DNA of 64,000 nt from Flavobacterium gelidilacus DSM 15343 (GTDB lineage: Bacteria; Bacteroidota; Bacteroidia; Flavobacteriales; Flavobacteriaceae): contig NZ_AUGN01000001.1 in the NCBI RefSeq assembly GCF_000422685.1, forward strand, positions 62,001 to 126,000, written 5' to 3'. The translations under genes were made by a program, and so were the position numbers. How positions within the stretch are numbered: position 1 is the stretch's first letter; the number at the start of each line of letters is the position of its first letter. This document shows, piece by piece, positions 1 through 64,000 of this stretch. The notes under the pieces are model-generated. The model searched no databases. It saw only the letters and a program-made list of their open reading frames with translations, and was not told the origin of the DNA.

Positions 1-994
1 TTAAAGGAAACAAAGCATTCGCTAATTGCAGTAAATTCCACTGAGCAACTTGAGGTTGATTCCCAAAGCGATAGCGTTTGTGTTCATTGTCCGTTGTATT
101 TGGTGTCCAATTTGGATTATAATCTTCCAGCCAACCATAAGGACCATAATCAATTGTGATTCCATGAATGGACATGTTATCTGTATTCATTACACCATGA
201 ACAAAACCAACGCGTTGCCAATGCACTATCATTTCACGAGTTTTATCAGCAACAGCTTCAAAGAATTCCAAATATTTTTCTTTTCCTTCGGATTGTATTT
301 CGGGATAATAATGTTTGATGGTATAATCTGTCAATAATTGAAGATTTTTTACGTCTTCGCGTGAAGTAAATAATTCAAAATTTCCAAAGCGGATGAAACT
401 TGGTGCTGTTCTGCAAACAATGGCTCCTTTTTCATAAGCTTCATTTCCGTTATATAAGACGTCTCTTAAAACTTCATCACCACTCAAAAACAAAGCTAAA
501 GAACGAGTAGTTGGAACTCCTAAATTGTACATAGCTTCGCTACACAAATGTTCCCGAATTGACGAACGTAAAACAGCTAAACCATCACCACGTCGAGAGT
601 AAGGAGTTTTTCCAGCACCTTTTAATTGAAACATTGTACACTTGTTGTTATGAATAGCTTCAAAAAGTGTAATGGCTCTTCCATCACCTAATTGTCCGGC
701 CCAATTACCAAATTGATGACCAGCATAAGCCATGGCATAAGGTTTAGAGTTTTCTAAAACAGTATTTCCTGTAAATACATTTAAAAATTCTTTTGATTTT
801 GTTTCTTCTAAAGAAATACCAAGACTTTTAGCAACTTCATTAGATACATGAATTAAACTTGGTTTTTTTGGTTTCACTGGATTTACATATGAAAAAGCAG
901 CTTCTATGACTTGTCTTGTCTGGTTTGATTCGATTAAATCAGCTGGTAATTCATTAGTAAAAAGGTTTTTTATTTTTTCTTTCAATTTTAGCAT
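1..994 (-). CDS. selO: Protein adenylyltransferase SelO (YdiU/UPF0061), 3' end outside window
   Basis: SelO is a pseudokinase-fold enzyme that transfers AMP from ATP to protein Ser/Thr/Tyr residues. Only the N-terminal 331 codons lie in the window; the family is usually about 480-520 aa, so the frame runs off the left edge. The translation contains family hallmarks: YAGHQFGNWAGQLGDGRA, LKGAGKTPYSRRGDG, the REHLCSEAM helix, and a VHGVMNTDNMSIHG segment followed by DYGPYG, which is the metal- and ATP-binding part. The start at 994 (MLKLKEKIKNLF) is the first ATG of the frame. It is transcribed divergently from the S41 peptidase gene. Family assignment is secure; the substrate is not known from sequence. 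Confidence 0.93.
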   Translation of the reverse strand, partial: MLKLKEKIKNLFTNELPADLIESNQTRQVIEAAFSYVNPVKPKKPSLIHVSNEVAKSLGISLEETKSKEFLNVFTGNTVLENSKPYAMAYAGHQFGNWAGQLGDGRAITLFEAIHNNKCTMFQLKGAGKTPYSRRGDGLAVLRSSIREHLCSEAMYNLGVPTTRSLALFLSGDEVLRDVLYNGNEAYEKGAIVCRTAPSFIRFGNFELFTSREDVKNLQLLTDYTIKHYYPEIQSEGKEKYLEFFEAVADKTREMIVHWQRVGFVHGVMNTDNMSIHGITIDYGPYGWLEDYNPNWTPNTTDNEHKRYRFGNQPQVAQWNLLQLANALFPL

Positions 995-1078
995 AGGTAA
1001 AATTACAAAAATTACATTTTATTTAACTTTCTCATTTCATAAAAAATGGTTAATTTGTCAATCAATCAATTGAAATTT

Positions 1079-2695
1079 ATGAAAAAATACTTTTTTTACT
1101 TGCTTTTTGTTTTATTCTTAAGCAATTGTTCTTCTGTCCAAAAACATAATGCCTTATTAGAAACTAACTTGTCCGTTGAAGAGCAAATTGAAGATGTAAA
1201 CTATTTAGAACAAAAATTGGAGAAAATTCAACCTAGTTTGCATCAATTTATTTCAGAAGAAGAATTAAGAAGAAAATTTGATAGTGTTAGAAGTACCATA
1301 AATATTCCATTAAAACCAAATGATTTTTATTTTAAAGTTAGTCCGCTTTTAGCATCAATTCGTCAAGGTCATGCTGCTATGAGTCCATTAACTCTTAAAT
1401 ATTCTAATAAAGAATCAAAAGAAATGAAGAAAAAAGGGCTTGGACCTGTTTCTCAATTTGATTATAAATTTATAGAAAATAAACTATACATTGTAAAAAA
1501 TAAATCCAAAGATTCAACAATTCAAGAAGGAACAGAAGTTGTTTCAATTGATAATGTGACTCCACAAGAATTGTTTTCAAAATATAGAAAAACCTATTCT
1601 TCTGATGGTTATAATGAAACATTTATTCCTTACGCTTTTACGATGCGTTTTGGTTCTTATATTTTTTATGAATTAGGTATAAGAGATAGTTTGAACTTTA
1701 ATCTTAAATGTTATGATTCTGTTTCTACAAAATTGATTAAAAGATTTCCGGATAAAAAAGAGGTAAAAAAAGAAGAAAAAAAAGATTCACTTTCAGATTC
1801 TAAAAAGAAAGATTTAACGGTTAAAAAATTAACTAAAGAAGAGAAAAAGTTAGCTAAGAAGAAGAAGAAAGAAAAAGACTCGTATGATTATAATTACGGA
1901 TATGACAAGGCAAATAAAGAATATACAAAAACCTTAACATTTACTGATATTGACAGTTGCACTGCCATTTTAAAGATTAAAAACTTTTCAAAAGGTGGTT
2001 ATAAAGAAGCTTATGAAGAAGTATTTGAGTTATTAAAAAAAACTAACACAAAAAATTTAGTTTTAGATTTAAGAGGAAATCCTGGTGGAAGATTAAACGA
2101 AATTCATGAATTATACTCTTATCTAACAGTCGACTCTACTTTTCAATTGATAGAAGCAGCCAAAGTTACATCAAAGACTAGTTTGTTGCAAGCTGATTAT
2201 TTGAGTTCAATACCAAAATCATTATATATTTTGGCTATTCCAACTTATCCTGTTTATGCAGGTGTTTTGATGTTAAAAACAAGAAAAGATGAAAATGGTG
2301 ATTATCGTTTTAGAATGAAAAGTAGTAAAGAAAAACCTCATAATGCAGATTATTTTGATGGAAAAATTTATGTTTTAATTAATGGAGGAAGTTTTTCTGC
2401 TGCTTGTATAATATCGTCCAAATTAAAAGAAAATCCAGAAATTACATTTGTTGGAGAAGAAACGGGTGGAGCATTTAATGGAACAGTTGCTGGTAGAACT
2501 TCTTCTTACGAATTGCCTAATTCTAAATTAAGAACACGTTTGTGGATTATGGATATTGCTGCAACAAATAAAACGGTAGAAGAGGGAAGAGGTATTTTTC
2601 CGGATAAAGAAATAATTCCCTCAGTAGATGATTTATTATCTGGTGCTGATCCTGAAATAGAATGGATTAAATTGGACATTGAAAGTAAAAAGTAA
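1079..2695 (+). CDS. S41-family peptidase, lipoprotein, with Lys-rich insert
   Basis: The protein is a predicted envelope protease of the C-terminal-processing/tricorn-like S41 family. The ATG at 1079 is chosen over the in-frame ATG at 1046 because it begins directly with a lipoprotein signal peptide (MKKYFFYLLFVLFLSNC). A PDZ-like segment is followed by an extremely Lys/Glu/Asp-rich, low-complexity stretch (about residues 220-275). The S41 core then shows LVLDLRGNPGG and GGSFSAA with the candidate nucleophilic Ser. The usual Lys-containing TFGKG motif of the Ser-Lys dyad is replaced by GEETGGAFNG, so the catalytic arrangement may be tricorn-like or impaired. It is a single gene followed by a terminator. 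Confidence 0.85.
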   Translation: MKKYFFYLLFVLFLSNCSSVQKHNALLETNLSVEEQIEDVNYLEQKLEKIQPSLHQFISEEELRRKFDSVRSTINIPLKPNDFYFKVSPLLASIRQGHAAMSPLTLKYSNKESKEMKKKGLGPVSQFDYKFIENKLYIVKNKSKDSTIQEGTEVVSIDNVTPQELFSKYRKTYSSDGYNETFIPYAFTMRFGSYIFYELGIRDSLNFNLKCYDSVSTKLIKRFPDKKEVKKEEKKDSLSDSKKKDLTVKKLTKEEKKLAKKKKKEKDSYDYNYGYDKANKEYTKTLTFTDIDSCTAILKIKNFSKGGYKEAYEEVFELLKKTNTKNLVLDLRGNPGGRLNEIHELYSYLTVDSTFQLIEAAKVTSKTSLLQADYLSSIPKSLYILAIPTYPVYAGVLMLKTRKDENGDYRFRMKSSKEKPHNADYFDGKIYVLINGGSFSAACIISSKLKENPEITFVGEETGGAFNGTVAGRTSSYELPNSKLRTRLWIMDIAATNKTVEEGRGIFPDKEIIPSVDDLLSGADPEIEWIKLDIESKK

Positions 2696-2699
2696 AATT

Positions 2700-2734
2700 A
2701 AAAAAGCCATTATAAATTAATAAAATGGCTTTTT
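2700..2734. terminator. Bidirectional terminator between S41 peptidase and PUR protein
   Basis: A hairpin with arms AAAAAGCCATT and AATGGCTTTTT lies between two convergent genes. A-tract and T-tract flanks let it work in both directions. Confidence 0.8.
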
Positions 2735-2756
2735 CTTAGTTATATTTTAGTTGAAA

Positions 2757-3137
2757 TTAAATGTCATCAAAACTAATATCTGTAAAGCTATTTTTTGATG
2801 ATTCTTCGATGGCATCTTCTTGATTTTCAAAACTTTCTTTCTTAAAATCTTTTTGATGTCTTTCTGAAATAACTTCTTCCCCTTTATGTTCTAAAACATA
2901 ATCAGTCATTTCGTCTAATATTTCTTTAAATGCTGCAAAATCTTCTTTGTATAAATAAATTTTGTGTTTTTTAAAATGGTACGAACCATCTTCTTCTGTA
3001 AACTTTTTACTTTCTGTGATTGTAATATAATAATCATCAGCTTTTGTTGATCTAACATCAAAGAAATAAGTTCTTCTTCCGGCTCTTAATACTTTAGAAA
3101 AAATATCTTCCTTTTCATACATGTCTTTATCGCTCAT
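2757..3137 (-). CDS. PUR-family DNA/RNA-binding protein (DUF3276)
   Basis: This is a small single-domain nucleic-acid-binding protein of the bacterial PUR-alpha type, found throughout Bacteroidetes. The core FSKVLRAGRRTYFFDVRST and the following YYITITESKK beta-strand match the PUR repeat; an acidic, Ser-rich tail follows. The ATG at 3137 (MSDKDMYEKEDIF) is preferred over the ATG at 3173, because the extra residues (MVEFKHKKERRI) do not resemble the family; 3122 is also possible. No partner gene is nearby. The family call is firm; the cellular role is unknown. Confidence 0.85.
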   Translation of the reverse strand: MSDKDMYEKEDIFSKVLRAGRRTYFFDVRSTKADDYYITITESKKFTEEDGSYHFKKHKIYLYKEDFAAFKEILDEMTDYVLEHKGEEVISERHQKDFKKESFENQEDAIEESSKNSFTDISFDDI

Positions 3138-3205
3138 AATCCTTCGTTCTTTTTTATGTTTAAACTCAACCAAAATTCTAAAAAAAATAATTATAAAACA
3201 ATAGT

Positions 3206-4957
3206 TTAGTAAATTTCTTTTTCTAAAAGTTGTTTATTGTATAATTCTTTGTAATAGCCTTCAACTTCTATTAATTGATTATGAGAACCTTGCTGAATAA
3301 TTTGACCTTCATCAAGGATAATGATTTTATCAGCATTTTTGGCTGATGAAATTCTATGGCTGACAATTATAGTTGTTTTTTGTTGAGTTAATTGCAATAA
3401 ATTGTTTAAAATTTGCTCTTCAGTTTCAGTATCTACAGCACTTAGACAATCATCTAAAAGTAGTACAGGAGCTTCTTTAATGAATGCTCTTGCAATAGAA
3501 ACACGCTGTTTTTGACCACCAGAAAGCGTAATTCCTCTTTCTCCCAGAACAGTGTCATATCCTAGAGAGAAGTTAATTATATTATCATGAACGGCTGCTT
3601 TTTTCGCAACATTTATTACTTCTTCGTCCGTAGCATTTTCTTTTCCAAATTTAATGTTATTTTTTATCGAATCTGAAAACAAAAAAGCATCTTGAGGAAC
3701 AACTGCAATACTGTCGCGTAAATCGTTTAAATTTATGTTTTTTATTGGCTTATCGTCAATTAGAATTTCTCCACTTGTTGTATCATAAAGTCTGCTTATT
3801 AATGTTAAGATAGTAGATTTTCCTGATCCTGTTTTTCCTAAAATAGCTAACATTTTTCCGTTTTCAACTTCAAAAGAAATATTTTTAAGAGCTTCTATGT
3901 TTGTGTCATCGTAGGTAAATGATACATTTTTAAAGGAAATTTTTCCGTCTATATAAGACTTCTGAAGGTTATAATTTTGAATATCTGACTCTGTATTTAA
4001 AAACTCATTTAATCTTTTTTGAGAGGCTTCTGCTTCTTGAATCATTGATGAAACCCAACCTAATGAAGCAACTGGCCAAGTTAACATATTAATGTATAAT
4101 ATAAATTGAGCAATAGTTCCAATATTTTGAATAGTTCCATTGATATACATCATCCCACCAGCGTAAATAACCACTAAATTAGATAAACCAATAAGCAAAA
4201 TCATTAACGGTCCAAAGAATGAGTTAGTTTTAGCTAACGATAAGTTTTTGTCTTTACTTTCTTGAGTTAATGCTTTAAATTCTTCTGATTTATTGTTTTC
4301 TAACGCATAAGCTTTTACAACTCTAATTCCAGAGAAAAATTCTTGCGCAAACGAAGATAAAGTAGATAAATTTTGTTGGTATAAACTACTTTTTTTATGA
4401 ATTTGAGCACTAATTTTAAAAATACTATAAGATAGTAAAGGCAATGGTAATAATGAATACAATGTTAATTTTGGTGAAATATTGTACATATAAACAATTA
4501 CTACTCCAAATCGAATAACAGTGTTAAGCGAATACATTACTGCTGGTCCAACGTACATTCTTACCTTGCTGACATCTTCACTTATTCTATTCATTAAATC
4601 ACCAGTTCTATTTCTTTTATAGAAGCTTTGTGATAGTTTTTGGTAATGCTTATAAACTTCATTTTTTAGATCAAATTCAATATGCCTTGACATAACTATT
4701 AACGTTTGTCGCATTAAAAAAGTCAATAACCCTGCAATAATGGTAGTGGCCAAAATTATTAAAATGTTGTTTAATAGTTCTCTTCTAGCAAAAGCAGGAT
4801 TTGATTTAGCAAACTCTTCAATAGTGTTTATCGAATTACCAATATATTCTGGTGTATATAAAGAGAAAACTTGGGCTAAAATTGTAAACAACAATCCTAA
4901 AAAAAACCTGTATTTATATTTAACAAAATACTTATTTAGATACTTTAATTCTTTCAT
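3206..4957 (-). CDS. ABC exporter, fused TMD-NBD, with degenerate catalytic Walker B
   Basis: This is a type IV (MsbA/MdlB-like) ABC half-transporter with an N-terminal six-helix exporter domain (about residues 1-320) and a C-terminal ATPase. Walker A is GKTGSGKST (375-382), the signature is LSGGQKQR (about 478-485) and the H-loop His is in IIVSHRIS. Walker B reads VLLLDD: Asp503 stands where the catalytic Glu normally is. This is typical of the degenerate-site half of heterodimeric exporters (LmrC/BmrC/MdlA type), yet no partner gene is adjacent. Substrate is unknown. The gene is 32 bp upstream of the PUR gene on the same strand and could be co-transcribed with it. Confidence 0.9.
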   Translation of the reverse strand: MKELKYLNKYFVKYKYRFFLGLLFTILAQVFSLYTPEYIGNSINTIEEFAKSNPAFARRELLNNILIILATTIIAGLLTFLMRQTLIVMSRHIEFDLKNEVYKHYQKLSQSFYKRNRTGDLMNRISEDVSKVRMYVGPAVMYSLNTVIRFGVVIVYMYNISPKLTLYSLLPLPLLSYSIFKISAQIHKKSSLYQQNLSTLSSFAQEFFSGIRVVKAYALENNKSEEFKALTQESKDKNLSLAKTNSFFGPLMILLIGLSNLVVIYAGGMMYINGTIQNIGTIAQFILYINMLTWPVASLGWVSSMIQEAEASQKRLNEFLNTESDIQNYNLQKSYIDGKISFKNVSFTYDDTNIEALKNISFEVENGKMLAILGKTGSGKSTILTLISRLYDTTSGEILIDDKPIKNINLNDLRDSIAVVPQDAFLFSDSIKNNIKFGKENATDEEVINVAKKAAVHDNIINFSLGYDTVLGERGITLSGGQKQRVSIARAFIKEAPVLLLDDCLSAVDTETEEQILNNLLQLTQQKTTIIVSHRISSAKNADKIIILDEGQIIQQGSHNQLIEVEGYYKELYNKQLLEKEIY

Positions 4958-5099
4958 TTTTGTAAAAAAAGTAATTTTTTAATATTAATTTAATAAAAAA
5001 CAGCAAAATAACGCAATTATCAAATTGTTAGTTAAAACATGATTTATTAATAATTTATTAAAAAAACCAAACGTTTTAGAAATATATCGAATTAATATT

Positions 5100-5107
5100 T
5101 AATTTTG
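5100..5107 (+). promoter_or_regulatory. -7 promoter box (TAnnTTTG) for leucine dehydrogenase
   Basis: TAATTTTG matches the Bacteroidetes -7 consensus, 40 bp before the ATG at 5148. No clear TTG -33 element is seen. Confidence 0.55.
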
Positions 5108-5147
5108 TGCTTTAAATATATGAAAATAACAATATAACAAAATAATT

Positions 5148-6251
5148 ATGACTTCAAACATTATACCTGTAAATGAAATGCACAAAGTTGATCCAGTTTT
5201 TGGTCAAATTTCATTTGATGGTCATGAACAAGTTGTTTTTTGCCACGACAAAGATACTGGTTTAAAAGCAATAATTGGTATTCATAACACAATTTTAGGA
5301 CCTGCATTGGGTGGAACGAGAATGTGGAATTATACAAATGAATGGGAAGCACTAAATGACGTTTTACGATTATCAAGAGGAATGTCTTTTAAATCTTCAA
5401 TTTCTGGTTTAAATCTTGGTGGTGGAAAAGCTGTTATCATTGGCGATGCTAAAACCCAAAAAACACCTGAATTAATGAGAAAATTTGGTGAATTTGTTAA
5501 CTCCCTATCCGGAAAATATATTACAGCTGAAGACGTTGGTATGGAAACTAAAGATATGGATACAGTTAGAGAAGTCACTCCTTATGTAACAGGAATTTCT
5601 GAATCGAAAGGTGGTTCTGGAAATCCATCTCCAATTACAGCTTATGGTGTTTATATGGGAATGAAAGCGGCATCAAAATATCAATTTGGTACAGATAATC
5701 TTGAAGGTAAAAAAATATTAGTTCAAGGAATTGGACATGTTGGGGAAGTTTTAGTTGAACACTTAACTAAAGATGGTGCAATAGTTACTATTTCTGATAT
5801 AAATGAAGATAGGTTACACCAGGTTGGAGCTAAATATGGTGCTAAAATTTTTAAAGGTGAGAGTTTGTATTCTGCTGATGTAGATATCTATGCTCCTTGT
5901 GCTTTAGGGGCAACTATTAATGATGATACCATAAAATTAATTAAAGCTAAAGTTATTGCGGGTGCAGCAAATAACCAGCTGGCAAATGAAGTTATTCACG
6001 GACAAATATTAAAAGATAAAGGAATTTTATATGCTCCTGACTTTTTAATAAATGCTGGTGGTGTAATTAATGTTTATTCTGAATTAGCTAAATTATCTAA
6101 AGCTGAAGTAATGGAAAAAACTGAGAATATATATAATACTTCCTTAGAGATTTTCAAACATGCTGATGCAAATAACATTACAACACATCAAGCAGCATTG
6201 TTAATTGCTCAAAAAAGAATTGATGACAGAAAAAAAGAAAAAGCACAATAA
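5148..6251 (+). CDS. Leucine dehydrogenase (Glu/Leu/Phe/Val dehydrogenase family)
   Basis: The enzyme is an NAD-dependent oxidative deaminase of branched-chain amino acids, linking Leu/Val/Ile to their 2-oxo acids. Length (367 aa) fits leucine dehydrogenases. The N-terminal dimerisation/substrate domain has LGPALGGTRMW and GLNLGGGKAVI with the catalytic Lys. The C-terminal Rossmann domain has VQGIGHVGEVLVEHL, and AGAANNQLA closes the active site. It is a monocistronic gene with its own -7 box. Leu versus Val/Phe preference cannot be read from sequence alone. Confidence 0.88.
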   Translation: MTSNIIPVNEMHKVDPVFGQISFDGHEQVVFCHDKDTGLKAIIGIHNTILGPALGGTRMWNYTNEWEALNDVLRLSRGMSFKSSISGLNLGGGKAVIIGDAKTQKTPELMRKFGEFVNSLSGKYITAEDVGMETKDMDTVREVTPYVTGISESKGGSGNPSPITAYGVYMGMKAASKYQFGTDNLEGKKILVQGIGHVGEVLVEHLTKDGAIVTISDINEDRLHQVGAKYGAKIFKGESLYSADVDIYAPCALGATINDDTIKLIKAKVIAGAANNQLANEVIHGQILKDKGILYAPDFLINAGGVINVYSELAKLSKAEVMEKTENIYNTSLEIFKHADANNITTHQAALLIAQKRIDDRKKEKAQ

Positions 6252-6267
6252 TAAACTATAAAAAGTG

Positions 6268-6275
6268 TATTTTTG
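6268..6275 (+). promoter_or_regulatory. -7 promoter box for the nusB operon
   Basis: TATTTTTG matches TAnnTTTG and lies about 50 bp upstream of nusB. No convincing -33 TTG is seen at the right spacing. Confidence 0.5.
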
Positions 6276-6326
6276 CAGAGCGAGAGGGAAATCTTTCGCT
6301 TTGTTAATTAAATAAGTTCTTATACA

Positions 6327-7268
6327 ATGTTGAATAGAAGACATATTCGAGTTAAAGTAATGCAAAGTATTTATGCGGTTCACCAGCATAAATCAGATGA
6401 TTTGAACAGAGAAGAGAAATTTTTGTTTTATAGTATTGAAGCAATTCAGGAACTATATCTTTTGCTTTTTTCGGCTCTTATTGAGTTAAAAAATAAAGAA
6501 GAAAATTATCTTAATTTAGCGTCCAAAAAGCATTTAGCTTCAGCAGAAGAAAAAATTCCAAATCTAAAGTTTGTGCAAAATGAAGTACTAAACTTATTGG
6601 AAAATCAATCTAGTTTATCTGTAGCAATCGAAACTAAAAAAATTAATCATTGGAAATTAAATGATGATTTAATTTTGCAGTTGTTAGAAGATATCAAGAA
6701 ATCCGATGTTTACAATGCTTACATGTCTACAGAATTATCATCTTTTCAAGAAGATGCTAAATTTGTTGTAGATTTATTTGTAAAAGTTCTTGCTCCAAAT
6801 GATAGATTATATGATTATCTAGAAGACAATAAATTAACTTGGATTGATGATTATGCTTTAGTGAACACTTATATTAGTAAACAATTAAAGCAATTAAAAA
6901 ATCCATCTAGCATAATTGATATTCCTAGAGTTTATAAAGATGAAGATGATAAAGATTTTGCCAAGCAACTTTTTGTTAAAACACTTTTAAACGAAACGGA
7001 ATTAGGTAAAGAATATGTGAATAAAACACCAAATTGGGATTCTGAAAGAATTGCAGAAATAGATACTATTTTATTAAAAATGGCTATTTGTGAAATATTA
7101 AAATTCCCATCAATTCCCGTTAAGGTTACTATCAACGAATACCTAGAAATCGCTAAAGAATATTCTACACCAAAAAGTAGTATTTTTATAAACGGAATTT
7201 TAGATAACTTGATAAAAGATTATAAAGAAGAAAATAAACTGAATAAATCAGGAAGAGGTTTAATGTAA
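6327..7268 (+). CDS. nusB: Transcription antitermination factor NusB, long form
   Basis: NusB binds boxA RNA with S10 and is part of the rRNA antitermination complex. The N-terminus (MLNRRHIRVKVMQSIYA) is the conserved RNA-binding helix; the C-terminal part contains the NusB helical bundle with a TVNEYLEIAKEYS-like segment (INEYLEIAKEYSTPKSS). At 313 aa it is about twice the length of E. coli NusB because of a central helical insertion, as is usual in Flavobacteriia. It is followed after 13 bp by the DUF1573 lipoprotein and then yajC, so the three probably form one operon. Confidence 0.9.
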   Translation: MLNRRHIRVKVMQSIYAVHQHKSDDLNREEKFLFYSIEAIQELYLLLFSALIELKNKEENYLNLASKKHLASAEEKIPNLKFVQNEVLNLLENQSSLSVAIETKKINHWKLNDDLILQLLEDIKKSDVYNAYMSTELSSFQEDAKFVVDLFVKVLAPNDRLYDYLEDNKLTWIDDYALVNTYISKQLKQLKNPSSIIDIPRVYKDEDDKDFAKQLFVKTLLNETELGKEYVNKTPNWDSERIAEIDTILLKMAICEILKFPSIPVKVTINEYLEIAKEYSTPKSSIFINGILDNLIKDYKEENKLNKSGRGLM

Positions 7269-7281
7269 ATTATAAATAATT

Positions 7282-7755
7282 ATGAAAATAAAATTAATAC
7301 CAGTATTTGCTATTGCTACTTTATTTTTAGTAGCGTCATGTAAAGACAATGCTTCATCAAAAATTACTGAAGCTGATATGAAAGTTGCCAACGAAGTTTC
7401 TGCTACTTCTGGAAAATTACCTGTTTTAGAATTTGACAAAACAGAACATGATTTCGGAAACATAAACGAAGGAGATAAAGTAACAACAGAGTTTATTTTA
7501 AAAAATACAGGTGATGCAGATTTAGTTATTGTGAGTGCTGTAGGAAGTTGTGGTTGTACAGTTCCTGAACCTCCAAAAGAACCAATTAAGCCAGGAGATT
7601 CAGCTCCTATTAAAGTAACTTTTGATTCTAATGGTAAACCAGGTCAACAAGAAAAAACAGTTACTATTACATCAAATACAGCTGTTGGTAAAGAAACTTG
7701 TAAAATAAAAGCAAACGTAAAACCAAACCCTAACAAACCTGTTGTAAAACACTAA
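7282..7755 (+). CDS. DUF1573 lipoprotein
   Basis: A secreted protein with a single immunoglobulin-like (MSP/ASPM-related) DUF1573 domain. It has a lipoprotein signal peptide ending in LVASC. The domain shows the typical start FDKTEHDFGNINEG and the SCGCTVPEPPKEPIKPG motif with its pair of Cys. No catalytic residues are known in the family, which is abundant in Bacteroidetes envelopes. It sits between nusB and yajC with tiny gaps (13 and 9 bp), implying co-transcription. Confidence 0.87.
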   Translation: MKIKLIPVFAIATLFLVASCKDNASSKITEADMKVANEVSATSGKLPVLEFDKTEHDFGNINEGDKVTTEFILKNTGDADLVIVSAVGSCGCTVPEPPKEPIKPGDSAPIKVTFDSNGKPGQQEKTVTITSNTAVGKETCKIKANVKPNPNKPVVKH

Positions 7756-7764
7756 ATAAAAATT

Positions 7765-8037
7765 ATGGATTCAAGTTTAATAATACAAATCGTTTTAATG
7801 ATTGCTGTTTTTTATTTTTTACTAATTATGCCACAGCAAAAAAGAGCTAAAAAAGAAAAAGCTTTTGAACAAGGTATAAAAGTAGGAGATAAGGTTATAA
7901 CTAAATCAGGAATTCACGGTAAAATTGCAGAATTAGCTGCAGATTCAGTTGTGATTGAAACTATGGCAGGAAAAATTAAAATGGAAAGAAATTCAATTTC
8001 TATGGAAATGAGTTCTAAAATGAATGCACAGAAATAA
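7765..8037 (+). CDS. yajC: Preprotein translocase accessory subunit YajC
   Basis: YajC is a small single-pass membrane protein associated with the SecDF-YajC complex that aids Sec-dependent export. The 90-aa protein has one N-terminal transmembrane helix (IIQIVLMIAVFYFLLIM) followed by the family motif PQQKRAKKEKAF and a small beta domain with VGDKVITKSGIHGKI. It is the last gene of the nusB operon; its stop lies 2 bp from the stop of the convergent ydeI-like gene. Confidence 0.95.
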   Translation: MDSSLIIQIVLMIAVFYFLLIMPQQKRAKKEKAFEQGIKVGDKVITKSGIHGKIAELAADSVVIETMAGKIKMERNSISMEMSSKMNAQK

Positions 8038-8039
8038 GA

Positions 8040-8618
8040 TTAACTTCTGTATTTATCATTTAAACCGATGTTCGAAAGAATCATCGGTTTTATTTTTTCT
8101 AACCGATTTATAGTAGTCTTTTCTTGTTTTGCATCATTAATATATTCCATAAATTCTCTTTGTTTGAATAGAGTAAATAAATCAAATGCTTTTTTTAAAT
8201 TTGAATCAGACTTAAATTCTTTATCAAGAAGTTCACACGAAATTTCAGCTTTCTTCTGAGGTTTTATTTTTAAATCTTTTCCTTCATTTTCAATAGCTTC
8301 TTTTATATATTTTAGAATAGTTTTTTCATTTACTTCTTCTATTGAATTAAATCGCATTTGACGTAAACTTTTGGTATTTTCTTCATTGGCATTAATTAAT
8401 ATATTTTTTTCGTCATTTAAAAAAACACCATTAAAAAACCAAATTCCAAAGTAAGATTTAAAACCACTTATCCCAATTACATTTTTTGATTTATAAGTAT
8501 AGACAGAAGTTCCCCATTTGATGGTTTCAACTAATTTAGTTTTATTAATTATAGCTTTTAGTAATTCTAATTCTTCTACCCATTTATTGGTTTTATCCCA
8601 TTTTTTTTTCTCAGTCAT
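8040..8618 (-). CDS. YdeI/OmpD-associated family protein (DUF1801 + YdeI domain)
   Basis: The N-terminal part resembles the DUF1801/YdhG fold (ETIKWGTSVYTYKSKNVIGISG and FGIWFFNGVFL); the C-terminal part (LLDKEFKSDSNLKKAFDLFT and REFMEYINDAKQEKT) resembles the YdeI Omp-associated domain. The molecular function of the family is not established. The gene is convergent with yajC, and its last codons contain the yajC terminator on the opposite strand. No signal peptide, so cytosolic. Confidence 0.8.
   Translation of the reverse strand: MTEKKKWDKTNKWVEELELLKAIINKTKLVETIKWGTSVYTYKSKNVIGISGFKSYFGIWFFNGVFLNDEKNILINANEENTKSLRQMRFNSIEEVNEKTILKYIKEAIENEGKDLKIKPQKKAEISCELLDKEFKSDSNLKKAFDLFTLFKQREFMEYINDAKQEKTTINRLEKIKPMILSNIGLNDKYRS
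8062..8098 (+). terminator. yajC terminator embedded in the 3' coding end of the convergent gene
   Basis: Arms AAACCGATG and CATCGGTTT enclose an 11-nt loop and are followed by TATTTTTT on the plus strand. This is a good intrinsic terminator for the nusB-yajC operon, although it lies inside the antisense coding region of the YdeI-like gene. Confidence 0.75.
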
Positions 8619-8684
8619 TTTTTTAATTAAATATAAAAAAAAAGGCTGTTAATTAAAAAATTAAATTAATTTTTTTGTTTAAAA

Positions 8685-8692
8685 TACTTTTG
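8685..8692 (+). promoter_or_regulatory. -7 promoter box for rimK
   Basis: TACTTTTG matches TAnnTTTG, 55 bp before the rimK ATG. No -33 TTG at the expected distance. Confidence 0.5.
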
Positions 8693-8747
8693 ATATTAAC
8701 TATATTAATTGTATTTTATCATCTAACAAAAAACAAAATAATAATAA

Positions 8748-9620
8748 ATGAAAATTGGAATTCTATCAAGAAATAGCAAGTTATATTCTACAAGAAGGTT
8801 AGTTGAAGCTGGTGAAAAATTAGGTCATGAAATGCATATAATAGATCATTTAAAATGTGATTTAGTAATTGAAAAAAAAGCACCCTCAATAGTATATAAA
8901 GATATAAAGTTAGAAGATTTTGATGCTATTATTCCTAGAATTGGAGCTTCTGTAACTTTTTATGGTACGGCAGTTGTTCGCCAATTTGAAATGATGAAAG
9001 TTTTTACGGTTGTTGAATCTCAAGCTTTGGTTCGTTCAAGAGATAAGTTAAGAAGTCTTCAAATTTTATCTCGTGCAGGTTTAGGTTTACCAAAAACTGT
9101 TTTCACAAATGACACAAGAAATGTTGAAGCCATTATAAAAGAAGTTGGTGGTGCACCATTAATTATTAAATTACTAGAAGGAACTCAAGGTTTAGGTGTA
9201 GTTTTAGCCGAAAACGCAAAAGCTGCTGAATCTGTTTTAGAAGCCTTTCATGGTTTACAAGCAAGAGTAATTGTACAAGAATTTATTAAGGAATCAAAAG
9301 GTGCTGATATTCGTGCCTTTGTGGTTGATGGACAAGTGGTTGGTGCTATGAAACGACAAGCGAAAGAAGGAGAATTTCGTTCCAATTTACATCGTGGTGG
9401 AAGTGCAGAAATTATTGAACTAACAGATGAAGAAGAAACTATGGCTATAAAAGCTGCCAAAGCAATGGGATTAGGTGTTGCAGGTGTTGATATGCTTCAA
9501 TCTGCTCGTGGACCGCTTATTCTTGAAGTTAATTCTTCTCCAGGTTTAGAAGGTATTGAGCGTGCAACTGGACAAGATATAGCTGGAAAAATTATGAAAT
9601 ATATTTCTAGAAACGTTTAA
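8748..9620 (+). CDS. rimK: RimK-family alpha-L-glutamate ligase
   Basis: An ATP-grasp ligase; RimK adds glutamate residues to the C-terminus of ribosomal protein S6. Family features run in order: N-terminal [18 protein letters not shown], the [19 protein letters not shown] region, the ATP-binding [30 protein letters not shown], the FRSNLHRGG motif, and the metal-binding [13 protein letters not shown]. Length (290 aa) is normal for the family. The zinc protease often paired with RimK is not present nearby. It is monocistronic, with a -7 box upstream and a strong terminator downstream. Confidence 0.93.
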
Positions 9621-9640
9621 TATTGTTTCTTTCAAAAATA

Positions 9641-9678
9641 AAAAAGTGCAAAGAAAATTAATTCTTTGCACTTTTTTT
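9641..9678. terminator. Terminator after rimK (probably bidirectional)
   Basis: Long hairpin with arms AAAAAGTGCAAAGAA and TTCTTTGCACTTTTT and a T-tract. It separates rimK from the convergent VF530 gene. Confidence 0.85.
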
Positions 9679-9714
9679 ATACCAAACTTTGTTGAACTTA
9701 AAATTCAATACTTT

Positions 9715-9921
9715 TTATTTTATAGATTTCAAATACAATTGTTCTACTTTTTCTCTAGCCCAAGGTGTTTTTCTTAAGAAAGTCAAGCTTGATTTTATAG
9801 TTGGATTATCAGTAAAACATTTGATCTTAATTTTTTCTCCTAAAACTTCAAAGCCATAGTCAGCGACTAGTTTTTCTAAGATGTCGACTAATTTAATTCC
9901 GTGTAATGGGTTGTTGTTCAT
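9715..9921 (-). CDS. VF530-family small protein (DUF2132)
   Basis: A 68-aa single-domain protein. NNPLHGIKLVDILEKLV, FTDNPTIKSSLTFLRKTPWAR and a final Lys-rich helix are characteristic of the VF530 (DUF2132) fold, a small DNA-binding-like helical domain of unknown biological role. There is no signal peptide. It is upstream-independent: the next minus-strand gene, pepT, ends before it and the two do not overlap. Confidence 0.88.
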   Translation of the reverse strand: MNNNPLHGIKLVDILEKLVADYGFEVLGEKIKIKCFTDNPTIKSSLTFLRKTPWAREKVEQLYLKSIK

Positions 9922-9994
9922 TTTTTTGATATTCGAATATTAAGAAATTGGATTTTCAGACAACTGAATATCTGAAAATCCTATATTTAATAAT

Positions 9995-11233
9995 CTATTT
10001 TTTAGCAGTCAATTCAACAATCTTTATAATTACTTCAGTAGCTTTTACCATACTTTCTACAGGAACATATTCGTATTTTCCATGAAAATTATGTCCACCT
10101 GCAAAAATATTTGGACAAGGTAAACCTTTGTAAGATAATTGAGAACCATCTGTTCCACCTCGAATTGGTTTAATTAAAGGTTCAATTCCTAGTTCTTTCA
10201 TAGCTTTTTCAGCAATATCAACAATATGAAAAACAGGAGTAACCTTTTCTTTCATGTTATAATATTGATCTTTTATTTCTGCTTCACATATATTTTCGCC
10301 AAATTGTTTATGGTAAGCTGCATTAAATTCATCTGCAATTGAATAAATTAATTTTTTACGAGCTTCAAATTTATCTTTGTCGTGATCACGAATAATTAAT
10401 TCAACGGTTGATGCTTCAATTGAACCATTTAAATGATGCACGTGGAAAAACCCTTCATAATCTGTAGTTCTTTCTGGAACTTCATTTTCTGGTAATTTTG
10501 CTATAAACTGACTTGCTAATAACATTGAATTAATCATTTTTCCTTTAGCATATCCAGGATGAACACTTTTTCCTTTGAAAGTAACTTTAGCTCCAGCAGC
10601 ATTGAAATTTTCATATTCTAATTCACCAATCTGACTTCCATCCATAGTGTAAGCCCATTCAGCTCCGAATTTTGCTACATCAAATTTATGAGCACCACGA
10701 CCAATTTCTTCATCAGGTGTAAATCCAACACGAACTTTACCATGCTTAATTTCAGGATGATTGATTAAATGTTCCATAGCTGTCATGATTTCTGTTATTC
10801 CAGCTTTATCATCAGCACCCAACAGAGTAGTTCCATCAGTTGTGATAAGGGTTTGTCCTTTATAAAGTAACAAATCTTCAAAATAACTTGGAGATAAAAC
10901 TATATTTTGTTCCGCATTTAAAACAATGTCTTTTCCATCATAATTTTCTATGATTTGTGGATTTACATTTTTTCCTGTAAAATCTGGAGTAGTGTCAAAA
11001 TGAGAAACAAATCCGATTGTAGGAACTTCATGATCAACATTACTTGGTAAAGTTGCCATGATGTACGCATTTTCGTCAATAGTGACATCTTGCATTCCCA
11101 TTGCTTTTAATTCGTCAACCAATTTGTTTGCCAAATCCCATTGTTTAGCTGTACTTGGAGTTGTGTCTGAATTGGGATCAGATTCTGTATCAATAGTTAC
11201 GTAACTTATGAATCGATCTATTATTTTTTGCAT
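9995..11233 (-). CDS. pepT: Peptidase T (tripeptide aminopeptidase)
   Basis: Cytosolic M20-family dizinc aminopeptidase releasing N-terminal residues from tripeptides. Metal and catalytic motifs are visible: [12 protein letters not shown] (first His/Asp), LLGADDKAG (bridging Asp), [11 protein letters not shown] (Glu pair), [19 protein letters not shown] typical of PepT, and GGTDGSQLS near the C-terminus. Length 412 aa is standard. It lies 73 bp downstream of fumC on the same strand; a short hairpin in the gap may separate or attenuate them. Confidence 0.95.
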
Positions 11234-11251
11234 TTTTTATTTTTTTATTTT

Positions 11252-11272
11252 CCGTTGGCTAAAGCCGAACGG
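11252..11272. repeat. Short dyad hairpin between fumC and pepT
   Basis: CCGTTGGC-TAAA-GCCGAACGG forms a compact GC-rich stem (one unpaired G) in an otherwise AT-rich gap. There is no T-run on the relevant strand, so it looks like a small dispersed palindrome rather than a classical terminator. Confidence 0.5.
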
Positions 11273-11306
11273 CAATGAATTATCTGTTTTCTGAAAATCC
11301 GAAAAT

Positions 11307-12704
11307 CTATTTTAAAGAACCAACCATATCTTCTGGTTTTACCCAAGCATCAAAATCTTCTTCGGTTACATAACCTAAACGAACGGCTTCAATCTTAAGA
11401 GTTGTTCCGTTTTTGTGAGCTGTTTGGGCGATTTCTGCTGATTTGTAATATCCAATTTTTGTATTTAAAGCAGTAACTAACATTAATGAATTATCAACTA
11501 ATTCTTTAATTCTTGGGTAGTTAGGAACTATTCCAGAAGCGCAATGCTCATCAAAAGACATACAAGCATCTCCTAATAATCTTGCTGATTGCAAGAAATT
11601 TGCAGCCATCATTGGTTTAAAAACATTTAATTCATAATGACCTTGTGTTCCACCAATTGTGATGGCAACATCATTACCCATAACTTGAGCACAAACCATT
11701 GTTAAAGCTTCAGATTGTGTTGGATTTACTTTTCCTGGCATAATTGAAGAACCTGGTTCGTTTTCTGGAATAATAATTTCTCCAATTCCTGAACGAGGAC
11801 CAGAAGCCATCATTCGGATATCGTTAGCAATTTTATTTAATGAAACAGCTAATTGTTTTAATGCTCCATGAGATTCAACAATTGCATCGTGAGCTGCTAA
11901 AGCTTCAAATTTATTTTCTGCTGTTACGAAAGGCATTCCTGTAAATTTTGCAATGTATTCTGCCACTTTTACATCATATCCTTCTGGCGTATTTAATCCA
12001 GTTCCAACTGCAGTTCCACCTAAAGCTACTTCAGATAAATGAGCTAATGTGTTTTTAACCGCTTTTAATCCGTAGTTTAATTGAGCCACATAACCAGAAA
12101 GTTCTTGCCCAAGTGTAAGTGGAGTAGCGTCCATAAGGTGTGTACGTCCAATTTTGACTACATTCATATATTCTTTTGACTTAGCAGCCAAAGTATCTCT
12201 TAATTTTTCTACTCCAGGAATAGTTACTTCAACGACTGCTTTATAAGCTGCAATGTGCATTCCTGTTGGATAGGTATCGTTTGAAGATTGTGATTTGTTT
12301 ACATCGTCATTTGCTTTAACCACTGGTTCACCTTCACCAATCTTGAATCCAGCTAAAACTTGAGCACGGTTAGCTACAACTTCATTTACATTCATGTTGC
12401 TTTGTGTACCAGAACCTGTTTGCCAAATTACTAAAGGAAATTGGTCGTCTAATTTTCCTTCTAAGATTTCTTCACATACTTGTGCTATAGCATCTCTTTT
12501 TTCAGTTGAAAGTACACCCAAATCGCAATTTGCATAAGCTGCAGCTTTTTTAAGGTAAGCAAATCCCATGATTACTTCTCTTGGCATTGAAGCAGAAGGT
12601 CCGATTTTGAAATTATTTCTTGAACGTTCTGTTTGAGCTCCCCAATATTTATCTGCAGGAACTTTAACTTCACCCATGGTGTCTTTTTCTATTCTGTATT
12701 CCAT
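11307..12704 (-). CDS. fumC: Class II fumarate hydratase
   Basis: TCA-cycle enzyme interconverting fumarate and L-malate; iron-independent, homotetrameric. The start at 12704 ([16 protein letters not shown]) is the family start; the longer frame up to 12785 adds residues without homology. Family features: [14 protein letters not shown], the SSNDTYPT region, the [16 protein letters not shown] loop, and the superfamily signature [15 protein letters not shown] with its catalytic Ser. Length of 465 aa is normal. Possibly co-transcribed with pepT downstream. Confidence 0.96.
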
Positions 12705-12820
12705 TTTTATATTTGTTATTTTGTTTTTTTTAGCTTCAGTTATTTCAAAGATTAAACTTTGAATGAACTTCCCAAAATTAATCATTCTAAAACCTTTTTA
12801 AAAATAAATTGAAGTATTTA

Positions 12821-12850
12821 TTGCTAAAAAATATAAATACTTTATATTTG
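12821..12850 (+). promoter_or_regulatory. Full flavobacterial promoter for the 57-aa membrane protein
   Basis: TTG at 12821-12823, 19 bp, then TATATTTG at 12843-12850: an exact match to TTG-N17-23-TAnnTTTG. The start codon is 28 bp after the -7 box. Confidence 0.75.
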
Positions 12851-12878
12851 TAGAGAATTCATTAAAATTCCGGAAAAC

Positions 12879-13052
12879 ATGTTTGAATTTGATCAGTATT
12901 TAGGCTTTTTATTATTCTTAACCATTTTAACGATTGGTTTTTGGGTTATGTTCTTTTTAGTTGCTTTCGTACCTTATTGGTTAGGAGGAGCTATTATGGA
13001 ATTAATCAAAGAAAAGAAAAATAAAAACAAAGATGACGAAGACAAAAAGTAA
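12879..13052 (+). CDS. Small single- or double-pass membrane protein, 57 aa
   Basis: This short frame begins MFEFDQYLGFLLFLTILTIG, continues with further hydrophobic residues to about position 40 (one long or two short transmembrane helices), and ends in a highly charged Lys/Asp tail (KEKKNKNKDDEDKK). It has an exact consensus promoter in front and a perfect terminator 20 bp behind, so it is a real transcription unit. No family is recognised. It may be a regulatory micro-membrane protein, but function is unknown. Confidence 0.75.
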   Translation: MFEFDQYLGFLLFLTILTIGFWVMFFLVAFVPYWLGGAIMELIKEKKNKNKDDEDKK

Positions 13053-13070
13053 TTTTTGTTTTTAATCAAA

Positions 13071-13107
13071 AAAAAAGCTCTTTTAGTACTAAAAGAGCTT
13101 TTTTGTT
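13071..13107. terminator. Terminator, probably bidirectional
   Basis: Arms AAAAAAGCTCTTTTAG and CTAAAAGAGCTTTTTT form a near-perfect stem with T-tracts on both strands, between the small membrane gene and the convergent TonB receptor gene. A short ATT microsatellite follows (about 13107-13128). Confidence 0.85.
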
Positions 13108-13131
13108 ATTATTATTATTATTATTATGTTT

Positions 13132-15591
13132 TTATGGATTACCCATCATTTCATCACCACCACCTTCACCATTTCGTTGGCTTTCTTTTTCTTTTTTCTT
13201 ATTAAATCTATAAGTGAACGCTAAAGTTATTTGTCTTTGTCTCCATTGAAAAGTTGAATAAGAGGAAACATTATTTAAATCTACTGTATTTCTTCTTTTT
13301 CTTGTGTTAAATAAATCACTAACATTCAAAGCAAGTGAACCCTTGTCTTTTAAAATATCTTTACTAAACGATAAATTTACAGTTGTCATATCTAATCGTT
13401 TACCTTGTGCATTCTTTTGTGCAGCATTATAAGTTGCATTTGTTTGCCAATCTATTTTATAAGGTAAAGTTACTCTTGATGTTAATCTAGTAAACCAAGT
13501 TGATGCAACATTATCAAAGTTTTGAACTACTTCATCGCCTTGAAAGTTTGTATATGAATAATCTCCTTGATTTTCTACTCTATAAAAATTGAAATTTCCA
13601 TTTAAACGCCACCATTTGTAGGGAGTATAATTCGCATTCATTTCAAATCCTGTTCTATATTCTTTAGCTAAGTTAATTGGAGTACTAATGATTACTGGAG
13701 TATTTACAATTACACCGTCAACATTGGTAGTTACAAAGTCACCTGATTCTTTTCTGATGAATTCGAAAGTATTATCAGTAACATTTAAATATATAGAAGA
13801 GTTAAAAGTAATTCTGTCCCATTTTTTTAAAAAACCTAAATCTATCACATTAGTATAAGAAGGATTTAAATCTGGATTACCTTGAAAAATATTAATATTA
13901 CTAGAAAAACTTGAAAAAGGATTTAAGAACCTTCCTCTTGGTCTATTAATTCTTTTACTATAACTTAAAGTAACATTGGTATCATCATTTATTTCATAAT
14001 TTAAAGTAGCAGAAGGAAAGAAGTTATTGTATTTTTTGGTGTTGTAATCATTGACAGTAATTGAATTTACTTCAATATTACTATCTTCCCATCGAAGTCC
14101 AAAAAAGTATGAGAATTTATTAAATTTAGAACCATATTGAGCATAAAATGCATTTACATGTTCTTTATATTCTAATAAGTTTGTAAAAACAGAATTTTCG
14201 TTAACTCTAAAATCGGTTAAGTTATTTTGAAAATTACCACGATAACCAGCTTCAAATCTTGAATCTTTTCCAATTGGCAATACATAATCGGCTTGTAATA
14301 AGTTTCTTAATTGCGATTGATTATTAAGCGTAACATCCGTAAAAAGAGTTGAAGGATCACCTACAATTTGGTCATAAATTATTGAGTTTTCGTTATCTTG
14401 ATTTTTAGAAAATGCAACATTTGCAGTTAATTTATGATCTTCTTTTTTAAATTGTTTAGTAAAAATTGATGAATATTCAATACTATATTCTTTACTCAAT
14501 TGATCGTTTAAACGATTTCTAACGTAAGTCGGATTAAAATCGGCATCATAATAATTAAAAAAAACATCATCTGGATTTGAACCTGATTCTTTAGAGAAAG
14601 TTAGTGCGTGAGTCCAAGAAGCCGTTTTAGTTAAAAATAAATCAATTCCATAATTTGCATTGAAAGTTCTATTTAAACGTTGATTAGTTCTTTTTTCATA
14701 GATGTAACTATTAGTTGTTCCATCATTATTAAAATATTGGGCATCCGTTGATGAATTCCCTGGAGCATCTCTATAGTTATATCCAAAATTTGAAAACAAA
14801 TTAAAGGATTCACTTCTAAAATTAATATTTGATGACAAGCCATAAGCAGCAGGATCACCCACAGAAGCTATAACCGAACCATTTATTCCTTGTGCTTTTC
14901 CTTTTCTTAAAACTATATTTATAATTCCACCACCACCTTCAGCATCATAACGTGCAGAAGGGTTAGTAATTACTTCGACTTTTTCAACGGAATCCGCTGG
15001 TAAAAGTTTTAAAGCATCAGCAATATTTATACCGGCTAACCCAGAAGGTCTTCCATCAATTAAAATTCTAACATTTTCATTTCCACGTAAGGCTACTGTT
15101 CCATCAGGATCAACAGTAACAGAAGGAACGTTATTTAAAACATCACTCATCGTACCTCCTTTAACCATCATGTCTTGACCAACATTATAAACACGTTTAT
15201 CTAGTTTGAATTCAACAGTAGATACATCGGCAATTAATACTATTTCATTTAATTGTGAAACATCTGGTTCTAAAAAGATTGTACCTAAATTTGTATCTGA
15301 GTCTATTACTTTGTTATTTGCAACAACGGTTTTTAACGAAATAAATTCATAGCTAATGTTATAAGTTCCTTTTACTACATCTAATTTAAATTCACCTTTT
15401 TCATCAGTAACACCACCAGAAACTAATTCGGGTTTATCTACATTTCTTAGAACTATAGTAGCAAACTCTAATGGTGTGTTAGTACTTTTTTCGTAAATTT
15501 TACCATTTACGGTTACTTTTGCCATTTGTGCAATTCCTGAATATGAAATCAATAGAATGGTGAAGGCTGATAATAATTTTTTTAGTCTCAT
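13132..15591 (-). CDS. TonB-dependent outer-membrane receptor with carboxypeptidase-regulatory-like domain
   Basis: Outer-membrane beta-barrel receptor for an unknown ligand. Order: signal peptide (LLSAFTILLISYSGIAQ), a carboxypeptidase-regulatory-like domain (about 25-110; VNGKIYEKSTNTPLEFATI), a plug with the typical LNNVPSVTVDPDGTVALRGN and GGGIINIVLRKG segments, and a long beta-barrel of the OMP_b-brl_3 type ending near YRFNKKKEK. The C-terminal tail after the barrel is unusually charged and Gly-rich (GEGGGDEMMGNP). There is no SusD partner, so it is not a polysaccharide-utilisation SusC. A consensus promoter lies just upstream. Confidence 0.9.
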   Translation of the reverse strand: MRLKKLLSAFTILLISYSGIAQMAKVTVNGKIYEKSTNTPLEFATIVLRNVDKPELVSGGVTDEKGEFKLDVVKGTYNISYEFISLKTVVANNKVIDSDTNLGTIFLEPDVSQLNEIVLIADVSTVEFKLDKRVYNVGQDMMVKGGTMSDVLNNVPSVTVDPDGTVALRGNENVRILIDGRPSGLAGINIADALKLLPADSVEKVEVITNPSARYDAEGGGGIINIVLRKGKAQGINGSVIASVGDPAAYGLSSNINFRSESFNLFSNFGYNYRDAPGNSSTDAQYFNNDGTTNSYIYEKRTNQRLNRTFNANYGIDLFLTKTASWTHALTFSKESGSNPDDVFFNYYDADFNPTYVRNRLNDQLSKEYSIEYSSIFTKQFKKEDHKLTANVAFSKNQDNENSIIYDQIVGDPSTLFTDVTLNNQSQLRNLLQADYVLPIGKDSRFEAGYRGNFQNNLTDFRVNENSVFTNLLEYKEHVNAFYAQYGSKFNKFSYFFGLRWEDSNIEVNSITVNDYNTKKYNNFFPSATLNYEINDDTNVTLSYSKRINRPRGRFLNPFSSFSSNINIFQGNPDLNPSYTNVIDLGFLKKWDRITFNSSIYLNVTDNTFEFIRKESGDFVTTNVDGVIVNTPVIISTPINLAKEYRTGFEMNANYTPYKWWRLNGNFNFYRVENQGDYSYTNFQGDEVVQNFDNVASTWFTRLTSRVTLPYKIDWQTNATYNAAQKNAQGKRLDMTTVNLSFSKDILKDKGSLALNVSDLFNTRKRRNTVDLNNVSSYSTFQWRQRQITLAFTYRFNKKKEKESQRNGEGGGDEMMGNP

Positions 15592-15625
15592 TAATTTACT
15601 CTTTATAATTTAGTAGATAAGACTG

Positions 15626-15653
15626 CAAAAATACCTTTTGGTTTAAGCTACAA
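15626..15653 (-). promoter_or_regulatory. Full promoter for the TonB-dependent receptor
   Basis: Read on the minus strand: TTG, 17 bp, then TATTTTTG (15633-15626), 34 bp before the ATG. It fits the flavobacterial consensus. Confidence 0.7.
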
Positions 15654-15676
15654 ATCACAAAAGTTTGTTAAATAAA

Positions 15677-16018
15677 CTATAGAATTTCCTTAATTTTTTC
15701 TTTTGGTCGGGCAATAATAGCTTTATTGTTCTTTATAATGATTGGACGCTCTATTAATTTTGGATGTTCTATCATGGCATTTATAATTGCATCATCTGAT
15801 AGTTTTAAGTCTTTATATTGCTCTTTCCAAATGGGTTCATTTTTCCTTACTAATTCTATGGGTTTGTAATTCAGTTTTTTAAGGATGTCTTGTAATTCCT
15901 CTTTTGAAATAGGGTTATCTAAATATTTGATAATTTCAATAGGTTGATTTAGCGTTTCTAATTCTAATAGACCTTCACGCGATTTTGAACATCTTGGATT
16001 ATGGTAAATTTTTATCAT
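15677..16018 (-). CDS. arsC: ArsC/Spx-family arsenate-reductase-like protein
   Basis: Thioredoxin-fold protein of the ArsC (glutaredoxin-coupled) family, 113 aa. The catalytic Cys lies in the N-terminal motif YHNPRCSKSREGL, and IEIIKYLDNPISKEELQDIL follows as in ArsC. The C-terminal half has the ELVRKNEP and ERPIIIKNNKAIIARP segments containing the conserved Arg. No arsenic-resistance genes (arsB, arsR) are near, so it could be a general YffB/ArsC-type reductase instead. Divergent from the CPBP protease. Confidence 0.88.
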   Translation of the reverse strand: MIKIYHNPRCSKSREGLLELETLNQPIEIIKYLDNPISKEELQDILKKLNYKPIELVRKNEPIWKEQYKDLKLSDDAIINAMIEHPKLIERPIIIKNNKAIIARPKEKIKEIL

Positions 16019-16084
16019 GATTTGCTTTTTTAAATGAATTTTTCAGTAAAAAATACTAATTTAGACAAAAATAAAAATAATACT

Positions 16085-17020
16085 ATGTTTATTGCACAAG
16101 GAGATAAAAAAGAAAATGAATTTTGGAAATATTTATTGGGTTCTTTACTAGTATTTATAGCATCAATTGTTGGTCAAGTTCCTATTCTAGTAGCAATGCT
16201 TTACGAGGTTTTTGTAAATAAAAAAGCACTTCCTTCAACAGAAAAGGATTTATATTCAATGTTTGATTCTAATCTTTTTTTATTTTTGATGCTCGTTTCT
16301 TTTTTGTTTGCCCTTTTTGGATTGTATTTTGTAGTCAAAAAATTTCACAACCAAAGTTTTAAAGACATTATAACTTCAAGAAAAAAAATAGATTGGAAAC
16401 GTTTTTTTGTAGCTTTTTCAGTATGGGCTATTATTTCAATTTCACTCATTTTAATTTCTTATTTTTCAGGTGATGCTGAAATTGAATTACAGTTCAACTT
16501 AGTTCCTTTCCTTATTTTATCAGTCATTGCTGTTTTATTGATTCCTATACAAACAAGTACTGAGGAATTAATTTTTAGAGGTTATTTGATGCAAGGGTTT
16601 TATAATTTATCCCGAAATAAATGGTTTCCTTTAGTTATGACTTCTGTTATTTTTGGTGGAATGCACTGGTTTAATCCTGAAGTAGCTGAAATGGGACCAA
16701 TTATTATGGTTTATTATATAGGTACAGGTTTGTTTCTTGGAATTCTTACTTTAATGGATGAAGGAACTGAACTAGCTTTAGGGTTTCATGCTGCCAATAA
16801 TTTAGTTTCGGCACTTTTAATAACTTCAGATTATAGTGTTTTAAGAACTAATGCTATTTTTAAAGATTTGTCAAAACCAGAAGTTGGTTATGAGATTTTT
16901 ATGCCCATTATTTTTTATATTGCATTATTATTTCTTTTCACAAAACTGTATAAATGGACTAATTGGAAAGACAAATTAATAGGAAATACATCAGCGCAAA
17001 GTCAAGAACCAACAAATTAA
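16085..17020 (+). CDS. CPBP-family intramembrane glutamic protease (CAAX/Abi type)
   Basis: Polytopic membrane protein with the CPBP catalytic motifs in its second half: STEELIFRGYLMQ (EExxxR), GGMHWFNPE with a conserved His, and GFHAANN. About eight hydrophobic segments are visible. The ATG at 16085 (MFIAQGDKKENEFWKY) is preferred to one at 16034, which would leave only 15 bp to the divergent arsC. Followed after 11 bp by menE, so probably co-transcribed. Substrate unknown. Confidence 0.87.
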   Translation: MFIAQGDKKENEFWKYLLGSLLVFIASIVGQVPILVAMLYEVFVNKKALPSTEKDLYSMFDSNLFLFLMLVSFLFALFGLYFVVKKFHNQSFKDIITSRKKIDWKRFFVAFSVWAIISISLILISYFSGDAEIELQFNLVPFLILSVIAVLLIPIQTSTEELIFRGYLMQGFYNLSRNKWFPLVMTSVIFGGMHWFNPEVAEMGPIIMVYYIGTGLFLGILTLMDEGTELALGFHAANNLVSALLITSDYSVLRTNAIFKDLSKPEVGYEIFMPIIFYIALLFLFTKLYKWTNWKDKLIGNTSAQSQEPTN

Positions 17021-17031
17021 ATTACATAGAG

Positions 17032-18078
17032 ATGTCAAAATATATACCAAATTATCACAACGTTCACAACAAGTTTAAGTTAAATGGTTTTCATTTGAAT
17101 GCCGAAGATTTATGTCGTGTAGCTTATAGTTTTATTAAAGAAGGAGAAGATTTTGAAAAACCAGTAGGTGATTTTATTTTGGATTGGTTTGATGGAAAAG
17201 AGTTTATAGAAATAAAAACTTCGGGTTCGACCGGAAAACCAAAAACAATTCGAGTTGAAAAGCAAGCCATGGTTAATTCGGCTTTAGCTACAGGTGATTT
17301 CTTTGGTTTAGAAGCTGGTGATACTATTTTAAATTGTTTACCGGTAAAATATGTAGCTGGTAAAATGATGTTTATTCGTGCCTTCATTTTAGGTTTAGAA
17401 ATGGATTTTGTGGCTCCAAGTTCACATCCACTTGAACTGATAGATAAACAATATGATTTTACAGCTTTGGTTCCGCTTCAGGCCATGAATTCTATTGACT
17501 TATTACATAATTTTAAAACTATTATTATTGGTGGTTCAGCTGTTTCTTCCGCTTTGGAAAAAGTATTAAAACCTATAAAAGCAAGTATATATGAAACTTA
17601 TGGAATGACAGAAACCATAACACATATTGCTGCTAGAAAAATGGGAGAAAAAGCCTTTACAACCTTGCCAAATGTAGTTTTATCTCAAGACAAAAATAAT
17701 TGTTTATTAATTCATGCTTCAGCTATTTCTGATGAAATAATTCATACCAACGATATTGTTGAATTAATTTCTGAAAATAAATTTGTATTTTTAGGTAGGT
17801 TTGATAATGTTATAAATAGTGGTGGAATTAAATTAATTCCAGAGCAAATTGAAGCTAAAATGTTGCCTTTTATAAAGAATCGCTTTTTTGTAATGGGTAA
17901 ACCTGATAAAGAACTAGGAGAACATTTAGTTTTAGTTGTTGAAGGAAAAGAAGAAACTATTGATTTGAGTAAAATTGAAAGCTTAGATAAATATGAAAAA
18001 CCAAAAGAAATTATTTTTGTAAATAAATTTAAAGATACTGCAACAGGTAAGATTATTCGAAAAGAAAGTTTGGTTTAA
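17032..18078 (+). CDS. menE: AMP-binding enzyme, O-succinylbenzoate-CoA ligase type
   Basis: Adenylate-forming enzyme of the ANL superfamily, probably MenE of menaquinone synthesis. The P-loop is IKTSGSTGKPKTI; A5 is YETYGMTET; the A7/A8 region is FLGRFDNVINSGGIKL; the C-terminal Lys lies in TATGKIIRKESL. At 348 aa it is shorter than standard acyl-CoA ligases, as is common for MenE-like proteins of Flavobacteriaceae. Start at 17032 (MSKYIPNYHN), 11 bp after the CPBP gene; the frame extending back to 16963 overlaps that gene and is not used. Menaquinone is the main respiratory quinone in this group, which supports the call. Confidence 0.8.
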   Translation: MSKYIPNYHNVHNKFKLNGFHLNAEDLCRVAYSFIKEGEDFEKPVGDFILDWFDGKEFIEIKTSGSTGKPKTIRVEKQAMVNSALATGDFFGLEAGDTILNCLPVKYVAGKMMFIRAFILGLEMDFVAPSSHPLELIDKQYDFTALVPLQAMNSIDLLHNFKTIIIGGSAVSSALEKVLKPIKASIYETYGMTETITHIAARKMGEKAFTTLPNVVLSQDKNNCLLIHASAISDEIIHTNDIVELISENKFVFLGRFDNVINSGGIKLIPEQIEAKMLPFIKNRFFVMGKPDKELGEHLVLVVEGKEETIDLSKIESLDKYEKPKEIIFVNKFKDTATGKIIRKESLV

Positions 18079-18105
18079 TTTTTTTAATAAAAATAATTTC
18101 AAATT

Positions 18106-19023
18106 TTAATTCGTAGGAACTTTATTTAATCTTTCTAACATATTTTTTTCTTGTTCAATAGAAGGTAAGCCAATTTTTTTTCTTTCAAAGTTAATTTGGT
18201 CTATTTTCTTTGTGTCATTTACTATTGATTTTAATTTGTCAATCCAAGTAATATAATATAAAGGTTCTCCTTTATTTATTAAAGACCATCTGTCTATCAA
18301 TGATGAATATATTCTTGGATTACAAGTTCCATTTATAATAAATTTAGGCAATGTTTCTTTATAAAAATCATATGAGCCGTTATAACTAAAATGATTAAAT
18401 AAAATATCTAACGAAAATTTTCCTATTACTTTTTGAGAAGGAAAACCATTTCGTAAAATATAATTTTTGATTATCGAGTCATTAGTTTTGTCAACTTCTT
18501 TCATTAATGGTACACTTTCTTCAAAAGTAATATTTTGTCTATTTCTAACTTCTTGATCATTAAATTCTATTATTTTTAATTCTTTAATAAAATCTGAATC
18601 TAATCGAGTTTCATATTTTTTTTCTAATTGTTTTATATGGTTTAAATCAAAACTGTTATTGTTAAAAGCAATTGAAAAGATTGAATCTTTTAGCAAATCA
18701 TCCTTTTTGTATCCAAAATTTGAAATTAAGTTTTCAAGTTCTTTTTTATATTTTTTGTCATTGTCAATTATTATTAATGTTTTAACATATTTTTCATATT
18801 CAAAATAGGACATAATGTTTATGGGTTCATATTTATGAAACAAATCTTCTAATTCCGTTTTATACTTTGTATAATTACAAGCATAATATAAACTATCTGC
18901 TTCATAGACTTTTAAGTAATATGGAATAAAATTAGCTTCTTTATCTCCAATTTCTGAGTAAGTACTTTTACAAGAAATTAAAAGTGTTATTGAAAATAGA
19001 AAGACAATTATACTTCTTACCAT
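18106..19023 (-). CDS. Hypothetical lipoprotein, 305 aa
   Basis: A lipoprotein signal peptide (MVRSIIVFLFSITLLISC) is followed by a helical, charged, Tyr/Lys-rich domain with no recognised motif. It overlaps the end of the upstream methyltransferase gene by 7 bp on the same strand, so the two are translationally coupled or at least co-transcribed. Family and function are not recognised. Confidence 0.7.
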   Translation of the reverse strand: MVRSIIVFLFSITLLISCKSTYSEIGDKEANFIPYYLKVYEADSLYYACNYTKYKTELEDLFHKYEPINIMSYFEYEKYVKTLIIIDNDKKYKKELENLISNFGYKKDDLLKDSIFSIAFNNNSFDLNHIKQLEKKYETRLDSDFIKELKIIEFNDQEVRNRQNITFEESVPLMKEVDKTNDSIIKNYILRNGFPSQKVIGKFSLDILFNHFSYNGSYDFYKETLPKFIINGTCNPRIYSSLIDRWSLINKGEPLYYITWIDKLKSIVNDTKKIDQINFERKKIGLPSIEQEKNMLERLNKVPTN

Positions 19024-19532
19024 TTATTAATATCTTGACATTGTTTAGTAATCTCATAAAGTGCAAAATTTGCAGCTTGAACAACATTCATACTAGAATT
19101 TTCGCCAAACATATCTATATGAATTACCTCATTACAATGTTTTAATGTATTTTCTGAAACTCCAAAGTTTTCATCGCCAATTACTAGAATAATTGGACTA
19201 CTAAAATCAAATTTTTGTTTTTGGATGGATTTACTATTATTTGTTATTTCTAAAGCGATTATCTGATTTTGTTGCTTCATTTCTAAAAGATAAGCTTCAA
19301 TATTGGTAATGAATTTATAAGATACATATTTTTCAGTAGCTCTTGAAGTTTTTTTCATCTTACGAGAAATAATGGATGATTCATCACCATTAAAAACAAT
19401 TTCTTGAATTCCAAAAGCATCACAAATTCTAAATAAAGAACCAATATTTGGAGCATTAGTTACATTTTCACATAAAACAATAATAGGAAATTTTTGTTTT
19501 TTGAAACTTGTAGTATCGTGAGTTAATTGCAT
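19017..19532 (-). CDS. SpoU/TrmH-family RNA 2'-O-methyltransferase
   Basis: SPOUT-fold methyltransferase of about 170 aa. The motif 1 region is ENVTNAPNIGSLFRICDAFG, motif 2 is LVIGDENFGVS and motif 3 is SSMNVVQAANFALYE, the trefoil-knot AdoMet site. The start at 19532 (MQLTHDTTSF) is preferred; an in-frame ATG at 19550 would add six residues. The target (tRNA or rRNA position) cannot be assigned. The downstream lipoprotein gene overlaps its stop. Confidence 0.88.
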   Translation of the reverse strand: MQLTHDTTSFKKQKFPIIVLCENVTNAPNIGSLFRICDAFGIQEIVFNGDESSIISRKMKKTSRATEKYVSYKFITNIEAYLLEMKQQNQIIALEITNNSKSIQKQKFDFSSPIILVIGDENFGVSENTLKHCNEVIHIDMFGENSSMNVVQAANFALYEITKQCQDINKW

Positions 19533-19586
19533 CGGTGGTTTAGTGGTCAAATTTTATAATTATAAATCTTTCAATCTTTCAATCTT

Positions 19587-21203
19587 TTAATAAACCTTAA
19601 TATAATATTTATCAGTTCTTACTTTAATTTCATCTGGAATCGAAAGAACCGGAATTGGTGAAATCTGGTATTCACTAGTCACTAAAACTCGTTTTCTTAC
19701 TCCGTTTATTTCTATTTCAACTGGCATTTCGAAATTTGGTTCATCGGTTTGCCATTTGTATTTGAAAGTATTTTTATGTTTTTTCAACACTAAAACTGGA
19801 ATTGTAGTGTGTTTCAAATATTGATTAAAAAAAGGAGTCATATCATGACCTAATTCTTCGCTAAAGAAATCAATAACCGTTTTAGTATCAATAATTTGCT
19901 TTTTGTAAGTGTTTGAATATTTTAACAACATAGCCCACCATTTTGAGTCATTATTAGTAATATGTCGCAACGTATTTAACATCAATGCTCCTTTATAATA
20001 CATATCTCCAGAACCTTCTTTATTCACACCATAAAAACCAATAACAGGTCTGTCATTCAAAACATTTTTAGATTGACCGTTGATGTATTTTTGAGATTCT
20101 TCATACCCTTTTGTACATTCTAAAAATACTGATTCTGAATAAGTTGTAAAGGCTTCATGAATCCACATATCAGCAATATCCTTACTTGTAATGCTGTTTC
20201 CAAACCATTCGTGACCAGTTTCGTGAATTGTTATAAAATCAAAGGATAATCCAATTCCGGTTCCAGATAAATCTCTACCCATGTAGCCTTTTTTGAACTT
20301 ATTTCCATAAGCTACAGCGCTTTGATGTTCCATTCCTAAATAAGGAGTTTCTACTAATTTGTAACCATCTTCATAAAATGGATATTGTCCAAATTTCTCT
20401 TGAAAACAATTCATCATAGGCTTTACATCAGCTTCAAAGTGAATTTTTGCTTTTTCCTCATTTTCACGTAAAACATAATAATCCAAATCTAAACCATTTA
20501 AATTATCATGAATATGAACATAATCAGCAATATTCACCGTAATAGAGTAGGTGTTTATTGGATTTATAACTTCCCAATCCCAACGAGTATAACCATTTTT
20601 TAAATCTTCTTGACCTTTGAATCTTCCGTTTGATACATTCATTAAACCATTTGGAAGAGCGACTTTTATTGTTGCACCTTTGTCTGGTTCATCTGTTTGT
20701 GAATCTTTCACAGGATACCATAAACTTGCACCAGTTCCCTGAACAGCAACTGCAATAAAATCTTTTCCATTACTATCTTTTTTGAATACAAAACCACCAT
20801 CCCACGGAGCATTTTTAGCAATTATAGGTTTTCCAGAATAGTAAAAACGTAACTTTTGTGAGGTATTTTGAGCTAATTCTGAATGAAAGTTGATAAAAAC
20901 AGCATCATTATCTCGTTTATAAGTCAATTTTTGTTTGTTGAAAACGATTGAATCAATAGTCATGTTTTCAAATAAATCCAATTGAATCTTTTTTGTATTT
21001 TGAAGGACATCAAACGTAACTTCATTATAACCAACAATGCTTTTTTCTGCTGGATTTATTTTGATATTCAAATCATATCGTTGCACATCATAACAAGAAC
21101 GTTCAAAACGCATTCCACCTTGAAGTGAATCTCTACGAGTAAAATTTTGTGCATTTGTTCGAAAAAGACTGAATAATAAAGTAAGAAGGATTAGTTTCTT
21201 CAT
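19587..21203 (-). CDS. M1-family zinc aminopeptidase, secreted
   Basis: Gluzincin metallopeptidase with a signal peptide (MKKLILLTLLFSLFRTNAQ). The zinc site is HETGHEWFGN (HExxH, about residue 327), followed 18 residues later by the Glu in IHEAFTTYSES. The exopeptidase motif appears as LGMEHQS, a variant of the GxMEN loop. The C-terminal part is short: at 538 aa it lacks the long ARM-repeat domain of PepN-type enzymes. A -7 box lies just upstream. Confidence 0.9.
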   Translation of the reverse strand: MKKLILLTLLFSLFRTNAQNFTRRDSLQGGMRFERSCYDVQRYDLNIKINPAEKSIVGYNEVTFDVLQNTKKIQLDLFENMTIDSIVFNKQKLTYKRDNDAVFINFHSELAQNTSQKLRFYYSGKPIIAKNAPWDGGFVFKKDSNGKDFIAVAVQGTGASLWYPVKDSQTDEPDKGATIKVALPNGLMNVSNGRFKGQEDLKNGYTRWDWEVINPINTYSITVNIADYVHIHDNLNGLDLDYYVLRENEEKAKIHFEADVKPMMNCFQEKFGQYPFYEDGYKLVETPYLGMEHQSAVAYGNKFKKGYMGRDLSGTGIGLSFDFITIHETGHEWFGNSITSKDIADMWIHEAFTTYSESVFLECTKGYEESQKYINGQSKNVLNDRPVIGFYGVNKEGSGDMYYKGALMLNTLRHITNNDSKWWAMLLKYSNTYKKQIIDTKTVIDFFSEELGHDMTPFFNQYLKHTTIPVLVLKKHKNTFKYKWQTDEPNFEMPVEIEINGVRKRVLVTSEYQISPIPVLSIPDEIKVRTDKYYIKVY

Positions 21204-21220
21204 GATTGGATTTTAAAATT

Positions 21221-21228
21221 CAAATATA
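21221..21228 (-). promoter_or_regulatory. -7 promoter box for the M1 peptidase
   Basis: On the minus strand TATATTTG, 17 bp before the ATG; no matching -33 TTG. Confidence 0.5.
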
Positions 21229-21301
21229 ATGATTTAGTCGATTAATCGATTATTTGAAAGTTAGATTATTCGAAATATCTATAAATCGAACAATCTAATA
21301 A

Positions 21302-22945
21302 TCAAAAATCAGCTTCAACCGTAAAACTCATTTCTTTTTTAGAAATTGGATGCACAAAAGTCAATTGTTCAGCATGAAGATGCAATCTGTTTGCTTTTTT
21401 TCCATATAAATCATCACCAACAATTGGAGTTTTTAAGCCTAATTCGTGTGAAGCGTGTATTCGCAATTGATGCGTTCTTCCTGTAATGGGATAAAAATAA
21501 ACTTTAGTTTTGTTGTCTTTAACTTCAATTTTTTGCCATTTGGTTTGCGCTTTTTTTCCGTGTTCGTAGCAAACTAATTGTCTTGGTCTATCGTCTAAAT
21601 CAACGCGTAAGGGAAAATCAATAAATCCTTCATTTTCTTCAATAATTCCGTCTAAAAGAGCAACATATCTTTTCTTAATTGTTCTTTTTATGAACTGACT
21701 TTGCAACTCTTTGTAAACATCTTCGTTTTTAGCTAAAATCATAATTCCAGAAGTTGACATGTCTAAACGATGGACAATTAATGGTCCGGTTGCATTTGGA
21801 TATAAATCTTTAACTCTTTGATAAACTGAATCTTTTATTTGTTTTCCAGGAACAGATAAGAATTCAGCTGGTTTGTTGATTAAAACTAAATAGTCATCAT
21901 CATAAATAATTGAAATATCCTTTCCTTCTGCTGGATTTTGTTCAAAAGGATTTTGTTCCATTTCTAAACCTTCCAACATGTGTTGCATTAAAATAGGCTC
22001 ACATTTGCTTTTACAAGCAGGATAAAATTGTTTGTGTTTTCTGATTTCGGAATTGGGTGATTTTCCCCACCAAAATTCAGCCATTGCTATTGGTTTTAAT
22101 TCATTGGCAAAAGCATAATGCAGTAATTTTGGAGCAGCACATTCTCCTGCACCAGCTGGTGGATTTTCTTCAAAAATTTCTCCAATACTTTTGAGTTTTC
22201 CATATTGATTTAGAAATGCATATTCAGCGAAAAGCCTTTGTTGTAAATCAGCAGATTTTTGTTTTCTATCTAATTTTAAAGATTCAATTCTTGAATTTAT
22301 TATGTCAAAATCTTTTTGTGAAGCTTCAATTTTGTAATTCCAGAATTGTGTCATTTTTTTTAACAGAATTCCTTCTTGTTTGCTGGCTTCTTTTAGTTCT
22401 TCTTCATTAAATGTTTCTGATTTACGAATTTCATCACGCAACTTTTTCTGAACTTTGATGTTATTCTTTTGGTTTTGAATATCGTTGAAAGCTTCTGTTT
22501 TAGTGTTTTCTAAATTTTGAAGAGCATTTTTATATTCATCTGAATTTTCTAAACCTTCAATTTGCTTTGTGATTTGATTTAGTTCGTTTTCACCAATTTT
22601 ATAAAATCCTTTTTCATCCAACATATCATAAATTGTTGGAACAAATTTTTCATGATGATTTGAATCAGCTAATTTTCCAGAAAAAGCCCATAATTGTCCG
22701 ATTTCTCCAACTTCATTTTGGCAAATTAAAATCCCAAACATTTTTCCAATTACTAAACCTTTTTGAGTTGCATCTAATCCAAAATTATGTTCAAAATCGG
22801 TTTGATTTTCTAAATAATTTTGTAATTCATTGGAAGCAATGACACTAAATTCATGAGGTTCATAATAAAATGGAAACGTAAATTTTTCAGGTAAAGAAAT
22901 TCCCGAAATATTAGTTTTGAAAGGTTGAAATTTATGGTTAATCAT
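21302..22945 (-). CDS. RluA-family RNA pseudouridine synthase with long N-terminal extension
   Basis: The C-terminal about 200 residues are a complete RluA-type synthase: IYDDDYLVLINKPAEFLSVPG, then HRLDMSTSGIMILAKN with catalytic Asp395, then TGRTHQLRIHAS. The N-terminal about 340 residues are an unusual extension with a charged coiled-coil (about 120-240) and a Cys/Trp-rich patch (AGAGECAAPKLLHYAF, FWWGKSPNSE, PACKSKCEPI). Similar long forms exist in some Bacteroidetes and Vibrio. RNA target unknown. The -7 box is only a few bp before the ATG, suggesting a leaderless or very short-leader transcript. Confidence 0.88.
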   Translation of the reverse strand: MINHKFQPFKTNISGISLPEKFTFPFYYEPHEFSVIASNELQNYLENQTDFEHNFGLDATQKGLVIGKMFGILICQNEVGEIGQLWAFSGKLADSNHHEKFVPTIYDMLDEKGFYKIGENELNQITKQIEGLENSDEYKNALQNLENTKTEAFNDIQNQKNNIKVQKKLRDEIRKSETFNEEELKEASKQEGILLKKMTQFWNYKIEASQKDFDIINSRIESLKLDRKQKSADLQQRLFAEYAFLNQYGKLKSIGEIFEENPPAGAGECAAPKLLHYAFANELKPIAMAEFWWGKSPNSEIRKHKQFYPACKSKCEPILMQHMLEGLEMEQNPFEQNPAEGKDISIIYDDDYLVLINKPAEFLSVPGKQIKDSVYQRVKDLYPNATGPLIVHRLDMSTSGIMILAKNEDVYKELQSQFIKRTIKKRYVALLDGIIEENEGFIDFPLRVDLDDRPRQLVCYEHGKKAQTKWQKIEVKDNKTKVYFYPITGRTHQLRIHASHELGLKTPIVGDDLYGKKANRLHLHAEQLTFVHPISKKEMSFTVEADF

Positions 22946-22949
22946 TTGG

Positions 22950-22957
22950 CAAATATA
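22950..22957 (-). promoter_or_regulatory. -7 promoter box abutting the pseudouridine synthase start
   Basis: On the minus strand TATATTTG ends 4 bp before the ATG, so transcription would begin at or next to the start codon. Confidence 0.45.
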
Positions 22958-23021
22958 CTTTCTAAAAAAGAAAAATCCACTGAAATTTCAATGGATTTTA
23001 TACAATAATTTTGACTTAGTA

Positions 23022-24665
23022 TTAAACTTGAATCACACCTAAATTAAACTTTTTCTCAATCGGAGAATGGTTTGCTGCTTCAATTCCCATAGAAATCCAA
23101 GTTCTTGTGTCTAATGGATCAATTATTCCGTCTGTCCATAAACGTGAAGCTGCATAATAAGGTGAAACTTGTTCGTCATAACGTGCTTTAATTTTATCAA
23201 ATAATTCTTGTTCCACTTTTTCATCAACTACTTTTCCTTGTTTTTTTAGTGAAGAAGCTTCAATTTGCGCTAATACTTTTGCTGCTTGAGTTCCACCCAT
23301 TACAGCTAATTCAGCACTAGGCCAAGCAAAAATTAATCTAGGATCATATGCTTTTCCACACATAGCATAATTTCCTGCACCATAACTATTTCCAACTACA
23401 ACCGTGAATTTTGGCACAACCGAATTGGCAACTGCATTTACCATTTTGGCACCATCTTTAATGATTCCTCCATGTTCTGATTTACTTCCAACCATGAATC
23501 CAGTTACATCTTGCAAGAAGACTAACGGAATTTTCTTTTGGTTACAATTCGCAATAAAACGAGTGGCTTTATCTGCTGAATCTGAATAAATTACACCACC
23601 AAATTGCATTTCACTTGGTTTCGTTTTGGCAGCTGTTGTTTTAACAACTTTTCTTTGATTAGCTACTATTCCAACTGCCCAACCTTCAATTCTAGCATAA
23701 CCTGTAATTAAAGTTTGTCCGTAACCGGCTTTGTATTCATCAAATTCTGAATTATCTACCAAACGATTGATGATTTCCATCATATCATATTGTTCGTTAC
23801 GGGCTTTTGGTAAAATTCCGTAAATATCTTTAGGCTCTAAAGCTGGTTTTTGCGCTTTTACACGATTGTAACCTGCTTTATCATAATCACCAATTTTTCC
23901 AACTATACTTTTTATTCTGTCTAAAGCATCTTTATCATCTTTGGCTTTAAAATCTGTCACACCACTAATTTCACAATGCGTTGTTGCTCCACCAAGAGCT
24001 TCATTATCAATAGTTTCACCGATTGCGGCTTTTACTAAATAACTTCCTGCTAAGAAAATACTTCCTGTTTTATCAACGATTAAAGCTTCATCACTCATGA
24101 TAGGTAAATACGCACCACCAGCAACACAACTACCCATTACAGCAGCGATTTGGGTAATTCCCATGCTACTCATTATGGCATTATTTCTAAAAATTCTACC
24201 AAAATGTTCTTTATCTGGAAAAATTTCATCCTGTAAAGGCAAATAAACTCCAGCAGAATCCACTAAATAAATAATTGGCAATCTGTTTTCCATAGCAATT
24301 TCTTGCGCACGAAGGTTCTTTTTTCCTGTAATTGGAAACCAAGCACCAGCTTTTACTGTAGCGTCATTTGCTACTACGATACATTGTTTTCCTGAAACAT
24401 AACCAATTTTAATTACTACTCCTCCAGAAGGACAACCACCATGTTCTTCATACATTCCTTCTCCAACAAAAGCTCCGATTTCAATACTTTTAGATTTTTC
24501 ATCTAATAAATAATTGATTCGTTCACGAGCTGTCATTTTACCTTCAGCATGTAATTTATCAATACGTTTTTGTCCACCACCCAATTTTACTTGCGTTAGT
24601 TTACGTTTCATATCAGAAACTAATAATTTATTGTGGTCTTCGTTTTTGTTGAAATTTAAATCCAT
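23022..24665 (-). CDS. Acyl-CoA carboxylase, carboxyltransferase (beta) subunit
   Basis: Biotin-dependent carboxyltransferase with tandem crotonase-like N and C domains, 547 aa, as in methylcrotonyl-CoA and propionyl-CoA carboxylase beta subunits. Motifs include KMTARERINYLLD, IYLVDSAGVYLPLQDEIF, MGSCVAGGAYLPIMSDE and, in the C domain, FLQDVTGFMVGSKSEHGGIIKDGAKMV split over the second oxyanion hole. The sequence resembles MccB more than PccB, but the substrate is inference, since no biotin carboxylase subunit is in the window. It faces the aldehyde dehydrogenase gene across a 216-bp divergent gap. Confidence 0.88.
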   Translation of the reverse strand: MDLNFNKNEDHNKLLVSDMKRKLTQVKLGGGQKRIDKLHAEGKMTARERINYLLDEKSKSIEIGAFVGEGMYEEHGGCPSGGVVIKIGYVSGKQCIVVANDATVKAGAWFPITGKKNLRAQEIAMENRLPIIYLVDSAGVYLPLQDEIFPDKEHFGRIFRNNAIMSSMGITQIAAVMGSCVAGGAYLPIMSDEALIVDKTGSIFLAGSYLVKAAIGETIDNEALGGATTHCEISGVTDFKAKDDKDALDRIKSIVGKIGDYDKAGYNRVKAQKPALEPKDIYGILPKARNEQYDMMEIINRLVDNSEFDEYKAGYGQTLITGYARIEGWAVGIVANQRKVVKTTAAKTKPSEMQFGGVIYSDSADKATRFIANCNQKKIPLVFLQDVTGFMVGSKSEHGGIIKDGAKMVNAVANSVVPKFTVVVGNSYGAGNYAMCGKAYDPRLIFAWPSAELAVMGGTQAAKVLAQIEASSLKKQGKVVDEKVEQELFDKIKARYDEQVSPYYAASRLWTDGIIDPLDTRTWISMGIEAANHSPIEKKFNLGVIQV

Positions 24666-24780
24666 TTACTAGTGTTGTTTTTAGAATTGCTAAATTAATC
24701 AAATTCATTTAATTCTTTTCAATTAATAAAAAACAATTTTTATCTATTTCAATTATTTATAATTTAAAAAAAAGTTGTTA

Positions 24781-24801
24781 AATTTATCATAATGATAAAT
24801 T
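24781..24801. promoter_or_regulatory. Perfect 21-bp palindrome upstream of the aldehyde dehydrogenase
   Basis: Two 10-bp arms (AATTTATCAT and its exact complement) surround one central A. It lies 50 bp upstream of the -7 box of the aldehyde dehydrogenase gene, between two divergent genes, where no terminator is needed. A regulator binding site is the likeliest reading. Confidence 0.55.
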
Positions 24802-24850
24802 AATGCTATTTATTGAACGATTTGTGCTATTTTTTATGAAGTAATACAAG

Positions 24851-24858
24851 TAACTTTG
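24851..24858 (+). promoter_or_regulatory. -7 promoter box for the aldehyde dehydrogenase
   Basis: TAACTTTG, 23 bp before the ATG. A TTG at 24822-24824 is 26 bp upstream, slightly more than the usual spacing, which may fit an activated promoter. Confidence 0.55.
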
Positions 24859-24881
24859 AAAAAACTAAAAAATCATAAATT

Positions 24882-26387
24882 ATGAGTAAAATAACCGAAA
24901 GACCAAAATTTCAAGAAAAGTATGATAATTTTATTGGTGGAAAATTTGTTCCTCCAGTCAAAGGAGAATATTTCGACAATATATCACCTATAGACGGAAA
25001 AGCATTTACAAAAGTGGCTAGATCTACCATGGAAGATGTTGATTTAGCTATTGATGCGGCTGAAGAAGCTTTCAAAACATGGGGAAAAGCATCTCCAGCT
25101 TACAGAAGTAAAGTGATGAATCAAATCGCTGATATTATGGAAGCGAATTTAGAATATTTAGCGACTGTAGAAACTATTGATAATGGTAAGGCATTAAGAG
25201 AAACTATGGCTGCGGATTTACCTTTATGTATAGATCATTTTAGATATTTTGCAGGAGTAATTCGTGCAGATGAAGGAACAATTTCTGAACATGATGAACA
25301 TACGGTTAGTATTTGTCTACACGAACCTTTAGGGGTTGTAGCTCAAATTATTCCTTGGAATTTTCCTTTACTAATGGCAACTTGGAAAATGGCTCCAGCA
25401 ATTGCAGCGGGAAATTGTACAGTCGTAAAAGCAGCAGAACAAACTCCTACTTCTATATTGGTTTTTATGGATTTAATTAAAGATGTATTGCCTCCTGGAG
25501 TAATCAATATAGTAAACGGATTCGGAATTGAAGCTGGAAAACCTTTGGCTTCTTCTCCAAGAATTAAGAAAGTATCTTTTACAGGAGAAACTACAACTGG
25601 ACGTTTAATTTTACAATATGCTTCAGAAAATATTATTCCAGCAACAATGGAATTGGGTGGAAAATCACCAAATATTTTCTTCAGTTCAGTAGCAGCACAA
25701 GATGATGCATTTTTTGATAAAGCGATTGAAGGAGCAGTAATGTTTGCCTTAAACCAAGGTGAAATTTGTACTTGTCCTTCAAGAATTTTAGTTCAGGAAG
25801 ATATTTATGATAAATTCATGACAAGGGTTATTGAAAGAGTCAAGGCAATTAAAATTGGTCATCCCTTAGATCCAACGGTTATGATGGGAGCTCAAGCTTC
25901 AAATGATCAATATGAAAAAATTCAATCCTATTTAAAAATTGGTAAGGAAGAAGGTGCTGAACTTTTAGTAGGTGGTGAAGTAAATCATTTAGAAGGAGAA
26001 TTAAGTACAGGATATTATATTCAACCAACAGTTTTTAAAGGAACGAACAAGATGAGAATTTTTCAAGAAGAGATTTTTGGACCTGTAGTTTGTGTAACAA
26101 CTTTCAAAACGGTTGAAGAAGCTATCGAAATTGCAAACGACACTTTATACGGATTAGGTGCAGGAGTTTGGACAAGAGATGCTCACGAATTGTATCAAGT
26201 GCCTAGAGCTATTGAAGCAGGTAGAGTTTGGGTAAATAATTACCATGCATATCCAGCACATGCCCCATTTGGAGGTTATAAAAAATCAGGATTTGGTCGT
26301 GAAAACCACAAAATGATGTTAGATCATTATAGAAATACTAAAAATATGCTTATTTCTTATGATAAAAATAAGTTAGGTTTCTTTTAG
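24882..26387 (+). CDS. NAD(P)-dependent aldehyde dehydrogenase (AldB/ExaC type)
   Basis: Class 3-fold aldehyde dehydrogenase of 501 aa, oxidising aldehydes such as acetaldehyde to acids. The active-site Cys296 lies in [11 protein letters not shown], the variant typical of AldB/ExaC acetaldehyde dehydrogenases; the general-base Glu is in ATMELGGKS; the nucleotide site includes IIPWNFPLL and [11 protein letters not shown]. It is followed by a DUF779 gene and a convergent AraC-family regulator, a recurring arrangement for this enzyme. A terminator hairpin directly downstream probably reduces read-through into DUF779. Confidence 0.93.
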
Positions 26388-26407
26388 TAGATAATTAATT
26401 TCATAAC

Positions 26408-26441
26408 AAAACCTAGCAGTTTTATAGCTGTTAGGTTTTTT
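26408..26441 (+). terminator. Terminator/attenuator between aldehyde dehydrogenase and DUF779
   Basis: Arms AAAACCTAGCAG and CTGTTAGGTTTT with one G-T pair, followed by T residues. It lies within the 68-bp gap of two same-strand genes. Confidence 0.75.
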
Positions 26442-26455
26442 AATTTAGTAAAAGT

Positions 26456-26830
26456 ATGATTAAACGAATAGAAAGTACAGAAAAAGCCAACGAATTAATA
26501 GCACAACTTAAAGATAGAAATGGCGACTTAATGTTTCATCAAAGTGGAGGTTGTTGTGATGGTTCACAACCTATGTGTTTTGAATTAGGCGATTTTAAAA
26601 TTGGAAATAGTGATGTTTGCTTGGGAAGTGTTGAAAATTGTAAGTTTTGGATGAGCAAAGATCAATTTGAATATTGGAAACACACCCATTTAACATTAGA
26701 TGTAGTGGAAGGAAGAGGAGCAAGCTTTTCTCTAGAAATACCTTACGGGAAAAGATTTATTATTCATTCCAGATTATTTACGGAGGAAGAAGCTACTAAT
26801 TTAGAACCTTTGACTTATTTAGAAGACTAA
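26456..26830 (+). CDS. DUF779 family protein
   Basis: A 124-aa cytosolic protein of the DUF779 family, nearly always encoded next to AldB/ExaC-type aldehyde dehydrogenases. It shows the motif FHQSGGCCDGSQPMCF, a Cys-rich cluster that may bind metal, and the C-terminal GRGASFSLEIPYGKRF. Biochemical role is not established; gene context suggests a part in aldehyde oxidation. Its stop overlaps the stop of the convergent AraC gene by 4 bp. Confidence 0.88.
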   Translation: MIKRIESTEKANELIAQLKDRNGDLMFHQSGGCCDGSQPMCFELGDFKIGNSDVCLGSVENCKFWMSKDQFEYWKHTHLTLDVVEGRGASFSLEIPYGKRFIIHSRLFTEEEATNLEPLTYLED

Positions 26831-27750
26831 TTAATATATAAAAGTTGGTATTGCTTTGGTGTAATGCCTTCATGCTTTTTGAACAAACGAATAAAATAAT
26901 TACAATCATCAAAACCAGATTCAAAACAAACTTCATTGATTTGCAGTTTTGGGTTTTTCAATAAAGATTTAGCATACTTTATTTTTTCATTTAGAATGAA
27001 TTCAACAGGACTCATACCCAACTCTCTTTTGAAGAAACGGTAGAATGAAGTCGAACTCATACAGGCTTTATCACTTAATTCCTTTAAATTAAAATTTTCG
27101 CGAATATTACTCCTAATAAATTCCATTATAGGTACAATAGGATTATTAATATCTATAACTGTATTGGTTTCGATGGCTCTTACATTTTGCGATTGAATAA
27201 TTCTTACTAAAAGTTCTTGTAAAGTCAAATCTGCCAAAGCATCTTTTGTAATTGAAGTACTCATGCATTCTTTTATCAATTTATTGATAGTGGTGCTGAG
27301 TTCTAAATTGTTATAAAAGAAATAATTTTCATGGTCTAATTTCCAAAAATTACCTTTTCCATCTTTAGGGTATCTTTCATTTAAAAAGCTCAATGTTTCT
27401 TGAATTTTCATTTGATCAATTGCTAGAGCTAAACATTGTGTCGGATTGTTTTTTGAAGCTTCAGGAAAATCAATTTTCATTTCTACGTTGGAAGGAATCA
27501 GAACGGTTTCACCAGGTAAATAATCAAATTCAGGATCATCAAACAAATGCATTACTTTTTTACCGCGTAGCATACTAGTCACTACTAAATCATTGAATTT
27601 TAAAGGAACTTTTTGTGAAGTTTCATAAGTTTCAAATAAATTCAATTCGCAATTATTTAGCGAATAGATAGTTCTATTTTCCACTAAAGTTTTTAGTGAT
27701 TTTTCCTTTGTAAGTGAAGGTTTATTCAATAATTTTTTTAGACTTCCCAT
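26827..27750 (-). CDS. AraC-family transcriptional regulator
   Basis: The C-terminal 100 residues carry two helix-turn-helix motifs (LKELSDKACMSSTSFYRFFK and INEVCFESGFDDCNYFIRLF, ending KKHEGITPKQYQ). The N-terminal part is an effector-binding cupin-like domain of the AraC_N type found in regulators of alcohol/aldehyde metabolism. It is convergent with the aldehyde dehydrogenase/DUF779 genes, so it most probably controls them; the ligand is unknown. The 21-bp palindrome upstream of the dehydrogenase is a candidate target, though AraC proteins more often bind direct repeats. Confidence 0.9.
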   Translation of the reverse strand: MGSLKKLLNKPSLTKEKSLKTLVENRTIYSLNNCELNLFETYETSQKVPLKFNDLVVTSMLRGKKVMHLFDDPEFDYLPGETVLIPSNVEMKIDFPEASKNNPTQCLALAIDQMKIQETLSFLNERYPKDGKGNFWKLDHENYFFYNNLELSTTINKLIKECMSTSITKDALADLTLQELLVRIIQSQNVRAIETNTVIDINNPIVPIMEFIRSNIRENFNLKELSDKACMSSTSFYRFFKRELGMSPVEFILNEKIKYAKSLLKNPKLQINEVCFESGFDDCNYFIRLFKKHEGITPKQYQLLYIN

Positions 27751-27834
27751 AAATATTTTAATTCACAGCTAAATATATGAAAAGTATTTAAATAGGAATG
27801 AATTTTTATAATTTTTAACAGTTGTTGTAAAAAT

Positions 27835-27864
27835 AAAAAACCCTTCAGTTAAGAAAGGTTTTTT
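27835..27864 (-). terminator. Terminator of prfB
   Basis: On the minus strand a stem of AAAAAACC..TTC paired with GAA..GGTTTTTT is followed by a T-run. It lies between the prfB stop and the start of the AraC gene. Confidence 0.7.
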
Positions 27865-27883
27865 GAATTATTTATTTGGAGTT

Positions 27884-28982
27884 TTATTCTTCTTCTTTTT
27901 GTCCCATTAACATTAAATAGGCTTTCAAGAATTTATCAATATCTCCATTCATTACTCCATCAACATCGCTTGTTTCTGCTCCAGTTCTTACATCTTTTAC
28001 CAATTTATAAGGTTGCATCACGTAATTTCTTATTTGAGAACCCCATTCAATTTTCATTTTACCAGCTTCTATATCACTTCGTTGTTCTAATTGTTTTTTT
28101 AGTTCAATTTCGTACAACTGTGACTTTAACATTTGCATAGCTCTATTACGATTGTCGTGTTGCGAACGTGTCTCAGAACACTGAATTTGAATTCCAGATG
28201 GTTTGTGAAATAACTGAACTTTCGTTTCTACTTTATTCACATTTTGACCACCAGCACCGCTTGAACGAGCTGTTGTGATTTCAATATCAGCTGGATTGAT
28301 TTCAATTTCAATAGTATCATCCACCAAAGGGTAAACATAAACCGAAGCAAAAGAGGTATGACGTTTGGCATTGCTATCAAAGGGAGAAATACGGACTAAC
28401 CTATGTACTCCATTTTCACCTTTCAAATATCCAAATGCAAAATCTCCTTCGATTTCTAAGGTTACGGTTTTTATTCCAGCAACATCACCTTCTTGATAAT
28501 TTAATTCTTTGATTTTAAATTTTTGCTTTTCGGCCCACATCATATACATACGCATAAGCATGGCAGCCCAATCGCAACTCTCTGTACCACCAGCACCAGC
28601 TGTAATTTGAAGTACTGCACTTAGACTATCACCTTCATCAGAAAGCATGTTTCTAAATTCAATTTCTTCAATATGAGCGATTAACTCATCATAATATGAT
28701 TCAACTTCTTCATCTGTCATTTCACCTTCTTTGTGAAAATCCAACATAATTTGAAGTTCTTCATTCATATCAACAGCTTTCGTGTAATCTTCCACCCACT
28801 TTTTCTTTGAGCGTAAGTCTCTTACAACAATTTCTGCCTCTTTGGCGTTATTCCAAAAGTCAGGTGCAAATGTTTTTTCTTCTTCGTTAGTGATCTCAAT
28901 TAATTTCCTATCGACGTCAAAGATACCTCCTTAACGCACCAAGGCGATTAATAATATCCTTTACATGTTCTGTATTTATCAT
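27884..28982 (-). CDS. prfB: Peptide chain release factor 2, with programmed +1 frameshift
   Basis: RF2 terminates translation at UGA and UAA. The first frame starts at 28982 ([21 protein letters not shown]), then meets UGA at 28919-28917. A +1 shift at CUU-U continues in the frame beginning [13 protein letters not shown], giving a full RF2 of about 365 aa. The downstream frame has the anticodon-mimic SPF in [15 protein letters not shown] and the catalytic GGQ in [16 protein letters not shown]. Reading the gene only from the internal ATG at 28795 would lose about 60 N-terminal residues. It is divergent from the threonine aldolase gene. Confidence 0.95.
28917..28931 (-). promoter_or_regulatory. 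prfB: prfB autoregulatory frameshift site
   Basis: On the minus strand: AGGAGG, TAT, CTT, TGA, C. The Shine-Dalgarno-like AGGAGG, the slippery CUU and the UGA have exactly the spacing of the E. coli prfB site. Low RF2 would slow termination at UGA and favour the +1 shift, restoring RF2. Confidence 0.95.
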
Positions 28983-28990
28983 AATTTATG

Positions 28991-29011
28991 TAATTTTGTA
29001 ACACAAAAATA
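28991..29011. promoter_or_regulatory. Divergent -7 boxes of threonine aldolase (+) and prfB (-)
   Basis: TAATTTTG on the plus strand (28991-28998) and TATTTTTG on the minus strand (29011-29004) are only 5 bp apart and point away from each other. Both fit TAnnTTTG; -33 boxes are not obvious. RNA polymerase binding at the two would be mutually exclusive. Confidence 0.55.
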
Positions 29012-29029
29012 GTGATTCCTTTTGATTCT

Positions 29030-30055
29030 ATGGAAATAAATTTAATAAGTGATACCGTAACAAAACCAAGTGTTGGAATGTTACAAAAAATGTTTAATGC
29101 AAAAGTTGGTGATGATGTCTATAAATCAGACCCTACTGTAAATCTATTTGAAGAAACAGTAGCTGATTTATTTGGTATGGAAGCTGCGCTGTTTTTTCCT
29201 TCGGGAACTATGGCAAACCAGACTGCTATAAAATTACACACCAATCCAGGTGAACAAGTTGTATGTGATAAATATTCGCATATCTATCATTATGAAGGTG
29301 GTGGAGCCTCTTTTAATAGTGGTGTTTCATGTAATTTACTTGATGGAAAAAGAGGTTTAATAACAGCGGATTTAGTTAAAAACGGAATTAATGATCCTGA
29401 ATTTTATCACGCCCCTTTAACATCTTTAGTAAGTCTTGAAAACACTACAAACAAAGGAGGTGGTGCTTGTTATGAGTTGAAAGAACTTCAAAAAATAAAG
29501 CAAGTTTGTGACGACAATAATTTGAAATATCATTTAGATGGTGCTCGTTTATGGAATGCAATCGTAGCCAAAAAACAACATCCTAAGGAGTTTGGGAAAT
29601 TATTTGACACAATTTCTGTGTGTTTTTCAAAAGGTTTGGGCGCACCAGTTGGTTCTGTTTTATTAGGCTCTAAAGAGGATATGAAACGTGCCTTAAGAAT
29701 CCGAAAAATATTTGGAGGAAATATGCGTCAATCTGGTTATTTAGCTGCAGCAGGATTATATGCTTTAGAAAATAACGTGACTCGTTTAGAAGAAGATCAC
29801 AAAAAAGCCAAAGAGTTAGAAGAATTATTACTTTCATTTTCTTGGATTGAAAACGTTGAGCCTGTTGAAACAAACATTATAATTTTTAACTTACATAAAG
29901 CTATTGATGAGAAGCTGTTTTTAGAAAAATTAAAACAAAAAAACATTCATATTAGCTCAATGGGACATGGTAAATTAAGAATTGTGACCCATTTAGATTA
30001 TAAAGAAGTTATGCATACTTACGTAAAAGAAACTTTGAGTAAGTTTCATTTTTAA
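29030..30055 (+). CDS. ltaE: Low-specificity L-threonine aldolase
   Basis: PLP-dependent fold-type I enzyme cleaving threonine to glycine and acetaldehyde. The ATG at 29030 (MEINLISDTVTKPSVGML) is chosen over a GTG at 29012 because the -7 box and likely transcription start fit it better. Family motifs: DDVYKSDPTVNLFE, FFPSGTMANQTAIKLH, YHLDGARLWNA and the PLP-Lys in VCFSKGLGAPVGS. Length 341 aa is normal. Acetaldehyde produced here could be a substrate for the nearby aldehyde dehydrogenase, but that link is inference. Confidence 0.93.
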   Translation: MEINLISDTVTKPSVGMLQKMFNAKVGDDVYKSDPTVNLFEETVADLFGMEAALFFPSGTMANQTAIKLHTNPGEQVVCDKYSHIYHYEGGGASFNSGVSCNLLDGKRGLITADLVKNGINDPEFYHAPLTSLVSLENTTNKGGGACYELKELQKIKQVCDDNNLKYHLDGARLWNAIVAKKQHPKEFGKLFDTISVCFSKGLGAPVGSVLLGSKEDMKRALRIRKIFGGNMRQSGYLAAAGLYALENNVTRLEEDHKKAKELEELLLSFSWIENVEPVETNIIIFNLHKAIDEKLFLEKLKQKNIHISSMGHGKLRIVTHLDYKEVMHTYVKETLSKFHF

Positions 30056-30068
30056 GTACTTTTACTAT

Positions 30069-30115
30069 AAAAATCCCAAAAGTCATTTCTAGTAAATGAC
30101 TTTTGGGATTTTTTG
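30069..30115. terminator. Strong bidirectional terminator
   Basis: Long stem with arms AAAAATCCCAAAAGTCATTT and AAATGACTTTTGGGATTTTT between the convergent threonine aldolase and ybaB genes. Confidence 0.92.
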
Positions 30116-30117
30116 TT

Positions 30118-30441
30118 TTATCCAAACATATCCATTCCTGGAATATTAGGCATGCCTTCTTTAGCTACAGCAGCTAATTCTGTTTCGTTTACGTTTGTTG
30201 CTTTTTCAATGGCTTTGTTGAAAACAGTTATTAAATAGTCTTCCAACATTTCTTTATCAGCCATTAAATCATCGCTAATTGACACATTTTTGATCGTTCT
30301 ATTTGCTGTTAAAGTGACTTTTAAAAAACCATCATTGCTTTGTTCATCTACTAAAACGTGGTCTAATCTTTTTTTAGTTTCTTCTACTTTTTGTTGGGTT
30401 TCTTTAAGTTTACCCATCATTCCCATCATATCTCCAAACAT
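30118..30441 (-). CDS. YbaB/EbfC nucleoid-associated protein
   Basis: Small dimeric DNA-binding protein, 107 aa. The N-terminus ([26 protein letters not shown]) is the typical Met/Lys/Gln-rich helix; the middle is the beta sheet with [14 protein letters not shown]; the Gly/Met-rich C-terminus is [11 protein letters not shown]. In many bacteria it is next to dnaX/recR, but not here. It has its own -7 box upstream. Confidence 0.92.
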
Positions 30442-30470
30442 TGTTAATAATTTATTTATTGATTAAAGAA

Positions 30471-30478
30471 CAAAATTA
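30471..30478 (-). promoter_or_regulatory. -7 promoter box for ybaB
   Basis: Minus-strand TAATTTTG, 29 bp upstream of the ATG. Confidence 0.5.
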
Positions 30479-30510
30479 GTAAATTGCATCTGAAAATCAA
30501 TCTAAAAAAC

Positions 30511-32646
30511 ATGAAAAATAATCTATTTATTGTTGCATTATGCCTTATTTTTGCAACTTCTTGTAAAAAAAATAAAGAATCAAAAATGAGTCAGAACATT
30601 GCGCCTCCTATGGCAAAAGTAAAGGATACGATTTTAGAAAAACATGGTGATAAAAGAAATGATCCCTACTATTGGTTAAATGACAGAGAAAATCCAGAAG
30701 TTATTGACTACTTGACTAAAGAAAATGAATATTATGATAAAATAACGGCTCATACTAAAGCTTTCCAGAAAGACTTATTCGAAGAAATGAAGTCAAGAAT
30801 AAAAGAAGATGATGAGTCTGTTCCTTATTTTTATAATGGTTATTATTATATGACTCGTTTTGAAAAAGGAAAAGATTATCCAATATACTCTAGAAAAAAA
30901 GGTAGTTTAGAAGCTAAAGAAGAAGTTATTTTTAATTGCAATGAAATGGCCAAAGGTCATTCTTATTTCAGTTTAAGTGGATTGAGTGTAAGTGAAGATA
31001 ATAAATGGGTTTCTTTTGGTATTGATTTAGTATCAAGAAGACAATATACGATCCAAGTCAAGAATTTGGAAACTAACGAGATTCTTCCTGAAAAAATATT
31101 AAATTGTAGTGGAGGAGCTACATGGGCAAGTGATAATAAAACTATTTTTTATGTAAAAAATGATTTAAAAACATTGCGATCTGATAAAATTTACCGTCAC
31201 ACAATAAACACTAATTCTTCAAATGATATTTTGGTTTTCGAAGAAAAGGACGATACATTCAATACTTTTGTTTACAAAGAGAAATCAAAGAAATATTTAG
31301 TTATTGGATCATCAAGTACATTAACTAATGAATATCAAATATTAGAATCAGACAATCCAACAGGAAAATTCAGGTATTTTCAAAAAAGAGTTCGAGGTTT
31401 AGAATACAGTATTTCTCATTTTGGGGATAGTTTTTATATCGTGACAAATAAAGATAAGGCAACAAACTTTAAGTTGATGAAAACGAACGAAAACAATACT
31501 TTACAAGAAAACTGGACAGATGTTATTCCGCATAGAAAGGAAACTTTATTAGAAGGAATCGATATTTTTAAGGATTATTTAGTAGTTGAAGAAAGAACGG
31601 ACGGCTTACATAAAATTCAAATTAGGCCTTGGAGTGGAGTAGGAGCATACTATTTACCTTTTGAAAGTGAAACATATACAGCTTATACAACAACGAATCC
31701 AGATTTTGACACAAATATACTTCGTTACGGTTATCAATCGCTAACAACTCCTTCTTCAGTAATAGATTTCAACATGAAAACTAAAGAGAAAAAAATACTA
31801 AAAGAGCAAGAAGTATTAGGAGGAAAATTTGATAAAGATAATTATGTAGAAGAAAGAATTTGGGCTACAGCAAAAGACGGAACAAAAATTCCGATTTCAT
31901 TAGTTTATAGAAAAGGGATGAAAAAAAATGGAGAAAATCCAGTTTTGCAATACGCTTATGGTTCTTACGGTTATTCCATGGATGCTTATTTCTCAACAAC
32001 TCGTTTAAGCCTTTTAGATAGAGGATTTATCTACGCTATAGCACACATTAGAGGTGGAGAAGATTTAGGTCGAGAGTGGTATGAAAATGGAAAATTATTA
32101 AAAAAAATGAATACGTTTAGCGATTTTGTAGATTGTTCAAAATATTTAATAGGTCAAAAATACACTTCACCTAAGCATTTATATGCAGAAGGAGGTTCAG
32201 CTGGCGGTTTGCTAATGGGAGTTGTAGTAAATATCGCACCTGAATTATACAATGGTGTCATAGCACAAGTTCCTTTTGTGGATGTAGTAACAACTATGTT
32301 AGACGAATCTATTCCATTAACCACTGGAGAATATGACGAATGGGGAAATCCAAATGATAAAGAGTATTATGACTATATGAAGTCTTATTCACCATATGAT
32401 AACGTAAAAGCACAAGATTATCCTAATATGTTAATAACTACGGGTTTACACGATTCTCAAGTGCAATATTGGGAACCTGCCAAATGGGTAGCTAAGTTAC
32501 GAACAAAAAAAACTGATAAAAATATTTTATTGCTAAATACTAATATGGATGCAGGTCATGGTGGTGCTTCAGGAAGATTTGAACAGTTAAAAGAGACCGC
32601 AAAAGAATTTAGTTTTCTATTAAATTTAGAAGGAATTGAGAAATAA
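30511..32646 (+). CDS. S9-family peptidase, oligopeptidase B type, lipoprotein
   Basis: Serine oligopeptidase of the prolyl-oligopeptidase clan. The ATG at 30511 starts a lipoprotein signal (MKNNLFIVALCLIFATSC), preferred over an ATG at 30484. An N-terminal beta-propeller (about 60-420) precedes the alpha/beta-hydrolase domain with the nucleophile in GGSAGGLLMG, Asp in TGLHDSQVQYWEP, and His in DAGHGGASGRFE. HIRGGEDLGREWYENGK and PFVDVVTTM are typical of oligopeptidase B, which cleaves after basic residues. An envelope-anchored form is common in Bacteroidetes. Confidence 0.93.
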   Translation: MKNNLFIVALCLIFATSCKKNKESKMSQNIAPPMAKVKDTILEKHGDKRNDPYYWLNDRENPEVIDYLTKENEYYDKITAHTKAFQKDLFEEMKSRIKEDDESVPYFYNGYYYMTRFEKGKDYPIYSRKKGSLEAKEEVIFNCNEMAKGHSYFSLSGLSVSEDNKWVSFGIDLVSRRQYTIQVKNLETNEILPEKILNCSGGATWASDNKTIFYVKNDLKTLRSDKIYRHTINTNSSNDILVFEEKDDTFNTFVYKEKSKKYLVIGSSSTLTNEYQILESDNPTGKFRYFQKRVRGLEYSISHFGDSFYIVTNKDKATNFKLMKTNENNTLQENWTDVIPHRKETLLEGIDIFKDYLVVEERTDGLHKIQIRPWSGVGAYYLPFESETYTAYTTTNPDFDTNILRYGYQSLTTPSSVIDFNMKTKEKKILKEQEVLGGKFDKDNYVEERIWATAKDGTKIPISLVYRKGMKKNGENPVLQYAYGSYGYSMDAYFSTTRLSLLDRGFIYAIAHIRGGEDLGREWYENGKLLKKMNTFSDFVDCSKYLIGQKYTSPKHLYAEGGSAGGLLMGVVVNIAPELYNGVIAQVPFVDVVTTMLDESIPLTTGEYDEWGNPNDKEYYDYMKSYSPYDNVKAQDYPNMLITTGLHDSQVQYWEPAKWVAKLRTKKTDKNILLLNTNMDAGHGGASGRFEQLKETAKEFSFLLNLEGIEK

Positions 32647-32667
32647 TAAAAAATTTTTATAAATTTG
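32636..32667 (+). promoter_or_regulatory. Full promoter for the cysteine synthase/CBS-like gene
   Basis: TTG at 32636-32638, 21 bp, TAAATTTG at 32660-32667. The -33 element lies inside the last codons of the upstream peptidase gene. Confidence 0.65.
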
Positions 32668-32728
32668 CAAGGTTATAAGGTTGTCAAAAAAATCTATAAA
32701 AAAGTTTACCTTGACTAACATAATATTT

Positions 32729-33769
32729 ATGAAAGAACAAATAAACGCTTACAATAATGTTTTAGAACTTATTGGGAATACACCTCTTATTAAGCTTAAT
32801 AAAATAACAAAAAATTTAAAGGGTAATTTTTACGCAAAAGTAGAAGCCTTTAATCCTGGTCACTCTTCTAAAGATAGAATTGCTTTATACATTATCGAAG
32901 AAGCTGAAAAGAAAGGCATATTGACTCCAGGTGACACTATAATTGAAACTACTTCTGGCAACACTGGTTTTAGTATTGCTATGGTAAGTATCATAAAAGG
33001 ATATAATTGTATCCTAGCTGTTAGTTCAAAATCTTCAAAGGATAAAATAGACATGCTGCGAACAATGGGAGCAAAAGTCTATGTTTGTCCAGCAAATGTA
33101 TCTGCTGATGATGAGCGCTCTTATTATAGTGTAGCAAAACGTTTGCACGAAGAAACAAAAGGTTCTGTTTATATCAATCAATATTTCAATCAATTGAATA
33201 TTGATGCACATTATAACTCAACTGGTCCAGAAATTTGGGAACAAACTAAAGGACAAATTACACATTTAGTAGCTTGTAGTGGAACAGGAGGAACTATCTC
33301 TGGAATTGCTAAGTATTTAAAAGAGAAAAACCCAAAAATTTCTATTTTAGGAGTTGATGCTTTTGGTTCAGTATTAAAAAAATACCATGAAACAAAAGAA
33401 TTTGATAACGATGAAATTTATCCATACAGAATAGAAGGTTTAGGTAAAAATCTAATCCCAACAGCAACTGATTTTGATGTAATTGACAAATTTATGAAAG
33501 TTACTGATGAAGAAAGTGCACATACAGCAAGAGAATTAGCTAAAACAGAAGGTTTATTCGTAGGATATACTTCAGGTGCAGCTTTACAAGCTGTCAAACA
33601 GTATGATCTAGAAGGAGAATTTGATGAAAATAGCAATATTGTTGTTATTTTTCCAGATCATGGTTCAAGATACATGAGTAAAGTATTTAGTGATGACTGG
33701 ATGAGTGAGCAAGGCTTTTTTGACAGTGTCAACATTGAACAACAACAACAAATTGAATTTATAAAATAA
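32729..33769 (+). CDS. PLP-dependent cysteine synthase / cystathionine beta-synthase-like enzyme
   Basis: Fold-type II PLP enzyme of about 346 aa, starting at 32729 ([19 protein letters not shown]). The PLP-Lys is in [10 protein letters not shown]; the substrate loop is [10 protein letters not shown]; the phosphate cup is GTGGTISG. The end ([18 protein letters not shown]) resembles the catalytic domain of cystathionine beta-synthase more than CysK, but the C-terminal CBS regulatory pair is absent. So the acceptor could be sulfide (cysteine) or homocysteine (cystathionine). Upstream ATG at 32681 is not used because it lies close to the promoter. Confidence 0.85.
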
Positions 33770-33793
33770 TTTGCATTAGCATAAACAATATAT

Positions 33794-33820
33794 AAAAACC
33801 TTCATAATGAAGGTTTTTTT
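33794..33820 (+). terminator. Terminator after the cysteine synthase-like gene
   Basis: Arms AAAAACCTTCAT and ATGAAGGTTTTT followed by a T-run. Confidence 0.85.
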
Positions 33821-33853
33821 ATGGAAATTATATAGTATTACTTAATTATATCT

Positions 33854-33861
33854 TATTTTTG
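33854..33861 (+). promoter_or_regulatory. -7 promoter box for the class V aminotransferase
   Basis: TATTTTTG, 15 bp upstream of the ATG, leaving a very short leader. No -33 TTG at the right place. Confidence 0.5.
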
Positions 33862-33876
33862 TAAAAACAATCTACT

Positions 33877-35364
33877 ATGAATGCTATTCAAAACAAAACT
33901 CAATTAGAAGAATATTTCCAAAAATTTAGAAAAAATATTATTGGAATTAATCAACAATTTGAAACTCCTTTTGGAAAAAAACCTATCATTTATACAGATT
34001 GGACTGCAAGTGGACGATTATATCGACCAATTGAAGAGAAAATAAGCAATGATTTTGGACCTTTTGTAGCTAATACTCATACCGAAACATCTGTTACTGG
34101 AAAAACAATGACTATTGCTTATCACAAAGCAAAAAATATCATTAAAAAACACGTTAATGCTAATGAAGATGATGTTCTAATTAATTTTGGAACTGGAATG
34201 ACTGGTGTCGTCAATAAATTACAACGTATCCTTGGATTAAGAATTCCTGAAAATCTAAAAGAATATACAATAATTCCAGATGCTATTAAACCAGTGGTTT
34301 TTATTTCGCATATGGAACATCATTCTAACCAGACTTCTTGGTTAGAAACGATTGCAGACGTAGTTATTATTCCAGCAGATAAAGAGGGTTTGTTTTGTCT
34401 TAAAGAATTTAATAAATTATTGGAGCAATATAAAGAAAGAAGTTTTAAAATTGCCTCAATTACTTCTTGTTCAAACGTGACGGGAATTATTACTCCATAT
34501 TATGAGGTAGCTAAATTAATACATCAAAATAATGGTGTTTGTTTTGTAGATTTTGCCTGTTCTGGACCTTATGTTGAAATAAACATGCATCCAGACGATA
34601 AAGAATGTTATTTAGATGCTATTTTCTTTTCACCACATAAATTTTTAGGAGGTCCTGGTACTTCTGGAGCTATGCTTTTTAGTAAGAACTTATATAAAAA
34701 CAATGTTCCCGATTGTCCTGGTGGAGGAACTGTTTCTTGGACAAATCCTTGGGGAGAACATAAATATATTGATAATATTGAAGATAGAGAAGATGGTGGA
34801 ACTCCAGGTTTTCTTCAAGTTATTAAAACAGCTTTAGCCATTCAGTTGAAAGATCAAATGGGTATTCAAAATATTTTGAAAAGAGAACACGAAATTGTTG
34901 AGTATGTTTTTGAAAGTTTAGGTGATATTGAAAATATTAACATTTTAGCCAAAGATCAAAAAGAACGATTAGGGGTTTTTTCTTTTTATATTGATGACTT
35001 ACATTTTAACTTAGGAGTAAAATTATTAAACGATAGATTCGGAATTCAAAGCCGTGGTGGTTGCAGTTGTGCTGGAACTTACGGACATTATTTATTGCAT
35101 GTTGACCAAGAAACTTCAAATAATTTGGTTTGTCAAATAGCTTCTGGAGATTTAATTCAGAAACCAGGATGGATTCGTATGTCAATTCACCCAACAACAA
35201 CTACAGAAGAAATTCAAATGGTTTGTGATAGCATTAAAGAGTTAGCACAAAACCATAAAGAATGGTCAAAAGACTATAGCTACAATTCAAAAACAAATGA
35301 ATTTGATTTTAACGGAAATGTTTCCAGTGATCATGATTTTGTAGAAGAGTTGTTTAAGTTTTAA
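33877..35364 (+). CDS. Class V aminotransferase / cysteine desulfurase-like enzyme
   Basis: PLP-dependent fold-type I enzyme of 495 aa. The N-terminus has YTDWTASGRLYRPIE, then NFGTGMTGVVNKLQ, the substrate-binding ISHMEHHSNQTSWLE, and the PLP-Lys in FFSPHKFLGGPGTSG. A Cys pair occurs in SRGGCSCAGTYGHYLL, where a desulfurase would carry its catalytic Cys loop. The family is larger than IscS/SufS and its reaction is not established; cysteine desulfuration is plausible given the upstream cysteine-forming enzyme. The stop is 2 bp from the stop of convergent lpxL. Confidence 0.85.
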   Translation: MNAIQNKTQLEEYFQKFRKNIIGINQQFETPFGKKPIIYTDWTASGRLYRPIEEKISNDFGPFVANTHTETSVTGKTMTIAYHKAKNIIKKHVNANEDDVLINFGTGMTGVVNKLQRILGLRIPENLKEYTIIPDAIKPVVFISHMEHHSNQTSWLETIADVVIIPADKEGLFCLKEFNKLLEQYKERSFKIASITSCSNVTGIITPYYEVAKLIHQNNGVCFVDFACSGPYVEINMHPDDKECYLDAIFFSPHKFLGGPGTSGAMLFSKNLYKNNVPDCPGGGTVSWTNPWGEHKYIDNIEDREDGGTPGFLQVIKTALAIQLKDQMGIQNILKREHEIVEYVFESLGDIENINILAKDQKERLGVFSFYIDDLHFNLGVKLLNDRFGIQSRGGCSCAGTYGHYLLHVDQETSNNLVCQIASGDLIQKPGWIRMSIHPTTTTEEIQMVCDSIKELAQNHKEWSKDYSYNSKTNEFDFNGNVSSDHDFVEELFKF

Positions 35365-35366
35365 TT

Positions 35367-36236
35367 TTATCTTCTATGTTTCCAACGTTTATGTGTCCAT
35401 AAATAAAATTCGGGCGCTTCATAAATTTGTTTTTCTACTCTACTTATATAATCATCAGTAATTTCAAAACGTTTGGTTTCTTTAGGATTTTCTGCCATTA
35501 ATTCAAAAGTTCCATCATAATAACCTCTTTTTACTTTCTTGGTTCTGAGAAATATGACATTCATATCATAGCGTTTTGATAAAAATTCAGCACCAGTATG
35601 TACAGGTGTTTCAATTCCCATAAACTTACACCAATGCAAGGCTTTATCAATTTTTGGTGATTGATCACTAGCAAAGCCATATATACTCAAAATGCCTTTT
35701 CTATTATTTTCATCAATAACTGAAGCTGTTTCTTTTGTAGTTATTAAATTTGCTTTAAATTTTGAACGAATATCGTGTACTAATCTGTCAAAATACTTAT
35801 TGGCAATTTTTTTATAAATTCCATAACCTTTAAAAGTAATTTGATGATTCATAGAAACAACCCATTCATAACTAGCATAATGTGCACATAAAAGAGCTAT
35901 GCTTTTTCCTTTTTTTTCTAAATTATGATAGACTTCAATATTGGTAAATTTAAACCGTTTATCCATCTCTTTTTTTGAAATTGAAAGTGTTTTAATCATT
36001 TCTAAAAACATATCACACATATGTTTAAAGAATTTTTTTTCGATGATATCTCTTTCTTCTTTAGATAAGTGAGGTAATGCTAAGGCTAAATTTTCTCTTA
36101 CTGTACTTTTTCTATATTTTATAATTCGATATACGATAAAGTATACAAAGTCAGATAATAAATACAATAACCTAAAAGGCAATATAGAAATCAACCATAA
36201 AATTGGGTAGAAAATAATAAAAATTAATAACTGCAT
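35367..36236 (-). CDS. Lipid A biosynthesis acyltransferase (LpxL/HtrB family)
   Basis: Membrane-associated LPLAT-family acyltransferase of 289 aa that adds a secondary acyl chain to lipid A. It has an N-terminal transmembrane helix (LLIFIIFYPILWLISILPF), the catalytic HxxxxE motif in ALLCAHYASYEWV, and the conserved ASDQSPK block. The C-terminal EAPEFYLWTHKRWKHRR is typical. A -7 box is 15 bp upstream; it is divergent from rhomboid. Confidence 0.9.
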   Translation of the reverse strand: MQLLIFIIFYPILWLISILPFRLLYLLSDFVYFIVYRIIKYRKSTVRENLALALPHLSKEERDIIEKKFFKHMCDMFLEMIKTLSISKKEMDKRFKFTNIEVYHNLEKKGKSIALLCAHYASYEWVVSMNHQITFKGYGIYKKIANKYFDRLVHDIRSKFKANLITTKETASVIDENNRKGILSIYGFASDQSPKIDKALHWCKFMGIETPVHTGAEFLSKRYDMNVIFLRTKKVKRGYYDGTFELMAENPKETKRFEITDDYISRVEKQIYEAPEFYLWTHKRWKHRR

Positions 36237-36251
36237 TCTTTAAAATTTTTA

Positions 36252-36259
36252 CAAATATA
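36252..36259 (-). promoter_or_regulatory. -7 promoter box for lpxL
   Basis: Minus-strand TATATTTG, 15 bp before the ATG; -33 not evident. Confidence 0.5.
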
Positions 36260-36318
36260 CTTATAAATTATAGTATAGCATTACATCAATTTTTTTACAT
36301 TTACAAAAAACCAAATTA

Positions 36319-36960
36319 ATGGATATATTACTGATCACAATTATTGCTGCAAATGCAATTGTAAGTTTTAAAGGATTTAGCGATCAATTATTTTTTAGAA
36401 AATATGAATTTCATATTGGAAGTATAAAGGCTGGAGAACAAATTAGAATGCTTACTTCAGGCTTTCTTCATGTTGATATAGCACATTTGGCTTTTAATAT
36501 GTTGACTTTGTATTTTTTTGCGCCTATAATCTTAAATCAATTTAATGATTTGTGGTTTTTATACATTTATTTTGGTAGTTTAGTTGGTGGAAGTTTATTA
36601 ACCTACTATTTTCACAAAGATGAGTACAGTTATAGAGCAGTTGGAGCTTCTGGTGCGGTAACTGGAATAATATACAGTGCGATTCTTTTATATCCTGAAA
36701 TGGATTTATACTTGTTTTTTATTCCAATTGGAATTCCAGGTTATATTTTTGGAATAGGCTATTTATTGTATTCTATCTATGGAATGAAAGCTAAGCGCGA
36801 TAATATTGGACATACAGCACATTTTGGAGGTGCAATAGCAGGTTATATTATAACTTTAGCAAAAGAACCTCATATGCTTATTGACAATACCCAAATGGTA
36901 ATTCTATTGGCTATTCCAATAGTAATACTTTTTTATTTACACAAAACGAATAAATTATAA
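36319..36960 (+). CDS. Rhomboid-family intramembrane serine protease
   Basis: Six-helix membrane protease of 213 aa. The catalytic Ser is in VGASGAVTGI and the catalytic His in HTAHFGGAIAGY; the early His motif HVDIAHLAFNMLTLY matches the HxxxN region of rhomboids. Substrates unknown. It precedes the SIMPL gene by 40 bp (to its likely ATG), so they may be co-transcribed. Confidence 0.94.
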   Translation: MDILLITIIAANAIVSFKGFSDQLFFRKYEFHIGSIKAGEQIRMLTSGFLHVDIAHLAFNMLTLYFFAPIILNQFNDLWFLYIYFGSLVGGSLLTYYFHKDEYSYRAVGASGAVTGIIYSAILLYPEMDLYLFFIPIGIPGYIFGIGYLLYSIYGMKAKRDNIGHTAHFGGAIAGYIITLAKEPHMLIDNTQMVILLAIPIVILFYLHKTNKL

Positions 36961-37000
36961 TTTTGGCATGCAATTTGAAATTGTATTAAAAAAAAACATC

Positions 37001-37693
37001 ATGAAAAAAATAATCTTATTATTAGTTATGTCCACAAGTATACTGTTTGCTCAAGAAGTAAAACAAGTCCCACAAATTTCTGTTTCAGGTGAAGGAAAGA
37101 TAAAAGTCGTTCCAGATGAAGCAATGATTACAGTTTCTATAGAAAATACTTCAAAAGAAGCTGCAGAAGCAAAAAGAGCAAATGATATTGTTGCTGATAA
37201 AGTTTTGAAGTTAATTAAAAGCAAAGGGATTGATATTAAAGACTTTCAAACGCAACGCATGAACTTATATCAAAACTATGATTATACTTCAAAGAAAAAG
37301 AGTTATGTCGCCAATCAAACGATAACTATTCACTTAAAAGATTTATCTAAATACGATGCTTTAATGATGGATTTAGTTGAAACTGGTATAAACGGAATTC
37401 AAGGAGTCGAATTTATGTCATCTAAAATTAAGGAATTAGAAAAACAAGCTCGTAAAAACGCTTTGTTAGATGCAAAATCAAAAGCAGAAGATTATGTTTC
37501 GGTTTTAGTAGGACAAAAATTAGGAAAAGTAGTTTTGATTAGTGATAATTCTCAAACAAACTATCCACAACCTTTGTATAGAGGAGCAATGAAAACGATG
37601 GCAATGGAAAGCGATGCTTTTTCAAGAGAAACTTTAGCAGTAGGTGAAATTGAAATAATTTCAAATGTATCGGTTACATTTGTTTTAGAATAA
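37001..37693 (+). CDS. SIMPL (DUF541) domain secreted protein
   Basis: Exported protein of 230 aa with a signal peptide (MKKIILLLVMSTSILFAQ). The mature part is one SIMPL domain: ISVSGEGKIKVVPDEA at its start, the QTRMNL-like QTQRMNLYQN strand, and ARKNALLDAKSKAEDYVSVL near the end. Family members bind signalling kinases or form large periplasmic oligomers, but a role here is unknown. The ATG at 37001 is preferred over the one at 36968, which lacks a signal-peptide start. A second SIMPL-like gene is at 43274-44173. Confidence 0.88.
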   Translation: MKKIILLLVMSTSILFAQEVKQVPQISVSGEGKIKVVPDEAMITVSIENTSKEAAEAKRANDIVADKVLKLIKSKGIDIKDFQTQRMNLYQNYDYTSKKKSYVANQTITIHLKDLSKYDALMMDLVETGINGIQGVEFMSSKIKELEKQARKNALLDAKSKAEDYVSVLVGQKLGKVVLISDNSQTNYPQPLYRGAMKTMAMESDAFSRETLAVGEIEIISNVSVTFVLE

Positions 37694-37714
37694 ATTCTTT
37701 TAAAGATTTAAAAT

Positions 37715-37745
37715 AAAAAAGCAACTCAATTGAGTTGCTTTTTTT
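37715..37745. terminator. Perfect palindromic terminator between SIMPL and tRNA-Tyr
   Basis: Arms AAAAAAGCAACTCAA and TTGAGTTGCTTTTTT form a perfect stem. It serves the SIMPL gene and the convergent tRNA. Confidence 0.9.
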
Positions 37746-37746
37746 G

Positions 37747-37827
37747 TGGGGAGAGCAGGATTCGAACCTGCGAAGTTTTCACAGCAGATTTACAGTCTGC
37801 CCTCGTTGGCCGCTTGAGTATCTCCCC
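37747..37827 (-). tRNA. tRNA-Tyr (GTA)
   Basis: Minus-strand cloverleaf with 7-bp acceptor GGGGAGA/TCTCCCC, long class II variable arm, and TTCGAATCC T-loop. The anticodon loop reads CTGTAAA with anticodon GTA (37793-37791). CCA is not encoded (discriminator A, then C-A-A). Confidence 0.97.
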
Positions 37828-37856
37828 ATTCCCATGCTTTAGTGCCTTAACGGGTG

Positions 37857-37886
37857 CAAATATAGAATAGTTTTTGATGTATACAA
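37857..37886 (-). promoter_or_regulatory. Full promoter for tRNA-Tyr
   Basis: Minus strand: TTG (37886-37884), 19 bp, TATATTTG (37864-37857), about 30 bp upstream of the mature 5' end. An exact consensus match. Confidence 0.75.
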
Positions 37887-37943
37887 ACATTTTTTATAAC
37901 AAAATTCAACTTATTTTATAAGCGTTTGAAAATGAAATAAATA

Positions 37944-37980
37944 AAAATTCCCATTGCATATAAATACAATGGGAATTTTA
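37944..37980. terminator. Terminator of the TlpA-like gene
   Basis: Arms AAAATTCCCATTG and CAATGGGAATTTT, with an A-tract that becomes a T-run on the minus strand. Confidence 0.8.
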
Positions 37981-38002
37981 TAAATAGTTAGGTTTCTAAG
38001 GA

Positions 38003-39127
38003 CTATTGAACTCCTAAAAGTTCTTTAACTTTAGCTTTTAATTCTTCACCTCTTAAGTCTTTTGCAACAATTTTACCTGAAGCATCTAATAAGAAAGTAG
38101 CTGGAATAGATTTTACATTATATTGTTCTGCTATTGGTTCTTTCCAATGTTTTAAATTTGAAATATGATTCCAAGTTAAACCATCTTTTGCAATAGCATC
38201 TTTCCATTTTTGAGAATCTCCTTCTTTATCTAAAGAAACACCAATAATATTTAATCCTTTTTCATGTAACTCATTATACATAGCTACAACATTTGGATTC
38301 TCTTGACGACATGGTCCACACCAAGAAGCCCAAAAATCAATTAAAGTAACTTTACCCATAGATTCTTTTAAAGAAATCATTTTTCCATCAGGAGATGGAG
38401 CAGAGAAATCAGGAGCAATACTTCCAACATTAACAGAGGTCATTGCATCTAACATTTTTTTAATATTTTTACCACTTTTCGTGTCAACAATACTTTTGTC
38501 TAGCTTTTCATAATATGCTTTTACTTCTTCTGGAGTTAAATAATTTCTCATTAAGAAATTTTCTAACAATAAAGCAGAGATAAATGCATCAGGGTTTTTG
38601 TTTATAAACGCTTTTGATTGAACATTCATGTCATCCTGAAATTTATTAAAATCTTTCATTAAAACATTAACAGTTGCTGTATCTTGAGCTTGTTGAGCAG
38701 CCATCATCTTTTGTTGATTTGCTTCCTGAAATTTCATCATTTTTTTATAAATAACTTGTGATTCGTTATTATATGATTGAAATATATCATTATTTTTTGT
38801 TCCACCAATTTTTGAGTTTTGAATAGTATCTTTGTTAAATTCAACAGATATGTCACCATTTTCAAGAATCATAGGTACAGATCCGTTTAAGGTTTCAATT
38901 CTAACGAAAGCTAATTCAACACCTTCTTTTAATTTTCCGTCAAATTTAAATTTTTCACTTTCAACAACTGCTGTATCAAGAGTAGCTGGTCCAGTTTCAC
39001 TTTGAGTTTCTAAGAAAACTTTTTTACCATTTTCTACCCCTTTTGCTATTCCACTAATTTCATAACCTTCTTTTTTACAAGACATTACTGATAATGCAGC
39101 AAATACTATTAATGCGATTTTTTTCAT
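38003..39127 (-). CDS. TlpA-like thioredoxin-family lipoprotein with DUF4369 domain
   Basis: Envelope thiol oxidoreductase of 374 aa. Lipoprotein signal MKKIALIVFAALSVMSC, an N-terminal DUF4369-like domain (YEISGIAKGVENGKKVFLE), a helical middle with a Gln/Met-rich part, and a C-terminal AhpC/TSA-thioredoxin domain. The redox motif is WASWCGPCRQENP and the cis-Pro is in KSIPATFLLD. Common in Bacteroidetes; probably reduces or isomerises disulfides in the periplasm. Own -7 box and terminator. Confidence 0.92.
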   Translation of the reverse strand: MKKIALIVFAALSVMSCKKEGYEISGIAKGVENGKKVFLETQSETGPATLDTAVVESEKFKFDGKLKEGVELAFVRIETLNGSVPMILENGDISVEFNKDTIQNSKIGGTKNNDIFQSYNNESQVIYKKMMKFQEANQQKMMAAQQAQDTATVNVLMKDFNKFQDDMNVQSKAFINKNPDAFISALLLENFLMRNYLTPEEVKAYYEKLDKSIVDTKSGKNIKKMLDAMTSVNVGSIAPDFSAPSPDGKMISLKESMGKVTLIDFWASWCGPCRQENPNVVAMYNELHEKGLNIIGVSLDKEGDSQKWKDAIAKDGLTWNHISNLKHWKEPIAEQYNVKSIPATFLLDASGKIVAKDLRGEELKAKVKELLGVQ

Positions 39128-39150
39128 TTTTTATTTGTTATAATTTTTGG

Positions 39151-39158
39151 CAAATGTA
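39151..39158 (-). promoter_or_regulatory. -7 promoter box for the TlpA-like gene
   Basis: Minus-strand TACATTTG, 23 bp before the ATG. Confidence 0.5.
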
Positions 39159-39202
39159 TTTAAAAAATTGTAATTTTTATAGTTTATAATTCTAAACTTT
39201 TC

Positions 39203-39231
39203 ACAAAAAAAATCAGGCAATTAACCTGATT
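39203..39231 (-). terminator. Terminator of the MBL-rhodanese gene
   Basis: AATCAGG and CCTGATT form the stem; on the minus strand the stem is followed by a T-run. Confidence 0.75.
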
Positions 39232-39256
39232 CTTAATTTTTTATTTTAAAATAATA

Positions 39257-40666
39257 TTATTTTAAGGTACTTGGACAAACGTAATCTGTTAAAGGTACAT
39301 CTGTATTTCTAATACCAGACATGCCTTTTTCTACATTTATCATATTGTGATACCCTCTTGCTTTTAAAATAGAAGCCCAAATCACTGAACGATATCCACC
39401 AGCACAGTGTACATAAAAAGTTTCATCTTTTGGCACTTCGGCTAAATGATCGTTTATATAGTCTAAAGGGATATTAATTGCGTTATCAACATGTTCTGCA
39501 GAAAATTCAGAAGGCTTTCTTGCATCTATTACAGGCATTTCTTTATAATGTTTAGCAAATTCTTCTGAAGAAACAGATTCTATTGAGTCTACTTCAAAAC
39601 CAGCTTCTTTCCATGCTTTTAAGCCACCTTCTAAGTATCCTAAAGTATTGTCAAAACCAACACGAGATAATCGAGTTATAGTTTCTTCTTCTCTACCTTT
39701 GGAAGTAACCAATAAAATAGGTTGTTTTACATCTTTAATTAAAGCACCAACCCAAGGAGCAAATCCACCATCAATACCAATGAAAATTGAATTTGGGACA
39801 TGTTCTAAAACATAATCGTTCTCATTTCTAACATCTAAAATTAAAGCTTCAGTTTGATTTGCAACGGCTTCAAATTCTTTTGGAGATAATGGTTTAAATG
39901 CTTTAGTCATAATGCTATCTAAACTTTCATACCCATTAATGTTCATCATAACATTTTGAGGAAAATAGGCTGGAGGAGGAGTTAATCCATCTAACAATTC
40001 AGCTTTAAATTCTTCTTTTGTCATATCAGCACGAAGTGCATAATTGGTTTTCTTTTGATTTCCTAAGGTATCAGTAGTTTCCTTACTCATGTTTTTACCA
40101 CAAGCACTTCCTGCACCGTGATTTGGATATACAATTAAATCATCCGGTAAAGGCATAATTTTGTTGCGAAGAGAATCATATAAATAACCAGCTAATTTAT
40201 CTTGCGTTAGATCAGCAACTACCTTTTGTGCTAAATCAGGACGTCCAACATCACCAATAAATAAAGTATCACCTGTAATAATTCCATGTGCTTTTCCGTT
40301 TTCATCAGAGACTAAGTAACAAGTACTTTCTAATGTATGACCTGGAGTGTGAATTACTTTTATGGTATAATTTCCAACTTTATATTCTTGATTGTCTTCT
40401 GCAGTTGTGCATTCATAACCACATTTAGCGGTTGGTCCAAAAATAATTTCAGCACCTGTTTTCTTAGCTAAATCAATATGACCTGAAACGAAGTCAGCAT
40501 GAAAATGCGTTTCAAAAATATATTTAATTTTTGCATTGTCTTTTATAGCTCTGTCGATATAAGGTTGTACTTCTCTTAAAGGATCAAAAATGGCAGCTTC
40601 ACCATTGTTTTCGATGTAATACGCAGCGTGTGAGATACATCCTGTATAAATTTGTTCTATTTTCAT
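39257..40666 (-). CDS. MBL-fold hydrolase with two rhodanese domains (persulfide dioxygenase-like)
   Basis: A 469-aa fusion. The N-terminal metallo-beta-lactamase domain carries THFHADFVSGH, HTPGHTLEST and GDTLFIGDVGRPDL as in ETHE1-type persulfide dioxygenases. Two rhodanese-like domains follow. The first (about 260-350) has LLVTSKGREEE in place of the Cys loop and looks catalytically inactive; the second has YVHCAGGYRS with the active Cys. Organisation is like CstB of staphylococci. It is the last gene of a Crp - TauE - MBL unit, which points to detoxification of sulfide or persulfide. Confidence 0.88.
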   Translation of the reverse strand: MKIEQIYTGCISHAAYYIENNGEAAIFDPLREVQPYIDRAIKDNAKIKYIFETHFHADFVSGHIDLAKKTGAEIIFGPTAKCGYECTTAEDNQEYKVGNYTIKVIHTPGHTLESTCYLVSDENGKAHGIITGDTLFIGDVGRPDLAQKVVADLTQDKLAGYLYDSLRNKIMPLPDDLIVYPNHGAGSACGKNMSKETTDTLGNQKKTNYALRADMTKEEFKAELLDGLTPPPAYFPQNVMMNINGYESLDSIMTKAFKPLSPKEFEAVANQTEALILDVRNENDYVLEHVPNSIFIGIDGGFAPWVGALIKDVKQPILLVTSKGREEETITRLSRVGFDNTLGYLEGGLKAWKEAGFEVDSIESVSSEEFAKHYKEMPVIDARKPSEFSAEHVDNAINIPLDYINDHLAEVPKDETFYVHCAGGYRSVIWASILKARGYHNMINVEKGMSGIRNTDVPLTDYVCPSTLK

Positions 40667-40722
40667 AATTTAAATTTTTTATTTTTCATAATGTAAATTT
40701 AATAATTGAATGGGTCTTTATT

Positions 40723-40738
40723 AGTAACATACGTTACA
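40723..40738. promoter_or_regulatory. Inverted repeat GTAAC-N4-GTTAC, candidate Crp-family operator
   Basis: GTAAC-ATAC-GTTAC is a perfect 5-4-5 dyad with extended A and A ends, in the gap upstream of the MBL-rhodanese gene and touching the tauE stop codon. Its shape fits a Crp/Fnr site, and a Crp-family gene is in the same operon. Confidence 0.5.
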
Positions 40739-41528
40739 CAAAGTAAAACTCTTTAAATAAAATAAAAGTTGCCATGGCTAATACAAAGTAACCAAAACCT
40801 ATTTTTAATTGTTTTTCATTTATGTATCTATGCAGATAAATACCAATAAAGATACCAATTATTGATATGGAAGTAAATATCATTAAGAAATCCCAATCAA
40901 TACTCGGGTTAGAAGCATCACCTAAAAAACCAATTAGCGAATTTATGGTAATAATAAAGAGTGAAGTTCCTACCGCTTTTTTCATAGGTAACTTGGCAAA
41001 TAAAACCAAAGAAGGAATGATTAAGAAACCACCTCCAGCACCTACTAAACCTATAATAACCCCAATAATAGAATTTTGAATAACTAAATTTAAAAGATAT
41101 TTTTTTCGAGTAATTTCTCTTAAAACTAATTTTGGTTTCTTAAGCATAGAATAGGCTGCAAAAAGCATAACTATAGCAAAAAATGCCATCAAAAATTTAT
41201 CTTTCGTCAACAATAAAGTCGCAGTTTCTACTATAGTATCTGGAATTCTTGGTAGAATAAATCTGCGAGTAACAAAGACAGCTATAAAGGATGGAATCGC
41301 GAATATAATTCCGGTTTTAATATCTACTAGTCCTTTAAAATAATTTTGAGTGGCTCCAAAGGCTGAAGTTGTACCAACAATAAATAAAGAATAAGCAGTT
41401 GCTAAGACGGGATCGATTAACAAAACATAAACCAAAATAGGCACTGTTAATACCGAACCACCTCCACCAGTTAATCCTAAAATTAACCCTATTAGTAGAG
41501 CACCAACATATCCGAAGATTTCACTCAA
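40734..41528 (-). CDS. TauE/SafE-family sulfite/sulfur-compound exporter
   Basis: Polytopic membrane protein of 264 aa with about eight helices in two repeats. Each half begins with the Gly-rich family motif (LIGLILGLTGGGGSVLTVPIL and IGLVGAGGGFLIIPSLV). Proteins of the family move sulfite, sulfoacetate, taurine or other small anions. Its ATG overlaps the stop of the Crp regulator by 4 bp, and the MBL-rhodanese gene follows after 67 bp, so a role in export or import of a sulfur compound is likely. Confidence 0.9.
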   Translation of the reverse strand: MSEIFGYVGALLIGLILGLTGGGGSVLTVPILVYVLLIDPVLATAYSLFIVGTTSAFGATQNYFKGLVDIKTGIIFAIPSFIAVFVTRRFILPRIPDTIVETATLLLTKDKFLMAFFAIVMLFAAYSMLKKPKLVLREITRKKYLLNLVIQNSIIGVIIGLVGAGGGFLIIPSLVLFAKLPMKKAVGTSLFIITINSLIGFLGDASNPSIDWDFLMIFTSISIIGIFIGIYLHRYINEKQLKIGFGYFVLAMATFILFKEFYFV

Positions 41529-42157
41529 AATTCTAAAATTTCTATATTGTTTCTATTCAATTTAATTTTTCCTTTTATTTCAAGAGCTTTTAAAAGTCTT
41601 GAAATTACCACGCGAGAAGTATGCATTTCATAAGCTATTTCTTGATGTGTATTATTAATTTCTGTTTTTCCAATCACCTTAGCTTTATCCGTTAAATACT
41701 TATACAAACGTTCGTCTAAATTCATAAAGGCTAAAGTGTCAATAGCTTCTAACATCTCTTTTAAACGGACATTATAACTATCAAATACAAAATTTCTCCA
41801 TGTTTTATATTTAGTTAACCAATCTTCCATTTTTTCAACGGGAATCATAATTAAAGTACCATCTGTTTCGGCAACTGCTCTAATTTTACTTTTGGCTTGA
41901 CCCATACAACAAGTCAAAGTCATAGCACAAGTATCTCCTTTTTCTAAAAAATAAAGCAAAAGTTCATCGCCTTTATCATCTTCTCTAAGGATTTTAATTG
42001 CACCTGTTAATAATAATGGCATTGATTTGATATAATCACCAATTTCAATCAGATAATCATCAGCTTTAAAATTTCTGAAAGTACCAACTTTTGAAATTTC
42101 TTCTAATAATTCCTCTTCAAAAATGTAATTATACGAGTCAAATAATTCTTCTTTCAT
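41525..42157 (-). CDS. Crp/Fnr-family transcriptional regulator with Cys cluster
   Basis: Cyclic-nucleotide-binding-like sensor domain (residues 15-130) and a C-terminal winged helix (HQEIAYEMHTSRVVISRLLK, about 165-205). The sensor lacks the cAMP-binding pattern of true CRP and instead has Cys77, Cys83 and Cys84 in TCAMTLTCCMGQAKS, so thiol or persulfide sensing is plausible. It overlaps tauE by 4 bp, giving an operon with the MBL-rhodanese gene. Autoregulation through the nearby dyads is inferred. Confidence 0.9.
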   Translation of the reverse strand: MKEELFDSYNYIFEEELLEEISKVGTFRNFKADDYLIEIGDYIKSMPLLLTGAIKILREDDKGDELLLYFLEKGDTCAMTLTCCMGQAKSKIRAVAETDGTLIMIPVEKMEDWLTKYKTWRNFVFDSYNVRLKEMLEAIDTLAFMNLDERLYKYLTDKAKVIGKTEINNTHQEIAYEMHTSRVVISRLLKALEIKGKIKLNRNNIEILEF

Positions 42158-42207
42158 AGGTGAAATTCTAATTTTGGTAAATATACGGTTTATCTTTAAA
42201 TATGAAA

Positions 42208-42223
42208 TGATACTTTTGTTACA
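42208..42223. promoter_or_regulatory. Imperfect dyad overlapping the -7 box of the divergent gene
   Basis: TGATAC-TTTT-GTTACA resembles the GTAAC-N4-GTTAC site near 40730, with two changes in one arm. It overlaps TACTTTTG (42211-42218), the candidate -7 box of the plus-strand gene, and lies 51 bp upstream of the Crp gene. Confidence 0.4.
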
Positions 42224-42237
42224 AAATAATTTATCCT

Positions 42238-42813
42238 TTGAAAATTAAAACATATTCTCGACATAATTTCCATAAACACACTTTTTGTGTTTTTAAAGAA
42301 GTGAGTTTACAAGATATTGCACAACTACAACCTAATTACTCAAGTAAATCGGGTAGTAGTTATTATTTTACAGATGAAGGTTTATATAGGGTTTCGAACC
42401 ATTGGGGAAGAGCTGCGAATTGCAGATGGAAGTTAGATTCGAGTGCAATGCCCAAAACTAGTAATGTTTATGAGAATCTGAAACGAGTTCAGATTAAAGT
42501 TGGCTATGCTAAATGGACTGACTTTTATCCAAACAACGAACAAGAGAGTTTATTTTATATTCAAGTTGATTTTGAAAATGGAACAGTTAATTTCCAACAT
42601 AAAAACAACCCAACCTATGATGAAAAGTTAGTATGCAGAAACGCATCTGAAACCGCTAAACGTATTAAAATATGTAAAGAAGTTTTACAAGAAGATAATT
42701 GGATTAAGTATTTGACACATATTGATTTGGAAGAATTAAGACATGAAATAATAAACGAGTTACTGACCACAAATAACTCGTTTATTGAAATTAAAAGAAA
42801 CTATATTAAATAA
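42238..42813 (+). CDS. Hypothetical protein, 191 aa, probable TTG start
   Basis: No ATG or GTG occurs in frame before residue 74 and a stop lies 10 codons upstream, so TTG at 42238 is the likely start (KIKTYSRHNFHKHTFCVFKEV). The middle has a distinctive YYFTDEGLYRVSNHWGRAA block followed by Trp/Cys residues; no known family is recognised. No signal peptide or membrane helix. The stop is directly followed by the ATG of the YchJ gene, so they are translated from one message. Confidence 0.7.
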   Translation: MKIKTYSRHNFHKHTFCVFKEVSLQDIAQLQPNYSSKSGSSYYFTDEGLYRVSNHWGRAANCRWKLDSSAMPKTSNVYENLKRVQIKVGYAKWTDFYPNNEQESLFYIQVDFENGTVNFQHKNNPTYDEKLVCRNASETAKRIKICKEVLQEDNWIKYLTHIDLEELRHEIINELLTTNNSFIEIKRNYIK

Positions 42814-43191
42814 ATGGAAAACTGTTATTGTAAATCGGGCAAACCTTTTAAAAACTGTTGTGAACCTTTTCTAAACAAAACCGCATTTCCTGAAACTCCA
42901 GAGCAATTAATGCGTTCAAGATATTCAGCTTATGTACTTCATGATGCTGATTATTTAGTTGCTACAACGCATATTTCTGAACAAAAATATTACTCCAAAG
43001 CTGAGATTCTAAAATGGTCCAAAAGCAATACTTGGTTAAGATTAGAAGTAATTGAAGCCCATGAAAATATAGTAGAATTCAAAGCTTACTATCTAGATGA
43101 AAAACAACAAGATCAAGTTCATCATGAGAAGTCTACTTTTAAACAAAAAGATAAAGTTTGGTATTACTTGGATGGTCAATTTTTTGGGTAA
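42814..43191 (+). CDS. YchJ-family protein with SEC-C motif
   Basis: A 125-aa protein of the YchJ/UPF0225 family. The N-terminal zinc-binding SEC-C motif is CYCKSGKPFKNCCEPF, followed by PETPEQLMRSRYSAY and a NTF2-like domain with STFKQKDKVWYYLDGQF. Its exact function is unknown. Starts at the base after the upstream gene's stop, an arrangement that suggests translational coupling. Confidence 0.92.
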   Translation: MENCYCKSGKPFKNCCEPFLNKTAFPETPEQLMRSRYSAYVLHDADYLVATTHISEQKYYSKAEILKWSKSNTWLRLEVIEAHENIVEFKAYYLDEKQQDQVHHEKSTFKQKDKVWYYLDGQFFG

Positions 43192-43273
43192 AATTTAATT
43201 TATCTCTATTGATTGACGGGTTTCATATTTTTTCTTAACAACCTGAAACAACCTGAAACAAAATAAACAAAAC

Positions 43274-44173
43274 CTAAATCGAAGTGTCAATCTTATAAGT
43301 AACCGTCAAGTTCAATGTATATTGAATACCAACTTCAGTTTGGTTTGAATTAATAACTTTATCAAATCCAGCCGTTGAAACACCATCGTAATAGAAACTC
43401 TTATTTTTTCGGATTAACTTTTTCATGTAATTGACATTTCTATTGTTGTAATTGGTTTCAATTTCAGCACTTTCATAGGCTTGATATGCTTTATATTGGT
43501 TTTTGGGAAAGTAAACCTCAAAAACTTCATTTGCATCTGGTGTTCCTACAATTTTCTTTTTAAACGCTTTTAAATACTTGTCTTTTTTAGCATCAGCTAT
43601 TTTTAAGGCTTCATCAAATAGGGTATTGTGGATCTGATCTGAATTCTCATTAAAATAGTCTACTTTAATAATATCATGAATTTCATATGCAGAAGCTATA
43701 GTTATTATTTTTTCTAAATCACTTACGTTTTTTGTAGTAATGATTATATTTTTCTTAATTTCAAAACCTGTTTCAAATTGTTTGGCTGTAGTTCCTTCCA
43801 CAGTAAAATCATATACTTTGGTTTGAGAAATAAAATCTATATAACTATCCTCTTTTTTAATGCCCAAAGTTTTAACTTGAGCCATAAATCTATCAATTCT
43901 AGTATTTATTTGAGCGTTACAAGCTTTAACGGTTTCTGCTTCTTGATTTAGTCCCAAAGTCAGTACAAAACCATCGGCTTTAGAATTCATAAGAATTGAA
44001 ATACTTACCGAAAGCGCATTGTTATTGACCGAAAGGGTTTGGCTATTTTGTGATCGATTACTATTGGAGCTTGAGTTGCCATACACTTGATTACCGCTAA
44101 TTTGTGCTTGACTAAATGCGCCAATAAATAAGAAGATTAAAAGGGCTTTGCTTTTTGTGATTACTGTTTTCAT
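43274..44173 (-). CDS. Secreted SIMPL-like (DUF541) protein
   Basis: Signal peptide (KSKALLIFLFIGAFSQAQ) and a Ser/Asn-rich linker (NSSSNSNRSQNSQ) precede a SIMPL-like domain (KADGFVLTLGLNQEAETVKA through TVTYKIDTS). Sequence is distant from the SIMPL protein at 37 kb. It is divergent from the two envelope genes at 44335-45793, with 161 bp between, and the three may share a function. Assignment is by overall pattern rather than a fixed motif. Confidence 0.7.
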   Translation of the reverse strand: MKTVITKSKALLIFLFIGAFSQAQISGNQVYGNSSSNSNRSQNSQTLSVNNNALSVSISILMNSKADGFVLTLGLNQEAETVKACNAQINTRIDRFMAQVKTLGIKKEDSYIDFISQTKVYDFTVEGTTAKQFETGFEIKKNIIITTKNVSDLEKIITIASAYEIHDIIKVDYFNENSDQIHNTLFDEALKIADAKKDKYLKAFKKKIVGTPDANEVFEVYFPKNQYKAYQAYESAEIETNYNNRNVNYMKKLIRKNKSFYYDGVSTAGFDKVINSNQTEVGIQYTLNLTVTYKIDTSI

Positions 44174-44312
44174 ATTTTTAGATTTTAAATTATTTACTGC
44201 AATAGTACTAATAGCCCCAAAAAAGCGTTTGGTAAATGAACTTTCTATTTACTATAAAGTTTTTTCTTTACTTTTACAGTACTTTTACAGTGGCATAGAA
44301 AACCTGTATGAT

Positions 44313-44320
44313 TATTTTTG
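44313..44320 (+). promoter_or_regulatory. -7 promoter box for the 304-aa membrane protein
   Basis: TATTTTTG, 14 bp before the ATG, so a short leader. Two copies of TACTTTTACAG lie just upstream (about 44271-44290). Confidence 0.45.
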
Positions 44321-44334
44321 ACTCCAATTAATTA

Positions 44335-45249
44335 ATGAATCCATTAGATCTTTTTCAAAACCTTAAAAACGATGTGCTTTTTGTCTATAAAGAGCATCAT
44401 CCTTATTTTGACGGAACATGGAAAACCTTTAGTTCACAAGACATACAAAACCTAATAGAACTCATTGAAATAAAGGTCAAACAAACCGTTAGTGAGAAGT
44501 GGATTTATTCCCATTTAAAACCAGAAAAGAATGACAAATTACCTAGAAAAGATATGTTGAATATCTTATCGCAATTGGTTGGGTTTTCGGGTTGGGAGGA
44601 ATATGTATTTAAGCATAAAGTTGTGATTGCAGAACCTCAACTTAATGTAATGAAAAGCAACAAGAATAAGTTAATATGGTTGGCAGGATTACTTATTATA
44701 ACTGGAATAAGTGCCTTTGTTTTTTACAATTTAATTTATGAAAAAGACAATGTGCATTCACTAGAAGTAAAAGACTCTTACACCAATGATAAAATCAATA
44801 TGGATGATATCAAAGCGACTATTGTAAATGATAGTTCAGAAATTCCGATAGAGATTATTAATTCCGAATTGCAAATAAAAACAACTGATAGTATTAAGGT
44901 TGTTATAAACAGTCCATTTTACGAACAAAAGGAAGTTATAGTTACCAATACGCATCCACATCCAAATATTGTATTAGAACCGAACGATTATGCTATGATG
45001 TTGAAAGGTTTTATGAAATCTGACATTAAAGACTGGCAAACTCGAAAAGAACAATTGAATAAGATTTTCTCAGATGATCTAGAAGTGATTGTGATGCTTA
45101 AGAATGATTTAGGAGCTGAATATTTCAATAAAGAAGAATTTTCCGAAAAGTTAATAATTCCAAGTGCTTCGCTTAAGAAGATGAAAGTTTTAGAAATTAA
45201 AAATGAAGCGAACAAGCAAATAAATTTTATAAGAATCCTACAACAATAA
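44335..45249 (+). CDS. Hypothetical single-pass membrane protein, 304 aa
   Basis: A cytosolic N-terminal helical domain of about 110 residues is followed by one transmembrane helix (about 113-133; LIWLAGLLIITGISAFVFYN) and an exported C-terminal domain with two predicted beta-rich and helical parts. This cytosol-membrane-periplasm layout suggests signalling or anchoring. No known family is recognised. The secreted protein gene begins 2 bp after its stop, so the two are one operon. Confidence 0.7.
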   Translation: MNPLDLFQNLKNDVLFVYKEHHPYFDGTWKTFSSQDIQNLIELIEIKVKQTVSEKWIYSHLKPEKNDKLPRKDMLNILSQLVGFSGWEEYVFKHKVVIAEPQLNVMKSNKNKLIWLAGLLIITGISAFVFYNLIYEKDNVHSLEVKDSYTNDKINMDDIKATIVNDSSEIPIEIINSELQIKTTDSIKVVINSPFYEQKEVIVTNTHPHPNIVLEPNDYAMMLKGFMKSDIKDWQTRKEQLNKIFSDDLEVIVMLKNDLGAEYFNKEEFSEKLIIPSASLKKMKVLEIKNEANKQINFIRILQQ

Positions 45250-45250
45250 G

Positions 45251-45793
45251 ATGAAAACCAAAGTACTTACTTTTTTACTACTAGCCTTTGCACTGACATC
45301 ATTTAGTCAGAGCAACAATACTAGTGCATCTTCTAAAGAGGCTATAAAATCTAATTTCAGTTTTCAAGCGATTAAAGCTTATCAAGAAAGTGCTGTTTTT
45401 AAAGTAAAAGATTATTATGCTTATTTGGAATTGTATGCTAACGAAGAAGCTTCAGACTCATTAAAAGTAGAAATTAAAACCGCTATTCATAATTTATTTA
45501 TACAAAAGCATATAAAAGTTGTTGATTTTGTGTCTTCAGAAAACAATCCCATTCTACTAGATAAATTACTAGACAAAATTGAAAACAAAAACTACAAGTT
45601 TAAATTAACAGCTCTTGAAAATTCTATAGTAGGCGCTGACTTTTGGACCACTAAATACAACTTAGAAGTCATAGAAACCAACCAACGTTGTAGTATAGAA
45701 GTTTTTAGCAAGATAATTTTCAAACCTGTTGAAAAGAAGTTTGGATCAACGACAAAAGAAGTTTGGTCTATTTATTTAGGTGAAATGGAGTGA
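45251..45793 (+). CDS. Hypothetical secreted protein, 180 aa
   Basis: Signal peptide (MKTKVLTFLLLAFALTSFSQ) then a small mixed alpha/beta domain (about residues 40-180) with no recognised motif. Co-transcribed with the upstream single-pass membrane protein. Followed by the heptamer tandem repeat. Confidence 0.65.
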   Translation: MKTKVLTFLLLAFALTSFSQSNNTSASSKEAIKSNFSFQAIKAYQESAVFKVKDYYAYLELYANEEASDSLKVEIKTAIHNLFIQKHIKVVDFVSSENNPILLDKLLDKIENKNYKFKLTALENSIVGADFWTTKYNLEVIETNQRCSIEVFSKIIFKPVEKKFGSTTKEVWSIYLGEME

Positions 45794-45867
45794 TTTTAAT
45801 TGATAATTAACAATTATTGGATTAAATAAATGATTCAATTATGAAATTTTACATTTAAAACTCATAA

Positions 45868-45990
45868 ATTATCCATTATCCATTATCCATTATCCATTAT
45901 CCATTATCCATTATCCATTATCCATTATCCATTATCCATTATCCATTATCCATTATCCATTATCCATTATCCATTATCCATTATCCATTA
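45868..45990. repeat. Tandem heptamer array, (ATTATCC) x 17 plus 4 bases
   Basis: Seventeen exact copies of ATTATCC (45868-45986) with no variant unit, and a partial copy ATTA. The array fills the gap between two convergent genes, and its last bases provide the stop codon of the SseB-like gene. Confidence 0.97.
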
Positions 45991-46413
45991 AACCGTTCTT
46001 CCCAAAACAAACATACTTTCCTGGTTGCTATCTATAATAAGTTGACTTATTTTGTTTTCAACCGCAATCTCCAAAACCTCTTTAGCAGGAAGCGTTACAA
46101 ATGGTTTAGTTTCAGTAGCCCAACTCATTAAAGTAGCTTGTGAAGTAAAAACGCCCATAACCAATTTGCCTTCCGTTTCAAAGACCGAAGTAAACGATAA
46201 TTGCGCACCTTTTTCTAAAGTGGTCCATCCTTTTTCAGGGTTTTCTCCAGTAACTGGACTCGAAGTTGGAACTAATAAATAGGCATTATCTCCTTGTAAT
46301 TCTTCCAAAACTGCCATAAATGTTTCTTGGTTTTGACTAGCTTGAAAGGCTTTTATTTTGGCTAATAAATTTGTATTATCTGGCTTGAAAGTAGTGTTAT
46401 CTGTATTTGACAT
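45988..46413 (-). CDS. SseB-family protein
   Basis: A 141-aa cytosolic protein resembling the N-terminal SseB domain: LLAKIKAFQASQNQETFMAVLEEL, AYLLVPTSS, GVFTSQATLMSW and the LIIDSNQESMFV end. The domain occurs in enhanced-serine-sensitivity and type VI-associated proteins; function is unclear. Its stop codon (45990-45988) is formed from the edge of the heptamer array. A -7 box lies upstream. Confidence 0.75.
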   Translation of the reverse strand: MSNTDNTTFKPDNTNLLAKIKAFQASQNQETFMAVLEELQGDNAYLLVPTSSPVTGENPEKGWTTLEKGAQLSFTSVFETEGKLVMGVFTSQATLMSWATETKPFVTLPAKEVLEIAVENKISQLIIDSNQESMFVLGRTV

Positions 46414-46431
46414 TTCATTTATTTAAGATGG

Positions 46432-46439
46432 CAAAGATA
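46432..46439 (-). promoter_or_regulatory. -7 promoter box for the SseB-like gene
   Basis: Minus-strand TATCTTTG, 18 bp before the ATG. Confidence 0.5.
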
Positions 46440-46562
46440 GCTAATTAATCCTTTTTCATAAACTTATAGGAAAAACTCTTATAACATTAGGGTGTTTTTC
46501 CTGACCCTTTTATTCGCTTTTTTCCTGACTTTTGTTTCAGTACCATTAAAGCAATATATCCT

Positions 46563-46793
46563 ATGAGAAGCTCTTTGTTTATACTATTTATGCTGGTTTT
46601 ACTTGTGGGTTGTGTAAAAGATAACAGTGCTAAGGCTAAGTTAAAAACGGCTCAAGAAAAAGAAGTTATAGAAAAACGAAATTTGTTGAATACTAACGGC
46701 ATGATTTTTCCAAATTATGCTATCGAATTTAATACGGATAGTTTGGAAACAACAAAGAAATCCAATAATAAACCCCATCAAAGTACTTTTTAA
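46563..46793 (+). CDS. Small hypothetical lipoprotein, 76 aa
   Basis: A clear lipoprotein signal (MRSSLFILFMLVLLVGC) is followed by a short charged, probably helical or disordered tail. No family is recognised. The next gene begins 10 bp downstream, implying co-transcription. Confidence 0.6.
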   Translation: MRSSLFILFMLVLLVGCVKDNSAKAKLKTAQEKEVIEKRNLLNTNGMIFPNYAIEFNTDSLETTKKSNNKPHQSTF

Positions 46794-46803
46794 AAACCTA
46801 ATT

Positions 46804-47439
46804 ATGGAAGAAATGCTATATTTTCCTTCAATTATAAGCAAACTCTTTGTCTTACTAACTTTTTTACATGCCTTACTAAAACTTAAAACAAAAAAAAGAA
46901 TTAATCAATACCTTTTTTACATCTTATGTATTAGCGTTTTTGCTGAATTAAGTAATGCCTATTTAAAATTTTATGACTTACCTTATAGTACTTTTACAAC
47001 CTTTAGTGTAGTGGTTAGCATTATACTTTGGTTTCGAATATTACACATGATTTTTAATGCTAAAAAATTGATTATAGCTACAATAATTTTGTTTAGTTTG
47101 TTTGCTTTTATGAACCTCTTATTTATGGAAGGTCCTATAGAATTTAATTACTATACCTTAATTTTGGGAGCGTTTCTTTATATTCTATTCTTTGTTTTTG
47201 AAAGTTTTAACCAATTAAAAAGAGATAACTTCTATTTCTTCCAATCTAATAAATACATTCTTATTGTATCACCCATAATTTTCTTTTTGGGATTGAGTCT
47301 ACTTTTTTTCTTTAAAAGTCATTACTTGAATTCAAATAATATTATTGAAAATGTAAAGCTTTTTACCTATTTCAGTATTAGTGTGAACGTTATTTTCTAT
47401 TCCTCTTTAAATTATTATATCCTCAAAGAGAATAAATAA
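46804..47439 (+). CDS. Hypothetical polytopic membrane protein, about 7 TM
   Basis: 211 aa, with about seven strongly hydrophobic segments separated by short loops and no large soluble domain. The layout is like the 7TM input modules of Bacteroidetes sensor kinases but without a kinase. The ATG at 46804 (MEEMLYFPSIISK) is chosen because an ATG at 46717 would overlap the lipoprotein gene. Family not recognised. Confidence 0.6.
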   Translation: MEEMLYFPSIISKLFVLLTFLHALLKLKTKKRINQYLFYILCISVFAELSNAYLKFYDLPYSTFTTFSVVVSIILWFRILHMIFNAKKLIIATIILFSLFAFMNLLFMEGPIEFNYYTLILGAFLYILFFVFESFNQLKRDNFYFFQSNKYILIVSPIIFFLGLSLLFFFKSHYLNSNNIIENVKLFTYFSISVNVIFYSSLNYYILKENK

Positions 47440-47725
47440 AGTTTAATTTAAAAAGTAAGAGAATAATAAATCAGAAAAAGGCAATAGTTAGTTCCAAAGT
47501 AATCTTGATAAAATATATACCTATTTATATTATTTTGGCTTAAGAAATCTCTGGAAGTAATAAAATTTATTTTTAGGTAAGTTTATCTTATTTAGTCACT
47601 AAATAGCATTTATTTCTTTAGAACTATATTAAACTAACTATATTGACATTTATCATATAATATTGAATTATAAATTCTTAACTTTATGGATTAAGTTATG
47701 AAGTCAAAACTCAACGCATTATTTT

Positions 47726-48502
47726 ATGGTTCAATCTTCTCAATTAGCTTTAAATATAAAAAATTTCTTTATAGAAATAGGAGAATTGGCTTATTTTTCA
47801 AGCCGTTTTTTTAGAGAACTTTTTAGTAAACCGTTTGAATTTAAAGAGTTACTCAGACAATGCTATAATATGGGTAATAAATCCTTAGGTTTAGTGTTGA
47901 TTACTGGTTTTATTATTGGATTAGTATTAACTATACAAACACGTCCTACATTAGAACAGTTTGGAGCAGAATCTTGGATGCCTTCTATGGTTAGTATTTC
48001 TATAGTTAGAGAAATAGGACCTATAATTACAGCGTTAATTTGTGCAGGTAGAATTGGTTCAGGTATTGGTGCTGAGTTAGGTTCAATGCGTGTTACAGAA
48101 CAAATTGACGCTATGGAAGTTTCGGGAACAAACCCTTTTAAATATTTAGTAGTCACTCGCGTTTTAGCTACAACATTAATGATTCCTATATTGGTCTTTT
48201 TTGGTGATACTATGGCATTATATGGTTCCTTTCTTGTTGAGAATTTAAATGGAGACGTTTCTTTTTTTCTATATTTTGATAAAGTTTTTCATGCCATAGA
48301 ATATAGTGATTTACTTCCTGCCACCATTAAGACTTTTTTCTTTGGTTATGCCATAGGATTAGTTGGATGTTATAAAGGATATTATTGCGAAAAAGGAACA
48401 GTTGGAGTAGGAATAGCTGCAAATTCTGCCGTAGTTTATACCTCTATGCTTTTGTTTATTATCGATTTTATTGCTGTTTTTATCACTGATATTTTCATCT
48501 AA
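47726..48502 (+). CDS. mlaE: MlaE-family lipid ABC transporter permease
   Basis: Permease of the MCE/Mla phospholipid transport system, 258 aa. The family signature is in the middle: RPTLEQFGAESWMP, REIGPIITALICAGRIGSG and GAELGSMRVTEQIDAMEVSG. Five to six hydrophobic segments. ATPase and MlaD genes follow closely, so the three form an inner-membrane complex for lipid traffic between the two membranes. mlaB and mlaC are not in the cluster. Confidence 0.95.
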   Translation: MVQSSQLALNIKNFFIEIGELAYFSSRFFRELFSKPFEFKELLRQCYNMGNKSLGLVLITGFIIGLVLTIQTRPTLEQFGAESWMPSMVSISIVREIGPIITALICAGRIGSGIGAELGSMRVTEQIDAMEVSGTNPFKYLVVTRVLATTLMIPILVFFGDTMALYGSFLVENLNGDVSFFLYFDKVFHAIEYSDLLPATIKTFFFGYAIGLVGCYKGYYCEKGTVGVGIAANSAVVYTSMLLFIIDFIAVFITDIFI

Positions 48503-48514
48503 AACCTAAAAAAA

Positions 48515-49291
48515 ATGCTAGAAGAAATTTCAAATATAACACCGAAATTTAATTCAGAAATTAAAACTATTTTAGAAATTAAAAATTTAAAGAAAAGTTT
48601 TGGAAACAATCAAGTTTTGAACGGTTTTAATTTGGAGTTAAATGAAGGAGAAAATTTAGTTATAATGGGTAAATCCGGCTCTGGAAAATCGGTAATGATT
48701 AAATGTTTGATTGGATTAATTGAACCTGATTCTGGAAGTATTAGGGTAATGGGCCAAGAAATAACAACACTAAACCAAACCCAATTTGATAAATTACGAA
48801 GTGAAATTGGATTTTTATTTCAAGGAAGTGCTTTATATGATTCTATGACCGTAAGAGAGAACCTTGAGTTTCCATTGAGACATCATAAAGAACGTTTTGA
48901 AAAAAATTTAGATACAACAGCATTTGTAGAAGAGGCACTTACTAATGTTGGATTATTACATGCTATTGATTTAATGCCATCAGAACTTTCGGGTGGAATG
49001 AAACGAAGAATTGCATTAGCCAGAACTTTAATATTAAAGCCAAAAATAATTTTATACGATGAACCTACCAGCGGATTAGATCCTATTACATCAAAAGAAA
49101 TTATTCAACTTATGAAAAACATACAAAAACAATATAAAACCTCATCCCTAATAATTACTCATGATGTAGATTGTGCCCGAGTAATTGCCAACCGAATGAT
49201 TCTTTTAATCGATGGCATCAATTATGTAGAAGGAAATTATGACACACTAAAAAATTCTTCAGATGAGAAAGTAAAAGCATTTTTTAAATAA
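48515..49291 (+). CDS. mlaF: MlaF-family ABC ATPase
   Basis: Nucleotide-binding subunit, 258 aa. Walker A is GKSGSGKSV, signature LSGGMKRR, Walker B IILYDEPTSGLDP with the catalytic Glu, H-loop ITHD. The Gly-Gly-Met-Lys version of the signature is typical of MlaF. An N-terminal extension of about 20 residues precedes the domain. Lies 12 bp after mlaE and 29 bp before mlaD. Confidence 0.95.
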   Translation: MLEEISNITPKFNSEIKTILEIKNLKKSFGNNQVLNGFNLELNEGENLVIMGKSGSGKSVMIKCLIGLIEPDSGSIRVMGQEITTLNQTQFDKLRSEIGFLFQGSALYDSMTVRENLEFPLRHHKERFEKNLDTTAFVEEALTNVGLLHAIDLMPSELSGGMKRRIALARTLILKPKIILYDEPTSGLDPITSKEIIQLMKNIQKQYKTSSLIITHDVDCARVIANRMILLIDGINYVEGNYDTLKNSSDEKVKAFFK

Positions 49292-49320
49292 AAACAAAAG
49301 AGAAGTAAATTAAATATAGT

Positions 49321-50313
49321 ATGAGAAAAACTTCAGATGAAAAACTTAAACTAGGTCTATTTGTAATTATAGGATTGCTATTATTTACTGTAGCCATTTA
49401 CCTTATTGGAGAACGTCAAAATCTATTTGGAAAAAATGATCTTATAAGTGTTAAGTTTTCAAACATTAACGGCTTAAAAAAAGGGAATAATGTGCGCTAT
49501 TCCGGAATTAATGTAGGTACTGTAGAATCAATTTCTATGCTGAATGATTCTATAATTAAAGTGGACTTGTTAATTGAAAAAACAATGATAACCCATATTA
49601 AAAAAGATGCTATTGCTACTATAGGAACAGATGGTTTAGTTGGAAATATGTTAGTAAATATAATTCCAGGTAAAGGAAAGGAAACAAGTGTAAAAGCTGG
49701 TGACTTTATTAAATCTTATACAAAAATAGGTGCTGATGAAATGCTAAACACTTTAAATGTAACCAATGAAAATGCCGCTCTTTTGACTGTCGATTTATTA
49801 AAAATAACGAATTCAATCAACCAAAAAAAGGGAACTTTAGGTATGCTTATTAATGACAGCATTACTTCAAACGATATAAAAAAAATCATTATTAACTTGC
49901 AAAAAACTAGTTATAATGCTTCAAAAACTATGGATGCCTTAACAACAAAAATCGAGTCCATAAATCTAAATGAAAGTGTCGCTGGAATTCTAGTAAATGA
50001 TAAAGCTCAAGCGCAAAAGGTTAAAAATATTATTGCCAATTTAGAACGCTCTAGCCAAAATATTAATACTACTCTTGACAGTATTAATAAAACAATTCAA
50101 CAAATTAAAAACGGAAAAGGAGCAGTTAATTACCTCTCTACAGATGAAGAGTTTGCAAAAAACTTAGACCAAACCATTAAGAACCTAAACGAAGGAACAT
50201 ATAAATTTAACCAAAGTATGGATGCTTTAAAACATAACTTTTTACTTAGAGGTTATTTCAAGAAGTTAGCAAAGGAACAGGAAAAGGTAGAGAAGGAGAG
50301 GCTTAAAAAGTAG
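49321..50313 (+). CDS. mlaD: MlaD/MCE-domain periplasmic lipid-binding protein
   Basis: One N-terminal transmembrane anchor (KLGLFVIIGLLLFTVAIYLI) then an MCE domain (about 38-115; VKFSNINGLKKGNNVRYSGI and NVGTVESI). A long helical tail with Asn/Lys/Asp periodicity forms the rest (330 aa total), longer than E. coli MlaD. It completes the EFD lipid transporter. Ends in a highly charged Lys/Glu stretch. Followed by a gene-free repeat region. Confidence 0.92.
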   Translation: MRKTSDEKLKLGLFVIIGLLLFTVAIYLIGERQNLFGKNDLISVKFSNINGLKKGNNVRYSGINVGTVESISMLNDSIIKVDLLIEKTMITHIKKDAIATIGTDGLVGNMLVNIIPGKGKETSVKAGDFIKSYTKIGADEMLNTLNVTNENAALLTVDLLKITNSINQKKGTLGMLINDSITSNDIKKIIINLQKTSYNASKTMDALTTKIESINLNESVAGILVNDKAQAQKVKNIIANLERSSQNINTTLDSINKTIQQIKNGKGAVNYLSTDEEFAKNLDQTIKNLNEGTYKFNQSMDALKHNFLLRGYFKKLAKEQEKVEKERLKK

Positions 50314-50728
50314 GTTTTTATTGGAGTGTTCAGTGTTCGTTTTGCAGAAGACAGCTTGTAGAATTTACAAAAATGGGAAAAGGGAATATTTCTTTAACCT
50401 TAAAATCGCAAAGGATTACGAAAAGTATGCTAGGAAAACAGGACGAAAGAAGATAAAAGAAAGAAGAAAGATAAAAGAAAGAAGGTTGCTAAGCAATGTA
50501 TCCTAAAACAAGCAAAGCTCCTTAACCCAAACAAAGAAAAAAACTATGTGTCTTATGTGGTTTAAAAAAATACGTGACCATCAGCTTTTGGCAAAATCAA
50601 TCCGTGTCATCGACGTTACAACCCACAAGAAACTCCATAAACTAATTCCCAATCTTGTAATCTTACTAAGTAAGATACCTAAGAGAAACTCCAAAAAAAA
50701 ACTACTTCTATTTTCTGAAAACTGAAAA
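50314..50728. repeat. Gene-free gap holding a degenerate modular repeat
   Basis: 415 bp between the mlaD stop and the convergent ABC ATPase. From 50493 to about 50620 it holds one copy of the modular repeat (GCAAAGCTC...AACTATGTG...TATGTGGTTT). Heptamer-like 'agtgttc' words lie near 50326 and 'ctgaaaa' words near 50710. A 61-codon ORF at 50321-50506 is rejected as a chance frame. Confidence 0.7.
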
Positions 50729-51403
50729 CTAACTAATAATCCTACCATCTTCCATTTGAATAATACGATCGGTACGTTTAGCAAAATCTTCATCATGCGT
50801 TACGATTAATAAAGATAAATGCTGTTTATCGCATAATTCTCTAAAAATAGTAAAAACATTGTCTGCATTATGACTATCAAGGTTTCCAGTAGGTTCATCA
50901 CCCATGATTATTGAAGGATTATTGATAAGTGCTCTTGCAATGGCTACACGTTGTTTTTCTCCGCCAGAAACCTGAGAAGCTTTTTTAAGTGCCAAATGTT
51001 CAATCTTTAAGAGTTTTAGCTTATCATAAGCATCTTGTTCTATTTCTACTAATGATTTTTCTCCCAGCTTTTTTGCAGGAAGCATGATGTTTTCTAAAAC
51101 CGTAAAATCAGCTAACAGATAATGAAATTGAAAAACAAACCCAATATGCTTGTTTCTTATGTAGGATAAATGATTACTACTTTGCCCACTTATGATTTCA
51201 TTGTTTAGCAATAAAGCACCTTCATATTCAGTATCCATTGTAGAAAGAATATAGAGTAGAGTAGATTTACCACAACCGGATTTTCCCATAATAGAAACAA
51301 ACTCTCCTTTTTCAATCTTAAAGTTAATATCCTTTAACACATGAAAGCGAGTTGGCTTTTCAAAATACTTATTGATGCTTTTTGCTTCTAAAACTGTACT
51401 CAT
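50729..51403 (-). CDS. ABC transporter ATPase (LolD/MacB-type)
   Basis: Stand-alone ATPase of 224 aa. Walker A GKSGCGKST, signature VSGGEKQRVAIARA, Walker B IIMGDEPTGNLDS, H-loop VTHDEDFA. The DEPTGNLDS sequence is diagnostic of the LolD/MacB/FtsE family, which drives type VII (mechanotransmission) permeases. It ends the operon formed with the permease and the HlyD-like adaptor, 1 bp after the permease stop. Confidence 0.93.
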   Translation of the reverse strand: MSTVLEAKSINKYFEKPTRFHVLKDINFKIEKGEFVSIMGKSGCGKSTLLYILSTMDTEYEGALLLNNEIISGQSSNHLSYIRNKHIGFVFQFHYLLADFTVLENIMLPAKKLGEKSLVEIEQDAYDKLKLLKIEHLALKKASQVSGGEKQRVAIARALINNPSIIMGDEPTGNLDSHNADNVFTIFRELCDKQHLSLLIVTHDEDFAKRTDRIIQMEDGRIIS

Positions 51404-51404
51404 T

Positions 51405-52667
51405 TTATTGTCCTCTTATGATTTTTACTGGATCTATTTTTTTGGCTTTTTGAGCAGGCAAATAGCCCGCAAAGAACGTTGATAGTAAAGCGAACACTAT
51501 TCCAATACCATAAAACCATGGATTGAAATTAATGGGATAGGTCTTAATAGTCGGCAAAGCTTCCGTTTCAAAAGGAATGGTACTTATAAGACTGGATAAG
51601 CCAAAACCCAATAACAAACCTAAAACACCTCCTACAAAACCAATAATCATAGCCTGACTCATAAATATCATTTGAACATCCTTACCAGAGAATCCAATTG
51701 CTTTTAGTATAGCTATGTCATTCATCTTTTCGTAAATAAGCATGTTTAAGATATTATAGATTCCAAAACCTGCTACAATTAACAAGGTAATGGAAACCGC
51801 ATAAGTAATTAAGTTTCTAACCGTAGTTCCCGTTTCAAATTGGGCATTTGCAGTGTTAATGTCTATGGCTCTTAGTTCAAATTGACGCTCTATTTTTTTA
51901 GCCATAGGCAAAGCCATTTCTATGTTGTTTAGTTTGACGTTGATATCTGTTATATAATTTTCTGCTTCCCCTAAAATGCGTTGCACCGTTTTAAGATTAG
52001 AAAAACTTTGAATAGCATCTATATCTTTAACACCACTTTGATAAAGTCCCACAATTCTAAGCGGAAAGACATCTCCTTTTATGGTGCTTATTTGTATTCT
52101 ATCTCCCACATGAAGCGACATCTTTTTGGCAATACCCACACCCAACAAAATACCATTTTCATTATTGTTCAAGGCTTCAGCTGAACCTTCTATGATATAA
52201 TCCTTTAAATTGAATAACCGCGCTTCTTCTAAAGCATTAATTCCTGTTAAATTACCAGCAATTTCTATAGAACCCGCAATGTAAAAGATTTGAGCTTTAA
52301 TTTGCGGAATAGCTCCTTTAACATTAGCATCTTCATTCAAATACTTCATTAAAGGCAAAGCATTGTGTATTTTTTTCTGACTTAGTTTGGGTTTTATCGA
52401 ATGCACAATATGGGTACTGTTCACCACTTTATCATATAAACCGATAGGTTGTTCTTTAGAGGGTTCAATTTCATTATAGATATGAATGTGTGGGGTTTGA
52501 TTCATCATCAAATTATCTAACATCGTATTTAAACCTGTCATAAAGCTTACTAAAGTAATATAAGCCCCAATACCAAACGTAACTCCAAGCGCAGCCACAG
52601 AAGTCTGTTTAATCTTCGTAATTAAATGCGTTTTAGCAATCGTTAAGATAACAGTCCAATTGATCAT
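51405..52667 (-). CDS. ABC transporter permease (FtsX/MacB-type)
   Basis: 420-aa permease with one N-terminal helix, a large periplasmic MacB_PCD domain (about 40-270) and three C-terminal helices with the FtsX region (IAILKAIGFSGKDVQMIFMSQ). Topology is that of LolC/E or MacB without the fused ATPase. It overlaps the adaptor gene by 4 bp. Substrate (drug, lipoprotein or small molecule) unknown; an adaptor partner favours efflux over Lol. Confidence 0.9.
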   Translation of the reverse strand: MINWTVILTIAKTHLITKIKQTSVAALGVTFGIGAYITLVSFMTGLNTMLDNLMMNQTPHIHIYNEIEPSKEQPIGLYDKVVNSTHIVHSIKPKLSQKKIHNALPLMKYLNEDANVKGAIPQIKAQIFYIAGSIEIAGNLTGINALEEARLFNLKDYIIEGSAEALNNNENGILLGVGIAKKMSLHVGDRIQISTIKGDVFPLRIVGLYQSGVKDIDAIQSFSNLKTVQRILGEAENYITDINVKLNNIEMALPMAKKIERQFELRAIDINTANAQFETGTTVRNLITYAVSITLLIVAGFGIYNILNMLIYEKMNDIAILKAIGFSGKDVQMIFMSQAMIIGFVGGVLGLLLGFGLSSLISTIPFETEALPTIKTYPINFNPWFYGIGIVFALLSTFFAGYLPAQKAKKIDPVKIIRGQ

Positions 52668-53746
52668 TTCTCCGTTTTATAAAGTAGTGTTTTTTCAGTA
52701 ATCCCTGATAGGACTTCTATATATTCCATGTTGCGCAAGCCAGTTGTTATGGTTACTATTCCGGCATCCGTTTTTACTTTATCATCATCAAGTAAATAAG
52801 CTATCGGAATGGCTAGTATGTTTTCTCGTCTGCCAATTACAATATTAGCTTCACCCGATAAACCCGGGTATAGTACTTTAGGAGCAGTATCAAAAACGGC
52901 TTCAACTTTAAAAGTCTGATTGCGTTCATCTTTTTGGGGTAATATTTTAGTCACTTTGGCTGTAAAAATCTCACCTTTGTAAGCATCCAAATTTATAATG
53001 ACCTCTTGACCTTTAATTACCTTAACAATATCCACTTCATCTACTAGCATTTCAATAATAAACTGGCTGCCACTCCCTAAAGTCGCTATAGGGGTTACTG
53101 TATTAATTAGTTCCCCTAAATTTTTATGAAGTGCATAAACCTTTCCAGTGATACTGCTTTTAATCGTATAATCTTTAGTTGCCACAAGAGAAGTATTGTA
53201 ATTGTTTTTAGCTTGTTTAACGTTGATTAACAATTCATTTTTAGTTCGGTTTAACTTACTTTGAAGAGTTGTTAAGTTATTTTTGGCTAAATCATAATTC
53301 AATTTTTTAGTATCAAATTCAATTTTAGAACCTATTTTTTGATCCCAAAGATTCTTTTGTCTAAAATAGTTGATGGAATCATTCTTATATTTCAATTGAG
53401 CGGCATTAATTTCATCTTTAATGCTTTGAAGTACCGTAATTCCACCACTGTAATTATCATTCGCTAAATCTAAGGCAAGCTTAGCATTTTTAGCATTCAA
53501 TTCGGGAGCTGTATTAATCACCTGAAACAAGGCCTGATTTTTTGTCACAGTATCACCTTCTTCTACAAAACTATGCTCAAGTATACCCGAAATAACGGCA
53601 TATACTTCATACAAACTATCGGGTTGAATTATAACAGAGCTATAAATAGATTCCGTCATGTTGAGGCGTTGAGGTGTAATGGGTTTTTCTTTTTGACAAG
53701 CCATTATAAACAGACTCAATATAAGAAATAGAAATAACTTTCGCAT
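52664..53746 (-). CDS. HlyD-family periplasmic adaptor lipoprotein (MacA-like)
   Basis: Membrane-fusion protein of 360 aa with a lipoprotein signal (LFLFLILSLFIMAC). Lipoyl-like half motifs flank a long coiled-coil hairpin (about 95-170, ELNAKNAKLALDLANDN to KNELLINVKQAKNNYNT). The beta-barrel and membrane-proximal domains follow (VIINLDAYKGEIFTAKVTKI). It is the first gene of the adaptor-permease-ATPase operon. A 12-bp palindrome TGATAATTATCA lies 56 bp upstream. No outer-membrane TolC gene is adjacent. Confidence 0.9.
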   Translation of the reverse strand: MRKLFLFLILSLFIMACQKEKPITPQRLNMTESIYSSVIIQPDSLYEVYAVISGILEHSFVEEGDTVTKNQALFQVINTAPELNAKNAKLALDLANDNYSGGITVLQSIKDEINAAQLKYKNDSINYFRQKNLWDQKIGSKIEFDTKKLNYDLAKNNLTTLQSKLNRTKNELLINVKQAKNNYNTSLVATKDYTIKSSITGKVYALHKNLGELINTVTPIATLGSGSQFIIEMLVDEVDIVKVIKGQEVIINLDAYKGEIFTAKVTKILPQKDERNQTFKVEAVFDTAPKVLYPGLSGEANIVIGRRENILAIPIAYLLDDDKVKTDAGIVTITTGLRNMEYIEVLSGITEKTLLYKTEK

Positions 53747-54023
53747 TATGGTGTACTTTAAATAATAGTATAAAGATAATAGTTTTAAATATCTCTTTAG
53801 CTGATAATTATCATGTCATTTTTTAGCAAAATGTGATTAATCTAGTATAGAAAAAACTAAAGGAATATGTTTCCAAACTGTAGGATCATAATTCTGACTT
53901 CTCATCTTTAGCACAATAAATTTGATAATATTATATTTTTTATAAAGAATTCATTAAGATTGAATGGACTTTATTAAAAAAGCTCCTTAATAAAACAATA
54001 TTTTTTAGAGAAATAAGTTATTA

Positions 54024-54593
54024 ATGGATAAAATCTATAAAAAAATTTCTAATTTAACAATGATTAAACCCTTACTAGCCGTTTTACTATTCCTTTTTTA
54101 TGGACTTAATACGCAAGCACAAAATAATACTATAGAAACTAGTGGTGATGTATTATTATACGCTCTTCCTTTAACCACTTTAGCTACCACAATAGTTCTA
54201 AAAGACGGAAAAGGAGCAGGGCAGTTCTCAAAAGGCTTTCTTTTAAATATTATAACAACCGAAGCTTTAAAATTAGTAATTAGTAAAGAAAGACCCAATG
54301 GTTTTGATAACAAATCATTTCCTTCCGGTCATACATCAGTTACTTTCCAAAGTGCCGCTTTTATTCAAAAACGATATGGATGGAAATTTGGAGCTCCCGC
54401 TTATCTATTAGCAGCTTACACTGGCTATTCAAGAGTTCAATCTGACAATCATTATTTTATTGATGTCCTTGCTGGTGCAGCTCTTGGTATAGGAAGTTCT
54501 TATATCTTCACAACAAAATATACTCAAGGCATTCAAGTAAGCGTAGTAAAAGATAATTTTGGTACTTCATTAGTTCTTAAATTAGATTTTTAA
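54024..54593 (+). CDS. PAP2-superfamily phosphatase
   Basis: Exported/membrane phosphatase of 189 aa. The three PAP2 motifs are present: KERPNG (KxxxxxxRP), FPSGHTS, and SRVQSDNHYFIDVL (SRxxxxxHxxxD). An N-terminal hydrophobic segment ends in AQ and looks like a signal peptide if translation starts at the internal ATG 54060. Probably dephosphorylates a lipid such as undecaprenyl or phosphatidate diphosphate; substrate not assigned. Confidence 0.88.
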   Translation: MDKIYKKISNLTMIKPLLAVLLFLFYGLNTQAQNNTIETSGDVLLYALPLTTLATTIVLKDGKGAGQFSKGFLLNIITTEALKLVISKERPNGFDNKSFPSGHTSVTFQSAAFIQKRYGWKFGAPAYLLAAYTGYSRVQSDNHYFIDVLAGAALGIGSSYIFTTKYTQGIQVSVVKDNFGTSLVLKLDF

Positions 54594-55165
54594 AGGAATG
54601 AGACTTAGGGAAAGGGAGAAAAGGGGACTAGGGGAAAGGAGGTTTGGAGATTAGAGTATAGTACATAACGCAAAATGTCTATGTAAATCTATCTCAAGCA
54701 AAGCGCCTCAAATCCAACAAAGAAAAAACCTATGTGACCTATGTGGTTAAAAAACTACCCACAAACTTGTCAGAGCCACAGATTTTATTTAGAAGTGACT
54801 AAGGAGTGAAGTCGAGATGTTTATAACCGCAAAGAGCGCAAAGTTTTACGCAAAGCTTGCAATGAAAAAAACTTATATGCCTTATATGGTTTAAAAAAAA
54901 ACTAACCACAAACTTGTCATTCTGTAAGAATCCCACACAAGCAACTCCACAAACAACTAAAATTATAAAGATTTCTAAAATTTCTCTAATCTGTGTTCCT
55001 AAAAAAATAGATATTCTTTAACCGCAAAGAGCGCAAAGAAACTAATCTATGTAAGCCTATCCTAAAAGCAAAGCGTCTAAACACAAAGAAAGAAAAAAAC
55101 TATGTGCACTATGTGGTTAAAAAACTACCCACAATCAAAATCAAACCAACAACCGACAACAAAAA
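54594..55165. repeat. Gene-free region with three copies of the modular intergenic repeat
   Basis: 572 bp without a gene. Copies lie at about 54667-54772, 54825-54920 and 55018-55133. Shared modules in order: AACCGCAAAGAGCGCAAAG, a middle GCAAAGCG(T/C)CT word, (A)CTATGTGNNCTATGTGG or TATATGCCTTATATGG, then AAAAACTACCCACAAACTTG. The region is bounded by PAP2 and the convergent DUF445 gene. Confidence 0.8.
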
Positions 55166-56437
55166 CTACAATAACTTAAGCAAAGCAATAACGATCCCCA
55201 CCAAACCACCAACAACAGCACCATTCAAACGAATGTATTGCAAATCACCACCTACTTTTTCTTCAATTTGCTCCACCAGTTCCTTGTTATTTAATTTCAT
55301 CATACTGCTTCGGACCATATTGCCAATTTCACTGTGAAACTTCACCAGTAAATCTGAAACCGTTTCTCTAATCCAAACGTTGATTTTATCTTGTGTTGTT
55401 TTATCCTCTTTTAAATCATACAATATGTGATTTAATTTAGTAATCAGAAACTGCATCATTGGTGTTTCCGTATTTTGTAGTTGAGCTGTAAGCGTTTCTT
55501 TGCTTTTAAGTAAAAGTGCATGCACCACTTTTTCCTCTTCCACATGCTGCATCAAGCGTTCTTTTAGATTTTTAATTATAGCGACAGACTTTTCATCCCC
55601 AACTGACAACTCATGGGCAAATTCAAGCAACCAATCGTCAAACTTCGCACGGATGGGGTGAGAAGCATCTGACTTAGCTTCAGCCATAAGTTCTTGCGCT
55701 TTTTCAAGTAAATCATCAGCAATGAGATCCAAATCAATACCACCCGTTTTCTCAGCTAAAAATAAGACCGTTTTCTTTAACAAACCTTTTTTAGCATATT
55801 CTTCAGCAGCCACTTCAAGTTTAGAAAGCAACAGTTCTTTAGTGTCCGGATTAGTCAGTGCCGAAGCACTTTCCTCAAGTATAAGTTCCCATAATTTATG
55901 ATGATCCCCATCCTTAATGGCCTTTTCTAACCAAGTACCCAGTGGAGTTGCCAAATCTATAGTAGCGATTTGTTCTCGTAGTATTTTTTGTAAAGCTTCC
56001 GCAAACTTCGGATTATCCAAATCATTGGCAAATTGCAAGCCTATTTTCTGAATCAAACCAATAGCGTTCTGTTGGTTTTTAGGTTCCTGTAAGAAATCGA
56101 GAATAGTTTTCGCTAAGTCAACCTCATTTAATTTTTCAGCAATAATTTCAGGGGAAAGCCATTTATTAGTAACTAAATCAACAATCCCTTCCGTTAGTTT
56201 AGCTCTGTTTTTAGCAATAATATTAGTATGCTTACGAATAAAAGGAATAGGAATTTCATGAAACAAAGCACTAACCGCAAACCAATCCGCGAAACCACCA
56301 ATGGTAGCTGCCTCAAAACCTGCCACAACAATCCTCCAACCCGTATGCGTAAGAACATCCATACGCAACAGTCCTTCACAAAGGACCAAGCCTAAAAAAG
56401 CAATTAATAAAGATATGGAGCCGAGGTTGTTTTTCAT
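55166..56437 (-). CDS. DUF445-family membrane protein
   Basis: 423 aa with hydrophobic segments near both ends and a long helical, charged middle, as in the DUF445 family. Typical segments: AGFEAATIGGFADWFAVSALFHEI near the N-terminus and RLNGAVVGGLVGIVIALL at the C-terminus. Function is unknown; family members are predicted envelope proteins. Located downstream of the DEAD-box helicase on the same strand with a long repeat-containing gap. Confidence 0.85.
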   Translation of the reverse strand: MKNNLGSISLLIAFLGLVLCEGLLRMDVLTHTGWRIVVAGFEAATIGGFADWFAVSALFHEIPIPFIRKHTNIIAKNRAKLTEGIVDLVTNKWLSPEIIAEKLNEVDLAKTILDFLQEPKNQQNAIGLIQKIGLQFANDLDNPKFAEALQKILREQIATIDLATPLGTWLEKAIKDGDHHKLWELILEESASALTNPDTKELLLSKLEVAAEEYAKKGLLKKTVLFLAEKTGGIDLDLIADDLLEKAQELMAEAKSDASHPIRAKFDDWLLEFAHELSVGDEKSVAIIKNLKERLMQHVEEEKVVHALLLKSKETLTAQLQNTETPMMQFLITKLNHILYDLKEDKTTQDKINVWIRETVSDLLVKFHSEIGNMVRSSMMKLNNKELVEQIEEKVGGDLQYIRLNGAVVGGLVGIVIALLKLL

Positions 56438-56719
56438 GTTTTAGTATTCAGTGTTCAGTGTTCAGTATTCAGTGTTCAGAACGTAGTAAAATAGTATCAA
56501 AGAATTTAAACTATGCAATCTATCTAAAGCAAAACAAACTTATATGCCTTATATGGTTTAAAAAGTAGCCACAACATTTCCACAACAACAGTTCTCGATA
56601 CAATCCCGATTGGCATCGGGACCACTCGAACTGACGGTTGAGATTAAGTATCGTTCCTATAAAACCAAATCATTATTCCACAAACTCAGCACTGAACACT
56701 GAACACTGAGCACTGATTA
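56438..56719. repeat. Gap bounded by inverted heptamer arrays
   Basis: Left arm 56444-56479 is (CAGTGTT)-type heptamers with one variant; right arm 56685-56716 is the complementary (CACTGAA)-type. In RNA they could pair as a long stem around about 205 nt. Inside are another modular-repeat copy (56508-56580) and a small perfect hairpin CCCGAT-TGGC-ATCGGG (56604-56619). Confidence 0.75.
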
Positions 56720-58063
56720 CTACTTTTTCTTCATCTTCTGTCTCTTAACAGGCTTTTCAACAGGTTCGTTCTTATGTTGTAGTATATAATTAGCCAACAA
56801 CTTATCAATCAACTCATCCTTTGTTAAATGATGAAAAACAGTTTTGACTTTAGTTTTCAATTCCTCATCCACCTCATGGTTGGGTTTCGTTTTAAAGATT
56901 TGTTTCGCCCATAAAAGCGTATTGTTTTCTTCGATACTAGTCGTACTCGGTTTTTTGAACTCCTTGAACTTAAGACCCAATTCTTTTTCAAAATTCGCAA
57001 TTTCCTTAACCTCTTCTTCTTGAAGTACTGTTAAAGACAATCCTTTTGCACCAGCTCTTGCCGTTCTACCACTACGGTGAACGTAAGCTTCATAAGCATC
57101 AGGTAAATGATAATTCACCACATATGAAATTTCCTTTACGTCAATTCCTCTAGCCGCTAAATCGGTTGCTACTAAAATATTGATATGACCTTCACGAAAT
57201 TGACCCATAATTCTATCTCGAATTCCTTGCGTTAAACTTCCGTGTAAAGCACCAGAAGAGAAACGATTAATCGCTAAGTTCTTAGCCAATTTATTAACCG
57301 CTGCTTTAGTCTTGCAAAAGATAATTCCACGTTCGCCTTCTTTGGTATTTAAGAAATGCATTAATACATCCAGTTTTTCAATCGGGTCTACCACAATATA
57401 TTCGTGATCGATACCTTGATTTCCAACCGTTTGCATATTAGCACTTACCTGAACTACGTTTTTATGCAAGTAATTCTGAATCAACTGCTTTATCGTTCCC
57501 GGCATAGTCGCGGAGAACAAAAGTGTTTTATGTTCTTTGGGTAATTCAGCCACAATTTCATCCAGACTTTCTTTTAGAATAGAAACCATTTCATCGGCTT
57601 CATCTAATACTAAAAATCTAGTATCCTTAAGCGAAATGGCTTTTTTCTGAATCAAATCAATCAAACGCCCTGGAGTAGCTACTACAATATGAGTAGGAGC
57701 AGACAAGCGTTCTATTTGAGGCTTAATCGGAATTCCACCACAAGTAGCTGCTATAGAAACTTCAGGAAGATATTTGGCAAAACTCTCTAAGTTCGTAAAA
57801 ATCTGATGTCCCAATTCCCTTGTCGGAACTAAAATAACTGCTTGAACTAAAGGTGAAGATGTATCGATTAATTGCAAAAGCGGCAATCCAAAAGCAGCTG
57901 TTTTACCAGTACCTGTTTTGGCAAGTCCCACTAAATCGGTTTTATTAGCTAATAATAACGGAATTACTTTTTCCTGAATTTCTGTAGGGTCAATAATTTT
58001 TAGTTCCGTAATTGCTTTTAGTATTGGGGCTGCTATTCCTAAATCAGAGAATTTATTTGACAT
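56720..58063 (-). CDS. DEAD-box ATP-dependent RNA helicase
   Basis: RNA helicase of 447 aa, RhlE/DeaD-like. Motifs: Q-motif near LKIIDPTEIQEKVIP, I AKTGTGKTAAF, Ia PTRELGHQI, II LDEADEM (VLDEAD), III SAT, VI HRSGRTARAG. The C-terminal extension is charged and basic. Probably helps RNA remodelling and cold adaptation. It has an exact consensus promoter and a leader of about 45 nt. Confidence 0.93.
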   Translation of the reverse strand: MSNKFSDLGIAAPILKAITELKIIDPTEIQEKVIPLLLANKTDLVGLAKTGTGKTAAFGLPLLQLIDTSSPLVQAVILVPTRELGHQIFTNLESFAKYLPEVSIAATCGGIPIKPQIERLSAPTHIVVATPGRLIDLIQKKAISLKDTRFLVLDEADEMVSILKESLDEIVAELPKEHKTLLFSATMPGTIKQLIQNYLHKNVVQVSANMQTVGNQGIDHEYIVVDPIEKLDVLMHFLNTKEGERGIIFCKTKAAVNKLAKNLAINRFSSGALHGSLTQGIRDRIMGQFREGHINILVATDLAARGIDVKEISYVVNYHLPDAYEAYVHRSGRTARAGAKGLSLTVLQEEEVKEIANFEKELGLKFKEFKKPSTTSIEENNTLLWAKQIFKTKPNHEVDEELKTKVKTVFHHLTKDELIDKLLANYILQHKNEPVEKPVKRQKMKKK

Positions 58064-58419
58064 TTTATTTTTTTAAGTATTTTTACACTAATCAGCCTGA
58101 CGGCTTTAGCTTTTGCAAAGGTACACCGATTTTTTTTACCTCAATTGCTTTTTTTGGAACACTGATTGCAGCAATTAGAGAAATCTGTATGTTCTTTGAA
58201 TAGAGAATTAGAACGAGGATGACAAGGATTTAGCAGATTTTCACGGATTTTTATGAGCGATCGAGTTATTTAGAAACAAAGGCCGTAAACAAAGCACATC
58301 GCCAAATTTTTCCACCTGACTCAGGAAGGAAGTCACAAGAAACTTCACAATCTATTTCTTAAATAGTAATAAAAACTTTTCATTTAAATTCATAAATTAG
58401 CCTTACCAAAATCACTAAA
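58064..58419. other. Divergent gap: DEAD-box promoter plus a degenerate repeat word
   Basis: 356 bp. It holds the DEAD-box promoter (58116-58144) and, at 58216-58252, a 'tttcacggattttt'-type word in the opposite orientation to the similar word near 59143-59180. No gene or RNA is seen in the rest. Confidence 0.6.
58116..58144 (-). promoter_or_regulatory. Full promoter for the DEAD-box helicase
   Basis: Minus strand: TTG (58144-58142), 18 bp, TACCTTTG (58123-58116). Exact flavobacterial consensus, about 53 bp upstream of the ATG. Confidence 0.75.
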
Positions 58420-58917
58420 ATGAGTCGAAAAGAGAAATTAGAAAACTTACCCATTTATATAAAAGCGGAATTAATATTTCAATTGGTTAATAGCTTAATG
58501 GATTTAATTCCAGAAGACGATGCCTATTTAAATGAAACTAAATACAAGATGCGAGATGATGCAGCTATTATTTGTACCAAAATTGCTGGGGCAGAAGGTG
58601 GAAATATGTATTGTATTCGAATGCAAAACGCATCTATAATTCGCGATTATGCTATGCATTTACAAACTCAAGTTGGGAGTTTACAATTTCATGATTCTTT
58701 TAAGGAAACTGAATATGTTACTTTAATTAGAAAAGAAATAGACATTTTTAGAGCACTTTTTATTGAATGGGTTGCCAGTTTTGATAAGAGTAATTACCAT
58801 TGGGATGAATGGGAATTATTTAATCCACCTGGAGCTATTCCCCCAGATCCAAATGATTATCAAGACCCCATTAATTGGGATGATTTTATGGAAGGTTTTA
58901 ATCCTGATGATGATTAA
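58420..58917 (+). CDS. Hypothetical helical protein with acidic tail, 165 aa
   Basis: Helical N-terminal part (KEKLENLPIYIKAELIFQLVNSL and DAAIICTKIAGAEGGNMYCIRM) and a Pro/Asp/Trp-rich, highly acidic C-terminus (NPPGAIPPDPNDYQDP to FNPDDD). No signal peptide or membrane helix. The helical pattern resembles four-helix-bundle proteins of Bacteroidetes but the match is weak; family not assigned. Confidence 0.7.
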   Translation: MSRKEKLENLPIYIKAELIFQLVNSLMDLIPEDDAYLNETKYKMRDDAAIICTKIAGAEGGNMYCIRMQNASIIRDYAMHLQTQVGSLQFHDSFKETEYVTLIRKEIDIFRALFIEWVASFDKSNYHWDEWELFNPPGAIPPDPNDYQDPINWDDFMEGFNPDDD

Positions 58918-59211
58918 AATGTATTTTAACTTTAGAGATTTTTAACCGCAAAGAGCGCAAAGACTTACGCAAAGTTCGCAAAGAAGTTAATCTATGTAAC
59001 CCTATGCAAAGCAAAGCGCCCTAACCCAATCAAAGAAAAAACCTATGTACCTATGTGTTTTAAAAAAACTACCCACAAACTTGTCATACTATAAGGATCC
59101 AAAACAAGCAAATAAAATTATAAAGATTTCTTTAATTCCTCAAATCCGTGACCATCTGTTAAATCCGTTTCATCCGCGTTCAAACCCACAAACAAAACAA
59201 CCAACAACTCC
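58918..59211. repeat. Longest, most complete copy of the modular intergenic repeat
   Basis: From about 58941 to 59180: AACCGCAAAGAGCGCAAAG, ACGCAAAGTTCGCAAAG, GCAAAGCGCCCTAAC, ACCTATGTACCTATGTG, AACTACCCACAAACTTG, a TTATAAAGATTTCTTT word, and CCGTGACCATCTGTTAAAT. It lies between two convergent genes. Confidence 0.8.
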
Positions 59212-60078
59212 CTACTTCTTAACCTTCCTCCAAACCAGTGCAAACCCTTTCACAACCAAAAAAACGAGAATTCCCCCTACAGCACCAGCCAAAAATTCCC
59301 CTACAATAGCAGGCAATCCTTCCAAAGCATGATGTACAAATTCAATGTTATGCACAAAGATACCACCAGATACCAAGACTAGGGCAACAGTACCTACAAA
59401 AGCAAGTCCTTTTATGATTAACGGAAGTGTTTGTATCAACAGTTTTCCTATTGATTGAGAAGCCTTACTTTTTCTTTTGGTCATCACAAGACCTAAATCA
59501 TCCATACGCACTATAGCGGCAACCACTCCATAAACTCCTACAGTAGCAAGAAAGGCAATTATAGAAACCACAATTATTTGTGTCGTGATTGTTTTTTCCA
59601 AAACCGTACCTAAAGCGATAATAACAATCTCTACCGACAAGATAAAATCGGTAACTATAGCGGCTTTTATTTTGGCTTTTTCTTGCACGACTAATTCCTC
59701 TGGGGTTAAATTAGTGCCTTCAATGACACTAATTGCTTTCGGATGAGGTACAACATATTCGTATATTTTTTCAGCAGCTTCATAAGCCAAATAAACAGCC
59801 CCTAAAATAAGTACTACCGTAATCAACCAAGGCACAAAATAACTCAAGACAAAAGCAAGTGGCAAAATAATAAGTTTATTAAGAAAAGAACCCTTAGTAA
59901 TTGCCCACAAAACCGGAATCTCCCGAGAAGAAACAAAACCCGATGCCTTTTCAGCATTAACCGCTAAATCATCACCCAATATTCCAGCCGTTTTTTTAGT
60001 AGCTATTTTACTCATCACAACCACATCATCCATCAATGCTGCAATATCATCTAACAATGCAAATATTCCTGAAGCCAT
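59212..60078 (-). CDS. DUF808-family membrane protein
   Basis: 288 aa. The N-terminus MASGIFALLDDIAALMDDVVVMSKIATKKTAGILGDDLAVNA (shown in parts across residues 1-42) is the hallmark of DUF808/YedI proteins. Several hydrophobic segments follow (LSYFVPWLITVVLILGAVYL and others). Function unknown. It is 38 bp downstream of the GIY-YIG nuclease gene on the same strand, so read-through is likely. Confidence 0.93.
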   Translation of the reverse strand: MASGIFALLDDIAALMDDVVVMSKIATKKTAGILGDDLAVNAEKASGFVSSREIPVLWAITKGSFLNKLIILPLAFVLSYFVPWLITVVLILGAVYLAYEAAEKIYEYVVPHPKAISVIEGTNLTPEELVVQEKAKIKAAIVTDFILSVEIVIIALGTVLEKTITTQIIVVSIIAFLATVGVYGVVAAIVRMDDLGLVMTKRKSKASQSIGKLLIQTLPLIIKGLAFVGTVALVLVSGGIFVHNIEFVHHALEGLPAIVGEFLAGAVGGILVFLVVKGFALVWRKVKK

Positions 60079-60116
60079 TTTATATATAATTTTTTATTGA
60101 ATTTAATACTTTTTTT

Positions 60117-60422
60117 TTATGGTATATAGTTATTCTTAATATCCTCATACAAATCCCTCCAATCAGGATTCATACTATTAATTAATTTTTCTTTCGCAGC
60201 TCTATTACCTGCTTTCAATTGTTTTTCCCTAGCAATGGCATCACCAATCATAGGAAATTGTTCAAAGTAAACCAACTTATCTAAATTATACCGAGCCGAA
60301 AACGAACCTTTATACTTTTTCTCTTTGTGTTGCATAATCCGTTGTGGCAAATTAGAAGTAACACCAATGTATAACACGGTGTTATTCTTATTCGTAATTA
60401 TATAAACAAATCCTGTTTTCAT
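60117..60422 (-). CDS. Small GIY-YIG endonuclease (URI type)
   Basis: A 101-aa single-domain nuclease. The catalytic strand pair is FVYIITN and LYIGVTSNLPQR (the YIG Tyr is present; GIY appears as VYI), followed by the conserved Arg in PQRIMQH and Glu in AREKQLK. No DNA-binding domain is attached. Start is 60422, immediately next to the hairpin-repeat cluster that begins at 60456. Family members are frequently annotated as excinuclease-like, though they lack all UvrC parts. The target is unknown; a link to the adjacent repeats is inference. Confidence 0.93.
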   Translation of the reverse strand: MKTGFVYIITNKNNTVLYIGVTSNLPQRIMQHKEKKYKGSFSARYNLDKLVYFEQFPMIGDAIAREKQLKAGNRAAKEKLINSMNPDWRDLYEDIKNNYIP

Positions 60423-61110
60423 ACCACCTAATCATTACGTCTTTTTTACCCCGTCATAGCGAGGAACGAAGCTATCTTTTCACGTAACCGTAAACATCAT
60501 AAATTATCTTTCCAACCCACCGTTCACTTCATCAATACCCCGTCATAGCGAGGAACGAAGCTACCTTTTCAACTAACCGTAAACCATCATAAGAACTCCT
60601 TACACGTTTACGTAAAACTTCATAAGAACTTCTTTTCACGTAACCGTAAACCATCATAAAACCTCCTTTCACATTTACGTAGAGCTTCAAAAGAACTTCT
60701 TTCGCATTTTTCTTAACCGTCAACGGCTTGCTTCGTTCCTCGCAAAGACTGTTTTTTTATGATGTATAGTTTTTTTTATACTTCTTACGTAAACGTAAAC
60801 ATCATAAATTATCTTCCCAACTAACCGTTCACACCATCAACACCAGTCATAGCGAGGTACGAAGCTATCTTTTCAACTAACCGTAAAGTTGATAATCATG
60901 CTTTTCAACCCGCCGTTCACACCATCAACACCCCGTCATAGCGAGGTACGAAGCTATCTTTTCAACTAACCGTAAAGTTGATAATCATGCTTTTCAACCC
61001 ACCGTTCACACCATCAACCCCAGTCATAGCGAGGCACGAAGCTATCTTTTCAACTAACCGTAAAGTTGATAATCATGCTTCCCAACCCACCGGTCACACC
61101 ATCAACACCG

Positions 61111-61251
61111 GTCATAGCGAGGTACGAAGCTACCTTTTCACGTAACCGTAAACCATCAAAAAAACTCCTTTCACGTTTACGTAAAGCTTCAAAAGAACTT
61201 CTTTCACATCTTTCTTAACCGTCAACAGCTTGCTTCGTTCCTCGCAAAGAC
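61111..61251. repeat. MITE-like unit with hairpin terminal inverted repeats
   Basis: Starts GTCATAGCGAGGTACGAAGC and ends with the complement of GTCTTTGCGAGGAACGAAGC, about 141 bp. A longer relative runs from about 60542 to 60749 with a 67-bp internal duplication (AACCGTAAACC words at 60575 and 60642). No ORF in either. Confidence 0.65.
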
Positions 61252-61278
61252 TAGATTCCCAAGATATATAATTACCCT

Positions 61279-61312
61279 TTATTCTTCTTAAAATTCTCAG
61301 CCTGTTCAAAAA
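61279..61312. repeat. Direct repeat, copy 1 (flanks GYF_2 gene pair)
   Basis: 34 bp, with 32 identical to the copy at 62886-62919. TTATTCTTCTTAAAATTC, one variable base, CAGCCTGTT, one variable base, AAAAA. Confidence 0.85.
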
Positions 61313-61364
61313 CCTCTATAAAAAAAGTAAAACAGCCAACAGAAAAATCAGTTTGAACTATTTT

Positions 61365-62081
61365 CTAACTACCTACTCCCCAATGAGGATTGATTCTTGC
61401 CATTTCTTTCTCTAGCTTTTCTATTTCATTTTCCCAAATTGAAATATTTTGTTTAGCATCTTGAATTTGACCTGCGCGTTCGCCTGAAGTTCTAAGAAAT
61501 TTAAATTCTGTAACATTAACCAATTGTTGGTTAGCCTTGTCGAGTTCTTCATTAGCAATATTTAATTCGGTTACAATTTCTTGAATTCTTTTATCTATAG
61601 CAACTTGTTTTTCTCTTGCAATTCTTTCTTCTTCTAAGCGTTCCTTTTCAGCTAATAATTCTTTTTGCTTGGCAATTTCTTCATTCTGAATATTTAGCTG
61701 TTTATTGTAAATGCCAGTTTCAATATTATCTTTTTTAGTCTTTTCAATATTATAATTATGTATAAGTTTTATTATCAAAGAAATCAATAATACAAGTGAA
61801 ACAATTATGATAATAAACGTTTTTTTAGGCAATCCAAATATCTTGTTTTCTTTCTCCTCTAAAATATTTAAATTAATTGGTGGAGGAGTTAATTTACTTT
61901 TAATTGGCGGTGGAGTAGATGTGAATATTATTTTTAATTCTTCTATTTCTTCCGCATTTTGCCACTCTTCTAATCCTTCAAACCATACTTTTGTGGTTCT
62001 TGTAATTTTATGTAATTTTAATTCTTCAATATCAAATGGACCTTTATTTTCTGTGCCATCATTTAAAAAATACTTTTTCAT
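61365..62081 (-). CDS. GYF_2-domain membrane protein with coiled-coil, 238 aa
   Basis: N-terminal GYF_2 (DUF4339) domain (residues 1-50; MKKYFLNDGTENKGPFDIEE and TTKVWFEGLEEW), a Pro-rich linker, one transmembrane helix (about 88-110), and a Glu/Lys/Gln-rich coiled-coil tail. GYF_2 domains bind Pro-rich peptides in other contexts; function here is unknown. It is a paralogue of the next gene in its N-terminal half only. Confidence 0.82.
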   Translation of the reverse strand: MKKYFLNDGTENKGPFDIEELKLHKITRTTKVWFEGLEEWQNAEEIEELKIIFTSTPPPIKSKLTPPPINLNILEEKENKIFGLPKKTFIIIIVSLVLLISLIIKLIHNYNIEKTKKDNIETGIYNKQLNIQNEEIAKQKELLAEKERLEEERIAREKQVAIDKRIQEIVTELNIANEELDKANQQLVNVTEFKFLRTSGERAGQIQDAKQNISIWENEIEKLEKEMARINPHWGVGS

Positions 62082-62168
62082 TTTAATTGTTTTAACCTAT
62101 TTTTATTCATTTAGTAATTAATTCAATATGGTTTATCTACAAGTTAGCAAAGAACTATAAATAGTGTT

Positions 62169-62849
62169 CTATTTTACGCTAGCATTAACAACTTCCCAAC
62201 CTAAACTAGCTACATTATTATAATTTTCTACTTTTAATTTAAATTCCGAAGTTGTATTAGGTGGATAAAACTCATAGAGCATATATTCTGCGGTATTTAA
62301 CAATGTTTTGGTTTTACTATAATAAAAAACTTTCACAGTTACATCTTTATAAGTTGTCATAGTTGCACTATTAGAAATAGTACCATTAATTTTAATATTA
62401 TCTCCATAGAAATTTTCTTTATAAGTACCCGAAGCATTAAGATAATTTAAAGGAGATTGAGCTTCAATTTCTTCTATAGTCATTACACTTTCTTCATAGC
62501 TATATTCAGAGGATGAATTACTAGAATTTAAAGCTTTAAAGATCAAACCACCTCCAAGGTAAATAACTAAAACAATAGCTATTATTTTCAAAGCCTTCAT
62601 AAAATAATTTTTCTTTTTTGGTTCACTTACTTTAGTTTCAGAAAAACTTTGAGGTGCTTCTTTCTTGGTTAGTGGAGGAGGAGTAACCAATAATATTGAT
62701 TTTAATTCTTCAATTTCTGAAGCATCTTTCCAATCCTCTAATCCTTCATACCAAACAGGAGTGTCTTTTGTGATTTTTTTTTCTTTTAATTCTTCAATGT
62801 CAAAAGGCCCTATGTTTTCTGAACCATTGTGTAAAAAATACTTTTTCAT
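62169..62849 (-). CDS. GYF_2-domain membrane protein with beta-rich periplasmic tail, 226 aa
   Basis: Paralogue of the neighbour: GYF_2 domain (residues 1-50; MKKYFLHNGSENIGPFDIEE, TPVWYEGLEDWKDASEIEEL), Pro/Thr linker, one transmembrane helix (about 82-105), then a different C-terminal domain with a beta-sandwich pattern similar to FxLYD-type domains (NASGTYKENFYGDNIKINGT, VKVFYYSKTKT). Function unknown. Flanked upstream by direct-repeat copy 2. Confidence 0.82.
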   Translation of the reverse strand: MKKYFLHNGSENIGPFDIEELKEKKITKDTPVWYEGLEDWKDASEIEELKSILLVTPPPLTKKEAPQSFSETKVSEPKKKNYFMKALKIIAIVLVIYLGGGLIFKALNSSNSSSEYSYEESVMTIEEIEAQSPLNYLNASGTYKENFYGDNIKINGTISNSATMTTYKDVTVKVFYYSKTKTLLNTAEYMLYEFYPPNTTSEFKLKVENYNNVASLGWEVVNASVK

Positions 62850-62885
62850 TATTTATTTATAATTCTATTGATTAAACTTTATTTT

Positions 62886-62919
62886 TTATTCTTCTTAAAA
62901 TTCACAGCCTGTTAAAAAA
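62886..62919. repeat. Direct repeat, copy 2 (flanks GYF_2 gene pair)
   Basis: Same 34-bp word as at 61279-61312 in the same orientation. It lies between the GYF_2 gene at 62169-62849 and the two-TM protein gene. Confidence 0.85.
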
Positions 62920-62983
62920 TCTCAACACAAACCGAATCCACAATCTTGTCATCCCAACGTAGGACAGAACCCACAACAAAACC

Positions 62984-63472
62984 TCACCTCTTTTCTAAAA
63001 CCCCAATCAACTCTATCAACTCTGCATTTGGCATATTAACAGCTGAATGTATAAACTCCTTCACATTAGCAACAATAATTAAATTACCTTTTTGTTCCTC
63101 TTCAAAACCTATTGAAGTGAATTCATAAGTAAGTTCTTCATATTTCATTTGTTTTTGATTGCCTTTAAAATAATGATAATCTACATAATAACTCACAGAT
63201 GATTCTCCAATTTCAATAACCTCTTTGCCATAGGTATTCCAAAGGAATAAACGAATGAAATAAAAACCAACCAAAGAAAAAAGACCCAAACCAATAATAA
63301 ACCCAAAATGAAAAGCATTCCCATCCATAAAATTCAAAACTATTCCCATAATAGGTAAAGCCACACAAATAAAAGCCAAAAACAAGATAAAGCCACGACC
63401 AATAAGCGGTGACTTCTTGACATACAATTCAAGTATGTTGTTTTTTATAGTATATCTTTTTGTTGCTTTCAA
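62984..63472 (-). CDS. Hypothetical two-TM protein, 162 aa, TTG start
   Basis: Two transmembrane helices (about 27-50 and 54-72) and a soluble C-terminal domain that may be PH-like. The frame has an in-frame stop two codons upstream of TTG 63472 and its next ATG is at codon 42, which would cut the first helix, so TTG is the likely start. The upstream gene's stop is only 13 bp away, so they are probably co-transcribed. Family not recognised. Confidence 0.65.
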   Translation of the reverse strand: MKATKRYTIKNNILELYVKKSPLIGRGFILFLAFICVALPIMGIVLNFMDGNAFHFGFIIGLGLFSLVGFYFIRLFLWNTYGKEVIEIGESSVSYYVDYHYFKGNQKQMKYEELTYEFTSIGFEEEQKGNLIIVANVKEFIHSAVNMPNAELIELIGVLEKR

Positions 63473-63485
63473 ATCGAGTTAATAA

Positions 63486-64000
63486 TTAAAGTATTTTCAA
63501 ATAATCAGGAATATTCTTGTTTTCATATCCTAATCCAATAAGCTTTGATAAAATCTTTTTTCTTTTAGGTTCTAATTCTTCAATTTTTAGGGTAATGTAA
63601 CTTTCTAAATTTTCAAAATCTTCATCTGACATAACTTCATATTGAATATAACCAATATGAGCAGAATAAGTATTGCCTTGTCCGCTTATTATAAATCTTT
63701 CACTATAAACATCTGTTTCATTTATTAAAACTCTTTTTAATTCTTCATAAAAAACTCTAGCATTGCCATCTATCTCAATTACAATTTTAAGTCTTTTTTC
63801 TTTTAATAAAACATCTGGAAATAAAGTATAAAAAACGCGAATGTCATTTTGTTCATCCCAAATTTGTTTATAGTTTAACGTATTACCATAAGTTACCCAA
63901 TTATATTTTGTAGCAATGTTATAAATTGCAGCTAATACAAAACGAGCAGCTTCTTCTTTATACTTTATAGCTTTTTCTATTTTTTCATTATGGTCTAAAT
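63486..64000 (-). CDS. Hypothetical protein, 5' end outside window
   Basis: 170 C-terminal codons of a frame that runs off the right edge. The readable part contains KYKEEAARFVLAAIYNIA, VFYTLFPDVLLKEKRLKIV and ends YENKNIPDYLKIL. Mixed alpha/beta, no membrane helix in this part. Not recognised. It precedes the two-TM protein gene by 13 bp. Confidence 0.7.
   Translation of the reverse strand, partial: LDHNEKIEKAIKYKEEAARFVLAAIYNIATKYNWVTYGNTLNYKQIWDEQNDIRVFYTLFPDVLLKEKRLKIVIEIDGNARVFYEELKRVLINETDVYSERFIISGQGNTYSAHIGYIQYEVMSDEDFENLESYITLKIEELEPKRKKILSKLIGLGYENKNIPDYLKIL

Follow-up and report, generated by a model that had tools for sequence, protein, structure and literature searches.

We propose, at odds of roughly three to one, that a small gene in the window (the whole 64-kb stretch of DNA analysed here) encodes a stand-alone GIY-YIG nuclease that has as its target in DNA the GTC-tagged repeat found both next to its gene and dispersed through the genome. 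The nuclease probably recognises this cognate repeat, and we put forward more tentatively that it may also actively spread the repeats.

The gene, an ORF with an ATG start at 60117..60422 on the minus strand, encodes a small single-domain protein of 101 residues, of which residues 4-77 match the Pfam GIY-YIG family with an E-value of 1.3e-17. The sole further Pfam match, T5orf172, is barely above the cut-off and overlaps the GIY-YIG stretch, in agreement with the first-pass annotation, which had described the protein as having no other DNA-binding domain. The catalytic residues of GIY-YIG enzymes are, in the numbering of I-TevI, Tyr, Tyr, Arg, Glu and Asn, and residues Y7, Y18, R28, H32, E66 and N85 of the window protein are invariant in 18 aligned family members. 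By both its domain and its catalytic residues, the protein is a member of the GIY-YIG nuclease superfamily. Its AlphaFold2 model is confident (pLDDT 91.8), and the top solved folds for this model are UPF0213 (E-value 2e-4), Slx1 and, more weakly, UvrC. Searches of solved structures with the protein returned no close homologue, the relevant matches being UPF0213, UvrC and Slx1. The UPF0213-type chains 1zg2 and 1ywl are the nearest solved chains by sequence profile, and 1zg2 is also the nearest fold, with an identity to the window protein of only 26% in the fold alignment. We know of no association of UPF0213-type GIY-YIG proteins with repeats. No match to the window protein was found among 50,697 phage records at an E-value cutoff of 1e-3. 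The own genome harbors four small GIY-YIG genes including the window gene, and the word that defines the window repeat is absent within 1.5 kb of the other three. The window gene adjoins a DUF808 gene (59212-60422 for the pair); among the matches listed, this junction is found in the own genome only, and different neighbours also surround the nearest relative. In L101 and L112, from two further genomes of this genus, the GIY-YIG gene next to a DUF808-like gene belongs to another clade.

Upstream of the nuclease gene, a 20-nt word, GTCATAGCGAGGnACGAAGC, or near variants of it, occurs in eight copies between 60453 and 61251 and is absent from the rest of the 64 kb, and the word count in 100 shuffles of the window was zero at up to 3 mismatches. 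Six copies are direct, namely those at 60453..60476 (GTCATAGCGAGGAACGAAGCTATC), 60542..60565, 60846..60869, 60935..60958, 61023..61046 and 61111..61134 on the plus strand, and two are inverted, at 60726..60749 (GTCTTTGCGAGGAACGAAGCAAGC) and 61228..61251 on the minus strand. Part of the cluster is a locally amplified array (60781..61197, repeat family D1), in which unit starts are 88-89 bp apart and each unit holds one repeat. The first word begins 30 bp past the start of the nuclease gene, and its stem, beginning at 60456, lies at the distance of 34 bp that had been noted earlier for the first hairpin. Further along, a tandem pair of paralogues, each with GYF_2 at the N-terminus (61365-62081 and 62169-62849), shares a 219-nt direct repeat that is 72% identical. 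The own genome as a whole contains 16 words at up to 3 mismatches, against none for the reversed word as a control. All repeats in the window lie on the upstream side of the nuclease gene, which counts against our main reading.

The first-pass annotation had called this region a hairpin cluster. The cluster is borne out by the eight copies; however, the fold is weak, since the word as single-stranded DNA reaches only -1.8 kcal/mol with a 5-bp stem and a 10-nt loop, no better than its shuffled versions (z -0.02), and 'hairpin' is thus a generous term for this repeat. This short, weak stem counts against our main reading. The stem of this type (hereafter class A) rests on comparison across copies: the arms ATTGC/GCAAT change to ATAGC/GCTAT in the window, and to ATTAC/GTAAT in two copies elsewhere. 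The outermost stem pair of the class-A word is often broken. The GTC tag is present in all eight window copies, preceded by C in three, A in four and G in one. AT follows straight after the tag in six of the eight, the two inverted copies being without it, and has its complementary partners in four of the eight; none of the window copies has CCA after the second arm.

A homologue of the window protein was found in 119 of the 149 genomes of the genus. We took as close orthologues the best gene per genome down to an E-value of 4e-37, a cut made by rank that gave 28 genes, and read their flanks; this set does not include the additional copy in G109 or the fragments found in G028 and G121. The 20-nt word, at up to 4 mismatches, occurs within 200 bp of 26 of these 28 genes, and on both sides of 22, where the word density predicts about 0.13 of 28 genes by chance. 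Hence, the linkage of gene and word above that of random genes, which had been suggested from position in the window, was found, and the lack of enrichment named as its refutation did not occur. Both exceptions carry variants, L028 having GTCATTGCGAGGAGGAACGACGAAGCAATC at both ends and L023 a related variant upstream, and all 28 orthologues qualify under a looser, degenerate 12-nt word. The next two loci by rank, L049 and L050, were left out, and their inclusion would give 26 of 30: L049 (in G030, 63% identity, E-value 1e-36) is without the 20-nt word and is flanked at each end by palindromes of the type GTCATTGC...GCAATC, with a longer loop, and L050 (in G017), a broken gene, has no repeat. 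For 18 of the 28 close orthologues, an inverted repeat of at least 20 nt has one arm in each 200-bp flank. In three of the 28 loci (L032, L034 and L039) the nuclease gene has an early stop and the flanking repeats persist.

For comparison, we assembled 63 control genes, consisting of 60 small GIY-YIG genes of lower similarity from the genus, hand-picked from the homologue list, and the three other genes of the own genome. Many of them are bracketed by other GTC-tagged palindromes (TTTGTCATTCCCGCGCAGGCGGGAATC, TTTGTCATTTCGACGAAGGAGAAATC, TTTGTCATTCCGTAGGAATCT, TTTGTCATGCTGTCAAGCATC and GTCATGCTGAACTTGTTTCAGCATC); GTCATTCCGTAGGAATC and GTCATTTCGACGAAGGAGAAATC are repeats presumed non-cognate to the window nuclease. 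An inverted repeat of at least 20 nt joins the two 200-bp flanks in 34 of the 63 controls, as against 5 of 59 pairings of randomly swapped control flanks. A sequence within 4 mismatches of the window word lies within 400 bp of 16 of the 63 controls, probably because two of the repeat classes share a GAGGAACGA core. When the repeats were sorted into nine classes, drawn up by us from these same flanks, 46 of the 63 control genes fell into these classes, one of which is class A; 17 of the 91 genus genes carry none of the nine, which counts against the main reading. Mapped onto a tree of 88 nuclease proteins (leaving out L032, L034 and L073), with 'none' as a tenth state, the repeat class changes 18 times, whereas shuffled assignments change 54.9 times on average, and none of 200 shuffles was as low. 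The repeat class thus follows the nuclease tree, and the linkage is both clade-specific and gene-specific. Within single genomes, an inverted repeat of at least 20 nt joins the own flanks of 16 of 36 genes and none of 58 combinations of flanks swapped between genes (Fisher p 1.6e-8), so the pairing is a property of the gene and not of a repeat-rich genome.

The number of words per genome points in the same direction, all comparisons being made on complete counts per genome and with kinship ignored. Genomes with a close orthologue contain a median of 22.5 words, none having zero (n=28), whereas those without one contain a median of 1, with zero in 51 of 117; G030, G028, G121 and G017 (4, 26, 20 and 2 words, respectively) were set apart. 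Word A tracks the genomes with nuclease A (p 6e-12), and word B (TTGTCATTCCGTAGGAATC) tracks the eight genomes with nuclease B (p 9e-9; two of the eight clade-B genes, in G058 and G012, are broken) and does not track nuclease A (p 0.39). However, word A leans weakly to the nuclease-B genomes as well (p 0.046), which counts against the main reading, and 26 of the 117 genomes without an orthologue contain at least 10 words, which counts against the main reading and against strict dependence. Among such word-rich genomes, G085, with 45 words, is matched by neither the window protein nor a clade-B protein, and G087, a single contig, has 58 words and as its best nuclease match only a distant one (E-value 1.5e-7). 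The expectation that copy number would track the gene therefore holds for the medians and not for every genome: the nuclease gene is a strong correlate of word number rather than a strict requirement for it.

The association extends to other phyla. In a plasmid collection the window protein matches 34 records, and in 13 of the 16 loci that we read by eye a GTC-tagged palindrome lies within 150 bp on at least one side, those at L121 being weak; no such palindrome lies close by at L120, L128 or L131, which counts against the main reading, and of these L128 has a poorly covered downstream flank and a frame that runs on. One match is a Neisseria gonorrhoeae homologue with 51% identity over 95% of the window protein, on a 2.17-Mb record filed as a plasmid, and it is flanked by CGTCATTCCCGC...GCGGGAATC copies. 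The N. gonorrhoeae records NZ_CP119140.1 and NZ_CP119142.1, of about 2.17 Mb and filed as plasmids, look like chromosomes from their size. When GTDB genomes were scanned with seven aligned proteins, at least 592 stretches with at least 578 relatives were obtained, of which we took the best 80; according to their titles, these come from Pseudomonadota classes, Deltaproteobacteria, Chloroflexota, Planctomycetota, Nitrospirota, Myxococcota, Omnitrophota, Ignavibacteria and others. Seventy-six of these 80 had enough flank, and with a hairpin arm of at least 7, a GTC-tagged hairpin was found within 200 bp of 61 of the 76 (both sides in 35), and an inverted repeat of at least 20 nt between the flanks in 36. 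By contrast, 80 random places in the same loci gave 1 hairpin, 0 two-sided cases and 1 flank inverted repeat (61/76 versus 1/80, p 1e-27). The remaining 15 of these 76 have no GTC-tagged hairpin within 200 bp and count against the main reading. Most of the hairpins listed beside the 76 have a CGTC tag, an 8-bp stem and a CCA tail. At L121, on a Planktothrix plasmid, the small GIY-YIG gene has a type IIL restriction-modification gene on one side and drmA of a DISARM system on the other, and at L127, in Azospirillum, a repeat-bracketed GIY-YIG gene lies between sufB and sufC.

The arrangement of the repeats bears on what moves. In G130, G113 and G115, for which all words were listed, all 19 pairs whose words are separated by less than 150 bp run plus then minus, with GTC tags outward as in REPINs and start-to-start distances of 52-83 bp; two of them, in G130, adjoin a nuclease gene, and the others are gene-less. 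The same tags-outward geometry, with one word per side, is found around eight close orthologues (L022, L027, L029, L031, L037, L042, L044 and L047). However, the flanking words at L033, L035 and L039 are both minus, which counts against the main reading, and plus/minus orientation is not uniform among the two-sided relatives, 18 of 35 having it (from the best 80 of at least 578). In G108:C1, between 2.39 and 2.67 Mb (including L267, 2480000-2496000), the 21 class-A words among the matches listed are all plus and none minus, and in the part read they separate short genes. At one orthologous intergenic site a repeat dimer is present in some genomes and absent from others: G085 has a class-A dimer there, and among 19 other genomes read at the site, G243 and G044 have a class-A dimer, one has a fragment and 13 have nothing within 230 nt. 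In the remaining three (L273, L284 and L287) the site holds a class-C dimer.

The main rival to a nuclease that acts on dispersed repeats is a variant of homing, in which the nuclease would cut at the repeat dimer and its gene, inserted between the two repeats, would be what moves, the repeats themselves spreading by other means. GIY-YIG is a homing-endonuclease fold, and the recurrence of the tags-outward geometry of gene-less dimers around the eight close orthologues and half of the two-sided relatives (18/35, from the best 80 of at least 578) speaks for this variant. Also in its favour, the nucleases of L022 and L023, although they differ at only 3 of 100 residues, have unlike surroundings, and their DNA ceases to be similar about 13 and about 20 bp beyond the gene. 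Against this, 12 of the 28 close orthologues share one genomic context, so the gene moves rarely, and gene-less dimers outnumber the bracketed gene in G113 and G130. A comparison of the DUF808 neighbourhood yielded no clean empty site for the nuclease gene among the matches listed. We consider this variant unlikely, though by no means negligible.

Another explanation, that the repeats serve the nuclease gene in cis, as terminators, mRNA hairpins or autoregulatory sites, and do nothing else, would suit their position within tens of bp of the gene, and REPs are known downstream of genes according to a 2013 survey (Di Nocera, De Gregorio, Rocco 2013, PMC3733652). It seems improbable, since the repeats also occur in these genomes at dispersed places away from the gene, often stand at both gene ends in opposite orientation, and in the A type have a weak stem. 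Alternatively, an HUH (Y1/RAYT) transposase could move the repeats with the nuclease as a bystander. A Y1_Tnp match was indeed found in 24 of the 30 genomes searched, and the own genome has a weak one (G000:C2:22661-22945, 24 bits) about 1.6 kb from a lone word (C2:24565). However, six of the 28 orthologue-bearing genomes (G033, G037, G076, G003, G053 and G056) are without a Y1 match and yet contain 2-23 words, the Y1 match nearest to the window cluster is about 8 kb away, and according to the survey CGTC repeats and transposase genes are not associated, apart from a handful of fortuitous cases (PMC3733652). RAYT as the mover of the repeats is therefore disfavoured, and we regard it as very improbable. 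Lastly, although REPs are intergenic and numerous, so that repeats might pile up beside any small gene alike, this chance explanation is refuted by the random places (1/80 against 61/76 of the best 80 of at least 578 relatives) and by the same-genome swapped flanks (0/58 against 16/36), and we give it almost no weight.

In the mechanism that we favour for a nuclease targeting its own repeat, the enzyme would bind the tag and stem while the strand is single, during replication, repair or the entry of transforming DNA, and would nick there. A metal-dependent nick at the cognate repeat is suggested by the GIY-YIG fold and the kept catalytic residues, and a single-stranded substrate by work on the Ssn nucleases. 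More speculatively, such nicks might recruit recombination or repair, by which repeats could be copied or amplified, as perhaps in the 88-bp array, and which might keep nuclease and repeat matched. GIY-YIG enzymes hydrolyse DNA and are not known to rejoin it, so spreading would need host repair or recombination; it is the weakest step of the proposed mechanism. Taken to its widest, the proposal would be that in many phyla the CGTC-tagged REP superfamily owes its maintenance and spread to a hydrolytic GIY-YIG nuclease rather than to an HUH enzyme. Every nuclease clade would then be tied to a GTC-tagged palindrome of its own, the gene would often stand in a repeat-gene-repeat unit with the outward-tag geometry of the solo dimers (an analogue of REPINs), and nuclease and repeat would co-diversify; to this reading we give somewhat less than even odds.

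Among the closest known systems are the Ssn nucleases, reportedly described by Chenal et al. in Nat Commun in 2025 as members of the GIY-YIG superfamily with site-specific cleavage of single-stranded DNA; the same work is reported to link them in Neisseria to NTS, a repeated sequence, to show that they affect transformation, and to count their homologues in thousands. The window nuclease family is probably the Ssn family, and the N. gonorrhoeae homologue is presumably Ssn itself. Both systems have a small stand-alone GIY-YIG protein and a short cognate repeat that occurs next to the gene as well as dispersed through the genome; the window pair belongs to another lineage and has a different, short-stemmed repeat. 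The first-pass annotation had suggested a new kind of pair. This is not supported, for comparable pairings with other repeats are common around small GIY-YIG genes of many phyla, and the Neisseria Ssn nuclease with its NTS has reportedly been published, so that the window pair is probably better regarded as a member of the Ssn kind. If the Ssn work is as reported, the present results tie Ssn nucleases to the CGTC REP superfamily; otherwise the pairing itself would be new. A full-text literature search listed no paper joining GIY-YIG and REPs that looked relevant; one, on Moraxella catarrhalis, contained both words.

The RAYT/TnpA-REP system shares with the window pair a gene bracketed by the repeat that it is thought to process, and solo inverted-repeat dimers elsewhere, and differs in that its enzyme is an HUH tyrosine enzyme whereas ours is a GIY-YIG hydrolase; Pfam found no HUH motif or catalytic tyrosine (Y1_Tnp) in the window protein. 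The CGTC-tagged REPs, as described in the 2013 survey, occur in five phyla, with Bacteroidetes listed, and the CGTC-1 of Neisseriae is dRS3 (PMC3733652). There they are defined by a terminal CGTC (TGTC or CCTC in many), a stem of 8-9 bp, a loop of 4-5, complementary A and T in the first two stem positions, and a CCA tail (PMC3733652). Measured against this description, the window repeat has in common the GTC tag, the AT at the stem base in six of its eight copies (four with complementary partners), and the occurrence in dimers and clusters, but its stem is 5 bp instead of 8-9, its loop is 10 nt, it has no CCA tail, and C precedes the GTC tag in only 3 of the 8 copies. Since it departs in stem length and CCA tail, we call it CGTC-like and not a CGTC REP; the repeats of some other clades and other phyla do agree with the REP definition in stem and loop. 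It is likely that small GIY-YIG nucleases are the partner of the CGTC-tagged REPs, which have been reported without a dedicated transposase. The partner enzyme was left open by the survey (PMC3733652), and the pairing of nuclease and repeat described here is specific by clade, by gene and within genomes. It offers dozens of natural enzyme/target pairs in which to learn how a 100-residue nuclease may read a short tagged repeat, whether it spreads that repeat, and how the two co-evolve.
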